Shown: positions 1-41,550 of the stretch, in pieces
Layout: each line of letters opens with the position of its first letter
Numbering within the stretch: the first letter of the stretch is position 1
Source: Bacteroidaceae bacterium
Lineage (GTDB): Bacteria; Bacteroidota; Bacteroidia; Bacteroidales; Bacteroidaceae
Length of the DNA stretch: 41,550 nt
NCBI GenBank assembly: GCA_017622815.1
Contig: JAGAQH010000030.1
Span: forward strand, 1 to 41,550
Direction of reading: 5' to 3'
The notes under the pieces: model-generated
What the model saw: only the letters and a program-made list of their open reading frames with translations
The model's database searches: none
Told to the model about the DNA's origin: nothing
Position numbers and translations under genes: made by a program

Positions 1-131
1 ATATGTCTGAAAAATCTGTGGAAATTTGGGAAGCATCAAAAAGCAGCCGAAAAATGCTAAATTTTAGAATTTACTGATAATTAAAGGTTTATATTTGGTT
101 ATTTCTGATTATTCTTGGTTGTTAGAGGCTT

Positions 132-1913
132 CTAAATACAAAGATAGAAAGCATCACTTCCTATACTCACCACACTATTGGGGATGTTTATACTCGTCAG
201 GCTGCTACAATCACTGAATGCCCGTCTTCCTATACGTTCAACTGTGGATGGTATTTTAAATGTTGTTAACTTAGACATTCCACTGAATGCGTAGTCCTTT
301 ATCTCCTTTATTTTTGTTTTTTCTATTGTAAAACTCGTGATATTATCACAACCCTCAAAACATTTACTTCCTATTTCTGTTATAGAACTGTCTAATGATA
401 CTTCTTGAAGATTGATACATTTGGAAAATGCATAATCCTCAATTATTTCAATCGTGGGTGGCAGAATCAAAGTATTCTTGTTCTCAGATTCTCTGATTCG
501 CGAATAGCCAAACTCCCTTCCCTGTTGAGATTTCTGTGATTGGAATATAGCGTTAAAAGGAGTGCCGGAGAAAGCGTATTTAGGCATTTTCTTTATTTGT
601 GTTTCACTTAAGTCGGCAAAGGTCAGGTTTTTACACCCATTAAAAATATAATTGCCAAATGTTTCAACAGATTGCGGCAGGGTAACTTCTTTTATTTTTG
701 TACAATATTCAAAAGCACCTTCCTGTATTGCTTTTATGTTATTGCCAAATGCAATGGTTTCTAAGTTATATTCTTCTGCAGCAACCTCGTTGCCAGTGCC
801 GGTCTTGTTGGCAAATGTTCTTTGTCTTATTTCTGTTATTCCATTTCCTATTGAAATGTGGCGTATGCCAGGGCATCCCATGAATGCCTGCTCTCCAAGG
901 AATGTTGTTACGTCGGGAATTGTCAAACGCTCAATTTCCAAAGAATAGCATTGAGTGAATGCTCCGGAACCGATTGAAGTTACTGCCGAGATGTTGGGAA
1001 ACGTCTTTAATTTATGACATTTGCCAAAGGCGTAATTTCCAATAAATGTAATTTTTGTTGCTTCGTTAAATACAACAGTTTCCAAATTTATGCAACCATA
1101 AAAAATAGAAGCAGGAATTTCCGTAGCCGTTTTGGGGAACGTAACTGTTTTTAGACTTGTACATCCTGAAAATGCTTCTGATTCATTGTTTTGCGACTTT
1201 ATGGTTGCATTGCTAAGATCAATACTTTCTAACTTTGTGCAACCTGCAAAGCACCTGTATCCAACAGATGTAATTTGGCTAAAGTCGGTAGGATTAAACT
1301 CCAAAATTTTACATCCATAAAATGAATTGTTGCCTACAGATGTTACATTACTTAAATCTCCCGCGCTTTGTAATGAATAGCATCTATCAAATGACTGAAT
1401 GCCTACTGCCGTAAGCTTTGAAGAAAATATAACTTTTTCTAATTTGCCACATGTACCAAAAACGTATTGGGGCAGATTACTGATATTGCTAAAATCGGGT
1501 ACCGATTGTAGGGATGGACATCCGGCAAATGCGTGTTCGCGCAAAGTTTCTATACTGGAACTGCCTCTTGACGATACTTCCATTAAGTTGTCACAGTTTG
1601 AAAACGCATAGGAATTTATAGTCTTAATTGTAGAAGGCAAGCTTACTTTTTCCAATTTGTCTTCTTGGTAAAATGCTTTACGTCCAATGCCTGTGACTTT
1701 GTACGTAGCATTGTCGTATGTAACACTTTCTGGAATTGTTACCACACCAACGTATGTGTCTGTTGTAACATCGCCCGTTTTGAAGGTAACTTCTACCTCT
1801 TTGTTGGCACTTGAGGTAATGGTGTAGTATATGTTGTCCTTTTCAAAATCATAGGCCAATATACCCATGCAATATGCAAATAGAAGAATTAAAATTGTTG
1901 TAGATTTTCTCAT
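132..1913 (-). CDS. BspA-like leucine-rich repeat (LRR_5) surface protein
   Basis: A 593-residue protein with a signal peptide (charged MRKS, then a hydrophobic stretch to about residue 20). Almost all the rest is degenerate 22-24-residue repeats of the type 'I-G-x-x-A-F-x-x-C-x-x-L', as in the LRR_5/BspA family of Bacteroidetes, Treponema and Trichomonas, whose members bind host proteins or other cells. The repeats run to the last residue (...SDAFYLCI, then TAG) with no type IX secretion tail, which many BspA relatives carry. Either the tail was lost or export and anchoring are by another route. The gene is AT-richer than the next 5 kb. It stands alone, with a probable promoter at 2076-2109 and a leader of about 150 bases. 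The family call is firm; ligand and location are inferred. Confidence 0.9.
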   Translation of the reverse strand: MRKSTTILILLFAYCMGILAYDFEKDNIYYTITSSANKEVEVTFKTGDVTTDTYVGVVTIPESVTYDNATYKVTGIGRKAFYQEDKLEKVSLPSTIKTINSYAFSNCDNLMEVSSRGSSSIETLREHAFAGCPSLQSVPDFSNISNLPQYVFGTCGKLEKVIFSSKLTAVGIQSFDRCYSLQSAGDLSNVTSVGNNSFYGCKILEFNPTDFSQITSVGYRCFAGCTKLESIDLSNATIKSQNNESEAFSGCTSLKTVTFPKTATEIPASIFYGCINLETVVFNEATKITFIGNYAFGKCHKLKTFPNISAVTSIGSGAFTQCYSLEIERLTIPDVTTFLGEQAFMGCPGIRHISIGNGITEIRQRTFANKTGTGNEVAAEEYNLETIAFGNNIKAIQEGAFEYCTKIKEVTLPQSVETFGNYIFNGCKNLTFADLSETQIKKMPKYAFSGTPFNAIFQSQKSQQGREFGYSRIRESENKNTLILPPTIEIIEDYAFSKCINLQEVSLDSSITEIGSKCFEGCDNITSFTIEKTKIKEIKDYAFSGMSKLTTFKIPSTVERIGRRAFSDCSSLTSINIPNSVVSIGSDAFYLCI

Positions 1914-2075
1914 AATGGTATGTTGTTTAGTGTGTTTATGCCGAAGGTTTGTTTTATTTGTACACGAACAGTTTCTTCAACCCTGTAAATTTCCCTGTTT
2001 ATTCATAGAGGGTAAATGTAAGTATATCCAACGCGCGGTCAAGCCTCACTTTTGTCAAATATACACTTTGCATCG

Positions 2076-2109
2076 CAAATTTACACATTAAATTATTAAT
2101 AAATGCAAA
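2076..2109 (-). promoter_or_regulatory. Probable promoter of the BspA-like gene
   Basis: On the minus strand a TTTG (2109-2106) is followed after 22 bases by TAAATTTG (2083-2076), matching the Bacteroidetes -33/-7 consensus. Transcription would start near 2068 and give a leader of about 150 bases. Confidence 0.5.
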
Positions 2110-2181
2110 AATAACAAAAAATTGCCTTTCACTTAAAATGTTTTCACCCAAACGACAACAGGCACCATAGCACCACAAGGC

Positions 2182-2199
2182 GTTGACAGGCGTTGACAG
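2182..2199 (+). repeat. Two-copy GTTGACAG direct repeat (10-base period)
   Basis: GTTGACAG occurs at 2182 and 2192, exactly one helical turn apart. The same heptamer array recurs at 3523-3574 and 7413-7432, so it is probably a binding site belonging to the accessory module. Confidence 0.7.
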
Positions 2200-2435
2200 C
2201 CATTTGCGCTCAGGGATATATTCGGATGGGGTATCCATGGGGGGATAAACTCATCCAACTGGGGAATTACTACTGCCAATCACGGATGTGCATATCGAAC
2301 GGGAAACGGACAGCGTTCCCTTTCTGTTTGATAAGTTTGTTTGTATCTTTCTGAGGGAAAAGAGAATATAGGACAGGATGCCTTGGGGCTGCCCTAAGGG
2401 GGGGGCATAAATAGCGCAAAAAAGTTGCCGGAAAA

Positions 2436-2468
2436 TTTGCAAAATGGGGGTGCATTGTTGTATATTTG
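2436..2468 (+). promoter_or_regulatory. Probable promoter of the first accessory-module gene
   Basis: TTTG at 2436-2439 and TATATTTG at 2461-2468 with a 21-base spacer match the Bacteroidetes promoter consensus. It would drive the gene at 2824 with a long leader. The bases after the -7 box (CAGTGCAAAAA) resemble those after the promoter at 3607 (CAGAGCGAAAG). Confidence 0.6.
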
Positions 2469-2823
2469 CAGTGCAAAAACGGAAAACTGCGAGTAAGCGA
2501 GAGCAATCAAACTCGTTTGAATTGCCGAGCGGGAGCAGGTTCAAGACCGCGAAGCGGGGCTTAAATCACCGGAAATCCTTTCTGCAAGCAGAAAGGCAGA
2601 GGAAGGCCCGAAACAGGATAGCACAGGATAACCCAGGATAACCCCATAAGGGGGACCCGGGAGGGAAACAAGAAATTTAGCGTCAGACAACAGAAAGACC
2701 TGCCACCGACCACGTGTGCGGGGGAGGCATTGTGCGCCTTTGAAAAACGGGAAACGGAAAACTAATTGAACCAGAAACTTGAAACTACCAGAAACTTGAA
2801 ACTTTATACAATATATTAAGCCT

Positions 2824-3258
2824 ATGGAAAACACTTTTATTGCAGGAGAGAGGCCGGAGAGGGAGCAAATTCTGGCATTGAGCCAACAGTTGGCGGCTCT
2901 GAACAAGCAGGTGACAGAACTGAAAATGGCAGTGCAACAGGTGAGCCGCCAGCACAAGGGGGAAGAAAACAAGCAACGGCCGGAGAAGGCGGCTCCGGAG
3001 TTCAGCCACCTTATCCAGCACGAGCAGGCAGAGAAACTGCTGGCACGCCTGCACCAGTTGATAGACGGTTGCCGGGGAGCGGACGTGGGCAGTGTGCTGC
3101 TACACTGCGTGCAGAAAAACTATCTGACGCGCAGACCCACACGCAAGGAGTTCATGTCGGAGTTCGAACTGCTGGGTTCCTGGGCCTCCATCCACAAGTA
3201 CATGGACGAGGGCAATCTGAACGCTCTGGAAAGAGCAAACAGAATATGCGTACTATAA
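2824..3258 (+). CDS. Unrecognised 144-residue protein with N-terminal coiled coil
   Basis: I do not recognise this family. Residues about 14-45 (ALSQQLAALNKQVTELKMAVQQV) have the heptad leucine/valine pattern of a coiled coil. A charged linker follows (about 46-58). The remainder is helical, with a tail containing TRRPTRKEFMSEFELLG. There is no signal peptide or membrane segment, so it is probably cytoplasmic and oligomeric. It is the first gene of the accessory module and is GC-rich like the following genes and unlike the BspA-like gene to its left. A role in DNA binding or partner assembly is a guess from context only. Confidence 0.7.
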   Translation: MENTFIAGERPEREQILALSQQLAALNKQVTELKMAVQQVSRQHKGEENKQRPEKAAPEFSHLIQHEQAEKLLARLHQLIDGCRGADVGSVLLHCVQKNYLTRRPTRKEFMSEFELLGSWASIHKYMDEGNLNALERANRICVL

Positions 3259-3347
3259 AAACGGAGCCGAAGGTCGACGCCCGGAGGGGCCGCAAGTCAA
3301 AGGCGAACCGACGCAGGAAGCGAGAGCAGAAGCAAAATTTATTTTGA
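3246..3347 (+). CDS. Possible 33-residue very basic peptide
   Basis: An ATG at 3246, inside the last codons of the preceding gene in another frame, opens a 33-codon frame ending in TGA at 3345-3347. The product (MRTIKTEPKVDARRGRKSK..., ending NRRRKREQKQNLF) has about 14 Arg/Lys. The overlap would allow translational coupling to the coiled-coil gene. Short conserved peptides are common in Bacteroidetes accessory modules of this kind, but I cannot assign this one to a family. It could be a chance frame in arginine-rich GC-rich sequence. Confidence 0.3.
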   Translation: MRTIKTEPKVDARRGRKSKANRRRKREQKQNLF

Positions 3348-3522
3348 TTATGCCGAGCAACAAGGAGGAAAAGACCGCGAAGCGGGATTAAACGGAAAAC
3401 GGAAAACTATTAGGACATACCCCCTCCGCTCGTCCCCCTAACTTAGAGGGACAAAAGAAAACGGAAACCTGAAACCTGAACGGCGCGAGCCTCCGAGTAC
3501 TCCGAGTTTCCGCCTTCATGCC

Positions 3523-3575
3523 GTTGACAGGAGTTGACAGAAGTTGACAGGGGTTGACATCAACCTGTGTCAACC
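3523..3575 (+). repeat. Iteron-like array: four GTTGACA direct repeats plus an inverted copy
   Basis: GTTGACA starts at 3523, 3533, 3543 and 3553, exactly 10 bases apart. An inverted TGTCAAC lies at 3568-3574, so 3552-3575 forms a palindrome around GGTTGACA. One-turn phasing means a protein would load on one face of the helix. The array lies eight bases before the -33 box of the promoter at 3583-3614, which suits an operator/activator site or an iteron origin for the replication-like protein encoded downstream. Confidence 0.75.
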
Positions 3576-3582
3576 TCTTTTT

Positions 3583-3614
3583 TTTGTTTTTGGCGGATTG
3601 CTGCAGTACCTTTG
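3583..3614 (+). promoter_or_regulatory. Promoter of the primase-like operon
   Basis: TTTG at 3583-3586 and TACCTTTG at 3607-3614 are separated by 20 bases, an excellent Bacteroidetes promoter. Transcription would begin near 3621 and run through the genes at 3699, 4130, 6515 and 7064. Confidence 0.65.
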
Positions 3615-3698
3615 CAGAGCGAAAGGAAAAACACAGGATAATCCGAAAAAACCAGGAGAGCCTGGGACTACCTATAACTCAAAAAACTCTATTTTACT

Positions 3699-4133
3699 AT
3701 GGAAAACACAATCCACTTCACCCCCGAGGTGAACATCCACGAGAGCGACAACAGCGTAAGAATCAACCTGAGCACACTAACCGGCGAGGAGCGCCGATGG
3801 CTGACGGAAATCTTCGGCAAGAAAGTGGCAGGCAGAATGAGTGTGGAGGGCGGCACACTGACATTCACGCCATACGCCTCCAACCCCCAGCAGAAAACGT
3901 TTCACAAAAGCGAGACCGTGGGACAGACAAAAGTGCAGGTAACAACAAAACTGGCAAAATTCTCCATCAGTCTGCCACGCACCACGAGCAAAGACATCAT
4001 GTGCCTGACCCTAATGGAGGAGAACAACGGGGTGGTGCGCCGCCTGCGCGAGGGACTCTACGAAAGCATGATCCGCACCGAGGCACAAGGCATAACATCC
4101 ACAGCGGAAATGACAGGAGGCATTGCAGCATGA
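3699..4133 (+). CDS. Unrecognised 144-residue protein coupled to primase-like gene
   Basis: I do not recognise the family. The protein is soluble-looking, with no signal peptide and a mix of predicted strands and a C-terminal helix (VVRRLREGLYESMIRTEAQGI). It starts MENTIHF; the unrelated-looking protein at 2824 also starts MENT. Its stop overlaps the start of the next gene in the sequence ATGA (4130-4133), so the two are almost certainly translationally coupled and probably work together. Position between the iteron-like array and a primase-like gene suggests an accessory replication or regulatory role, by context only. Confidence 0.75.
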   Translation: MENTIHFTPEVNIHESDNSVRINLSTLTGEERRWLTEIFGKKVAGRMSVEGGTLTFTPYASNPQQKTFHKSETVGQTKVQVTTKLAKFSISLPRTTSKDIMCLTLMEENNGVVRRLREGLYESMIRTEAQGITSTAEMTGGIAA

Positions 4134-6451
4134 AGCAGCCAGAACCGGACAACTGCATGACATACGTGCAGGGGGTGACCGACACCACACCCAAACCTCT
4201 TACACGACAGAGACTGGAGGCACTGCTGGACTCGGAGCAGACCAGAGAACTGGTACAGCGATGCCGTGCCGAGAAGGACGAAAACAGACAGAACCGGATA
4301 AAGGCAATGCTGCCGGCGGTGATGTTCAACGGACTGTTCTCGCAACAGAACTCGGCACGCTACATGACCTCTCCCACACGCACTAAACCCACACTCAGGG
4401 ATGCGCCCAACTACATACCCTCGGGCCTGTATGGCGTGGACATCGACGAGGACTGCAACCCCAGGGAACTCTTCCGCAAGGCAGGAATGGCCATAAAGGA
4501 ACGCCTGCGCATGCAACCGGCACAAGTGGTGGCCATGGCCTACGAATCGCCGCGGCGCGGACTGCGCCTGGTGGTGAAGCGACAAAGGGGACTGACCATA
4601 GCACAGGAGCAGGAACGCTGGGACCGGCTGCTGGGATTGCCATGCGACAAGAAGTGCAAGGACCTGGGGCGCCTGTACTTCCTCACCTCGCGAGAGCAAC
4701 TGATATACTACAACCCCGAACTGCTCTTCCCCTCCACCCCACCGGCAAAAGAGGATTTCCCCCCGGACGAGGCCATTGCCATGCCAGACACCGCAACACA
4801 GGGGCTGACCATAGACAAAAAGACACCGGCCATGCACCTACCCCCGGCACCGGACATCACCCATTACGACGGCATACCCCTGGAAGACATCGTGGAGGAA
4901 CTGCAACACACCGTGGGGGGAGGCGAGGCCATGCAGGGCAACCGCAACGCACAGGTCTTTGAGATGGCAGGACTGCTGCGCCACATAACGGGGCCCAACC
5001 ACACGCTGTTGCACACCCTCATACCCACCTACGGGCTCTCGGCCCTGGAACACCAGCGAACCATAAGCAATGCTCTCAGACGCACACCACTGCCATACCT
5101 GCCACAGGACCTGCAAAGGGCCATAGAACGATTGAAGAGCCACACATCTGCCACACCGCAGACCACTGCCGGACACTATGGCGAAATGCCGCCAGCCATG
5201 CCAGCCATACTGCCACAGGCCATAGAATGTTTGATAAGCGCCACACCGCAGACGTCACGCCCTGCCGTAGCAATGGGAGTGTTCTCTCCGCTCAGAATAC
5301 ACCTGCACGAGGTGAGTTTCCACTATATCAACAATATGGACACCGAACCGGCCTTCATGAACCTGCTCATTGCCGGACAGACAGAGGGAAAGACCGCCAT
5401 GCGGCAGCCCATAGACCACATACTGGCACCTATAGCACAGGCCGACAGGGACAGTCGCGAGAAGGAGGATGCATGGCGCGAAGAGTGCTCCACGCTGGGA
5501 GCCACAAAAAACAAGCCAAAGCCACCACGCATGCCCATACGCATAGTGCAGCCCGATATGACAAACCCGGCACTGGTAAAGCGCGCCAGGGACGCAGCGG
5601 GGGATTCGCTCTACACATATGCCGAAGAACTGGAAAAACTGCGCCGTCTGCAAGGACTGTCCGAGATAATACGCACGGCCTTCGACGTGGAGACATACGG
5701 ACAGGAGCGTGTGGGAGCACAGTCGATAAGCGACGTGGTGAAACTGAGATGGTGCTTCAACGTGTCCACCACGCCACACACGGCAAGAAACACATTCCGT
5801 TCCAACCTGACCGACGGCACACTGGCACGACTGGCACTGAGCACCATACAATCCGACCCCGACGACTGGGGAGAGGCACTGCCCGTCTACGGCAACTACG
5901 GCCCTGCCTATGACGAAATGATAAAACCATACATCGACCGCCTTGCCCAGGCCAAAGGGGTGATACACTGCCCGCAAGCTGAACAGTGGGCAGAAAGGGA
6001 AAGGCTGAGGCAAATAGACATTCTCAGGGAAAAGGATGCCCGCCACCACAAGCCATTTCTGTTCCGCAGCCTGATAATGGGGTTCTGGCGCGCGTGTATG
6101 CTATACATCATGCACGGATACAGATGGAGCCAGGAGATAGAACTGTTTGCATCCTGGACGGTGGATTACGACCTCTGGTGCAAGTTCCATTTCTTCGGCG
6201 ACATGATAGAAAACGCCACACAAAGCACCGCTCCCGACAATGCACGCTACAACACCAGCCTGCTCGCCCTGTTGCCAGACACCTTCACACGCGAACAGGC
6301 ACGCAACATGCGGCGCGACATAGGCAAGGGCACCTCGGCCAGGGAAGTGAGATGCATGCTAGGACAATGGACACACCGTGGCTTCATCCGTCTGGACGAG
6401 AAGCAGGGCATCTATGTGAAGGTTCAAAAACAAAGGCTATTATCATCATAA
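4130..6451 (+). CDS. BT4734/VirE-N-type primase-like protein with DUF3987-like C-terminal part
   Basis: A 773-residue protein. The ATG at 4130 is chosen over a much earlier in-frame ATG because it overlaps the previous stop (ATGA) and matches the family N terminus. Residues about 60-200 look like the BT4734_N ('VirE N-terminal') domain: a YGVDID segment with D104 and D106, followed by MAYESPRRGLRLVV (136-149), the layout of primase-polymerase-like domains. Residues about 200-390 are a linker and helical region. The C-terminal half resembles DUF3987-type ATPase regions and carries AGQTEGKT (415-422), fitting [AG]x4GK[ST]. Such proteins are common in Bacteroidetes mobile or phage-derived modules next to DUF4248 proteins and wall-degrading enzymes. 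The primase activity is inferred. Confidence 0.75.
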   Translation: MKQPEPDNCMTYVQGVTDTTPKPLTRQRLEALLDSEQTRELVQRCRAEKDENRQNRIKAMLPAVMFNGLFSQQNSARYMTSPTRTKPTLRDAPNYIPSGLYGVDIDEDCNPRELFRKAGMAIKERLRMQPAQVVAMAYESPRRGLRLVVKRQRGLTIAQEQERWDRLLGLPCDKKCKDLGRLYFLTSREQLIYYNPELLFPSTPPAKEDFPPDEAIAMPDTATQGLTIDKKTPAMHLPPAPDITHYDGIPLEDIVEELQHTVGGGEAMQGNRNAQVFEMAGLLRHITGPNHTLLHTLIPTYGLSALEHQRTISNALRRTPLPYLPQDLQRAIERLKSHTSATPQTTAGHYGEMPPAMPAILPQAIECLISATPQTSRPAVAMGVFSPLRIHLHEVSFHYINNMDTEPAFMNLLIAGQTEGKTAMRQPIDHILAPIAQADRDSREKEDAWREECSTLGATKNKPKPPRMPIRIVQPDMTNPALVKRARDAAGDSLYTYAEELEKLRRLQGLSEIIRTAFDVETYGQERVGAQSISDVVKLRWCFNVSTTPHTARNTFRSNLTDGTLARLALSTIQSDPDDWGEALPVYGNYGPAYDEMIKPYIDRLAQAKGVIHCPQAEQWAERERLRQIDILREKDARHHKPFLFRSLIMGFWRACMLYIMHGYRWSQEIELFASWTVDYDLWCKFHFFGDMIENATQSTAPDNARYNTSLLALLPDTFTREQARNMRRDIGKGTSAREVRCMLGQWTHRGFIRLDEKQGIYVKVQKQRLLSS

Positions 6452-6514
6452 CGCCAATGACCGATTTGGGTCTGAAAAAGGAATAGAAAGCACCACAAAA
6501 GACACACACCAACC

Positions 6515-7060
6515 ATGAAAGACACACAGCAACCGCGAGGAATTCGCAACAACAACCCTCTGAACATCCGCCATTCCGCAGACCGCTGGAAGGGGATGAG
6601 AACCAAACAGACCGACCCTGCCTTTGTGCAGTTCACTTCCATGGCTATGGGCTATCGTGCCGCATGGCGGGTACTGAACTCCTACCACCAGCGGTTCCTA
6701 AGGGAGCAACGGCCCTTTACACCACGCAACGTCATCCACCGATGGGCACCTCCTGCGGAAAACGATTCCCAAGCCTACCTGCGCACAGTATGCCTCCTGA
6801 CAGGACTGGGTGGGAACGAGGGCTTGCCATGGCCACAGGAAACCGGGATACTCTACAATCAGGATACCGACGAGAGAGAAGCCCCCGCCCGCCTCGTCCT
6901 CCTTCTCAAAGGTATGACCTGCGTGGAGTGTGGCATCGGCATGAGCAGCATCTGCGAACAAGACATAAGAAGAGGATATAAAATGGCATTCCAAAAGAAA
7001 AGTTCACGCACATCCCCAACCCAGGGAAAGCCTATGGTTTCTACCCGCCAACGAAAATGA
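6515..7060 (+). CDS. Phage structural protein P5-like protein
   Basis: A 181-residue protein opening with PRGIRNNNPLNIR, followed by W-x-G, DPAFVQF and GYRAAWRVL, then a region ending RWAPPAENDSQAYL. This is the pattern of proteins annotated in Bacteroidetes and phages as 'structural protein P5', thought to be lysozyme/transglycosylase-like. There is no signal peptide, as expected if release is phage-style or the protein acts inside. The gene begins 63 bases after the primase-like gene and ends three bases before the DUF4248 gene. In related modules this position is often held by an N-acetylmuramoyl-L-alanine amidase, so a cell-wall role for the module is plausible. The last 25 residues are basic and may be a lineage-specific tail. 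Confidence 0.75.
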   Translation: MKDTQQPRGIRNNNPLNIRHSADRWKGMRTKQTDPAFVQFTSMAMGYRAAWRVLNSYHQRFLREQRPFTPRNVIHRWAPPAENDSQAYLRTVCLLTGLGGNEGLPWPQETGILYNQDTDEREAPARLVLLLKGMTCVECGIGMSSICEQDIRRGYKMAFQKKSSRTSPTQGKPMVSTRQRK

Positions 7061-7063
7061 CCG

Positions 7064-7327
7064 ATGACAGAAAATACTCACAGTAACACACCGTGCCCTC
7101 CTCTCCCCAAAGTGGGATGGAGGAGGGGTGGATGCTCCTTCGGTCGCCTGGCCATGCTCTATTATCCCGACCATGCCTACAGGTCGGCCGTACGGCTCTT
7201 CAGGCAGGAAATACACCTGACACGCGGACTTTGGCAGGCATTGGAAAGAGCGGGCTACAACGACAAGTTGCGCATGCTCACACCACGGCAGATACAGGTA
7301 ATTGAAAAATTCCTTGGAGAGGCATGA
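7064..7327 (+). CDS. DUF4248 family protein with an odd N-terminal insertion
   Basis: An 87-residue protein. From about residue 25 it follows the DUF4248 pattern: SFGRLAMLYYPDHAYRSAVRLF, a tryptophan after about 15 residues (GLWQAL), then MLTPRQIQVIEKFLGE at the end. DUF4248 is a small Bacteroidetes family of unknown function repeatedly found beside VirE-N/DUF3987 proteins, which supports the module call. Residues about 9-26 (CPPLPKVGWRRGGC) are unlike the family and come from an inverted repeat at 7100-7135 that looks like an inserted intergenic hairpin kept in frame. The upstream gap is only three bases, so it belongs to the same transcript. Confidence 0.75.
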   Translation: MTENTHSNTPCPPLPKVGWRRGGCSFGRLAMLYYPDHAYRSAVRLFRQEIHLTRGLWQALERAGYNDKLRMLTPRQIQVIEKFLGEA

Positions 7328-7412
7328 GGAACGGAAATCGGAAACGCCCTGGGGGTGGAAGTCCGAGTTCTCCGAAGACTCCAAAAGGCAGAAAGCCGTT
7401 TCCGTTCGCCAA

Positions 7413-7432
7413 GCGTTGACAAGCATTGACAG
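7413..7432 (+). repeat. Two-copy (G/A)TTGACA repeat at the right edge of the accessory module
   Basis: GCGTTGACAA and GCATTGACAG follow each other with a 10-base period. Upstream at 7363-7375 is CCGAGTTCTCCGA, which also precedes the middle array (CCGAGTACTCCGA, 3493-3505). The pair therefore copies a composite block. Confidence 0.65.
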
Positions 7433-7441
7433 GGATTTGTA

Positions 7442-7474
7442 CAAAAAACGGGGGCAACCGTCAAGTTGCCCCCC
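7442..7474 (-). terminator. Rho-independent terminator of the V-ATPase operon
   Basis: Read on the minus strand, a perfect 9-bp stem (GGGGGCAAC / GTTGCCCCC, loop TTGACG; 7473-7450) is followed by GTTTTTTG. It lies 30 bases after the stop of the last operon gene. Confidence 0.85.
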
Positions 7475-7503
7475 GCTAACATAATGTTTCCTTAGATTTT
7501 CTA

Positions 7504-7962
<459 letters not shown>

Positions 7963-7984
7963 TTAATTTAATTGATATTGATTT

Positions 7985-9850
7985 TTATTTGATTTTACGT
8001 AAAGGATCATAGGGCTTGCCTCCGCCGGTGAAGTCGGCATTCTTGAAGAATTCCACGAAGGTAAGACGCATGGGGTGCACAAATGCACTGATCATGCTGA
8101 GGGCAAAGGTTATGCCATGACCCAGAAGCAGGATCAGTACCATTACCAATATGCGTGCCCACAGGGGGAAATCCGCTGTCATATCCAGCGCCAGGGTATT
8201 GAACACACCGCCAAGCACACCGCCGGTAAGACCAAGGGCAAACAGACGGATGTAGCTCAACAGGTCGCCCAGCAGTCCGGTGGCCATGCCATAGGTTTCC
8301 CACACGCCTCCGCCGATGTTGCTGAGCACACCCAGGGCGGGATTCTTGTAACTTGCCGGGTTGTTGTAGAGGAATATACCCAATGCACTTATACCTATTA
8401 TTCCGAAGAGGATGTACCTGATCCATGCAGCAAGTTCCACCCCACATGCAGGCAAGCCATACAATACTATGGCTCCAAGCAAGGCCACTACCCATGAGAA
8501 GGTTCCCACGGCATAAGGCCAGCCGTAGTTTCTCGCTGCCTTGCATCCCTTCAGTATCATGCCCAGAATTACCTGCACAAGACCTATTATCACTGACAGC
8601 ACCATCATGGGGCTATAACCGAAGATGGGACCGACACCGTTGTCATTCAGGAAGAAGGGTTTGATTGGCTGTATGAAGGCCCAGTCCTGTTGTGTAAGGT
8701 CTATGCCGAACACAGTACCCGTGGCCAGACCACACACAATGGTGGCACCGCCCAGCCACATGGCCAGTTTGCCGTAGCCCTTCATTTCCTCGGCCGGCTT
8801 CCTCGCAAGTATAAGTCCCACCAGGAGTATGAGCAGTCCGTAACCGGCATCGCCCATGCACAATCCGAAGAAGAGCATGAAGAAGGGGGCAAAGAACTGC
8901 GTGGGGTCAAGGTCGTTGTAGTTGGGCAGGGAGTACATCTTCAGGATGGGCTCAAACAGACTCGAGAAGCGTCCGTTGGTGATATGCACGGGAACATCGT
9001 CCTCGAAGGCAGGGTCCTCCATCTCGTAGTAGATGTGTTCCCTGTCAAGGTATTCGGTAAGGGGAGCGGTAGAATCGGCACGCACCCAACCGAGCATCAG
9101 GTGCAGGACATCGCCACAGGTCTTCTCCGAACTGAGATGCACCTTACTAAAGGAAATCTCGTTCTCCACCTCAACACGGCCTGCCTCCAGAACGGGGAGC
9201 AGGCTATTAGCCACGGCCGACATCTGCTGGCGCACCATGAACTTCTGCTTCTTCACCTCGCCGATCTCGGCATGCACCTGAGAGAGTGATTTCTGTGGCA
9301 GGGTGAGGTGTTCCGCCTGTATCTCCGGACGTGTCTCGGAGAAGGTGACGAAGTAAGTCTTCTTGTCATACTCGTTGACGGGTACGGCAAAGAACTGGTC
9401 CCGCCACTCTGCCTTGAACCTCTTGCTGGTGCAACGGTAGAAGTGAATCTCCATACCTATGGTCTCGGCCAGGTTCTGCACCTTCTCGGGAGAGAAGTCG
9501 CCCCAGGGGTCGAGCATTTCAAACTCCTTCTTCAGTTCGTCCTCCTCGTGGAGCAGGGCGTTCTCCTGCGCCTGCAGGCCCTCCACCTTCTCCAAGAGGC
9601 TGAGGGGAGTGTCGTACTCGGGAGTCTGCACACCTAACTTCAATGCATACTTTTTGCCGTAAATCTTCAGGAAGTCGAGTGCTGTAGAGTATCGGCGCTC
9701 CAGATAGATTGCCTCCTGCAACTCGGTGCTGGTGGCACCCTGCTGCAACTGGGTGACGTGTACGACGCCCAGTTCGCGGATGGTCTCTATGAAACTCTCG
9801 TATTCGCGGTCAGTCACCAAGAAGGTGAACTTCTTCATCTTTTCAATCAT
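7985..9850 (-). CDS. ntpI: V-type ATPase subunit I (stator membrane subunit)
   Basis: A 621-residue subunit a/I homologue. The N-terminal half (to about residue 320) is the cytoplasmic stator-contacting part with coiled-coil arms. The C-terminal half contains about seven to eight membrane helices. The conserved SYIRLFALGL segment starts at residue 532; R535 is the candidate arginine facing the rotor carboxylate. A second conserved helix contains GHGITFALSMISAFVHPMRLTFVEFF. The start at 9850 overlaps the end of subunit D by eight bases, indicating translational coupling. Length is normal for bacterial members. Confidence 0.95.
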   Translation of the reverse strand: MIEKMKKFTFLVTDREYESFIETIRELGVVHVTQLQQGATSTELQEAIYLERRYSTALDFLKIYGKKYALKLGVQTPEYDTPLSLLEKVEGLQAQENALLHEEDELKKEFEMLDPWGDFSPEKVQNLAETIGMEIHFYRCTSKRFKAEWRDQFFAVPVNEYDKKTYFVTFSETRPEIQAEHLTLPQKSLSQVHAEIGEVKKQKFMVRQQMSAVANSLLPVLEAGRVEVENEISFSKVHLSSEKTCGDVLHLMLGWVRADSTAPLTEYLDREHIYYEMEDPAFEDDVPVHITNGRFSSLFEPILKMYSLPNYNDLDPTQFFAPFFMLFFGLCMGDAGYGLLILLVGLILARKPAEEMKGYGKLAMWLGGATIVCGLATGTVFGIDLTQQDWAFIQPIKPFFLNDNGVGPIFGYSPMMVLSVIIGLVQVILGMILKGCKAARNYGWPYAVGTFSWVVALLGAIVLYGLPACGVELAAWIRYILFGIIGISALGIFLYNNPASYKNPALGVLSNIGGGVWETYGMATGLLGDLLSYIRLFALGLTGGVLGGVFNTLALDMTADFPLWARILVMVLILLLGHGITFALSMISAFVHPMRLTFVEFFKNADFTGGGKPYDPLRKIK

Positions 9851-10490
9851 AAGCCTCTACCTCCTCTCCTTCTGCTGATGATTCGGGTTCCACTGCCTGT
9901 GCGCGCTTGGCCTGAAGGCTCTTCAGAATCTTCTGACTGGACTTGGACAGGTTCTCCTCGTCCTCCATGAAGCGCTTAATCTTGCGTATGGCCTCCTGAT
10001 AGCCGGGAATCTGCACCTTCTCAAAGAGGTTCACCTTCTGTGTGGTCTTTCGGCGGGCATGGTCCAGCAGGTCCAGTTTTGCCAGCACGAATTCGCGCTC
10101 CACGGCCGTCTTGGCCAGTCCCTGCAGGAGTTGTATTCCGTCGAAGTACCACTTGGGGGCAGAGAAAAGTCCGAAGGGACGGACCTCCAGGCTGATGTTC
10201 AGCAACAAGGGCACGCGCACACCGGCAATCTTCTTCTCGCCGAGTTCCACGTCCTTGAGCGACACCAGCGAGGCGTCAAACTCTCCCCACAGAGCATACA
10301 TGGACTCGTAGCCTTCTATCTGCTGCTGGAGCCTTTCCTCCAGCACCTCGGCCTCGTCCTTGCACTTCTTCACCTCAAGACGCAGTGCCGTCTCCTTGCT
10401 CTTGATGATAGGCAAGGTACGCTGGCGCATCTTCAGGTTCTTCTCCAGGGCCTGCAGCGACGTTTTGTTAAACTGATATTTTATTGCCAT
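9843..10490 (-). CDS. ntpD: V-type ATPase subunit D (central stalk)
   Basis: A 215-residue subunit D, a long antiparallel coiled coil that turns inside the A3B3 head and passes rotation to the membrane ring. The N terminus (KYQFNKTSLQALEKNLKMRQRTLPIIKSKETALRLEVKKC) and the C-terminal helix (RKTTQKVNLFEKVQIPGYQEAIRKIKRFMEDEE) are typical, as is the VNLFE motif. The C-terminal tail is short and acidic (EGEEVEAYD). A gap of about 190 bases separates it from the upstream subunit B gene, unusual in an otherwise tight operon. Confidence 0.93.
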   Translation of the reverse strand: MAIKYQFNKTSLQALEKNLKMRQRTLPIIKSKETALRLEVKKCKDEAEVLEERLQQQIEGYESMYALWGEFDASLVSLKDVELGEKKIAGVRVPLLLNISLEVRPFGLFSAPKWYFDGIQLLQGLAKTAVEREFVLAKLDLLDHARRKTTQKVNLFEKVQIPGYQEAIRKIKRFMEDEENLSKSSQKILKSLQAKRAQAVEPESSAEGEEVEAYD

Positions 10491-10521
10491 GACTATTGGT
10501 AGGTACTACAAATTAGTTTAA

Positions 10522-10602
10522 TTATTTGTAGGTAAGTTCCATTAGAACTTTGGTGATTTCTTGTCTCTCGTTTGTCTCTTCCTTGTCTTCCATCAGTCCC
10601 AT
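10522..10602 (-). CDS. Possible 26-residue ORF or small-gene remnant between B and D
   Basis: In the 190-base gap between atpase B and D, an ATG at 10602 opens MGLMEDKEETNERQEITKV..., ending at TAA (10522-10524). The same frame is open upstream back into the end of subunit B except for one TAG (10609-10611), and that upstream part reads as a hydrophobic segment (SELLPIVPYILCLIEGT). It may be a small gene broken by a stop, a short peptide, or chance. Confidence 0.25.
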   Translation of the reverse strand: MGLMEDKEETNERQEITKVLMELTYK

Positions 10603-10681
10603 AGCCCGCTATGTTCCTTCTATCAGACAAAGAATATACGGCACGATAGGCAATAATTCACTCAAACCTAATTTATAGAAC

Positions 10682-12013
10682 CTACCCTTTCTTAGTCCAA
10701 TACTGGTCGGTAAACTCCTTCTTGATATTAAGTTCCTCCAACTCGAAGTGCTTGTTGAACAGAGACCATGTCACGTCCAGCATCTCCTCGGTGTTCAGGT
10801 TCACGTCGATGGCCAGAAGTTTCTCTGCGTAGTCCTTTGCATAATCCAGGCAACGGTTGTCGTAGTCTGTCAGGTCGAAACCGTTCTCCAACTTTGTCTT
10901 TGCGTTGGCGGCATCGGCATACAGACGGATGGCAGCGTTCATCACCTGGGCATGGTCCTTGCGGGTCTTCTTGCCTGCTACCAACTGCTTCAGACGAGAC
11001 AGCGAACGGAAGGGGTCTACTACCACCTTGCCCACATCGCTGTCGCGGCGCAGGTACAACTGTCCCTCGGTGATGTAACCCGTGTTGTCGGGCACGGCAT
11101 GGGTGATGTCGCCGCCGCTCAGTGTGGTTACGGCAATGATGGTGATGGAACCGCCACCCACGCTCTCGGGGAACTGCACGGCCTTCTCGTAGATCTTGGC
11201 CAGGTCGGAGTACAGCGAACCGGGCATGGAGTCCTTGGAAGGAATCTGGTCCATACGGTTGCTTACGATAGACAGAGAGTCGGCATACGATGTCATGTCG
11301 GTGAGCAGTACCAGCACGGTCTCATGCTTCTCCACGGCAAAGTACTCGGCTGCGGTAAGCGCCATGTCGGGAATGAGCAGTCGCTCCACGGCAGGGTCCT
11401 CGGTGGTGTTGATGAAGGATATGATTCTGTCCAGCGCACCTGCATTGGAGAAGGTGTTGCGGAAGAAGTAATAGTCATCGTTGGTCATACCCATACCGCC
11501 CAGGATGATCTTGTCGGCCTTGGCACGCATGGCCACCATTGCCATCACCTCGTTGAAGGGTTGGTCGGGGTCGGCAAAGAAGGGGATCTTCTGACCGGAC
11601 ACCAGGGTGTTGTTCAGGTCGATACCTGCAATACCGGTGGCGATGAGTTCGCTGGGCTGCTTGCGGCGTACGGGGTTCACTGAAGGACCGCCGATTTCCA
11701 CCTCCTTGCCCTCAATCTCGGGACCTCCGTCGATGGGATGTCCGTAGGCATTGAAGAAACGGCCTGCCAGGTCGTCGCTCACCTTCAGAGAGGGAGCCTT
11801 GCCAAGGAAGGTAACCTCGGCATTGGTGGGAATACCGCCGGTACCCTCAAACACCTGCAGGGTAACGTCGTCGCCCACAATCTTTACCACCTGGGCCAGA
11901 CGGCCGTTGATGGTTGCCAGTTCGTCATAACCCACGCCCTTTGCCTTCAAGGAGCATGTGGCCTTGGTTATCTGGCTTATCTTTGTATATACTTTCTGAA
12001 ATGCTGTTGCCAT
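10682..12013 (-). CDS. ntpB: V-type ATPase subunit B (non-catalytic head subunit)
   Basis: A 443-residue subunit B, the regulatory nucleotide-site subunit alternating with A in the A3B3 head. Typical segments are GVGYDELATI near the N terminus, GIDLNNTLVSGQKIPFF (in place of a Walker A loop, as expected for B), and SGGDITHAVPDNTGYITEGQLYLRRD near residue 310. It starts 12 bases after subunit A. Bacteroidetes and Chlamydia B subunits share this slightly shortened form. Confidence 0.95.
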   Translation of the reverse strand: MATAFQKVYTKISQITKATCSLKAKGVGYDELATINGRLAQVVKIVGDDVTLQVFEGTGGIPTNAEVTFLGKAPSLKVSDDLAGRFFNAYGHPIDGGPEIEGKEVEIGGPSVNPVRRKQPSELIATGIAGIDLNNTLVSGQKIPFFADPDQPFNEVMAMVAMRAKADKIILGGMGMTNDDYYFFRNTFSNAGALDRIISFINTTEDPAVERLLIPDMALTAAEYFAVEKHETVLVLLTDMTSYADSLSIVSNRMDQIPSKDSMPGSLYSDLAKIYEKAVQFPESVGGGSITIIAVTTLSGGDITHAVPDNTGYITEGQLYLRRDSDVGKVVVDPFRSLSRLKQLVAGKKTRKDHAQVMNAAIRLYADAANAKTKLENGFDLTDYDNRCLDYAKDYAEKLLAIDVNLNTEEMLDVTWSLFNKHFELEELNIKKEFTDQYWTKKG

Positions 12014-12025
12014 ACCTTATATATA

Positions 12026-13765
12026 TTATAACATTGCTTCTACCTGCTTCTTGAAGTCGTAGTACTGCTCGCTCTTGTAGACAGAGTAGTTCATCTGCTT
12101 GCACAGGTTGATCATCTTCTTGAAGTACCTGGTAACTTCCTCGAACTCCACGAACTTATAATCCTCCTTGTCGCAGATGGCGGTAACGAGGTTCAGTATC
12201 TCCTCCTGACGCTCCAGGGGAGTAACGGCATCTATCTCGTCGAAGGCATCCTGCTGGAGGATGACGAAGTCGATAATCTCGGACTTCCAGAAGGTAACGT
12301 GATACTCCACGGGCACACCGTCGTCGCCCAGAATGTTGATCTGCTCGGCAATCTCCTTACCGCGCTGCATGCGGGTCTTCAAGGCGAGAACCTTGGGAAT
12401 CCACTCCTCGTTGATGTGTCCCTTGATGTACTCGGCAAACTCGGGATACTCCAAATACTTGGAATAAGAGTCGATGGGGTTGACGGCGGGATAGCGCTTC
12501 TTGTCGGCACGGTCCTGCTCCAGAGCGTAGAAACAACGTGCCACCTTCTTGGTGTTCTCGGTTACGGGCTCCTTCAGGTTACCACCGGCGGGAGACACGG
12601 TACCGAGGAAGGTAACGCTGCCCACCTCGCCATTGTTCAGGTAAACGTATCCAGCACGGCCGTAGAAGTTGGCCACCAACGCACCCAAGTCCATGGGGAA
12701 GGCGTCGGGACCGGGAAGTTCCTCCATACGGTTACTCATCTCGCGCAGAGCCTGTGCCCAACGGGAGGTGGAGTCGGCCATCAGCAGCACGCGCAGACCC
12801 ATGGAACGGTAGTACTCTGCCATGGTCATGGCGGTGTACACTGATGCCTCACGGGCGGCAACGGGCATGTTGGAGGTGTTGGCGATGATGATGGTACGTT
12901 CCATCAACTTGCGGCCTGTATGGGGGTCGATGAGTTCGGGGAACTCGGTGAAGATTTCCACAACCTCGTTGGCACGCTCACCACAGGCGGCGATGATAAC
13001 GATGTCGGCCTCGGCCTGCTTTGATATGGCATGCTGAAGCACGGTCTTACCCGTACCGAAGGGACCGGGGATGAAACCTGTACCGCCCTCTACGATGGGG
13101 TTGAAGGTGTCTATGGTACGCACGCCTGTTTCCAGCAACTTGAATGGACGGGGCTTCTCCTTGTAGTTGGTCATGGCGAACTTCACGGGCCAGTGCTGTA
13201 CCATGGTCACGTTGATGTCCTCGCCGGCCTCGGTGGTCAGCACGGCAATGGTGTCGTTCACCTTGTACTGACCTGCGGGAACTATGCTCTTCACCACGGC
13301 AGTGCCCTCCATCTGGAAGGGAGCCATGATCTTCAGTGGCTGGTGGTTCTCCTCCACCTTGCCCAGCCAGTCGCTGCCCTGCACACGGTCGCCAGCCTTA
13401 ACGATGGGTTCGAAGTCCCACAAGCGGTCCTCGTCCAGAGGAGCGGTGTACTGGCCACGGCGCAGGAAGACGCCGTCCATCTTGTCGAGGTCGTTCTGCA
13501 GACCGTCGTAGTTCTTACTCAGCATACCGGGGCCCAACTGGATTTCCAGCTGGTGTCCGGTGAATTCGGCCTGGGAGCCTACCTTCAAGCCACGTGTACT
13601 TTCAAACACCTGAACGTACACGTCGCTGCCCACGACCTTGATGACCTCGGCCATCAGGCGGTCGCCGCCAGTCGTAATGTAGCATATCTCGCCCTGCAGG
13701 ACAGGTCCGTCCACACGGAGTGTCACCATGTTGGAGACTACGCCACTAACTATACCTTTTGTCAT
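12026..13765 (-). CDS. ntpA: V-type ATPase subunit A (catalytic)
   Basis: A 579-residue catalytic subunit. The Walker A loop GPFGTGKT is at residues 234-241 (K240, T241), preceded by the family's non-homologous insert region (about 110-200). Further motifs are ACGERANEV and the Walker B-like VLLMADSTSRWAQALREMSNRMEELPG segment. It hydrolyses or makes ATP in the cytoplasmic head. It lies between DUF2764 (56 bases upstream) and B (12 bases downstream). Confidence 0.97.
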   Translation of the reverse strand: MTKGIVSGVVSNMVTLRVDGPVLQGEICYITTGGDRLMAEVIKVVGSDVYVQVFESTRGLKVGSQAEFTGHQLEIQLGPGMLSKNYDGLQNDLDKMDGVFLRRGQYTAPLDEDRLWDFEPIVKAGDRVQGSDWLGKVEENHQPLKIMAPFQMEGTAVVKSIVPAGQYKVNDTIAVLTTEAGEDINVTMVQHWPVKFAMTNYKEKPRPFKLLETGVRTIDTFNPIVEGGTGFIPGPFGTGKTVLQHAISKQAEADIVIIAACGERANEVVEIFTEFPELIDPHTGRKLMERTIIIANTSNMPVAAREASVYTAMTMAEYYRSMGLRVLLMADSTSRWAQALREMSNRMEELPGPDAFPMDLGALVANFYGRAGYVYLNNGEVGSVTFLGTVSPAGGNLKEPVTENTKKVARCFYALEQDRADKKRYPAVNPIDSYSKYLEYPEFAEYIKGHINEEWIPKVLALKTRMQRGKEIAEQINILGDDGVPVEYHVTFWKSEIIDFVILQQDAFDEIDAVTPLERQEEILNLVTAICDKEDYKFVEFEEVTRYFKKMINLCKQMNYSVYKSEQYYDFKKQVEAML

Positions 13766-13821
13766 ATCTTGTTGTGTTATTTCCTTGAATAAGTTGGGGG
13801 GATTGAATTATGCACTTACGC

Positions 13822-14676
13822 CTATGCACCCTTGCGCTTGTACTCGTCGGGGACTTGGGCGGAACCTCGCAGGTCGTCGATTATCTTCTGGAAGCGCGCC
13901 TTGCCGTGCTCCACGTCCAGATTGGCCCAACGGTACTGCATCTCCAGTTTGCACATGTAGGCAAACACGGCATCGAAGTTGAAGGGGTCGAAGAACGTCT
14001 GTTCGTCCAGCCATAGCCACTTGAAAGTGTCTATCATCTTCTCCTTCTTCACAGGGTCGGTTTCCTCCACGATCTTCTTGAGTTCCTGGATGTTGTCCAT
14101 ACCCACGTGCCTGATGAAGTCCTTGGCGTTGTTCTCGCGTATCATGGTCTGCACCTCGCCCTCTCCCTTAATGTAGTCGCTGGCCTTCCATCCCTGCTTG
14201 GCGGCCAACATGGCCGTGAGGATGTTGTTGATATCCATGTTCAACTGATACCAGCTACGGACAAACTCGTTGGAGCAGTTGTTTATGGCGTACTCATAGA
14301 ACTGGCAGAGCATCTCGTCCTCGGGGAAGTAGCCCTTCTTGTCCTTGTTGAAGTTCCATGCACGTGCAAACTCGCTCATGAACGCAGGATAGCGGTGCAC
14401 GTTAAAGTTCAGTTCCTGAGCGCTTGTTATCAGGTCCTTGTACTGCTCCTTGTTGAAGTTTCCGTTGTATTTGATATCGGCCTCGGGATCCTTCAGCAAT
14501 GCCACCAGATTGCGGCAATCCTGAAGCATGAAATAATATTGGGCCATAAGGCGTGCATCCCATGGAACCAGCGCTTCGTGCAACTGCTCCATGAATTCCT
14601 CCATGTCGCATCCCGGCTTAGGGTCCGAGAAGTTAATCTCGGGCAAACCGGCCATAAGACAATAGTAGCTTGCCAT
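13822..14676 (-). CDS. DUF2764 protein, probable subunit C-like part of the V-ATPase
   Basis: A 284-residue protein beginning MASYYCLMAGLPEINF, the DUF2764 signature. The family is found in Bacteroidetes, Chlamydia and spirochaete V-ATPase operons between the E and A genes, exactly as here. It is thought to replace subunit C (the link between the central stalk and the ring), since no subunit C gene is present. It is mostly helical with no membrane segment. The gene starts nine bases after subunit E. The link to C is context-based. Confidence 0.88.
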   Translation of the reverse strand: MASYYCLMAGLPEINFSDPKPGCDMEEFMEQLHEALVPWDARLMAQYYFMLQDCRNLVALLKDPEADIKYNGNFNKEQYKDLITSAQELNFNVHRYPAFMSEFARAWNFNKDKKGYFPEDEMLCQFYEYAINNCSNEFVRSWYQLNMDINNILTAMLAAKQGWKASDYIKGEGEVQTMIRENNAKDFIRHVGMDNIQELKKIVEETDPVKKEKMIDTFKWLWLDEQTFFDPFNFDAVFAYMCKLEMQYRWANLDVEHGKARFQKIIDDLRGSAQVPDEYKRKGA

Positions 14677-14685
14677 CTTCTTCCT

Positions 14686-15273
14686 TTAGAACAGCATCTG
14701 CACAAGTTGTGGACGCAGGAACGACTTAAAGTAATCCTCAAACTCCTCCTTGCCGAAACTTACCTTGTAACTTCCGTCGGCAGGCTGGATGGTGAACAGG
14801 CTGTTGCGGCCATTCACCTTCTCTATGCTCACGCCCTTGTCCAGAACAGCCTTTGCCTCCTTGACGAAATATGCCTTCAGGGCGTCGGCATCGGCAGACT
14901 CAATGACGATGGGTTCGTTCTCCACCCACTTGCTGGCCAGGGCTACGGTAAACTTGCACAGGAAATCCTTGTCGGCCGTCAGTTTGTCAACAGCCTGACC
15001 CACTGCTGATGCGGTGAGCACATTGGCGATCTCGCTCTTCAGGGCACTCAGGGACTGGGCAGTGTACAACTTCAACTCGTTCTTGGTGTTGGTTTCCAGT
15101 TCTGCCACTGTCTTCTTGCCGGCGGTCTCTATCTCAGCGGCCTTCTTCTTGGCCTCTGCTATGATCTGGGCGGCCTGTTCCTTGGCCTCCTGGATGATGC
15201 GGTCGGCCTCGGCCTGACCCTTCTCTACGCCCTCACGATAGATTTTCTCTGTGAGTTCTTGAATTTTTTCCAT
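14686..15273 (-). CDS. ntpE: V-type ATPase subunit E (peripheral stalk)
   Basis: A 195-residue subunit E. The first about 90 residues form a long charged helix (EGVEKGQAEADRIIQEAKEQAAQIIAEAKKKAAEIE) that makes the peripheral stalk; the C-terminal domain binds the top of the head. It is the first gene of the operon E-DUF2764-A-B-D-I-K, the same order as in Chlamydia. No subunit F or G gene is present. In other systems G pairs with E, so E may pair with itself or with a gene elsewhere. Confidence 0.9.
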   Translation of the reverse strand: MEKIQELTEKIYREGVEKGQAEADRIIQEAKEQAAQIIAEAKKKAAEIETAGKKTVAELETNTKNELKLYTAQSLSALKSEIANVLTASAVGQAVDKLTADKDFLCKFTVALASKWVENEPIVIESADADALKAYFVKEAKAVLDKGVSIEKVNGRNSLFTIQPADGSYKVSFGKEEFEDYFKSFLRPQLVQMLF

Positions 15274-15338
15274 TATTTTAGGTTTTGTTTTACGTTACGT
15301 TCTGCCATAAAAGCCCAAAAACAAGGCTTTAATCCCCG

Positions 15339-15346
15339 CAAAGGTA
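15339..15346 (-). promoter_or_regulatory. Probable -7 box of the V-ATPase operon promoter
   Basis: On the minus strand TACCTTTG (followed by CG) matches the Bacteroidetes -7 consensus. It would start transcription about 57 bases before the subunit E start codon. No clear -33 TTTG is seen at the usual distance. Confidence 0.5.
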
Positions 15347-15452
15347 GCAAAAAGAAATGAAGTAACGCACGCGCGAGGAACGGAAAATGCCCGCGTGCAT
15401 GCTTTTTAGGACAATTAAGTGCCACAGGGGAGCAAAACTCGGTAATATTTAC

Positions 15453-15536
15453 TACCTTTGACTGTCGTCTTAGTTACTTTCGTTCGGAAAAATCAAAAAA
15501 ACTTTTGCTTTTTCGCTCGCTTAATCGTAACTTTGG
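15453..15536 (+). repeat. Promoter-bearing repeat, tandem pair (copy upstream of the flippase)
   Basis: Two -7 boxes, TACCTTTG (15453-15460) and TAACTTTG (15528-15535), lie 75 bases apart. The unit between them (GTCTTAGTTAC, then GGAAAAATCAA, then TTTTGCTTTTTCGCT, then CTTAATCGTAACTTTG) recurs inverted at 20653-20734 and in relaxed form at 29651-29791. The second box has a -33 TTTG at 15504-15507 with a 20-base spacer and would start transcription only a few bases before the ATG at 15544. Confidence 0.75.
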
Positions 15537-15543
15537 CACTGTT

Positions 15544-16992
15544 ATGAGCGAGAAATCTCTGAAAGAACGCACGGCACGCGGCCTCATCTGGGGCGGTATG
15601 AGCAATGGCATAATGCAGTTGCTCGGTGCTTTGTTCGGTTTGGCACTGATGCGACTGCTCACTCCTGCCGACTGGGGCAAGGTGTATATGCTCAACATCT
15701 TTGCCGCTCTGGCAAGCACCTTGCAGGAGAGCGGCTTCATTGCCGCCCTGTGCAACAAGAAGGAACCGACCGACCGGGAGTACAACGCCGTTTTCTGGTT
15801 CAACCTGATAGTGAGCGGAAGCCTGTACATCATCCTGTGGTTCCTGGCACCGTTGATAGCAGGATTCTATGGCGACGCCGACCTTATCCCCCTGGCACGT
15901 TTCCTGTTCCTCGGCTTCCTGCTTTCGGGCCTTGGTACAGTGCAGAGGGCTTATCTCTTCGGACACCTGATGGTGAGGGAGACAAGCATCTGCGGCATCA
16001 CGGCCATGCTTGTATCGGGAGCCGTGGGCGTGACCATGGCATGGAACGGATTTGCCCATTGGGGCATAGTGGCACAGAGTGTGACGTTCGTGTTCGTGGT
16101 GCAACTGATGAACTGGTACTACTCAAGTTGGCGCCCGTCCCTGCGCATCGACCTGCGACCGGCATGGCAGATGTTCAACTTCAGCAGCAAACTGCTAATT
16201 ACCAATATCTTCAATATCCTCAACAATCATGCCTTCAGCGTGCTCTTGGGCAAATACTTCGGCAACCGCCAGGCAGGTATCTACGGCACGGCACGCAAGT
16301 GGGACGACATGGCCGCCGGCACCATAAACGGTATGGTTGCGGCCGTGGCACAACCCACCCTGGCACAGGTGGCGGACGACACGGGGCGATATGTGCAGAT
16401 ATTCCGCAAGATGCTGCGCTTCGTGGCATTCGTCTCCTTCCCTGCCCTGCTGGGCCTGGGCATGATAGCCGAGGAGTTCATCCTGCTGGCAGGCGGAGAA
16501 AAGTGGATAGAGAGCGGCAGAATACTTACCCTTCTGTGCATCCACGGCGCCTTCTTCCCCATCACCACCCTATACAGCAACCTGACCATAAGCCGCGGAC
16601 ATAGCGGCGTGAACATGGCCTGCACCATAGGTCAGTGCCTGGCAGTATGGGCAGGACTCATCCTTTTGTACATAAACGGATACGGCATGTTGCAGATGGT
16701 GGTGTTCTTCATAGCGCTGAACGTACTCTGGCTCGGCATCTGGCAATGGTGGGCAAAAAGGCTCATCGGCATGAAATGGCGTTGGGCGGCAATGGACACC
16801 ATGCCTTTCCTTGGTTTCACCATCGCAGTACTTGCCTTCACATGGTGGATTACACTGCCCATAGAGAACCTTTGGGCGCTCATGCTCTCCCGCATAGCCA
16901 TGGCTGCACTGCTCTATGCCGGCATCATGTGGATTAGCGGGGCAAAGATCATGCGCGAGGCCATCGGCTACATCCTGCACAAAAAATCCTGA
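15544..16992 (+). CDS. Polysaccharide flippase (Wzx-like, MOP superfamily)
   Basis: A 482-residue inner-membrane protein with about 12-14 membrane helices. The start is set at the ATG at 15544 (MSEKSLKERTARGLIWGGMSNG), because the earlier in-frame ATG at 15505 lies inside the promoter. The amphipathic N terminus followed by 'G-x-x-W-x-x-x-x-x-x-x-x-Q-L-x-G' and RLLTPADWG is typical of Polysacc_synt-type exporters, which flip lipid-linked oligosaccharides to the periplasm. It is divergent from the V-ATPase operon and starts the surface-polysaccharide region. The substrate cannot be told. Confidence 0.88.
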   Translation: MSEKSLKERTARGLIWGGMSNGIMQLLGALFGLALMRLLTPADWGKVYMLNIFAALASTLQESGFIAALCNKKEPTDREYNAVFWFNLIVSGSLYIILWFLAPLIAGFYGDADLIPLARFLFLGFLLSGLGTVQRAYLFGHLMVRETSICGITAMLVSGAVGVTMAWNGFAHWGIVAQSVTFVFVVQLMNWYYSSWRPSLRIDLRPAWQMFNFSSKLLITNIFNILNNHAFSVLLGKYFGNRQAGIYGTARKWDDMAAGTINGMVAAVAQPTLAQVADDTGRYVQIFRKMLRFVAFVSFPALLGLGMIAEEFILLAGGEKWIESGRILTLLCIHGAFFPITTLYSNLTISRGHSGVNMACTIGQCLAVWAGLILLYINGYGMLQMVVFFIALNVLWLGIWQWWAKRLIGMKWRWAAMDTMPFLGFTIAVLAFTWWITLPIENLWALMLSRIAMAALLYAGIMWISGAKIMREAIGYILHKKS

Positions 16993-17034
16993 TTTTCCAC
17001 CCGTCAACCCCATCATTGCATCGGGACAACAAAC

Positions 17035-17103
17035 CAGTCCTCCTACTAAGAGGACTGCAGTACTCCTACTATGAGGACTGGAGTACTCCTACTAAGAGGA
17101 CTG
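17035..17103. repeat. Three tandem 23-base units, each able to form a hairpin
   Basis: Units at 17035-17057, 17058-17080 and 17081-17103. The first reads CAGTCCTC-CTACTAA-GAGGACTG, an 8-bp stem with a 7-base loop. The others differ at a few positions. It lies 42 bases after the flippase stop, so it may act as a transcription barrier, but there is no T tract. It is not CRISPR: there are no spacers. Confidence 0.8.
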
Positions 17104-17577
17104 ATACAAACAAAGTGAACGAGAATGGATGAAAAGAGAGCAACAAGCCAAGAACCCTCGTAGTTATTGTGCCATTCTAAGAAATAAGCAATACTACCAT
17201 ATTGACCAGGAAACGTCAAAAAGAGTTTTAGTGTCTGAGGAATCAAATCAAAACGGCAAGCCTCCGTACATGTTCGCGTCATCCTCGCATAGCATTCCGG
17301 CAGAGGTGAGGTTCAATTTGGAGAGGTCCTTTATCTTTGAGTATCCAAACCATGTGAACCCATTATGAAGCCATTGACAAAATACCAAAATGCAGATACT
17401 AAACCACCTCCGTTTTTGTCAGGGTTCGGTTTGCATGAGATTTTGCCCCCATTATGAGCCATTAGGTTCCCTTCATGGACGCCTTTGCCTGATGTTCCAT
17501 TCTTCTCCAGTAAATCTTCTGACGACTGGAGGATACACGTTGATGTTGACATGCTCGTTTTCAAGATGCGTTATACA
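17104..17577. other. Gene-poor stretch with degenerate minus-strand coding traces
   Basis: No intact recognisable gene. On the minus strand a frame from 17564 to 17331 reads as a protein-like tail (EDLLEKNGTSGKGVHEG, FVNGFIMGSHGLDTQR). Another frame just upstream gives HVNINVYPPVVRRFTGEEW before a stop. I recognise neither. They lie just downstream of the DpnI locus and look like decayed remains of a third gene of that locus. A 79-codon plus-strand frame (17129-17368) has no supporting features. Confidence 0.4.
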
Positions 17578-17893
17578 TCAGAGTTGGTAAGACAACCACT
17601 TTTTATATTCGTCAATTTGACGTTTATCCAACAAACTCTCAAGAAAGTCAATTTTCTTGCTACTTTTTTTTTAGCATGACTCTCAAGTCATCTGTAACCA
17701 ACTGCTTGCAAATTGTGTCCTGTATATCAAACCCACATTCCAATATCCAAGGACTTTGTTTTATTAAATTATCTCTTGCTTCTATTTCACTTGTACCACA
17801 AGCCCTACCTAAGACCTGGCAATTCTCCACCTCCTTGTCCTCTCTTGGTGGGTATGTCAATCCCTCTGCAGTATAAAAAATATACTCATTCAT
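17578..17893 (-). pseudogene. Small accessory gene of the DpnI locus, apparently frameshifted at an A9 tract
   Basis: As read, a 77-residue protein (MNEYIFYTAEGLTYPP..., stop at 17660-17662). It resembles small proteins that accompany restriction genes (a cysteine-containing ENCQVLGRA segment, then 'NLIKQSPWI'). The stop falls directly after nine adenines on the minus strand (17672-17664). With eight adenines the frame continues as SSKKIDFLESLLDKRQ...YKKWLSYQL to a TGA at 17578-17580, giving about 104 residues of natural-looking protein. So the gene is broken, read by slippage, phase-variable, or the tract is mis-sequenced. It overlaps the DpnI gene by four bases (ATGA). Its position matches dpnD in the pneumococcal DpnI locus, but I cannot confirm homology. 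Confidence 0.6.
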
Positions 17894-18663
17894 AAACCTG
17901 TTTTCTTATAAATTCCGCGTGATGAAAAATCAATGAATCTCTTGTCTCGCAAGAATTGCAGTTGCTGACGTATTTTTGCCTCAATATTATTGTTATCAGG
18001 GTGTTTGACTCTTAGTTCCTCTACGAAAGAATACATTTCTTTCAAGGTAAAGGTGGTGTCCAATCGTTCAATACAGTTCAGTATATCAAACAACCAACCT
18101 CTGCTCTCAATGCTGTTTGTCTGTAATGAGTAGATTTTGTTGTATTCCCGGCAAACAATCTCCGAATCTATAACAACCCTGTTTTTTATGATAGGTATCT
18201 TAGCGAAATCAGGGATTTGGTTTAACAGGATATTGCAGCCTTCCCATCCTGCTCTTCTTGCATTTGAATCCAGAGGTTTACGTTTCTCTATTACTTCGGG
18301 GATAAAAAAACATTTTGGCACAATAATCAGATTGTTTACTTCATAATTATCGTAATGCATAAAAAAGAAACTGGGATTGTCAAGTGAGGTGATGCGTTCT
18401 ATCATTGTATTATACACACCGTCATTCACTTTTGCTGAATACCTGTCCGAAAATTCCCTTTTACTTTTTAATTCATATTGAGATTTACAATGGCGGCATA
18501 CGTAATCTTTTACTGGTGCATTAGGTTCGGCCTTATTGATGGAAACCTCACCGCATATGGGACAATACATATTGCGTGCAAGCCAGTCTTCCGTTAAAAC
18601 TCTGGCTATTTGGGCAGCACTCTTATAGCCCTCTGCCAACGAAATATTGAAACGTAAATCCAT
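17890..18663 (-). CDS. dpnI: DpnI-type restriction endonuclease, cleaves methylated GATC
   Basis: A 257-residue homologue of pneumococcal DpnI (about 254 residues), alike along the whole length: the start DLRFNISLAEGYKS, RVLTEDWLARNMYCPICG, NDGVYNTMIERI, ARRAGWEGCNILL, SRGWLFDILNCIERL and IRQQLQFLRDKRFIDF. The PD-(D/E)xK site is D53, E64, K66 at the same numbers as DpnI. The zinc cysteines are C34, C37, C56 and C59. The C-terminal part is the winged-helix domain that also reads methylated GATC. The enzyme cuts G-m6A-TC, so the host must lack Dam methylation. It starts eight bases after the stop of a truncated dam gene and shares its promoter. Confidence 0.93.
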   Translation of the reverse strand: MDLRFNISLAEGYKSAAQIARVLTEDWLARNMYCPICGEVSINKAEPNAPVKDYVCRHCKSQYELKSKREFSDRYSAKVNDGVYNTMIERITSLDNPSFFFMHYDNYEVNNLIIVPKCFFIPEVIEKRKPLDSNARRAGWEGCNILLNQIPDFAKIPIIKNRVVIDSEIVCREYNKIYSLQTNSIESRGWLFDILNCIERLDTTFTLKEMYSFVEELRVKHPDNNNIEAKIRQQLQFLRDKRFIDFSSRGIYKKTGL

Positions 18664-18671
18664 ATTGCCAG

Positions 18672-18848
18672 TTAGATATTGGGATGCACCTGCAACATAT
18701 GGAAGAGCACTGCTCCTCCACCCACGAAAGGCTCTATGTAGGTAACATTCTCCCTTGTGTCAAAGTCAGCGGGAAGCAGCGCTTCCAGTTGGTCGATGAG
18801 TTGGCCTTTTCCGCCCACCCACTTGACAAAAGGTTTTGCCTTAGCCAT
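18672..18848 (-). pseudogene. N-terminal remnant of a Dam-type DNA adenine methylase
   Basis: Only 58 residues remain: KPFVKWVGGKGQLIDQL (the conserved KPFxKWxGGK start, SAM-binding), then VTYIEPFVGGGAVLFHMLQVHPNI and a TAA stop. D12-class methylases normally continue from here with NDIN-type sequence for another 200 or more residues, including the catalytic DPPY motif, which is absent. The stub keeps a good promoter and its start codon, and the DpnI gene follows eight bases after the stop. A working Dam would make the chromosome a target for DpnI, so the truncation fits selection. The stub probably now serves only as a translated leader. Confidence 0.85.
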
Positions 18849-18873
18849 TGCTTGTATGGTTTTGTTCTGCTTG

Positions 18874-18904
18874 CAAATATACGATTAAGCGAGGGAAGTA
18901 CAAA
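18874..18904 (-). promoter_or_regulatory. Promoter of the dam-remnant/DpnI operon
   Basis: On the minus strand TTTG (18904-18901), a 19-base spacer and TATATTTG (18881-18874). The bases before the -7 box (TCGCTTAATCG) equal the end of the promoter-bearing repeat found at 15.5, 20.7 and 29.7 kb. Confidence 0.7.
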
Positions 18905-19003
18905 GTAGATTATGTGTTTTTTATAGTAGGAGGTAACCTGGAACATAGATCGATTGTCATTTCCCGTTCGTAAAGTTCTCCGTTTTGTTTCTCTTCTTCA
19001 ACG

Positions 19004-19675
19004 TCAAACCTTCCTGATCATCTCCAGATCCTTGGGATAGGTTATCTTGATATTCGTAACCTCGCCCTCCACAATGCGTATGGGCACATCGGGCAGGTAC
19101 CTTCCCACCACACCGCAATCGTCGGTGGGGGCAAAATGCGGGTCCTGCAGACCGAGGTCGAAAGCCTGGCGGAGAACCTTCTGGCGGAAGCCTTGGGGGG
19201 TCTGCATATTCCTGAGTACGGCACGTTGCAAGGTCTCTACAATGCATTCGTTCTCATCCACGCGGACAATGGTGTCCGTACTGGGTACCGCCACTCCCAC
19301 GGCATCGTATCTGGCGAGAGCCTCCACGCATCTGGAAATGATTGCCTCGCTCACCAAGGGGCGCACGGCATCGTGGATAAGAAGCAGGTCCTCGGGATCC
19401 GTACACACCTCCAAAGCCGACAGGGTGCTGTGGTAGCGTTCCTTGCCACCAGGGCGGACGTGCTTCACCTTGGGATAGGCAGAGGCCATCTGACTTACCT
19501 CTTCCACAAAATCCTGACGGGTGATGATTATAATCTCATCCACCAACGGAGAGCGGTGGAATGCCCTGATGCTATGTTCAAGCACCGTGCATCCGTCCAC
19601 TTCCAGAAACTGCTTGGGACGGTCAGCACCGAAACGGCTGCCGCTTCCTCCGGCCAACAGTATGGCTATGTTCAT
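19004..19675 (-). CDS. IspD/TarI-family cytidylyltransferase
   Basis: A 223-residue nucleotidyltransferase. Motifs: LLAGGSGSRFGADRPKQ (CTP-binding loop and the PKQ lysine), IHDAVRPLV, and NMQTPQGF with TDDCGVV near the end, all typical of IspD and its relative TarI. IspD makes CDP-methylerythritol for isoprenoids; TarI makes CDP-ribitol for wall or capsule polymers. The gene sits among polysaccharide genes, directly downstream of a glycosyltransferase (57 bases), and its N terminus looks more TarI-like. I favour a CDP-pentitol role in surface glycans but cannot exclude IspD itself. Confidence 0.8.
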   Translation of the reverse strand: MNIAILLAGGSGSRFGADRPKQFLEVDGCTVLEHSIRAFHRSPLVDEIIIITRQDFVEEVSQMASAYPKVKHVRPGGKERYHSTLSALEVCTDPEDLLLIHDAVRPLVSEAIISRCVEALARYDAVGVAVPSTDTIVRVDENECIVETLQRAVLRNMQTPQGFRQKVLRQAFDLGLQDPHFAPTDDCGVVGRYLPDVPIRIVEGEVTNIKITYPKDLEMIRKV

Positions 19676-19731
19676 GTCTTCTAAACAATTATTCTTCGGA
19701 TAAGACTATTGTAGTTCAAGCAGACAGGCGC

Positions 19732-20598
19732 TCACGCTTCCAGGGCATTGCATGCTTCTACCTTTTTGCGTATCTCCTCTATCTTGTCGGCATACATGGC
19801 ATAAAGCCTCTTGCCGTTTCGTTGCGTCTGCTCCTGGGTGAAAGAACCATTCCACAGGCGCATGCCTCCCACACTGAGCGACTTGAACTTGGCATCGTAC
19901 CATCCAACCTGCAAGCCCTGCAACCATGCGCGGGCACACAGTTCGTAGTCGTCAAACTGGAAGGGTGCGAAACTGAAATCAATGTGATGAAGATGACGGC
20001 AGAACAACTCCTTGTTAAGCCACATTGGGGCACGGTTCACGCTCACCACAAACTGGAACTCCCTGTCGCCGTCTACCTTCTTGCCGCCATGGGCGGTCTG
20101 TCTGTCGTGTTCAAATTCCATATCCAGCCCATCCTTGCCTCCCAAAATGGCCAGGTGTGGATGAGCATCAAAATATCTCAGGGCATTGTCTATCCACGAG
20201 GTGTCATCGAAGTCGTCATCGTCCTGCAACAAGGCGATATACTTGCCGTTGGCAAAGCGTATGGCCTTATCATAAGTGACATTCTCGTAAAGGTCATTGG
20301 CACGCACGAGAAACTCATTTGCTCCGGTCAGAGACTCGGCCAGGGCCTGCGTATGGCTGATGTCCGAACCATCATCAATGATGACAATCTCCAGGCTATC
20401 GCCCCAAGCACGCAGTTTGGGCAGAATGTGCCTTATCTGCAAACTCTTGTTGTGCGATTGCAGCACTATACTTACCAATGGTTCCTTTACATAGCCCTTT
20501 GCCAGCCAGGTGGCATAACTCTTTTTGGCCTGCACTACTCCCGTACGCTTCTGGAAGGAGAGTTTCAACTTCTCGATGAAGAGTCTGATGTCAAACAT
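19732..20598 (-). CDS. Glycosyltransferase, family 2
   Basis: A 288-residue GT-A enzyme. After an N-terminal helix (to about residue 38) comes PLVSIVLQSHNKS, then IVIIDDGSDIS and the metal-binding ALLQDDDDFDD segment. FDDYELCARAWLQGLQVGW near residue 220 is the acceptor/catalytic-base region. It lacks membrane segments, so it works at the inner face of the membrane. It is transcribed from two tandem repeat promoters (20653-20758) into the downstream cytidylyltransferase gene. Sugar specificity is unknown. Confidence 0.88.
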   Translation of the reverse strand: MFDIRLFIEKLKLSFQKRTGVVQAKKSYATWLAKGYVKEPLVSIVLQSHNKSLQIRHILPKLRAWGDSLEIVIIDDGSDISHTQALAESLTGANEFLVRANDLYENVTYDKAIRFANGKYIALLQDDDDFDDTSWIDNALRYFDAHPHLAILGGKDGLDMEFEHDRQTAHGGKKVDGDREFQFVVSVNRAPMWLNKELFCRHLHHIDFSFAPFQFDDYELCARAWLQGLQVGWYDAKFKSLSVGGMRLWNGSFTQEQTQRNGKRLYAMYADKIEEIRKKVEACNALEA

Positions 20599-20652
20599 GT
20601 CTTTAATGTCCTATTCTTGGGTAGATACCTGTCATTTCTCTGTTAGTGTGGT

Positions 20653-20758
20653 CAAAGTTACGATTAAGCAAGCGAAAAAGCAAAGGTATTTTGATTTTTC
20701 CGAGCGTGAGTAACTAAGACGGGAGTCAAAGTTACGATTAAGTGAGTGAAAAAGCAAA
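20653..20758 (-). repeat. Promoter-bearing repeat, tandem pair on the minus strand
   Basis: Two full promoters in tandem: TAACTTTG at 20660-20653 with TTTG at 20684-20681, and TAACTTTG at 20734-20727 with TTTG at 20758-20755, both with 20-base spacers and 74 bases apart. The inter-box sequence is a near copy of that upstream of the flippase. A third, diverging promoter (20764-20795) abuts this array. Confidence 0.8.
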
Positions 20759-20763
20759 ATAAA

Positions 20764-20795
20764 TTTGGCATTTCTCTCGCTAAATCGTATCTTTG
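20764..20795 (+). promoter_or_regulatory. Promoter of the plus-strand glycosyltransferase operon
   Basis: TTTG (20764-20767), 20 bases, TATCTTTG (20788-20795). The spacer (CTCGCTAAATCG) is a variant of the end of the promoter repeat. Start is about 20 bases before the ATG at 20820. Confidence 0.7.
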
Positions 20796-20819
20796 ATACG
20801 CCTTAAGCACGAATAAACC

Positions 20820-21863
20820 ATGAAAGAAGCCTTAGTAGACGTTTCCGTACTCATTCTGTTCTTCAACCGCCCCAACCAGTTGGGGCAAGTCTTCGAACAG
20901 GTAAAGAAAGCACGCCCGACACGACTGTTCCTTTACCAGGACGGTCCCCGAAGCGAGAAGGACATGCCCGGCATACTGGCATGCCGCGAGGTGGTAAGCG
21001 ACATTGACTGGGAGTGCGAGGTGCACACCCTGTACCAGGAGAAGAACTACGGTTGCGACCCGTCGGAATACATATCGCAGAAGTGGGCTTTCTCCATGAG
21101 CGACAAATGCATCGTACTGGAGGATGACGATATACCGAGCCAGAGTTTCTTCCACTTCTGCAAGGAGATGCTGGACCGCTACGAGCACGACACACGCATA
21201 ACCATGATTGCCGGTTTCAACGTGCAGGAGGAGACAACGGACGTGCAGGAGGACTATTTCTTCTCTACCAACCTCAGCATCTGGGGATGGGCTTCATGGC
21301 GAAGGGTCATAGATCAGTGGGATGAGCACTACACCTGGCTGGATGACGAGCAGACGGTGGCACAACTGGAACAGATCGTTCGCGAACGTGGCTACCGCGA
21401 CGACTTCCTGCCCATGTGCCGCAAGCACCGCAGTCAGGGCAAGGCTTTCTATGAAACCATACTATGGTCACACATGCTCTTGGCCAACGGCCTCAGCATA
21501 GTGCCCAAAAGAAACCTCATCAACAATCTCGGAGCCACGGCCGACAGCACACACTTCGGCGGCACGCTGGAGACTTTGCCACGAGGCTACCGCCGCATAT
21601 TCACCATGAAGCGCTACGAAATGGATGCATACATGCCGGTGGGCAAGGCCGCCTCCCCGTTGGTGCACCCAAAGCACATCATTGAACATGTGCCGTACCG
21701 CCAGCGCGTGTACCGCATAATGGGATGGATGAATCCCGGCATCAAAGTGGCACGGAGTTTTGAGGAACTGTTCCTGAACCTACGTTATGGCAACTTCTCA
21801 TATATAGGGCAAGCCATCAGGAACAGAGTGAAGAAATGGATGGGCAGAAAGGAGTACAACTGA
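20820..21863 (+). CDS. GT-A type glycosyltransferase
   Basis: A 347-residue enzyme. DVSVLILFFNRPNQLGQVF at the start, LFLYQDGPR, then the nucleotide-sugar/metal motif CIVLEDDDIPSQSFFHF near residue 100, and NLSIWGWASWRRV. This is the layout of Bacteroidetes transferases related to family 2 and GnT-I-like enzymes, often mislabelled as haemolysin-related proteins. No membrane helix. It is the first gene of a three-gene operon, followed after two bases by a family 4 glycosyltransferase. Confidence 0.85.
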   Translation: MKEALVDVSVLILFFNRPNQLGQVFEQVKKARPTRLFLYQDGPRSEKDMPGILACREVVSDIDWECEVHTLYQEKNYGCDPSEYISQKWAFSMSDKCIVLEDDDIPSQSFFHFCKEMLDRYEHDTRITMIAGFNVQEETTDVQEDYFFSTNLSIWGWASWRRVIDQWDEHYTWLDDEQTVAQLEQIVRERGYRDDFLPMCRKHRSQGKAFYETILWSHMLLANGLSIVPKRNLINNLGATADSTHFGGTLETLPRGYRRIFTMKRYEMDAYMPVGKAASPLVHPKHIIEHVPYRQRVYRIMGWMNPGIKVARSFEELFLNLRYGNFSYIGQAIRNRVKKWMGRKEYN

Positions 21864-21865
21864 CA

Positions 21866-23050
21866 ATGAAGGTCCTGATAATATCCACTACAGAGCGTAC
21901 CGGAGGTGGCGCCATAGCAGCCAGACGCCTGCTGACGGCACTGAACAAAAACGGCATCAAGGCCAAGATGCTGGTGCGCGACAAACAGACAGACGATGTC
22001 AACGTGGCAGCCTACGGGAACACCATCCCCAAGGCGTTGGAACGCCTGCGCCTCATGTGCCTGCTTAGGAAACCTTTCCGGCAGACATGGCAATATGATC
22101 TGGCATCGGACGGAATAGATATCCTTTCCACACCGGAATACCAGGAGGCCGATGCCATTCACCTGCATTGGGTAAACCAGGGCATGCTATCGCTGAAACA
22201 ACTCAGGCAGATGATGTTGTCGGGCAAACGTATCGTCTGGACAATGCACGACGAATGGCCATTCCGTGGCATAAGGCACTACACGGAAGAGGGAAATGCC
22301 ACGAAAGACAAGAGAATCTCAGCTCTGGAAGAGAGGTTGTTCAAGACCAAACAGGAGATATACGGTCTGGGCAATATAAGGTTTGTGGGGTGCAGCCAGT
22401 GGATTACCGACATGGCACAAGAGGCCATGCCACAAGCCAACGTCAGACACATAAACAACTGCATTCCGCACCACATCTTCCATCCCCAAAGCCAGCAGGA
22501 GGCAAGGGAGGTCTTTTCCCTGCCACGCACACAGAAACTGATTCTCTTCACCTGCCAGAAGGTTACCGACAAACGCAAGGGCATGACATATTTGCTGGAA
22601 GCGCTGAAACACCTGAACGAGCCCAAGCCGCATCTGGTGGTCGTGGGCGGGAAAACGGAAGAGATACTGAACTCCGACCTGGGCATGGACACGGACAAAA
22701 TTCATTTCATTCCATACGTGAACGGAGAAAAGGAAATGGCACGCCTGTACTCGGCGGTAGACTGCTTTGTAACTCCCTCCCTACAGGACAACCTTCCCAA
22801 CACCATAGCCGAGGCAATGTCCTGCGGCACTCCATGCGTAGGATTCGATACGGGTGGCATACCGGAAATGATATCTCACATGAAGAACGGTTATGTGGCA
22901 CGATACTGCGATAGCGAAGACCTGGCACGAGGCATAGAGTGCACGCTGCTCCACCCCGAATGGAGAGAAACCGCCCGGCACAGTGCCGCACACGATTACA
23001 GCGAAGACCGCGTAGCCAAAGAATACGCAAAAGCCTATGAAATACATTAG
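21866..23050 (+). CDS. Glycosyltransferase, family 4
   Basis: A 394-residue GT-B enzyme. The start is the ATG at 21866 (MKVLIISTTERTGGGAIAARRLL), with AAGGAG about 12 bases upstream; an earlier in-frame ATG lies inside the previous gene. The donor-binding half has VVVGGKTEEI and the E-x7-E motif in LPNTIAEAMSCGTPCVGFDTGGIPEM. The retaining mechanism is typical of the family. It overlaps the VanZ-like gene by 14 bases. Confidence 0.9.
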   Translation: MKVLIISTTERTGGGAIAARRLLTALNKNGIKAKMLVRDKQTDDVNVAAYGNTIPKALERLRLMCLLRKPFRQTWQYDLASDGIDILSTPEYQEADAIHLHWVNQGMLSLKQLRQMMLSGKRIVWTMHDEWPFRGIRHYTEEGNATKDKRISALEERLFKTKQEIYGLGNIRFVGCSQWITDMAQEAMPQANVRHINNCIPHHIFHPQSQQEAREVFSLPRTQKLILFTCQKVTDKRKGMTYLLEALKHLNEPKPHLVVVGGKTEEILNSDLGMDTDKIHFIPYVNGEKEMARLYSAVDCFVTPSLQDNLPNTIAEAMSCGTPCVGFDTGGIPEMISHMKNGYVARYCDSEDLARGIECTLLHPEWRETARHSAAHDYSEDRVAKEYAKAYEIH

Positions 23051-23471
23051 ACGGCACATATTCACCTTGCTCACGTTCCTGCTCATTGCAGCACTGAGCC
23101 TGATGCCGGCACAGGAGTTCCCGCAAACGGACATCCAGTTTGCCGACAAATGGGCGCATTGGGTAATGTACGGTTTCCTCACTCTGGTGATGGGCATAGA
23201 ATGTGTGCTCAGAGACGAATACCTCAGGAAAAAGGCATCCACACCCGACATCCGGGAGCAAGCACATAAAAGCAAAGGAACCGCCATCTGGCAGTTCCTC
23301 TTTATCGCTATCATAGCCTCCGTTTTCGGTGGTCTCATGGAATTGGGACAGGCCTACCTCACCACAAGCCGCCACGGCGACTGGTTGGACGTGTATGCCA
23401 ATAGTTTTGGGGCACTGTGTGCCCTTGCCCTATTACTCGCCTACCACCTCCTCAGCAGCAAAAGACCTTAA
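23037..23471 (+). CDS. VanZ-like membrane protein
   Basis: A 144-residue protein with four membrane helices (about 8-24, 45-60, 88-104, 125-139). Family residues include DKWAHWVMYGFLTL after helix 1 and ELGQAYLTTSRHGDWLDVYANSFGAL. VanZ-like proteins occur often in polysaccharide loci; their biochemical role is not settled. The start codon lies 14 bases inside the preceding gene in another frame, so it is coupled to it. It faces the minus-strand glycosyltransferase across a shared hairpin. Confidence 0.85.
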   Translation: MKYIRRHIFTLLTFLLIAALSLMPAQEFPQTDIQFADKWAHWVMYGFLTLVMGIECVLRDEYLRKKASTPDIREQAHKSKGTAIWQFLFIAIIASVFGGLMELGQAYLTTSRHGDWLDVYANSFGALCALALLLAYHLLSSKRP

Positions 23472-23483
23472 GGACCTTAAATA

Positions 23484-23500
23484 CCCTAAGGACCTTAGGG
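23484..23500. terminator. Candidate two-way terminator between convergent genes
   Basis: CCCTAAGGACCTTAGGG forms a 6-bp stem (up to 8 bp with a one-base turn) in a run of related AAGGACCTTA/ACCCTAAAACCTTAAAG repeats (23466-23516). It lies between the convergent VanZ-like and glycosyltransferase stops. No T tract, so confidence is modest. Confidence 0.4.
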
Positions 23501-23519
23501 ACCCTAAAACCTTAAAGCC

Positions 23520-24395
23520 TTATCGTTTCACCGCCAGCCTCAGCACAAACCACAAGTGCTGGCTTATTGCCGCCAGGCACCCATAATGACGGCACATGAT
23601 GCGGAAACGTTCAAAGAGTGACTTGCGGTGGTTCTTCGTTGTCATGCCCTCGGCCAGGTAGTCCGTAAGTATCAGGCGTGTGTTGAAGAGGGGCATACGT
23701 TGCTGTTGTGCTTCCTTCATGATGCGTATGCACCAGTCGAAATCGCCACTGAAACGGTAGCGCAGGTTGTAGTGGAACTTGCGTGCCATATCCGTTCGTA
23801 CATAAAAACTCTGGTGGCACACCAGCATGCCGCTGAGGAAACTGCGCCATGAAAGGACTTCGGGTGCCTGCAAACGACGGTGACGAAGGAATTCGCCCTT
23901 ATCACCGACAATATCGGTCTCGCCATAGAGGACAGCCGGCCAAGTCTCCTCATCAAACTCTTTGCCGTGTACCGAGGTCACGCCCTCAACAATCCTTTCC
24001 AACGTATCATCCGAATGGAACTTGTCTCCTGCATTCAGGAAGACCAGATAGTCTCCGTTGGCATTGTCGATAGCCTTGTTCATGGCATCGTACAGACCGT
24101 TGTCCGGTTCACGTATAAACTGGATGTCGTGCGGATGGTCACACACCGAGTTGTCCTCGGCATACTCCTGAATCAGCGCAAGCGTACCGTCGCCACTCAA
24201 TCCGTCGACTATAAGATGCTCTATGTGCGGATAGGTCTGGGACGCAACACTCTGCAACGTGCGTTCCAGAGTCTGCTCGGCATTGTACGTTACGGTAACT
24301 ACAGTAAACTTTGGTTGGTAAGGCTCATCCAAAGTGTTGCTCTGTGTCTTCGTGCTCGACGGAGGCACAGGCGAAGCAGGGTCTACTTCTGGCAT
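23520..24395 (-). CDS. Glycosyltransferase, family 2 (WcaE/WcaA-like)
   Basis: A 291-residue enzyme. A proline/serine-rich N terminus (to about 28) precedes FTVVTVTYNAEQTLERTLQSVASQTYPHIEHLIVDGLSGDGT, then EPDNGLYDAMNKAI and the metal-site segment GDYLVFLNAGDKF. The FSGDFDWCIRIMKE stretch near residue 225 is the usual acceptor-side motif. The order of motifs matches colanic-acid-type WcaE relatives. The gene overlaps the end of the YfhO-like gene by 13 bases, so the two are probably coupled. Confidence 0.88.
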   Translation of the reverse strand: MPEVDPASPVPPSSTKTQSNTLDEPYQPKFTVVTVTYNAEQTLERTLQSVASQTYPHIEHLIVDGLSGDGTLALIQEYAEDNSVCDHPHDIQFIREPDNGLYDAMNKAIDNANGDYLVFLNAGDKFHSDDTLERIVEGVTSVHGKEFDEETWPAVLYGETDIVGDKGEFLRHRRLQAPEVLSWRSFLSGMLVCHQSFYVRTDMARKFHYNLRYRFSGDFDWCIRIMKEAQQQRMPLFNTRLILTDYLAEGMTTKNHRKSLFERFRIMCRHYGCLAAISQHLWFVLRLAVKR

Positions 24396-26935
24396 TTTCT
24401 TTTCTTTAATATTAGTGTTATTATCTTTCCTACTATTATCAGTCCCAGCAAGGCCAATGCGCCATAGGCTATGGCCTCGGTGGTGTGTACGGTTTGCGGG
24501 TCGAAGGTCATAACCACCTCGTGCTTGCCGGCAGGAACCTGTATGGCACGCAAGATGTAGTTGGCACGTGCCACGGGGACTTCCTCACCCGACACTGTTG
24601 CCGTCCATCCGGGATAGTATATGTCGGAGAACACCAGCACGCCACCCTTCTCTGAGTCTATCTCGTAGGCAAGGCGGTTGGCCTCGTAACTTGTCAACTT
24701 CACACTGACACGGCATGAATCTGCATCGGCAGGCACACTGCCCAGCATATCCTGGAACTTCCTGTCCACAACGGCCACACGGCGGAAGTCATCCTTGCCA
24801 ATGGCTGCAAGTTCGTCATCGGCATTGTCCACCCAATGTATGGAAGACACCGACCAGGCATTGCCCATGGCATGCGGATTGAACAGGGGCACCTTGTTGC
24901 CGTCGCTGGTCTTCATGATGACATACTTCATGTTGAGCATGTCCAGCACGGGGAAGAGGCTGTCGCCATTCACCTTTGCCAGGTCTCCACCGCTTTCGGC
25001 CGCAGCCTTCTGCAGGCGTACCATCTCAGGACTGATGTGTGACTCTATTACCTCCTGATATCGGCGCAACTTGGCTGCATGGTAACCGCCGATGCTCTTG
25101 TGCCAATATGATGCATCGTTGCTGTTGAAGGTGCTTACGGTCATGTCCAGTGTACGGTAATACATATCGGGGTCCAGCAGAATCATCTCATCGGCATGGG
25201 TGCGCTGGAAGTTCTGCTCCACTGGGCGTGGGTACACAAACATGTCATCGTTCAGATAACGCTTGTTCACCGACCACATATCCCACAGACAAAGGAGAAT
25301 AATGAGCAGTGTCATGGGGATAGCCTTCAGTTTGCCGAAGTAATGCAGCACCATCAGGATTGTGCCGATAACGATGATCCAGAAGGAACGCATGGCGTCC
25401 ACAGAGAACACATGACGGCGCATATCGCTGAGGTTATCCAGCAAACCGTTCACAAACTGCTGGTCAACATAACCGGCACTGACCAGTCCCTGTATGCCGT
25501 TGTACTCGCTTGTGGACACATAATTGCCGAAGAAGGCATCGGGCACAAGCCAGAACAGGAGGCATATACCGGCCGTTATGGCAAAACTGAGCCAAAGGGC
25601 GTTTATCTCCTTATTTATTATAGGCACGCGCACGTGCACGCATGAGGGATCTTCCACAAATCTCTTCAGTGCCATCATGGCCATAAGGGGGATGGTGAAC
25701 TCCGCTATCACCAGGATGGATGCCACGGTACGGAACTTGTCGTACATGGGCACGTAGTCCAGGAAGAAGTCTGTCAGTCCCATGAAGTTCTTGCCCCACG
25801 ACAATGCAATGGAAAGCATGGTGGCCAGAAGCAAGGCCCAGCATACGGGTCCACGGACGATGAGCAGACACAGCACGAACAGCATACACACGAAGGCGCC
25901 CACATATACGGGACCGCTGGTGCCGGGTTGCTCGCCCCAATATTGTCCCAACTGCTGGTAGAGGGGGCGGTACTGACTGTCTGCCTTGGACATGGCCGTC
26001 TCGCTCTGCGACAAGGGCATGCTTGCACCACCCTTGGTGTTGGGCACGAGCAGGGTCCATGTCTCACCTATGCCATAACTCCAGGCGGTAATGTAACTGC
26101 GCTCCAAGCCGCTTGACGTCTGGTCGGCGGCGTCCTTGGTCTTATGTGTCAGTTCTGTCTTGCCACGCATGGTCTCCTTGCTGTATTCCCATGTGTGGTA
26201 AAGATTGGACAGGTTGATGGCCACGCCCAGCAGGCAACCAACGGCAAAGGCGATACTTCCCTTCAGCCAGCGCATCATGCCCTCACGGCTCAGGTCGGAG
26301 AGCAACCATCCTATAGACAGGGCAAAGATGGGCAACAGGAAGTAATAGGTCATCTGCACATGGTTGGAAACAATCTGCAATGCCATGAACAGACCGCTGA
26401 CCGCTATGCCCCAACCGCGCTTGCCTCTATAACAGAGTGCCATACCACCTATGGTGGGAGGTATGAAAGCCAAGGTGTAGAGTTTCCAGATATGTCCTGC
26501 CGCTATGATGATGAAGTAGTAACTGGAGAATGCCCATAACACTGCACCCAAGGCAGCCATCCATACCTTGAAATCAAAGCAGCGGAGCATGATATAGAAA
26601 CCCAGCAGCATGATGAACACATAGGATGCCACGGTGGGCAGAAACAGGCTGTACCACTGCTTCAATTCTGCCAGCGAGTCGGTACTGTCGTAGGACGGTG
26701 CCATCTGGTAAGTGGGCATGCCGGAGAAGAGCGTATTGGTCCAACGGGTACGTTCGCCGTTGTGCTTCTCGCGGTACTCGTTCATCTCCACACCTGCACC
26801 TACGCCTCCGGTATGGTCGTGCCCAGACAGCACCTTGCCATCCATGATAGGTTCCCAGAAGTATGCCACGCTGATGATGGCAAACAATGCCACCACGCCT
26901 ACTTCAATCAAATATTTCTTGTAGTTTTTCATCAT
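24383..26935 (-). CDS. YfhO-family multi-spanning membrane protein
   Basis: About 850 residues from the MMKNYKK start (26935); a longer frame reaching 27001 has no family-like sequence. There are about 12 or more membrane helices, with conserved SGHDHTGGVGAGVEMNEYR and NTLFSGMPTYQ in the first outside loop (sugar-site region in GT-C folds). Near the C terminus is a periplasmic domain with GGVLVFSDIYYPGWTATVSGEEVPVARANYILRAI, the signature of YfhO proteins. In Firmicutes YfhO glycosylates lipoteichoic acid; here a role in transferring sugars from a lipid carrier is likely. One further helix and KKRK end the protein. Confidence 0.88.
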   Translation of the reverse strand: MMKNYKKYLIEVGVVALFAIISVAYFWEPIMDGKVLSGHDHTGGVGAGVEMNEYREKHNGERTRWTNTLFSGMPTYQMAPSYDSTDSLAELKQWYSLFLPTVASYVFIMLLGFYIMLRCFDFKVWMAALGAVLWAFSSYYFIIIAAGHIWKLYTLAFIPPTIGGMALCYRGKRGWGIAVSGLFMALQIVSNHVQMTYYFLLPIFALSIGWLLSDLSREGMMRWLKGSIAFAVGCLLGVAINLSNLYHTWEYSKETMRGKTELTHKTKDAADQTSSGLERSYITAWSYGIGETWTLLVPNTKGGASMPLSQSETAMSKADSQYRPLYQQLGQYWGEQPGTSGPVYVGAFVCMLFVLCLLIVRGPVCWALLLATMLSIALSWGKNFMGLTDFFLDYVPMYDKFRTVASILVIAEFTIPLMAMMALKRFVEDPSCVHVRVPIINKEINALWLSFAITAGICLLFWLVPDAFFGNYVSTSEYNGIQGLVSAGYVDQQFVNGLLDNLSDMRRHVFSVDAMRSFWIIVIGTILMVLHYFGKLKAIPMTLLIILLCLWDMWSVNKRYLNDDMFVYPRPVEQNFQRTHADEMILLDPDMYYRTLDMTVSTFNSNDASYWHKSIGGYHAAKLRRYQEVIESHISPEMVRLQKAAAESGGDLAKVNGDSLFPVLDMLNMKYVIMKTSDGNKVPLFNPHAMGNAWSVSSIHWVDNADDELAAIGKDDFRRVAVVDRKFQDMLGSVPADADSCRVSVKLTSYEANRLAYEIDSEKGGVLVFSDIYYPGWTATVSGEEVPVARANYILRAIQVPAGKHEVVMTFDPQTVHTTEAIAYGALALLGLIIVGKIITLILKKRKCQK

Positions 26936-27053
26936 ATTATAAATTCGTTCAACGCCAATCGTTATCATCCTTACACAGGGATACTCAGCGTCGCATGTCA
27001 TTCCGCTGTTGCGTTTTCGTTTCCCGCTTTTCTGTTTTCCGTTTCCCGCTTTT

Positions 27054-27173
27054 CATACCCCCTCCCCTTCGGGACTCCCCCTGTCTCAGGGGGAGAAAGT
27101 GGATGATAGCTTTCCTTGCTACTTTGTCCCCCTGAGACAGGGGGACGAGGAACGAAGTTCCGGAGGGGGTATG
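27054..27173. repeat. Nested palindromic element (about 120 bases)
   Basis: Outer arms CATACCCCCTCC (27054-27065) and GGAGGGGGTATG (27162-27173). Within each arm is a further hairpin: CTCCCCCTG-TCT-CAGGGGGAG (27075-27095) and TCCCCCTG-AGA-CAGGGGGA (27127-27145). The element is flanked by CCGTTTTCC/CCGTTTCCC repeats. One related half-element lies near 3416-3448. This is the layout of a small non-autonomous repeat family. It lies between typA and the YfhO-like gene and could also stop transcription. Confidence 0.75.
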
Positions 27174-27204
27174 TTACCTTTCCGTTTTCCGTTCTCCGTT
27201 TTCC

Positions 27205-29004
27205 TTACCTTCCCGCGCGCTTTCTCTCCAGGTGGTCCAGTATCACCTTGCGCATGCGCATGGAATGGGGTGTAACCTCCACATATTCGTCAGCCTTGAT
27301 ATACTCCAAGGCCTCCTCCAGGGAGAAGATGGTGGCAGGGATGATGCGGGCCTTCTCGTCGGTACCGCTGGCACGGACGTTGGTCAGTTGCTTTGCCTTA
27401 CATACGTTGATGACAAGGTCTATGTCGTGAACATGCTCTCCTATAACCTGGCCGGCATACACCTGGTCCTGTGGTTCTATGAAGAACTTGCCCCTGTCCT
27501 GCAGATGGTCTATGGCGTATGCATAGGCATTGCCGCTCTCCAAGGCAATCAGCGAACCGTTGGTACGGCGGTTTATCTCGCCCTTGAAAGGCTGGTACTC
27601 CTTGAAGCGGTGCGCCATGATGGCCTCGCCCTGAGAGGCGGTGAGCACATTGGTTCGCAGGCCGATGATGCCGCGCGAGGGGATGTTGAACTCTATGTTC
27701 ACACGGTCGCCCTGACTGTCCATGCTGGTCATTTCGCCCTTGCGGCGCGTAACCATGTCTATCATCTTGCTGCTGAACTCCTCGGGCACATTTATGGTCA
27801 GTTCCTCAATGGGTTCGCACTTCACGCCGTCAATCTCCTTGTAGATAACCTGGGGCTGGCCAACCTGCAACTCATAACCCTCGCGGCGCATGGTCTCCAC
27901 CAGTACGGAGAGATGCAGCACGCCACGTCCGCTCACAATCCAACGGTCGGTGTAACCCTCCATGGTAGAGACACGCAGGGCCAGATTCTTCTCCAGTTCC
28001 TTATCCAGACGTTCCTGTATGTGGCGGCTGGTGCAGAACTTGCCTTCCTTGCCGAAGAAAGGAGAGTCGTTTATGGTGAAGAGCATGGACATCGTGGGTT
28101 CGTCTATGCTGATGCTGGGCAGAGCCTCGGGGTTCTCGTAGTCGCAAATGGTGTCGCCTATCTCGAAGCGCTCCAATCCCACCAGGGCACAGATGTCGCC
28201 ACTTCCTGCCTCGGCAGTCTTCTTGCGTCCCATGCCGGTGAAGGTGTGCACCTCCTTGATCTTGGTGCGCTCCTTGCTACCGTCGCGATGCACGATGGTT
28301 ATGTTCATTCCCTCTCGCAGGGTACCACGATGCACACGGCCTACGGCAATGCGGCCGGTATAGTTGGAGTAGTCCAGACTGGTTATGAGCATCTGCGGTG
28401 TGCCCTCCAACTGCTTGGGGGCAGGCACATGCTCCAGGATCTGGTCCAATAGGTATGTGATATCCGTGGTGGGAGCGCTCCAGTCCTCACCCATCCAGTT
28501 GTTCTTGGCAGAACCGTAGATGACGGGGAAGTCCAACTGCTCCTCCGTGGCATTGAGGTCACACATCAGGTCAAAGACCATCTCATACACCTCTTCGGGA
28601 CGGCAGTTGGGCTTGTCCACCTTGTTTACCACAACAAGAGGCTTCAAGCCTATTTCCAGAGCCTTCTGCAACACGAAACGCGTCTGTGGCATGGGACCCT
28701 CGAAGGCATCCACCAGAAGGATGCATCCGTCCGCCATGTTCAGCACACGCTCCACCTCGCCTCCGAAGTCGGAGTGTCCCGGGGTGTCGATGATGTTTAT
28801 CTTCGTGTCGCGGTACATGATGGACACGTTCTTGGACAGGATGGTTATGCCACGCTCGCGCTCCAACTCGTTGTTGTCCAGCATCAGTTCGCCCGACTGC
28901 TGGTTATCACGGAACAGGTTTCCGGCCAAAAGCATCTTGTCCACCAGAGTGGTCTTGCCATGGTCTACGTGTGCTATTATCGCTATGTTACGGATATTCT
29001 GCAT
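27205..29004 (-). CDS. typA: Translational GTPase TypA/BipA
   Basis: A 599-residue ribosome-associated GTPase involved in 50S assembly and stress adaptation. The start is MQNIRNIAIIAHVDHGKTT at 29004; the upstream in-frame extension is not family-like and covers the promoter. G1 is AHVDHGKTTL (about 11-20), G3 is DTPGHSDFGG, G4 is VVNKVDKPN. Domains II and III and the TypA-specific C-terminal domain follow, ending with RKVILDHLERKRAGR. It is divergent from rpsO with its own -7 box at 29047-29055. Confidence 0.96.
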   Translation of the reverse strand: MQNIRNIAIIAHVDHGKTTLVDKMLLAGNLFRDNQQSGELMLDNNELERERGITILSKNVSIMYRDTKINIIDTPGHSDFGGEVERVLNMADGCILLVDAFEGPMPQTRFVLQKALEIGLKPLVVVNKVDKPNCRPEEVYEMVFDLMCDLNATEEQLDFPVIYGSAKNNWMGEDWSAPTTDITYLLDQILEHVPAPKQLEGTPQMLITSLDYSNYTGRIAVGRVHRGTLREGMNITIVHRDGSKERTKIKEVHTFTGMGRKKTAEAGSGDICALVGLERFEIGDTICDYENPEALPSISIDEPTMSMLFTINDSPFFGKEGKFCTSRHIQERLDKELEKNLALRVSTMEGYTDRWIVSGRGVLHLSVLVETMRREGYELQVGQPQVIYKEIDGVKCEPIEELTINVPEEFSSKMIDMVTRRKGEMTSMDSQGDRVNIEFNIPSRGIIGLRTNVLTASQGEAIMAHRFKEYQPFKGEINRRTNGSLIALESGNAYAYAIDHLQDRGKFFIEPQDQVYAGQVIGEHVHDIDLVINVCKAKQLTNVRASGTDEKARIIPATIFSLEEALEYIKADEYVEVTPHSMRMRKVILDHLERKRAGR

Positions 29005-29046
29005 GTCTCTACTTTTATCAGTTTCAATCTTATTACCTAAACGCGC

Positions 29047-29055
29047 ACAAAGATA
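29047..29055 (-). promoter_or_regulatory. typA: -7 box of the typA promoter
   Basis: TATCTTTGT on the minus strand, about 43 bases before the typA ATG, matches TAnnTTTG. No clear -33 TTTG at the normal distance. Confidence 0.5.
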
Positions 29056-29161
29056 CAGAAAAATGACCACATGACCGCTTTCAAGGCCGCCAAATGTACA
29101 AAATAAGGCACTTAACGGAAAAAAACTCGGGCACAGATGCGTCTTATTCAGCAGTTTTTCA

Positions 29162-29169
29162 TACCTTTG
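29162..29169 (+). promoter_or_regulatory. rpsO: -7 box of the rpsO promoter
   Basis: TACCTTTG followed by C matches the consensus. It gives a leader of about 75 bases before rpsO, long enough for the regulation by S15 known in other bacteria, but I cannot see a specific S15-binding fold. Confidence 0.5.
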
Positions 29170-29252
29170 CACCCGCATTTGACCGGAGGCAGTGCCCGAA
29201 CGTATGGAAGCTGCACGGCAAACAAGTTACACAATTCAAACTATCAAACACT

Positions 29253-29522
29253 ATGTATTTGAATTCAGAGAAGAAGACCGAGCTCTTCACCACCTATGGC
29301 AAGGGTGCTGCTGACACAGGTAGCGCTGAGAGCCAGATCGCATTGTTCACCTTCCGCATCAAGAACCTCACCGAGCACATGAAGCAGAACCGCAAGGACC
29401 ACAGCACCGAGCGCGCTCTGACCGGCCTGGTAGGTAAGCGTCGTGCCCTCCTGAACTACCTGAAGAAGCGCGACATCAACCGCTACCGTGCCATCGTTAA
29501 GGCTCTGGGTCTGCGTAAGTAA
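29253..29522 (+). CDS. rpsO: 30S ribosomal protein S15
   Basis: An 89-residue protein. Typical S15: DTGSAESQIALFTFRIKNLTEHMKQNRKDHSTERALTGLVGKRRALLNYLKKRD, ending YRAIVKALGLRK. The ATG at 29253 gives the normal length; earlier in-frame starts overlap the promoter. It binds 16S rRNA early in small-subunit assembly. Monocistronic, with a strong terminator 40 bases downstream. Confidence 0.98.
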   Translation: MYLNSEKKTELFTTYGKGAADTGSAESQIALFTFRIKNLTEHMKQNRKDHSTERALTGLVGKRRALLNYLKKRDINRYRAIVKALGLRK

Positions 29523-29561
29523 TGCATCACAGGTCTTCTGCAGGACAGAAGTAACTGACAC

Positions 29562-29596
29562 AAGGAGGTTGCCCGCTTGGGCAACCTCCTTTCTTT
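29562..29596 (+). terminator. Rho-independent terminator of rpsO
   Basis: Perfect 13-bp stem AAGGAGGTTGCCC (29562-29574), loop GCTT, GGGCAACCTCCTT (29579-29591), then TCTTTAT. Confidence 0.92.
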
Positions 29597-29650
29597 ATAT
29601 GCATAGTCCCTTGGGCCTTCGCCTACTTTTCCGCTCCCCGGCCTGGCGTC

Positions 29651-29795
29651 CGAAGTCTCTTCCGTCCGGCAAAACCAACATACTTCCGCCTTTTCGCACT
29701 CTTATCCGCAACCTTGGCCGTGGCCGAAGTTACTCGCAACGGGAAAAATCAAGAATAGTTTTGCTTTTTCGCTCACTTATTCGTAACTTTGCACG
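29651..29795 (+). repeat. Promoter-bearing repeat, tandem pair (one GC-drifted) upstream of argS
   Basis: Two units start with CGAAGT at 29651 and 29725. The second has a full promoter: TTTG (29760-29763), 20 bases, TAACTTTG (29784-29791), and is close to the units at 15.5 and 20.7 kb. The first aligns to it base for base but with many A/T to C/G changes (CAACCTTGG for TAACTTTGC), so it looks like an inactivated copy. Confidence 0.7.
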
Positions 29796-29814
29796 CGAAA
29801 TAAAGACATTCATA

Positions 29815-31614
29815 ATGAGCATACAAGAAAAGATTATCTCTGCGGCATTGAGCGGAGTGAAGGACCTCTATGGTGCTGAGGTTCCCGAGAAGATGATACA
29901 GTTGCAGGAAACACGTCCCGAGTTTGAAGGCGAACTGACACTGGTGGTATTCCCCCTGTTGAAGACAAGCAGGAAGTCTCCCGAGGCCACTGCACAGGAT
30001 ATGGGCGAATACCTGACACAGAAGTGCTCCGACCTGATAAGCAAGTTCAACGTGGTGAAAGGTTTCCTGAACCTTTCCATTGCCAGTGCACAATGGATAC
30101 AATTGCTGGAGGAGATAGAGCACAATCCCAAGTTCGGTTTCCTGCCCGTTACCGACGAGTCTCCCCTGGTAATGATCGAATACTCCAGTCCCAACACCAA
30201 CAAGCCCCTGCATCTGGGACATGTGCGCAACAACCTGCTGGGCTGGGCCCTGGCACAGGTCATGGAGGCCAACGGCAACCGTGTGGTGAAGACCAACATC
30301 GTGAACGACCGCGGCATACACATCTGCAAGAGCATGCTGGCATGGCAGAAGTATGGCAACGGCGAGACTCCCGAAACCAGCGGCAAGAAGGGCGACCACC
30401 TTATCGGCGACTACTACGTGGCCTTCGACAAGCACTACCGCGAGGAGGTAAAGCAACTCGTGGCTCAGGGCATGGACGAGGAGAAGGCCAAGCAGGAGGC
30501 TCCCCTCATCAAGGAAGCACACGACATGCTGGTACGCTGGGAACAGAACGACCCCGAGGTGCGCGGCCTTTGGAAGACCATGAACGACTGGGTGTATGCC
30601 GGTTTCGACGAGACATACAAGGCCCTTGGCGTTGGCTTTGACAAGATATACTACGAGAGCGACACCTATCTGGAGGGACGCGAGAAGGTGGAAGAAGGTC
30701 TGGAGAAGGGTTTCTTCTATCGCCGCGAGGACGGTTCCGTGTGGGCAGATCTCACAAAGGAGGGTCTGGACGAAAAGTTGCTTCTGCGCAGCGACGGCAC
30801 CTCTGTGTACATGACACAGGACATCGGTACCGCCAAACTCCGCTTCCAGGACTTCCCCATCGACAAGATGATATACGTGGTGGGCAACGAGCAGAACTAT
30901 CATTTCCAGGTGCTCTCCATCCTGCTGGACAAACTGGGCTTCAAGTGGGGTAAGGACCTCGTACACTTCAGTTACGGCATGGTGGAACTGCCCAACGGCA
31001 AGATGAAGTCGCGCGAAGGCACTGTGGTTGATGCCGACGATCTGGTAGCAACCATGATAGAGGATGCACTGCAGATGTCGGAGGACAAGATAAAGAAACT
31101 GGAGGGCATCACCGAGGAGGAGACCCGCGAAATAGCACGCATCGTGGGCATGGGCGCCCTGAAGTACTTCATCCTGAAGGTGGACGCACGCAAGAACATG
31201 TTGTTCGACCCCGAGGAAAGCATCGACTTCAACGGCAACACCGGTCCCTTCATCCAGTACACCTATGCCCGTATCCGCAGTATCCTGCGCAAGGCTGCAG
31301 AGCAGGGAATATCCATCCCCGATAACTTGCCCACAAGTGCAGAACTGAGTGACAAGGAAATCAGCCTCATACAGCACCTCAACGGCTTCACCGCCACCCT
31401 GCGCCAGGCCGGTGCCGACTACAACCCTGCCTCCATCGCCAACTACTGCTACGAGTTGGTTAAGGAGTACAACCAGTTCTATCACGACTTCAGTGTCCTG
31501 CGCGAAGAGAATGCCGACAAGCAGGCAGTACGTATGGCCCTGAGTTCTGCCGTAGCGCAGGTGGTAAAGAACGGCATGTCTCTGCTCGGCATCGAGGTTC
31601 CCGAGAGAATGTAA
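29815..31614 (+). CDS. argS: Arginyl-tRNA synthetase
   Basis: A 599-residue class I synthetase. The start is MSIQEKIISAALSGVK (29815), just after the promoter; the frame is open further upstream but unlike the family. The N-terminal additional domain reads to about 110. The HIGH motif is SPNTNKPLHLGH, the KMSK equivalent is KMKSREG, and the C-terminal DALR anticodon domain ends LGIEVPERM. It charges tRNA-Arg. One base separates its stop codon from the ATG of the RNase H gene, so they are co-transcribed. Confidence 0.97.
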   Translation: MSIQEKIISAALSGVKDLYGAEVPEKMIQLQETRPEFEGELTLVVFPLLKTSRKSPEATAQDMGEYLTQKCSDLISKFNVVKGFLNLSIASAQWIQLLEEIEHNPKFGFLPVTDESPLVMIEYSSPNTNKPLHLGHVRNNLLGWALAQVMEANGNRVVKTNIVNDRGIHICKSMLAWQKYGNGETPETSGKKGDHLIGDYYVAFDKHYREEVKQLVAQGMDEEKAKQEAPLIKEAHDMLVRWEQNDPEVRGLWKTMNDWVYAGFDETYKALGVGFDKIYYESDTYLEGREKVEEGLEKGFFYRREDGSVWADLTKEGLDEKLLLRSDGTSVYMTQDIGTAKLRFQDFPIDKMIYVVGNEQNYHFQVLSILLDKLGFKWGKDLVHFSYGMVELPNGKMKSREGTVVDADDLVATMIEDALQMSEDKIKKLEGITEEETREIARIVGMGALKYFILKVDARKNMLFDPEESIDFNGNTGPFIQYTYARIRSILRKAAEQGISIPDNLPTSAELSDKEISLIQHLNGFTATLRQAGADYNPASIANYCYELVKEYNQFYHDFSVLREENADKQAVRMALSSAVAQVVKNGMSLLGIEVPERM

Positions 31615-31615
31615 G

Positions 31616-32023
31616 ATGGAAGGTATCAAGGAGGCTCTTTGCGTAGATGCCGCATGCAGCGGCAACCCCGGTCCCATGGAGTACCGGGGGGTACATCTGC
31701 CCAGTGGCAAGGAGATATTCAGATATGGACCTATCCAGGGTACCAACAACATAGGCGAGTTCCTTGCCATTGTGCATGCCCTAGCGCTGATGGAGCAGAA
31801 AGGCATCCGCATGCCCATCTACAGCGACAGCGTCAGCGGACAGGCATGGGTCAGGAACAAGAAGGCCAAGACCACTCTGGCACGCACTCCGGAGACAGAA
31901 AAGGCACTCGACCTTGTTGCAAGGGCAGAAAACTGGCTTCGCACGCACACCGTAAGCGTGCCCATACTGAAATGGAACACCGAAGAGTGGGGAGAGATTC
32001 CTGCCGACTTCGGACGTAAGTGA
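31616..32023 (+). CDS. Ribonuclease H-fold protein (RNase HI family)
   Basis: A 135-residue protein. RNase H residues: D11 in VDAACSGNPGP, E48 in NNIGEFLAIVHAL, D71 in YSDS, and a final acidic residue, probably D131 in EIPADFGRK. It lacks the basic handle of E. coli RNase HI, and the GPMEYRGV/WGEIPADFGRK ends are typical of a Bacteroidetes branch. Expected to cut the RNA of RNA-DNA hybrids in the cytoplasm. Directly follows argS. Confidence 0.85.
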   Translation: MEGIKEALCVDAACSGNPGPMEYRGVHLPSGKEIFRYGPIQGTNNIGEFLAIVHALALMEQKGIRMPIYSDSVSGQAWVRNKKAKTTLARTPETEKALDLVARAENWLRTHTVSVPILKWNTEEWGEIPADFGRK

Positions 32024-32026
32024 AAC

Positions 32027-32106
32027 GGAAAGGTGAAAACGGAAAACGGAAAACTAAATCGCTAACCCGCTCACCGCTCAGCCCAATCAAAACGGGAAAC
32101 GGAAAA
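32027..32106. repeat. Cluster of AACGGAAAAC-type intergenic repeats
   Basis: Five copies of ACGG(A/G)AA(A)C-like units in 80 bases (such as AAAACGGAAAACGGAAAAC). The same short motif occurs near 2475, 2750, 3390, 3464 and 7330, and inverted at 27010-27050 and 27180-27205. Confidence 0.6.
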
Positions 32107-32124
32107 CCCCAATATCTCTAAACA

Positions 32125-33996
32125 TTGAAACGCACACTATACATCCTTTCACTGACAACGCTTCTGCTTGTCGCCACCATCTTGGGCAAGGTGGAGTTCC
32201 TTGCCTACAACAGGGACATCATGTTCTTCACCATGCCTGAACTGATGCAGGTACTGTGGCACGGACTGCCGCTGGACATAAGCACGGTGGCCATGGCCGT
32301 ACTGCCTGTATGGTTCATAACACTGCTTACCGTGAAATGGCCCTCCATGCCCCTGCGATGGATAGTGGGACCATACATCGGCATAGTGACCTTCCTGATG
32401 GGATGCGTAACCGGAGCCACCATAATCATGTACGAGAACTGGAAGTTCCTGCTTGATGCCTCCATTTTCAGTTACATGTCCTCTCCGGGCAATGCAACTG
32501 CCAGTGCATCGGTGTACTACATCATCACACGCATCGGTCTTATCCTGCTGTCCTCCATCCTGTTGTCGTTCCTGTCGGTAGCCATCACACCAAAAAGCAT
32601 TGTTCCCCGGAAGAGCAGATACGGAGGCGGCGGACGCAGACAACAGCATGCTCCGCAACGCCATACTACCTATCTGCTGACAGGCTTGTTGCTCTGTTTC
32701 ATGCTTTGGGGGGTGAACGGGCGTCGTGCCGACGAGCGCAGTGCTTTCCATAGCGAGAAAATAATGCTCAATCATGCCGCCATAAATCCAGTGGGGCACA
32801 TGGTACGCTCCCTGTGGACGTACAGCAAGGACTTCAACGAGCAGTTCCGTCTCATGCCCGAGGAGGAATGCGACAGCATCTTCACCAACATCTTCCCCAC
32901 AGACACAGAGGACATTACCGACACATTGCTTCGTACCAGACGCCCCGACATACTGACTATCCAGTTGGAAAGCATGGGAGCGCCTTTCATTGAAAGTCTC
33001 GGAGGAGCAAAGAACGTGGCACCGGAACTCTGCCAGTGGATGACACGCGGCGTAAACTTTACCAACGCATGGGCCACGAGTTTCCGCACCGACCGGGGTA
33101 CTGTCAGCGCCCTATCGGGTTACGTGTCCTACCCCACCACCTCACTGATGATGACGGACTCATGCCTGCCACTACTGCCAAGTCTGGCAAAGACGCTGAA
33201 GGGATACGGCTACACAGCCGACTACATGTATAGCGGCAACTCCAACCACATGAACAAGCGCAAGTACATGGAGGCGGTGGGATTCCGCATGTGGGATATA
33301 GAAGACATCGACGTTGCCCCCGAAGAGCGCGATGTGTGGGGTGCCAACGACAGCATTGCCATGAACCGCATGCTGGGCCTTATACAGCGTACCAAGCAGG
33401 AGAACGGAGCGGAGAAGCCTTTCTTCTGGGCATGCCAGACCATCAGCAGCCACGAACCGTGGGAGGTTCCCTACCAGCGCCTGGACAACAAGGTGCACAA
33501 TGCCTTTGCCTATACCGACCATTGTGTGGGACAGTTCCTGGACAGCCTGAGCCGCACCTCCGTTTGGGATAACCTGCTTGTGGTGGTGTATGCCGACCAC
33601 GGACATACCTACGGACTGACGTTCGACAATCCGGAATTCTTCCACATGCCACTGTTCTTCATTGGAGGTGCCGTAAGCAAGGTGAAGACATACGACACCA
33701 TCATCGCACAGAACGATATGGTTGCCACCATACTGAGCCAGATGGGCATCCCTCACAACGAGGAGTTCCCATGGAGCCGCAATGTCTTCAGCCGCAACTA
33801 CACCTATCCCTTTGCCTATTGCAACTATCCTGCCGGTGCCCTGTTTGTGGACGGCAGCGGCAAAACCATGATGGATGTACAATCCGGCTACATAATGGCC
33901 GACGAACCGGAGCCAAGTGGGGAAAGGTTGAAGCACCTGCAGGTAATGCTCCAGAAAACATACGACACCATACCGCAGGCAGACAAGACAGAGTGA
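32125..33996 (+). CDS. LtaS-like sulfatase-fold membrane phosphotransferase
   Basis: A 623-residue protein. It starts at a TTG (32125); the next ATG would cut into the first membrane helix. Five N-terminal helices (to about 195) precede a periplasmic alkaline-phosphatase-superfamily domain. Catalytic residues follow LtaS: E282 (QLESMG), T326 (RTDRGTVSALSGY), 44 residues apart as in LtaS (45), and the YADHGHTYG metal pair near 490. LtaS makes lipoteichoic acid in Gram-positives; in Bacteroidetes such proteins more likely transfer phosphoglycerol or phosphoethanolamine to glycans or lipid A. Substrate unknown. Confidence 0.88.
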   Translation: MKRTLYILSLTTLLLVATILGKVEFLAYNRDIMFFTMPELMQVLWHGLPLDISTVAMAVLPVWFITLLTVKWPSMPLRWIVGPYIGIVTFLMGCVTGATIIMYENWKFLLDASIFSYMSSPGNATASASVYYIITRIGLILLSSILLSFLSVAITPKSIVPRKSRYGGGGRRQQHAPQRHTTYLLTGLLLCFMLWGVNGRRADERSAFHSEKIMLNHAAINPVGHMVRSLWTYSKDFNEQFRLMPEEECDSIFTNIFPTDTEDITDTLLRTRRPDILTIQLESMGAPFIESLGGAKNVAPELCQWMTRGVNFTNAWATSFRTDRGTVSALSGYVSYPTTSLMMTDSCLPLLPSLAKTLKGYGYTADYMYSGNSNHMNKRKYMEAVGFRMWDIEDIDVAPEERDVWGANDSIAMNRMLGLIQRTKQENGAEKPFFWACQTISSHEPWEVPYQRLDNKVHNAFAYTDHCVGQFLDSLSRTSVWDNLLVVVYADHGHTYGLTFDNPEFFHMPLFFIGGAVSKVKTYDTIIAQNDMVATILSQMGIPHNEEFPWSRNVFSRNYTYPFAYCNYPAGALFVDGSGKTMMDVQSGYIMADEPEPSGERLKHLQVMLQKTYDTIPQADKTE

Positions 33997-34066
33997 CTGA
34001 AGCCCAACTAATCACTCTTGATTACCATCTGCTCCTAATCCCTATAATACATTATTATACATATAG

Positions 34067-34100
34067 CCCCCGCAATACCCAATAGTAGGTAATGCGGGGG
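34067..34100. terminator. GC-rich hairpin, candidate terminator
   Basis: CCCCCGCAATACC (34067-34079) pairs with GGTAATGCGGGGG (34088-34100) with one mismatch and an 8-base loop. It lies between the LtaS-like gene and the receptor gene. No T tract follows, so it may act by another means. Confidence 0.5.
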
Positions 34101-34130
34101 TATATTGTATGTATTCATGTAGATTTTTCG

Positions 34131-34139
34131 TAACTTCGC
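34131..34139 (+). promoter_or_regulatory. Weak -7 box of the receptor gene promoter
   Basis: TAACTTCGC, close to TAnnTTTG, preceded by TTTTTCG as in the promoter repeat, 20 bases before the ATG. Confidence 0.4.
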
Positions 34140-34158
34140 ACGCCAAAATATATCAAGT

Positions 34159-36492
34159 ATGATAAAATTATTACGTATTTTCCTGTTACTGACACTATTG
34201 TTTCCCACCACCTTCGTATGGGCCGACGACAAGCACACCGATGCCAACATCATCGGGCACGTAATCGATGCTGACGAGAAGCAGCATCTTCCTCACGTTG
34301 TCATACGCGTGCTCGGAACCACTATCTCCACCATGACCGACGGCACCGGACACTATTTCTTCAAGAACCTGCCCAAGGATACCATCACCCTGGAGGTCCG
34401 CTACACCGGATTCCGTACCATCACACGCAAGATAATCATCCGCAAGAACGAGACACGCGAGGTGAACTTCGTCATGCAACCCGACGACATATCGCTGGAC
34501 GAGGTTGTGGTTTCCGCCAACCGCAGCGAAACAAAGCGCCGCGAAGCGCCCAACCTGGTGAACGTGCTGGACGGCAAGGAGTTCGAGACCACCCAGTCCA
34601 CCTGTCTGGCACAGGGGCTCAACTTCCAGCCCGGCGTGCGCACCGAGGATGATTGCCAGAACTGCGGTTTCACACAGGTACGCATCAATGGTCTGGACGG
34701 TCACTACTCTCAGATCCTCATCAACTCGCGCCCCATCTTCTCTGCCCTGACCGGAGTGTACGGTCTGGAGCAGATTCCTGCCAACATGATAGAGCGCGTG
34801 GAGGTGGTAAGAGGCGGTGGTTCTGCCCTCTATGGCGCATCTGCCATAGGCGGTACCATCAACGTAATCACCAAGGACCCCTTGCACAACTCTGCCGAGG
34901 TGGGACACACACTCATGAACATCGGGGGAAGTTCATCGTTCGAGAACGTTACCACGGCCAATGCCTCGCTGGTAACTGACAACCGCAAGGCCGGCATCTT
35001 CCTGTATGGACAGATACGCAACCGTGACGAGTATGACCACGACGGGGACGGCTACACGGAACTGCCTGGCATGAAGAACAAGACCCTTGGCTTCAACTCC
35101 TTCCTGCGCCTTAGCACCAACTCGCGCCTGACCCTGGAATACCATGGCATCAACGAGTTCCGCCGTGGCGGCAACCTGATGGAGCAGCCTCCCCACATGG
35201 CCAACATTGCCGAGCAGACAGAGCACGACATCCATGGCGGCGGTCTGGGCTACGACTTCTTCAGCGACAATACCAAACACCACCTGAATGCCTACTTCTC
35301 CTTCCAGTACACCAACCGCGACAGTTACTATGGCGGCATCGGTTCCGGTTCGCCCGAAGAGGTGGAGGCTGCAAACCTGGCCTATGGCAATACCAAGGAC
35401 TTTACCTATGTGCTGGGAACACAGTATGTCTACAAGTTCGACCGTTGCCTGTTCATGCCTGCCGACCTTACCGCCGGCATAGAGTACAACTTTGACGGTC
35501 TGGACGACGTCATCCTGGGCTACAACCGCAACTTCAACCAGGACATCCACATCACCAGCGCCTTCCTGCAGAACGAATGGAAGAACAAGCAGTGGAGCTT
35601 CCTCATTGGCGGCCGTCTGGACAAGCACAACCTCATTGACAACGTAATCTTCAGTCCCCGTGTAAACCTCCGTTACAACCCCACGGAGTCTGTGAACCTC
35701 CGTGCCTCCTATGCCGGCGGTTTCCGTGCGCCACAGGCCTTCGACGAGGACCTGCACGTGGGTGTGGTAGGCGGAGAACGCCTCGTCACCGTGCTGGCCG
35801 ACAACCTGAAGGAGGAACGCTCACATAGTTTCAGCCTTTCTTCCGACATGTACTTCCGCTTCGGCAACGTGCAGACCAACTTCCTCGTGGAGGGCTTCTA
35901 CACCAAACTGAACAACGTATTCGCACTCCGCAAACTTAGCGGCACGGATGCACAGGGCAATATCGTGCAGGAGCGCTACAATGCCTACGGGGCACACGTC
36001 TACGGCGTGAACCTCGAGGCCCGTGCCTCCCTGACCAAGTGGTTCCAGTTGCAGGCAGGCTTCACCCTGCAGCGCAGCCAGTACGACCGCGAGATAGTGT
36101 GGAACGAGGACGTCCCCGACCAGAAGACAAAGCGCATACTGCGCAGCCCCGACGCCTACGGTTATTTTACCGCATCGCTGACCCCCGTACGCAATCTCAC
36201 CGTTGCCCTGACCGGCAACTACACGGGCAGCATGCACATAGGCCACAATGCAGGTTCCGGCACTCCTGTTCCCGAGATTGTGGAGACTCCTGCTTTCATG
36301 ACTCTGAACGCCAAGGTAAGCTACGAAATGCCCATCGTGGACTCATTCCGCATGCAGATAAGCGGTGGTGTGCAGAATATTGCCAATGCCTACCAGAACG
36401 ACTTCGACCAAGGCTGGGAGCGCGACTCCGACTACATGTACGGCCCCAGCACTCCCCGCAGCTACCACCTGGGCGTGAAACTGATTTATTAG
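34159..36492 (+). CDS. TonB-dependent outer-membrane receptor
   Basis: A 777-residue protein. Signal peptide to about residue 22 (FVWADD). A carboxypeptidase-regulatory-like domain (about 30-112: IIGHVIDADEKQHLPHVVIRVLG...MTDGTGHYFF) leads into the plug (about 115-240), with LDEVVVSANRSETKRREAPNLVNVL and MIERVEVVRGGGSALYGASAIGGTINVITKDP. The 22-strand barrel fills the rest and ends in the aromatic-rich LGVKLIY. The plug contains CQNCGFTQVRINGLDGHYSQILI, a two-cysteine motif shared by a subgroup. There is no SusD partner, so it is not a polysaccharide-utilisation pair. The likely cargo is a metal chelate, haem or cobalamin, not determined here. Confidence 0.92.
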   Translation: MIKLLRIFLLLTLLFPTTFVWADDKHTDANIIGHVIDADEKQHLPHVVIRVLGTTISTMTDGTGHYFFKNLPKDTITLEVRYTGFRTITRKIIIRKNETREVNFVMQPDDISLDEVVVSANRSETKRREAPNLVNVLDGKEFETTQSTCLAQGLNFQPGVRTEDDCQNCGFTQVRINGLDGHYSQILINSRPIFSALTGVYGLEQIPANMIERVEVVRGGGSALYGASAIGGTINVITKDPLHNSAEVGHTLMNIGGSSSFENVTTANASLVTDNRKAGIFLYGQIRNRDEYDHDGDGYTELPGMKNKTLGFNSFLRLSTNSRLTLEYHGINEFRRGGNLMEQPPHMANIAEQTEHDIHGGGLGYDFFSDNTKHHLNAYFSFQYTNRDSYYGGIGSGSPEEVEAANLAYGNTKDFTYVLGTQYVYKFDRCLFMPADLTAGIEYNFDGLDDVILGYNRNFNQDIHITSAFLQNEWKNKQWSFLIGGRLDKHNLIDNVIFSPRVNLRYNPTESVNLRASYAGGFRAPQAFDEDLHVGVVGGERLVTVLADNLKEERSHSFSLSSDMYFRFGNVQTNFLVEGFYTKLNNVFALRKLSGTDAQGNIVQERYNAYGAHVYGVNLEARASLTKWFQLQAGFTLQRSQYDREIVWNEDVPDQKTKRILRSPDAYGYFTASLTPVRNLTVALTGNYTGSMHIGHNAGSGTPVPEIVETPAFMTLNAKVSYEMPIVDSFRMQISGGVQNIANAYQNDFDQGWERDSDYMYGPSTPRSYHLGVKLIY

Positions 36493-36583
36493 ACAAACAA
36501 ACTACACCATACGACAAGCTGTCCAGAATGTAGAGATGATTTACATTCGGGACTGCTTGTTGATTTATGTAAGTTCTTTGAGT

Positions 36584-36620
36584 CCAAATCGGTCATTGCA
36601 TGTTACAATGACCGATTTGG
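36584..36620. terminator. Perfect 15-bp inverted repeat, possible terminator
   Basis: CCAAATCGGTCATTG (36584-36598), loop CATGTTA, CAATGACCGATTTGG (36606-36620). It lies about 90 bases after the receptor stop. The right arm plus GT also occurs at 6455-6471 directly after the primase-like gene, without its left arm. Confidence 0.5.
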
Positions 36621-36674
36621 GTTGAATACCATACAAAGGCCTTTAGTGGATAAAGCAAAGGTCTCTACTCATCA

Positions 36675-36692
36675 AAGTAAAGGCCTTTACTT
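36675..36692. repeat. 18-bp perfect palindrome
   Basis: AAGTAAAGGCCTTTACTT is its own reverse complement. The core AAAGGCCTTTA also occurs at about 36636-36646, 38 bases upstream. A dimeric regulator site is possible; no obvious promoter is attached. Confidence 0.5.
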
Positions 36693-36992
36693 GCCCAAGT
36701 AAGTACTACTGGATTTTTCGGCTATATTATATAAGGGGTTGGTGTGGCTTGCCGATGACAGAAATATGCTCTTGATATGTATGAAAATTGTCCTCCCCGA
36801 TGACGCGTCCTTGTCACCCTGGGCAACTCGCCCTCGTTGTCCGGGAGGACAAAAAGCGGTTGTCGGCATAGTAAATTTACCCTTACAGGAGGCGGACAGG
36901 GAACAGAGCCGAGAGGCGGTGCCCAAAGGGTCTGACGCCCAAACGGGGAACAGAGGAGCGAGGAGCGACTATGGGATTAGAGGACTCTGTGC

Positions 36993-38165
36993 TCAACCCA
37001 TTATCCATTTGCCTATTTTAGGTATGCGGCGGACAAGGATGCAGAGAACAGATAATGCCATAAAGGACATGATTGCCGGCAAGAGCATCTCCAGCGGAGT
37101 GGTCCATATACCGAAAATGCCGTCTGCCCCTGTGCCGAAAGAGGTTCTTGCCCACGGGGACACAGATACCAGAAGGAGCAAATGGCACAGATACATGCCG
37201 TAACTGGCTTCCGATATCGGGAGCAATATCCTCGTGTAGAAGCGTCCTGTACCATTGAATTTCCTGAAGAACAGTATCCAGCCTATGGCCATCAATGCCA
37301 CCCCTATTGTATCGTTCAGCCAGGGGCCTTCCCAAAAGGAGGCCATGGTTATGGGGCCCGACACAGGGAATTTGCCACAGGCATCGTTGCTGACATTGCA
37401 GAAGAATCCGACAGAACATATCGCGAATCCCGCCATAAACAGGGGGAGAGCAAAGCTGAGAGTCCTGCGCCACGACAACTCGCCCACGAACCTACGGAAA
37501 TACAGGCCGAGAAGCATGTAACCGATGAAGCCGCTGAGATAGTAGAATGTTCCATACGCGTTCCAACCGGCTTCGCCCCAAAGGGGATACTTGGCAGGGT
37601 TGGGGATGCCGAAAGGTCCGTATATAAGCGGAGGCATACCGCCCAACCAATTACGGAGCAGGGGAATCGTAGTAGTGAAGAGCCATATAGCAAGATAAAC
37701 CCGCAGTTCAGTTTTCTGCACCTTTTCCGCCCATGGGGACAACATGGGCATAAGTGCATAGAGGCCTATCAGCATGTAGACAAACCACAAATGTCCGGCA
37801 GCATAATTGAAATTAAGGAGCAAATCCCCTAAATCCCTTATCGGCTCGCCCCACATCAAGGCATAGACGATGCTCCAGAAAAGGAACGGGATGAGGACTC
37901 GGACAGCCCTTTTGCGGACAAATTCGGCTGAGGAATAGTGCAAGGGGAAGAGGAGATAACTTGAGGCTACGACAAAAAGAGCCACACTTGCCCTTACCAG
38001 TGTATTTATGATGGACAGCCATACCGCATCTGATTGGGTGAGGAGCAACGTTCCCTCTCCCCCATAATAGAACGGTTCGCAACAGTGCGTGACCATAACA
38101 AAAAAGCATGCTGCGACGCGCATCCAGTCTATCCAGACCTCTCGCTTGGTTTCTTTCCTTTCCAT
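36993..38165 (-). CDS. Acyltransferase family 3 membrane protein
   Basis: About 390 residues from MERKETKREVWIDWMRVAACFFVMVTHC (38165); the upstream in-frame ATG at 38189 falls inside the -7 box. Ten or so membrane helices. The conserved start (R-x-x-A...THC with the catalytic-type histidine) and GHLWFVYMLIGLYALMPML are typical of PF01757 enzymes that O-acetylate or acylate sugars on surface polysaccharides. The gene diverges from no neighbour and follows a Crp-like gene on the same strand, with its own promoter. Confidence 0.88.
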   Translation of the reverse strand: MERKETKREVWIDWMRVAACFFVMVTHCCEPFYYGGEGTLLLTQSDAVWLSIINTLVRASVALFVVASSYLLFPLHYSSAEFVRKRAVRVLIPFLFWSIVYALMWGEPIRDLGDLLLNFNYAAGHLWFVYMLIGLYALMPMLSPWAEKVQKTELRVYLAIWLFTTTIPLLRNWLGGMPPLIYGPFGIPNPAKYPLWGEAGWNAYGTFYYLSGFIGYMLLGLYFRRFVGELSWRRTLSFALPLFMAGFAICSVGFFCNVSNDACGKFPVSGPITMASFWEGPWLNDTIGVALMAIGWILFFRKFNGTGRFYTRILLPISEASYGMYLCHLLLLVSVSPWARTSFGTGADGIFGIWTTPLEMLLPAIMSFMALSVLCILVRRIPKIGKWIMG

Positions 38166-38185
38166 AGCAATCATTATTGTATGGG

Positions 38186-38194
38186 GCAAAGGTA
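38186..38194 (-). promoter_or_regulatory. -7 box of the acyltransferase promoter
   Basis: TACCTTTGC on the minus strand, giving a start near 38180 and a short leader before the ATG at 38165. It decides against the longer gene start. Confidence 0.55.
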
Positions 38195-38226
38195 AGGAGT
38201 TTGCATGAAAAAGAATTTGTCCTATG

Positions 38227-38826
38227 TCAATTTCTCCCGTTACGATACAGGGACTTGGAGCGCAACCTGCTCAATGTGGGCAGGGTAATACCGAGGTAGG
38301 AGGCAATGTAGCCGAGATTGCACCTCTGGCAAATGCCAGGAAACTGCTTTATAAAATTCATATAGCGTTCTGCGGCAGAAAGCGAGAGCCTGTCCTTGTG
38401 CGACTGGTGGAGCCTGCGGTATTCGTTCTGATGGATGATACGCCCCCAGTTGCACAGTTCCAGATTGGTCTCGAACAAACGGTTCATGTCGTTTATTGAA
38501 ATCCTGAATGCCTGGACGGGTTCCAGGGTCTCGGCATATTCCTGGCTTGGCATACCGTAATACAGTTCGTCCATGCTGAACACTGCATGCCCCTCCACTG
38601 AAAACGAGGTGTTGATTTCAACCCCGTTCACAAGCCAGTAGTGCCTGAGGAGTCCTTGCTCAATAAACCATACGTAACGAAGCCTCTTGCCTTCCTCCAG
38701 AACATGTACATGCTTGTCAATACAACAGGGTTCAAGGCACGATGCCAGCGCAGCGGCCGTTTCCTGGCTGACGGGAACCACTTCTCTCATCTTCTGAAGG
38801 AACGTGCTTTCCAGAAATGTCTTCAT
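38227..38826 (-). CDS. Crp/Fnr-family transcription regulator
   Basis: About 199 residues from MKTFLESTFLQKMREVV (38826); sequence upstream of this in frame is not family-like and includes the promoter. An N-terminal cyclic-nucleotide-binding beta-roll (about 10-120: LEEGKRLRYVWFIEQGLLRHYWLVNGVEINTSF) lacks the four-cysteine cluster of FNR. The C-terminal helix-turn-helix is NLGYIASYLGITLPTLSRLRSK. It resembles the many one-domain Bacteroidetes Crp-like regulators of unknown ligand. Its gene is 61 bases upstream of the acyltransferase start and could regulate it. Confidence 0.88.
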   Translation of the reverse strand: MKTFLESTFLQKMREVVPVSQETAAALASCLEPCCIDKHVHVLEEGKRLRYVWFIEQGLLRHYWLVNGVEINTSFSVEGHAVFSMDELYYGMPSQEYAETLEPVQAFRISINDMNRLFETNLELCNWGRIIHQNEYRRLHQSHKDRLSLSAAERYMNFIKQFPGICQRCNLGYIASYLGITLPTLSRLRSKSLYRNGRN

Positions 38827-39150
38827 ACGTATATTTTGAGTTAACGATGCCACAAAGATACACAATAAACGGCTTCTGCCGAGGGTTTGAAGGAAAATTC
38901 TCGCAAGAAACAAAAAAGAAGGTGTGCCTATTTGAAGTGAACCCCAGAAGTTTTTTGTCTAACTTCTGGGGATTACTCCATTTTGACACACCCTCGCTCA
39001 AATACTCCCTCTAAATAAGAACATCGTTCCTTGATATTGTAGAAATTAGTCTTATATAACGGGGCACACAAGTTAAGCTCGGATATCACACAATACGGAA
39101 TTTCAAATAGCAATTCATCTTCTCTCTGAGAATCGTACCGAAATCCTATA
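38827..39150. other. Non-coding stretch with a strong hairpin
   Basis: It holds the Crp-like gene promoter and an 11-bp hairpin, CCCCAGAAGTT (38942-38952) / AACTTCTGGGG (38961-38971), followed by TTTTGACACACCC. This sequence reminded me of the ends of IS3-like elements in Bacteroidetes, but no transposase frame remains. The hairpin may stop the T9SS-cargo transcript arriving from the right. Nothing else is seen. Confidence 0.45.
38851..38860 (-). promoter_or_regulatory. -7 box of the Crp-like gene promoter
   Basis: TATCTTTGTG on the minus strand, about 25 bases before the ATG at 38826, matches the -7 consensus and supports this start. Confidence 0.55.
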
Positions 39151-40371
39151 TTATTTAACCATCACTCTTTTAGCAGTACGAAGTCCGCTTGCCTCGTTCA
39201 CGACAGAAACGATAAGTAACGAACCCTCTGGCGCACTAACAGGAATGGTCATACTGGTAGTGTTGGGTTCCCACTTAGCACTTGCCAAGACTTGTCCGTT
39301 CAAAGATACAATTTGCACATTGCACACTGCATCTGAAACACTTTCCCTGTTGAGTATGCATTTGCCTGCAGAAAAATTGACGGCAACAGGCTGTGTCCAG
39401 GTTACATTCTCAATACCGTCAGCAACAGTAATTGAAAACGGCTCCTTACTAACAGTACTCCATTGTCCAAGTGCATCCATAGCACGTACACAAAGGTAAT
39501 GGTCTCCTACTCCTACTCCTTCAAGGTCTACATTGAAGGCTATCTCCTTCTCTGATTCACCTGACGCAAACACTCCAACAGATGTGGCATTGCCCTCGCC
39601 TGGATCGTCATCCACGAAGTACTCTACTTTTTCGACATTCTGGAGCGAATAGACATAGAGTGCACGACTCCACACCGCAGACCAATTGCCTCTAACGTCC
39701 TGGGCACGAAGATTAAAGTTGTGTACACCAGCCTCAAGTCCATCGAGACTCAAGAGGTACTTACCTTCCCCTTCTCTTAATCTTTGGACATTCTTTCCCT
39801 TACCATAGCCGGGGTCATTGTCAAAGAAGTATTCCAGGCGTGCCAAGTCACCCACTGGTTCTTCCGGTTCCAATACCTCGCAAATAGTGAACATCTTCTT
39901 GCTCAAATCGGTCCACTGACCGAAAATGTCCATACCACGCACGCATAGGTAGTGTTCGCCAAGTTCAAGATTAGAAAGGTCAACATCAAAGACTATGGTC
40001 TGTTCAGACTTATTGCCTGCTACCGGTCCTACTGATATCGCACTACCTACTCCTGGGTCTGTATCTATGAAATACTCCACTCTCGAAAAGCCATGCAGGT
40101 TATATACATATATCGCCCTACTCCAAACAGAAGACCAGTTAGCCTTGCTATCCTGGGCACGGATGTTAAAAATATGTACGCCCGCTTCCAAACTGCTGAA
40201 ATCAATTTGGCAAGTATTCTGTCCTTCCTTAATGCCGTCAATAGGCACACCGGCCCCATACCCGGGGTCAGCATCAAAGAAGTATTCCATGCGCCTAAGT
40301 TCCTGTGCAATAAGCGTGCCGGAAAGAAACAAGGCACATACTAATGCCAATAACTTATTGTAACCAATCAT
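39151..40371 (-). CDS. Secreted four-repeat protein with probable type IX secretion tail
   Basis: A 406-residue protein from the ATG at 40371 (a GTG three bases earlier is possible). Signal peptide to about residue 23 (GTLIAQ). Four beta-rich repeats of about 75 residues each open with (R/K)(M/V/L)EYF(F/I/V)DxDPGxG, at about 27, 102, 184 and 255. Repeats 1 and 3 share EAGVHxFNxRAQDxxxNWSxVWSRAxYVY; 2 and 4 share GxHYLCVRxMDxxGQW. So a two-domain block was duplicated. The last about 75 residues (NVQIVSLNGQVLASAKW...LRTAKRVMVK) look like a type IX sorting domain, so the protein is probably on the cell surface. Its start overlaps the stop of the upstream gene by one base. Confidence 0.85.
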   Translation of the reverse strand: MIGYNKLLALVCALFLSGTLIAQELRRMEYFFDADPGYGAGVPIDGIKEGQNTCQIDFSSLEAGVHIFNIRAQDSKANWSSVWSRAIYVYNLHGFSRVEYFIDTDPGVGSAISVGPVAGNKSEQTIVFDVDLSNLELGEHYLCVRGMDIFGQWTDLSKKMFTICEVLEPEEPVGDLARLEYFFDNDPGYGKGKNVQRLREGEGKYLLSLDGLEAGVHNFNLRAQDVRGNWSAVWSRALYVYSLQNVEKVEYFVDDDPGEGNATSVGVFASGESEKEIAFNVDLEGVGVGDHYLCVRAMDALGQWSTVSKEPFSITVADGIENVTWTQPVAVNFSAGKCILNRESVSDAVCNVQIVSLNGQVLASAKWEPNTTSMTIPVSAPEGSLLIVSVVNEASGLRTAKRVMVK

Positions 40372-41330
40372 CACTTTACTTTAACTTTAACTACAACCTC
40401 CATTGATTTCCCCTTTTCAACTGTTGTCGGCATATCAATATCCTCAATCATAGGACCTGCAGGAATACCGGATATTACGTATGGATCTGTTCCTGCACCA
40501 GCACCAACACCCTGTGCAGTATACTCTTTCAAATCGTCAAGGATGGAAGCATCGTTTGCAAGGTTTGTAAACTCAAAGTCACTTGCTCCGACGACATTTC
40601 CAGAAGTCTCGTTATTTGACCCCGTCACTACCTTGTCATTTGCAAACACAATGTTATTCTCTACCATACATTCGACAAGGTTCATGGGCGTAGCAGCATA
40701 CCCCGCATCAAAGGACTTATTAATCAGAATATTATTCTGAACAACAGAGTTTCTCATTGCCTGAATAAGTTCTGCATCATATTGACTGCATACAACAATG
40801 TTGTTCGTAATCTGGCTATTTGAAAAGTACTGTGATGTAGAACCGGCAATGCCAGTAATGTTATATGTAACAAAATTCTGATGAATAACGATTCCTGAGA
40901 ACACACCTGAGTAATAACCTTCATAACCGCCGCCATTAAGTATTTTGTTGGCATGGCATCTGGTAACAACCACATTATTTGCTCTAATATAAATGTTGGT
41001 AGCTTTTAAACCTTGAACAATTGTTCCCTCTGTCTGGATTTCTATGTTGCCAAATATGGCATCGCAATCATTCAGGCTGGAAACATCATTGGCAGCAAGA
41101 AGATAACCATGGCCTAACAACACTATTCTCTTATCCTTAACAACAGCATCACCATAAGATGTTGCAGAGCCGTCAAAAATAATGGTATCACCATCTAAAG
41201 CATCGGCAAAAGCATCGGCAAACGTTGTGTAAGGTGCAGAACTACCTGCAACATTACTAACTCTCAGAATTTTTGCTTGAGCAATTACTGCGGTAAAGCA
41301 AACAAGACTCATTAAGATAACTTTTCTCAT
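40371..41330 (-). CDS. Secreted right-handed beta-helix protein
   Basis: A 319-residue protein. Signal peptide to about residue 19 (AVIAQA). Then FADAFADALDGDTIIFDGSA, the pattern of pectin-lyase-like folds, and rows of N-x-I/V turns (NIYIRANNVVVTRCHANKIL, SQITNNIVVCSQ, SVVQNNILINKS, CMVENNIVFAND) that form the coils of a parallel beta-helix. No sorting tail is evident; the end is VKVKVK. It may act on or bind polysaccharide, or be a surface partner of the repeat protein downstream, to which it is coupled (TGATG overlap). I cannot see clear catalytic residues. Confidence 0.8.
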   Translation of the reverse strand: MRKVILMSLVCFTAVIAQAKILRVSNVAGSSAPYTTFADAFADALDGDTIIFDGSATSYGDAVVKDKRIVLLGHGYLLAANDVSSLNDCDAIFGNIEIQTEGTIVQGLKATNIYIRANNVVVTRCHANKILNGGGYEGYYSGVFSGIVIHQNFVTYNITGIAGSTSQYFSNSQITNNIVVCSQYDAELIQAMRNSVVQNNILINKSFDAGYAATPMNLVECMVENNIVFANDKVVTGSNNETSGNVVGASDFEFTNLANDASILDDLKEYTAQGVGAGAGTDPYVISGIPAGPMIEDIDMPTTVEKGKSMEVVVKVKVK

Positions 41331-41416
41331 AACAAATATTATTAATTAAAGATTGATATTTATGGTCATCGGGTACTTAAGGAGTTTCTTATACGCCACA
41401 AAGAATAGCAATGCAA

Positions 41417-41462
41417 GCCTCCCTGTTTGTAAAGAGTTGTCACTCTTTACAAACAGGGAGGC
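41417..41462. repeat. Very strong inverted repeat (at least 20-bp perfect stem)
   Basis: GCCTCCCTGTTTGTAAAGAG (41417-41436) pairs perfectly with 41443-41462 around TTGTCA; one more T-A pair can form, leaving a four-base loop. It is about 90 bases upstream of the beta-helix gene start. No T tract on either side. Possible terminator for an unseen neighbour or a small mobile repeat. Confidence 0.75.
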
Positions 41463-41522
41463 TACTATAAGGACATGCACGAGGATTTTCCTCGCGCGTA
41501 CATATTATATTATATAATAAAT

Positions 41523-41545
41523 GCTTGCTTGCTTGCTTGCTTGCT
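41523..41545. repeat. GCTT tetranucleotide tract
   Basis: Five full GCTT units plus GCT, directly after an AT-rich stretch (41505-41522). It lies about 200 bases upstream of the secreted-protein operon, or at the edge of an unseen gene. Such tracts change length by slippage. Confidence 0.8.
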
Positions 41546-41550
41546 AACAA

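Follow-up and report, generated by a model that had tools for sequence, protein, structure and literature searches.

What purpose might short GTTGACA repeats, set at exactly one copy every 10 bp, serve in and around a primase-like gene block of a Prevotella-like Bacteroidaceae bacterium? They occur in the window analysed here, by which is meant the whole 41,550-nucleotide stretch (contig JAGAQH010000030.1, positions 1 to 41,550, assembly GCA_017622815.1), as three arrays designated A, B, and C (Table 1). The arrangement could in principle reflect an operator, a terminator, a replication origin, binding sites for some other factor, or tandem repeats with little specific function.

Repeat arrays and the surrounding gene block

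Arrays of (G/A)TTGACA with a 10-base period had been noted at 2182, 3523-3574, and 7415, and their spacing stands up to randomization: the window has five RTTGACA pairs at 10-bp spacing, while each of 300 dinucleotide shuffles had one at most. The single motif is not enriched (19 RTTGACA in the window versus 13.4 expected, with 19 or more in 9/100 shuffles). A repeat-cluster statistic for any 7-mer on both strands, tried first, neither singled out the window's array (11/40 shuffles were equally high) nor drew a clear line between upstream and downstream regions, and the phased statistic used below was designed after that outcome.

Table 1. Positions of repeat arrays, genes, and predicted signals in the window.
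Feature	Position	Strand	Description
Array A	2182..2198	+	GTTGACA at 2182 and 2192, period 10
Promoter-like site TTTG-21-TATATTTG	2436..2468	+	Bacteroidetes-type; upstream of gene 2824
Gene 2824	2824..3258	+	144 aa; predicted coiled coil 13-47 and helical C-terminal domain
Array B, direct part	3523..3559	+	GTTGACA x4 at 3523, 3533, 3543, 3553, period 10
Hairpin and T-run	3549..3585	+	12 pairs; intrinsic-terminator-like; stem made of array copies
Array B, inverted half	3558..3574	-	GTTGACA (3568-3574) and decayed GTTGATG (3558-3564), period 10
Promoter-like site TTTG-20-TACCTTTG	3583..3614	+	Bacteroidetes-type; before 3699-primase-P5-DUF4248 operon
Gene 3699	3699..4133	+	144 aa; without family match
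Primase-helicase-like protein	4130..6451	+	773 aa; weak BT4734-like_N match; P-loop-like AGQTEGKT
P5/endolysin-like protein	6515..7060	+	181 aa; phrog_873, endolysin, 6e-31
DUF4248 protein	7064..7327	+	87 aa; profile match 4.8e-16
Array C	7415..7431	+	GTTGACA at 7415 and ATTGACA at 7425, period 10

The stretch around array A (2171-2211) resembles, at 85% over 41 bp, the left half of an inverted-array element upstream of smalltalk/HU-HIG on another contig of the same genome (C14), and has 24/31 bases in common with array C, which lies after the DUF4248 stop and before the terminator-like hairpin of a convergent ATP-synt_C gene (atpK). Arrays A and C would be parts of related elements, probably of the same island, with synteny pointing to a single island between atpK and metG. 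GC content is 0.20 in the stretch 61-120 bp before array A; at and after arrays B and C it is 0.42-0.53 (for array B, 0.45 in the 60 bp at the array and 0.42 in the 60 bp after it), so that an AT-rich core is absent there.

The plus-strand gene block, including the DUF4248 and P5-like proteins, is as originally described. The primase label of 4130-6451 is upheld by homology and less so by its profile match: BT4734-like_N gives E 2.5e-4 and 21.6 bits, 0.8 bit below the curated cut-off of 22.4, and the match covers only the end of the profile. The protein is called primase-like here by homology to proteins such as that of C11, a paralogous locus in the same genome, which itself matches DUF3987/BT4734 only weakly, with scores under the cut-offs. 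The AGQTEGKT at residue 415 is a P-loop-like motif. In profile searches the gene 2824 product passed no family cut-off, and its structure model is of low confidence (pLDDT 64.5). Homologues of gene 3699 occur at four primase modules of other genomes (one each in G246 and G164, two in G219), and none was found at C11.

The junction at array B and its candidate reader

Array B lies past the gene 2824 stop and ahead of the promoter-like site of the 3699 operon. Its last copies build a stable hairpin followed by a T-run, as in an intrinsic terminator after a gene, and the -33 box of the promoter-like site falls within that T-run. This promoter-like site is one of two of its kind on the plus strand between 1900 and 7700, both assigned by the Bacteroidetes-type promoter consensus.

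The reading preferred here, to which we would give slightly less than an even chance, is that array B may combine an operator with an intrinsic terminator and be recognized by a protein dedicated to it, the likeliest candidate being the gene 2824 product. The hairpin would end transcription of gene 2824, and the operator would control the promoter next to it, from which the 3699-primase-endolysin-DUF4248 operon would be transcribed. The candidate protein would bind the heptamers cooperatively, on one helix face, from both sides of the dyad; the 2824 product would probably do so via its C-terminal helical domain, with the coiled coil serving for dimerization. Because array B abuts the -33 box, repression is the simpler guess for the sign of regulation. 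What the sequences themselves show is the arrays, where they lie, the promoter- and terminator-like signals, and orthologous arrays that have changed in concert; protein binding, the identity of the binder, and this sign are things that we infer from the sequence and its relatives.

These relatives are few. A close 2824-type domain was found at four loci: the window and C11 in the same genome, and one locus each in two other genera (G191 and G222). At C11, G191, and G222 it forms the end of a larger protein, about 60% identical to the C-terminal domain of the gene 2824 product, and the larger proteins adjoin the same array. At 4/4 loci the array lies directly behind the stop of the 2824-type gene and is followed by a T-run and a TAnnTTTG-like box (the variant TTGCTTTG in G222); the repeats thus keep a fixed place beside the promoter in orthologous loci, as would those of a module operator. 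At G191 and G222 the array is followed by genes that are, by eye, of a different type. Since the 2824-type domain is present at all four array loci and no 3699 homologue was found at C11, gene 2824 plausibly fits as the array reader better than gene 3699.

The copies have also changed together. In every direct copy compared (4/4 in the window, G191, and G222; 3/3 in C11), heptamer position 3 is T at the two loci of this genome, the window and C11, but G at the other two, and the inverted copies of G191 and G222 show the matching change of A to C, apart from a single T in G191. The concerted change of TTGA to TGGA, which in these four sequences holds both inside and outside the shared stem, suggests a dedicated reader protein; with two TTGA versus two TGGA loci, two of the four from one genome, the sample is too small to tie changes in the protein to those in the motif. 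The change also offers a ready specificity test.

Could the repeats simply reflect a long hairpin and T-run, unread by any protein? Good folds are predicted at all four loci (dG -26.6 to -35.3, z -3.1 to -7.7); the common stem keeps 90.3% of its pairs, versus 32-42% when slid, with three pairs changed on both sides; and the window's predicted fold pairs all four direct copies, the pairing of copy 1 with copy 2 being weak. In the predicted folds of G191 and G222, however, the column-43 copy is unpaired and the column-13 copy pairs only G-U with the T-run, yet both have changed too, so the stem alone does not force the change. Nor does a stem give any cause for the likeness of neighboring direct copies, and at other modules the arrays of AAACTTTC and AATCATTCCG are, by eye, not within the hairpins. 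A terminator and nothing else is thus an unlikely explanation.

Close relatives of gene 2824 were found in its own genome only, both among 393 genomes of the order and among 139 of the genus; in G191 only, among 19 genomes of that genus; and not at all in viral_contigs. In the stretches fetched for seven weaker matches to the domain (E 1e-8 to 1e-4), neither a 10-bp TTGACA pair nor a TGGA triplet was present. A TGGA regulon acting in trans was considered and rejected: 3/5 pairs in G191 and 4/8 in G222 are outside the home locus, versus 3 and 3 for a reversed-pattern control.

Primase modules and HU/smalltalk leaders

Across the 2.57-Mb genome there are nine exact 10-bp pairs, versus none of the reversed pattern, and 7/9 pairs are in VirE or HU/smalltalk loci, which bears out the expected relation of the arrays to the module within this genome; the other two belong to a second version of the C14 leader, for which 16 kb of sequence yielded no module gene. 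All three primase matches of the genome have an array, GTTGACA at C21 and C11 and AAACTTTC at C36, the last adjoining a divergent gene that is S24-like by eye.

Elsewhere, primase-like proteins were found in 67/201 genomes sampled from the Bacteroidaceae. The same array had been expected upstream of orthologous modules, but the 10-bp TTGACA pair was present at 0/35 VirE loci from other genomes; many primase loci of other genomes instead carry another phased array at the same place. Phased chains of any motif with spacing 8-12 lie upstream of the primase in 18/34 loci versus downstream in 8/39 (Fisher p 0.007; 5/39 loci with less than 1000 bases upstream were dropped), the downstream controls themselves being above the 2-3% expected from shuffles. 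With all spacings 10-12, a cut chosen after seeing the data, the counts are 9/34 versus 0/39 (p 5e-4). The arrays of C11, C36, L087, and L308, read by eye, failed the phased test.

In four scanned loci (L059, L065, L068, L087) the gene before the array encodes a Peptidase S24 protein and is a regulator-type gene. A DNA-binding domain shared by all the upstream genes, whose C-terminal parts look alike by eye, was rejected: the 2824 domain has no detectable relation to the C-terminal part of the S24 proteins (hhalign probability 0.1% against both the S24 C-terminal alignment and a mixed one), so the generalization that each array is read by the product of the gene preceding it is purely positional.

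Smalltalk genes were found in at least 69/151 sampled Bacteroidaceae genomes. Inverted arrays around AT-rich cores, mostly differing in wording, were seen in 11/79 sampled HU/smalltalk leaders, hand-picked and not random among the matches listed (79 entries, 119 kb, 77 distinct loci with two counted twice), versus 1/29 atpK control loci (93 kb); the difference has p 0.01 per base and p 0.17 per locus, or p 1.5e-6 when array-selected genome_contigs loci are added to the control. Shuffled leaders gave 0/1580 such elements. Inverted repeats in the core exceeded all 40 shuffles in 9/12 cores, and by energy the C14 core folded no better than its shuffles (z 0.6). The C2 and C17 smalltalk leaders have almost perfect 10-bp tandems; 2/40 smalltalk loci with less than 400 bases were dropped. 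Near-identical HU genes of the window's genome have differently worded arrays, so an array's wording is not necessarily tied to the protein encoded beside it.

One possibility is that the arrays are iterons of a replication origin, at which an initiator or the primase-helicase would start local replication of the island. Helically phased short repeats do adjoin a primase-like gene; the HU/smalltalk elements with AT-rich cores have an origin-like build; the GC-poor stretch before array A would suit an origin; and HU-side and primase-side wording agree in the window's own genome, where the C14 HU leader has GTTGACA, and are similar in G188 (AAACTTTAG and AACTTTAA). In passages of PMC5862659, VirE and DUF3987 ATPases are predicted to be replication helicases of mobile elements. 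On the other hand, array B is in a terminator-promoter junction without an AT-rich core, and HU-side and primase-side wording are unlike in G153, G164, G178, and G191. An origin at these arrays is rather improbable, and of the two layouts originally proposed, an iteron origin is the less likely for the 3523 array.

A broader idea, which we regard as doubtful, is that the primase/HU/smalltalk islands of Bacteroidales are disguised replicons in which every unit has a private repeat wording. If so, the primase operon would have phased arrays, and HU/smalltalk would have arrays inverted about an AT-rich palindrome, which would form an origin-like or cruciform switch; wording would change by locus, like plasmid incompatibility determinants, with the genes conserved; and the window's arrays would be one private set copied within one island.

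Sister genomes, other possible binding factors, and known systems

The GTTGACA array is no general mark of VirE-N/DUF4248 modules. Contrary to the association anticipated across the genus, the 60 other genus genomes searched contain 11 pairs, eight behind BspA genes and three inside long ORFs, and none (0/11) has a VirE/DUF4248 module in its flanks, which are mostly 1.5 kb or less. An HTH gene comes next in 3/3 BspA-linked pairs with enough sequence. G008 has a weak DUF3987-type gene whose end is 1.4 kb ahead of the array, and next to the array is a fragment that carries an arm DNA-binding domain (PF17293). No close 2824-type gene was found in the 10 sister genomes with GTTGACA pairs (139 genus genomes searched). 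A universal GTTGACA mark was likewise rejected: scanning for three TTGACA at 10 bp gave at least 120 genome_contigs stretches and 71 from viral_contigs, collections from which the window's genome or its near kin may be absent, and tblastn of the module proteins on these 191 loci gave one weak primase match (L286, E 1e-4). The original suggestion, a module-linked operator whose reader is plausibly one of the block's unrecognized proteins, is supported in part and does not extend to such modules in general.

The pairs behind BspA genes with their HTH neighbors, and the PF17293 fragment adjoining the G008 array, could also mean that the arrays are sites for a different factor, such as arm-type sites of a tyrosine recombinase or the 10-bp direct repeats of an OmpR-type response regulator. 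This seems quite improbable: by eye, none of the ORFs of window positions 1-10000 or of the C11 module looks like a recombinase or a response regulator, and in two other genera the array goes with the 2824-type gene. That the 10-bp units are neutral or expression-tuning tandem repeats, expanding and contracting near promoters, is very improbable: the C2 and C17 tandems, the rapid turnover of wording, and the phased chains in downstream controls are in its favor, but the array B heptamer is kept with spacer bases partly variable, and the orthologous position is retained across genera.

A control site with a named candidate reader, together with a recurring HU-side element whose repeats are mostly specific to the locus, would make it testable whether such islands are regulators, satellites, or dormant replicons. 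Searches of the open-licence literature found nothing on repeat arrays at primase/HU/smalltalk modules, and no assigned function was found for primase-like/smalltalk modules.

Among known systems, OmpR/PhoB-type operators consist of tandem direct repeats of 10-11 bp. Array B is like them in its short tandem core, with one copy per helical turn, beside a promoter; it differs in having an inverted-copy dyad merged with a terminator, and in that no response regulator was seen among its neighboring ORFs. Iterons of theta plasmids and phages have a period of about 17-22 bp. Theta origins share with the present arrays tandem direct repeats beside a primase/helicase-like gene, and with the HU-side elements an AT-rich core that these flank, but the arrays here have periods of 8-11 and array B is without such a core.

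By homology and its weak profile match, 4130-6451 resembles the BT4734-like AEP primases and VirE/DUF3987 helicases of PMC5862659, whose passages on these systems make no mention of repeat arrays upstream. Expression tables of PMC10434189 name VirE, DUF4248, and smalltalk genes. In the Porphyromonas gingivalis capsule locus, a 77-bp inverted repeat is bound by the HU protein PG0121, according to parts of PMC3969353; like the HU-side elements, this is a large inverted repeat in a Bacteroidales leader with a link to the HU family. It differs in that its HU is an ordinary one of ~10 kDa and its arms are 77 bp long with eight mismatches, whereas the HU-side elements here are arrays of short repeats around an AT-rich core.

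Phased GTTGACA repeats in the window and the genome

The GTTGACA arrays of the original prediction exist, and they lie where it placed them (Table). Taken singly, RTTGACA heptamers show no enrichment in the window (9 of 100 shuffles give at least as many); heptamer pairs spaced by 10 bp are, with five occurrences against at most one in each of 300 shuffles. The whole genome (2.57 Mb in 42 contigs, 88% complete) has nine exact pairs, and none of the reversed pattern: five in the window (contig C21) and two each on contigs C14 and C28. A diverged array on contig C11 has pairs with two mismatches. We found no description of the arrays in a search of open-licence papers; the primase families and their link to mobile elements are already known (PMC5862659).

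Sixty other genomes of the genus yielded 11 exact pairs, three inside long ORFs and eight behind BspA genes. The identical string thus serves in another context too. An HTH gene follows the array in the three BspA loci with enough sequence. In genome G008, a recombinase arm-domain fragment follows it; the genes 1-4.3 kb ahead of it include a weak DUF3987-type, a DUF5675 and an HU-type gene. Several contigs end at the conserved BspA leader, as they would in a multi-copy cassette of surface proteins that may shuffle.

Coordinates and settings of arrays and associated features
Locus	Position (strand)	Feature	Setting or basis
Window	132-1913 (-)	BspA-type LRR protein (LRR_5, E 9e-109)	ends within an LRR, near contig start
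Window	2182	array A
Window	2824-3258 (+)	gene 2824, 144-aa product
Window	3523-3574	array B
Window	4130-6451	primase-like gene
Window	7415	array C
L065, L068, L078, L057 (own genome)		AAACTTTC array	primase locus; by eye
L059		AATCATTCCG array	primase locus; by eye
L087		AAACnnnTTCC array	primase locus; by eye
L091		GGAGTTA array	primase locus; by eye
L060		TTTCTGAA array	primase locus; by eye
L060, L063	~4484-4505 and ~5835-5856 (-)	7-bp-period TTGACA repeats	within primase coding sequence
L076	10483-10650	inverted 8-10 bp tandem-array pair, AT-rich core	inside primase locus
L366, L367, L369, L400, L401, L455, L461, L462, L466, L468, L480		inverted 8-10 bp tandem-array pairs, AT-rich cores	upstream of HU/smalltalk
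L053	7536-9841	BspA LRR genes, then conserved leader with 10-bp arrays
L012, L014-L017, L019, L020, L022		BspA LRR genes, then conserved leader with 10-bp arrays

Array B between gene 2824 and the primase operon

Array B consists of four copies of GTTGACA with a 10-bp period, followed by two in inverted orientation, of which the inner has decayed, and then CTCTTTTTTTTG. Its last copies build a hairpin of 12 pairs, in a simple scan the sole plus-strand terminator-like site within 2000-7700. The T-run holds the TTTG of a promoter-like TTTG-20-TACCTTTG, one of only two such plus-strand sites in 1900-7700; the second precedes gene 2824. With a terminator-like hairpin and a promoter-like site in its T-run, array B thus seems to serve both as the end of one gene and as the beginning of the operon behind it.

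The C-terminal domain of the 2824 product is also found in a larger C11 protein, and in 477- and 438-aa proteins of G191 and G222, genomes of two other genera of the family. Ten of 399 family genomes match at E 1e-4, those below 1e-30 being the window's own genome, G191 and G222 only. In all four close loci, an array lies directly 3' of the 2824-type stop codon, ahead of a T-run and promoter box. The C11 array also has TTGA; every direct copy in G191 and G222 has TGGA, and their inverted copies have changed along with them. The seven weaker domain matches have neither a TTGACA pair nor a TGGA triplet within the stretches fetched. A low-confidence structure model of the 2824 product (pLDDT 64.5, single sequence) gives a coiled coil plus helices.

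The stem shared by the four loci keeps 90.3% of its pairs, versus 32-42% in slid versions, and three pairs are altered on both sides. Of the changed copies in G191 and G222, one is unpaired and another pairs with the T-run by G-U alone. Hairpin and repeat conservation are therefore both present, the latter not fully explained by the former in these four sequences.

The best-supported reading is that array B would be an operator-terminator controlling the primase operon, and that a dedicated protein would read it; the likeliest candidate is the product of gene 2824. Its place, phase, orthology and concerted change are direct observations; protein binding, the identity of the binder and the sign of regulation are what we infer. 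Another possibility, that the repeats are iterons of an origin, has in its favor an AT-rich stretch at the far side of array A, but is less likely for array B because it lacks an AT-rich core.

Arrays at other primase loci

The comparison covered 40 regions: 35 primase (VirE-type) loci of other genomes, two of the same genome and three sister-species array loci. None of the 35 contains a 10-bp TTGACA pair; the motif is therefore not universal, which does not support it as a general mark of primase modules. Many primase loci have, by eye, a differently worded array at the equivalent place, preceded in four (L059, L065, L068, L087) by a Peptidase S24 gene detected by scan. In a motif-free count, phased arrays were found in 18 of 34 upstream versus 8 of 39 downstream regions (p 0.007), the downstream count also exceeding the expected 2-3%. 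With spacing held strictly to 10-12 bp, a cut chosen after seeing the data, the counts are 9/34 and 0/39. The arrays of C11, C36, L087 and L308 failed the motif-free test. By eye, restriction-modification or other defence-like genes precede the primase modules of L308, L309, L064, L080 and L085, with an HsdR-like ORF ahead of the 2824-type gene in the first two.

Elements beside HU/smalltalk genes

On C14, two facing GTTGACA arrays, with ~100 bp of AT-rich DNA (GC 0.30) between them, lie upstream of genes for smalltalk (NF033879) and HU-HIG (PF18291). C28 has a copy of this leader (86% over 154 bp, 77% over 128 bp), and tblastn of 16 kb there found no module gene. C11 and contig C2 share this build with repeats of different wording (GTGACA every 8-9 bp; CAGTTAT every 8 bp), even though their HU genes are 88-89% identical to that of C14 at the DNA level.

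The inverted build, mostly in different wording, recurs in 11 of 79 sampled smalltalk entries (77 distinct loci), in 1 of 29 control atpK loci and in 0 of 1580 shuffled leaders; the excess over atpK is significant per base (p 0.01) but not per locus (p 0.17). Core inverted repeats exceed all 40 shuffles in length in 9 of 12 cores. Near-perfect 10-bp tandems (six and four copies) lie directly 5' of a TATCTTTGC box in smalltalk leaders on C2 (L366) and C17 (L368). In genome G188, the HU-side element AAACTTTAG (L468) resembles the primase-side array AACTTTAA (L074); this may be a second genome, besides the window's own, with wording common to both sides.

Over 41 bp, array A matches the C14 element's left half, and array C has 24 of 31 bases in common with array A, so the two would fit remnants or halves of HU-side elements better than promoter operators. 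Array C adjoins atpK, metG (PF09334) lies just past the C14 HU-HIG gene, and contigs C21 and C14 both begin near BspA-type LRR sequence. Among 29 relatives' loci, atpK is directly followed by metG in four and by a nucleotidyltransferase in ten others, with little sequence left in a few. We infer that C21:1-7432 and C14:1 to ~2900 probably belong to a single insertion that separates atpK from metG.

The HU-side elements may be origins or cruciform switches. Bacteroidales offer a precedent (PMC3969353): an HU-family protein that binds a large inverted repeat in a leader.
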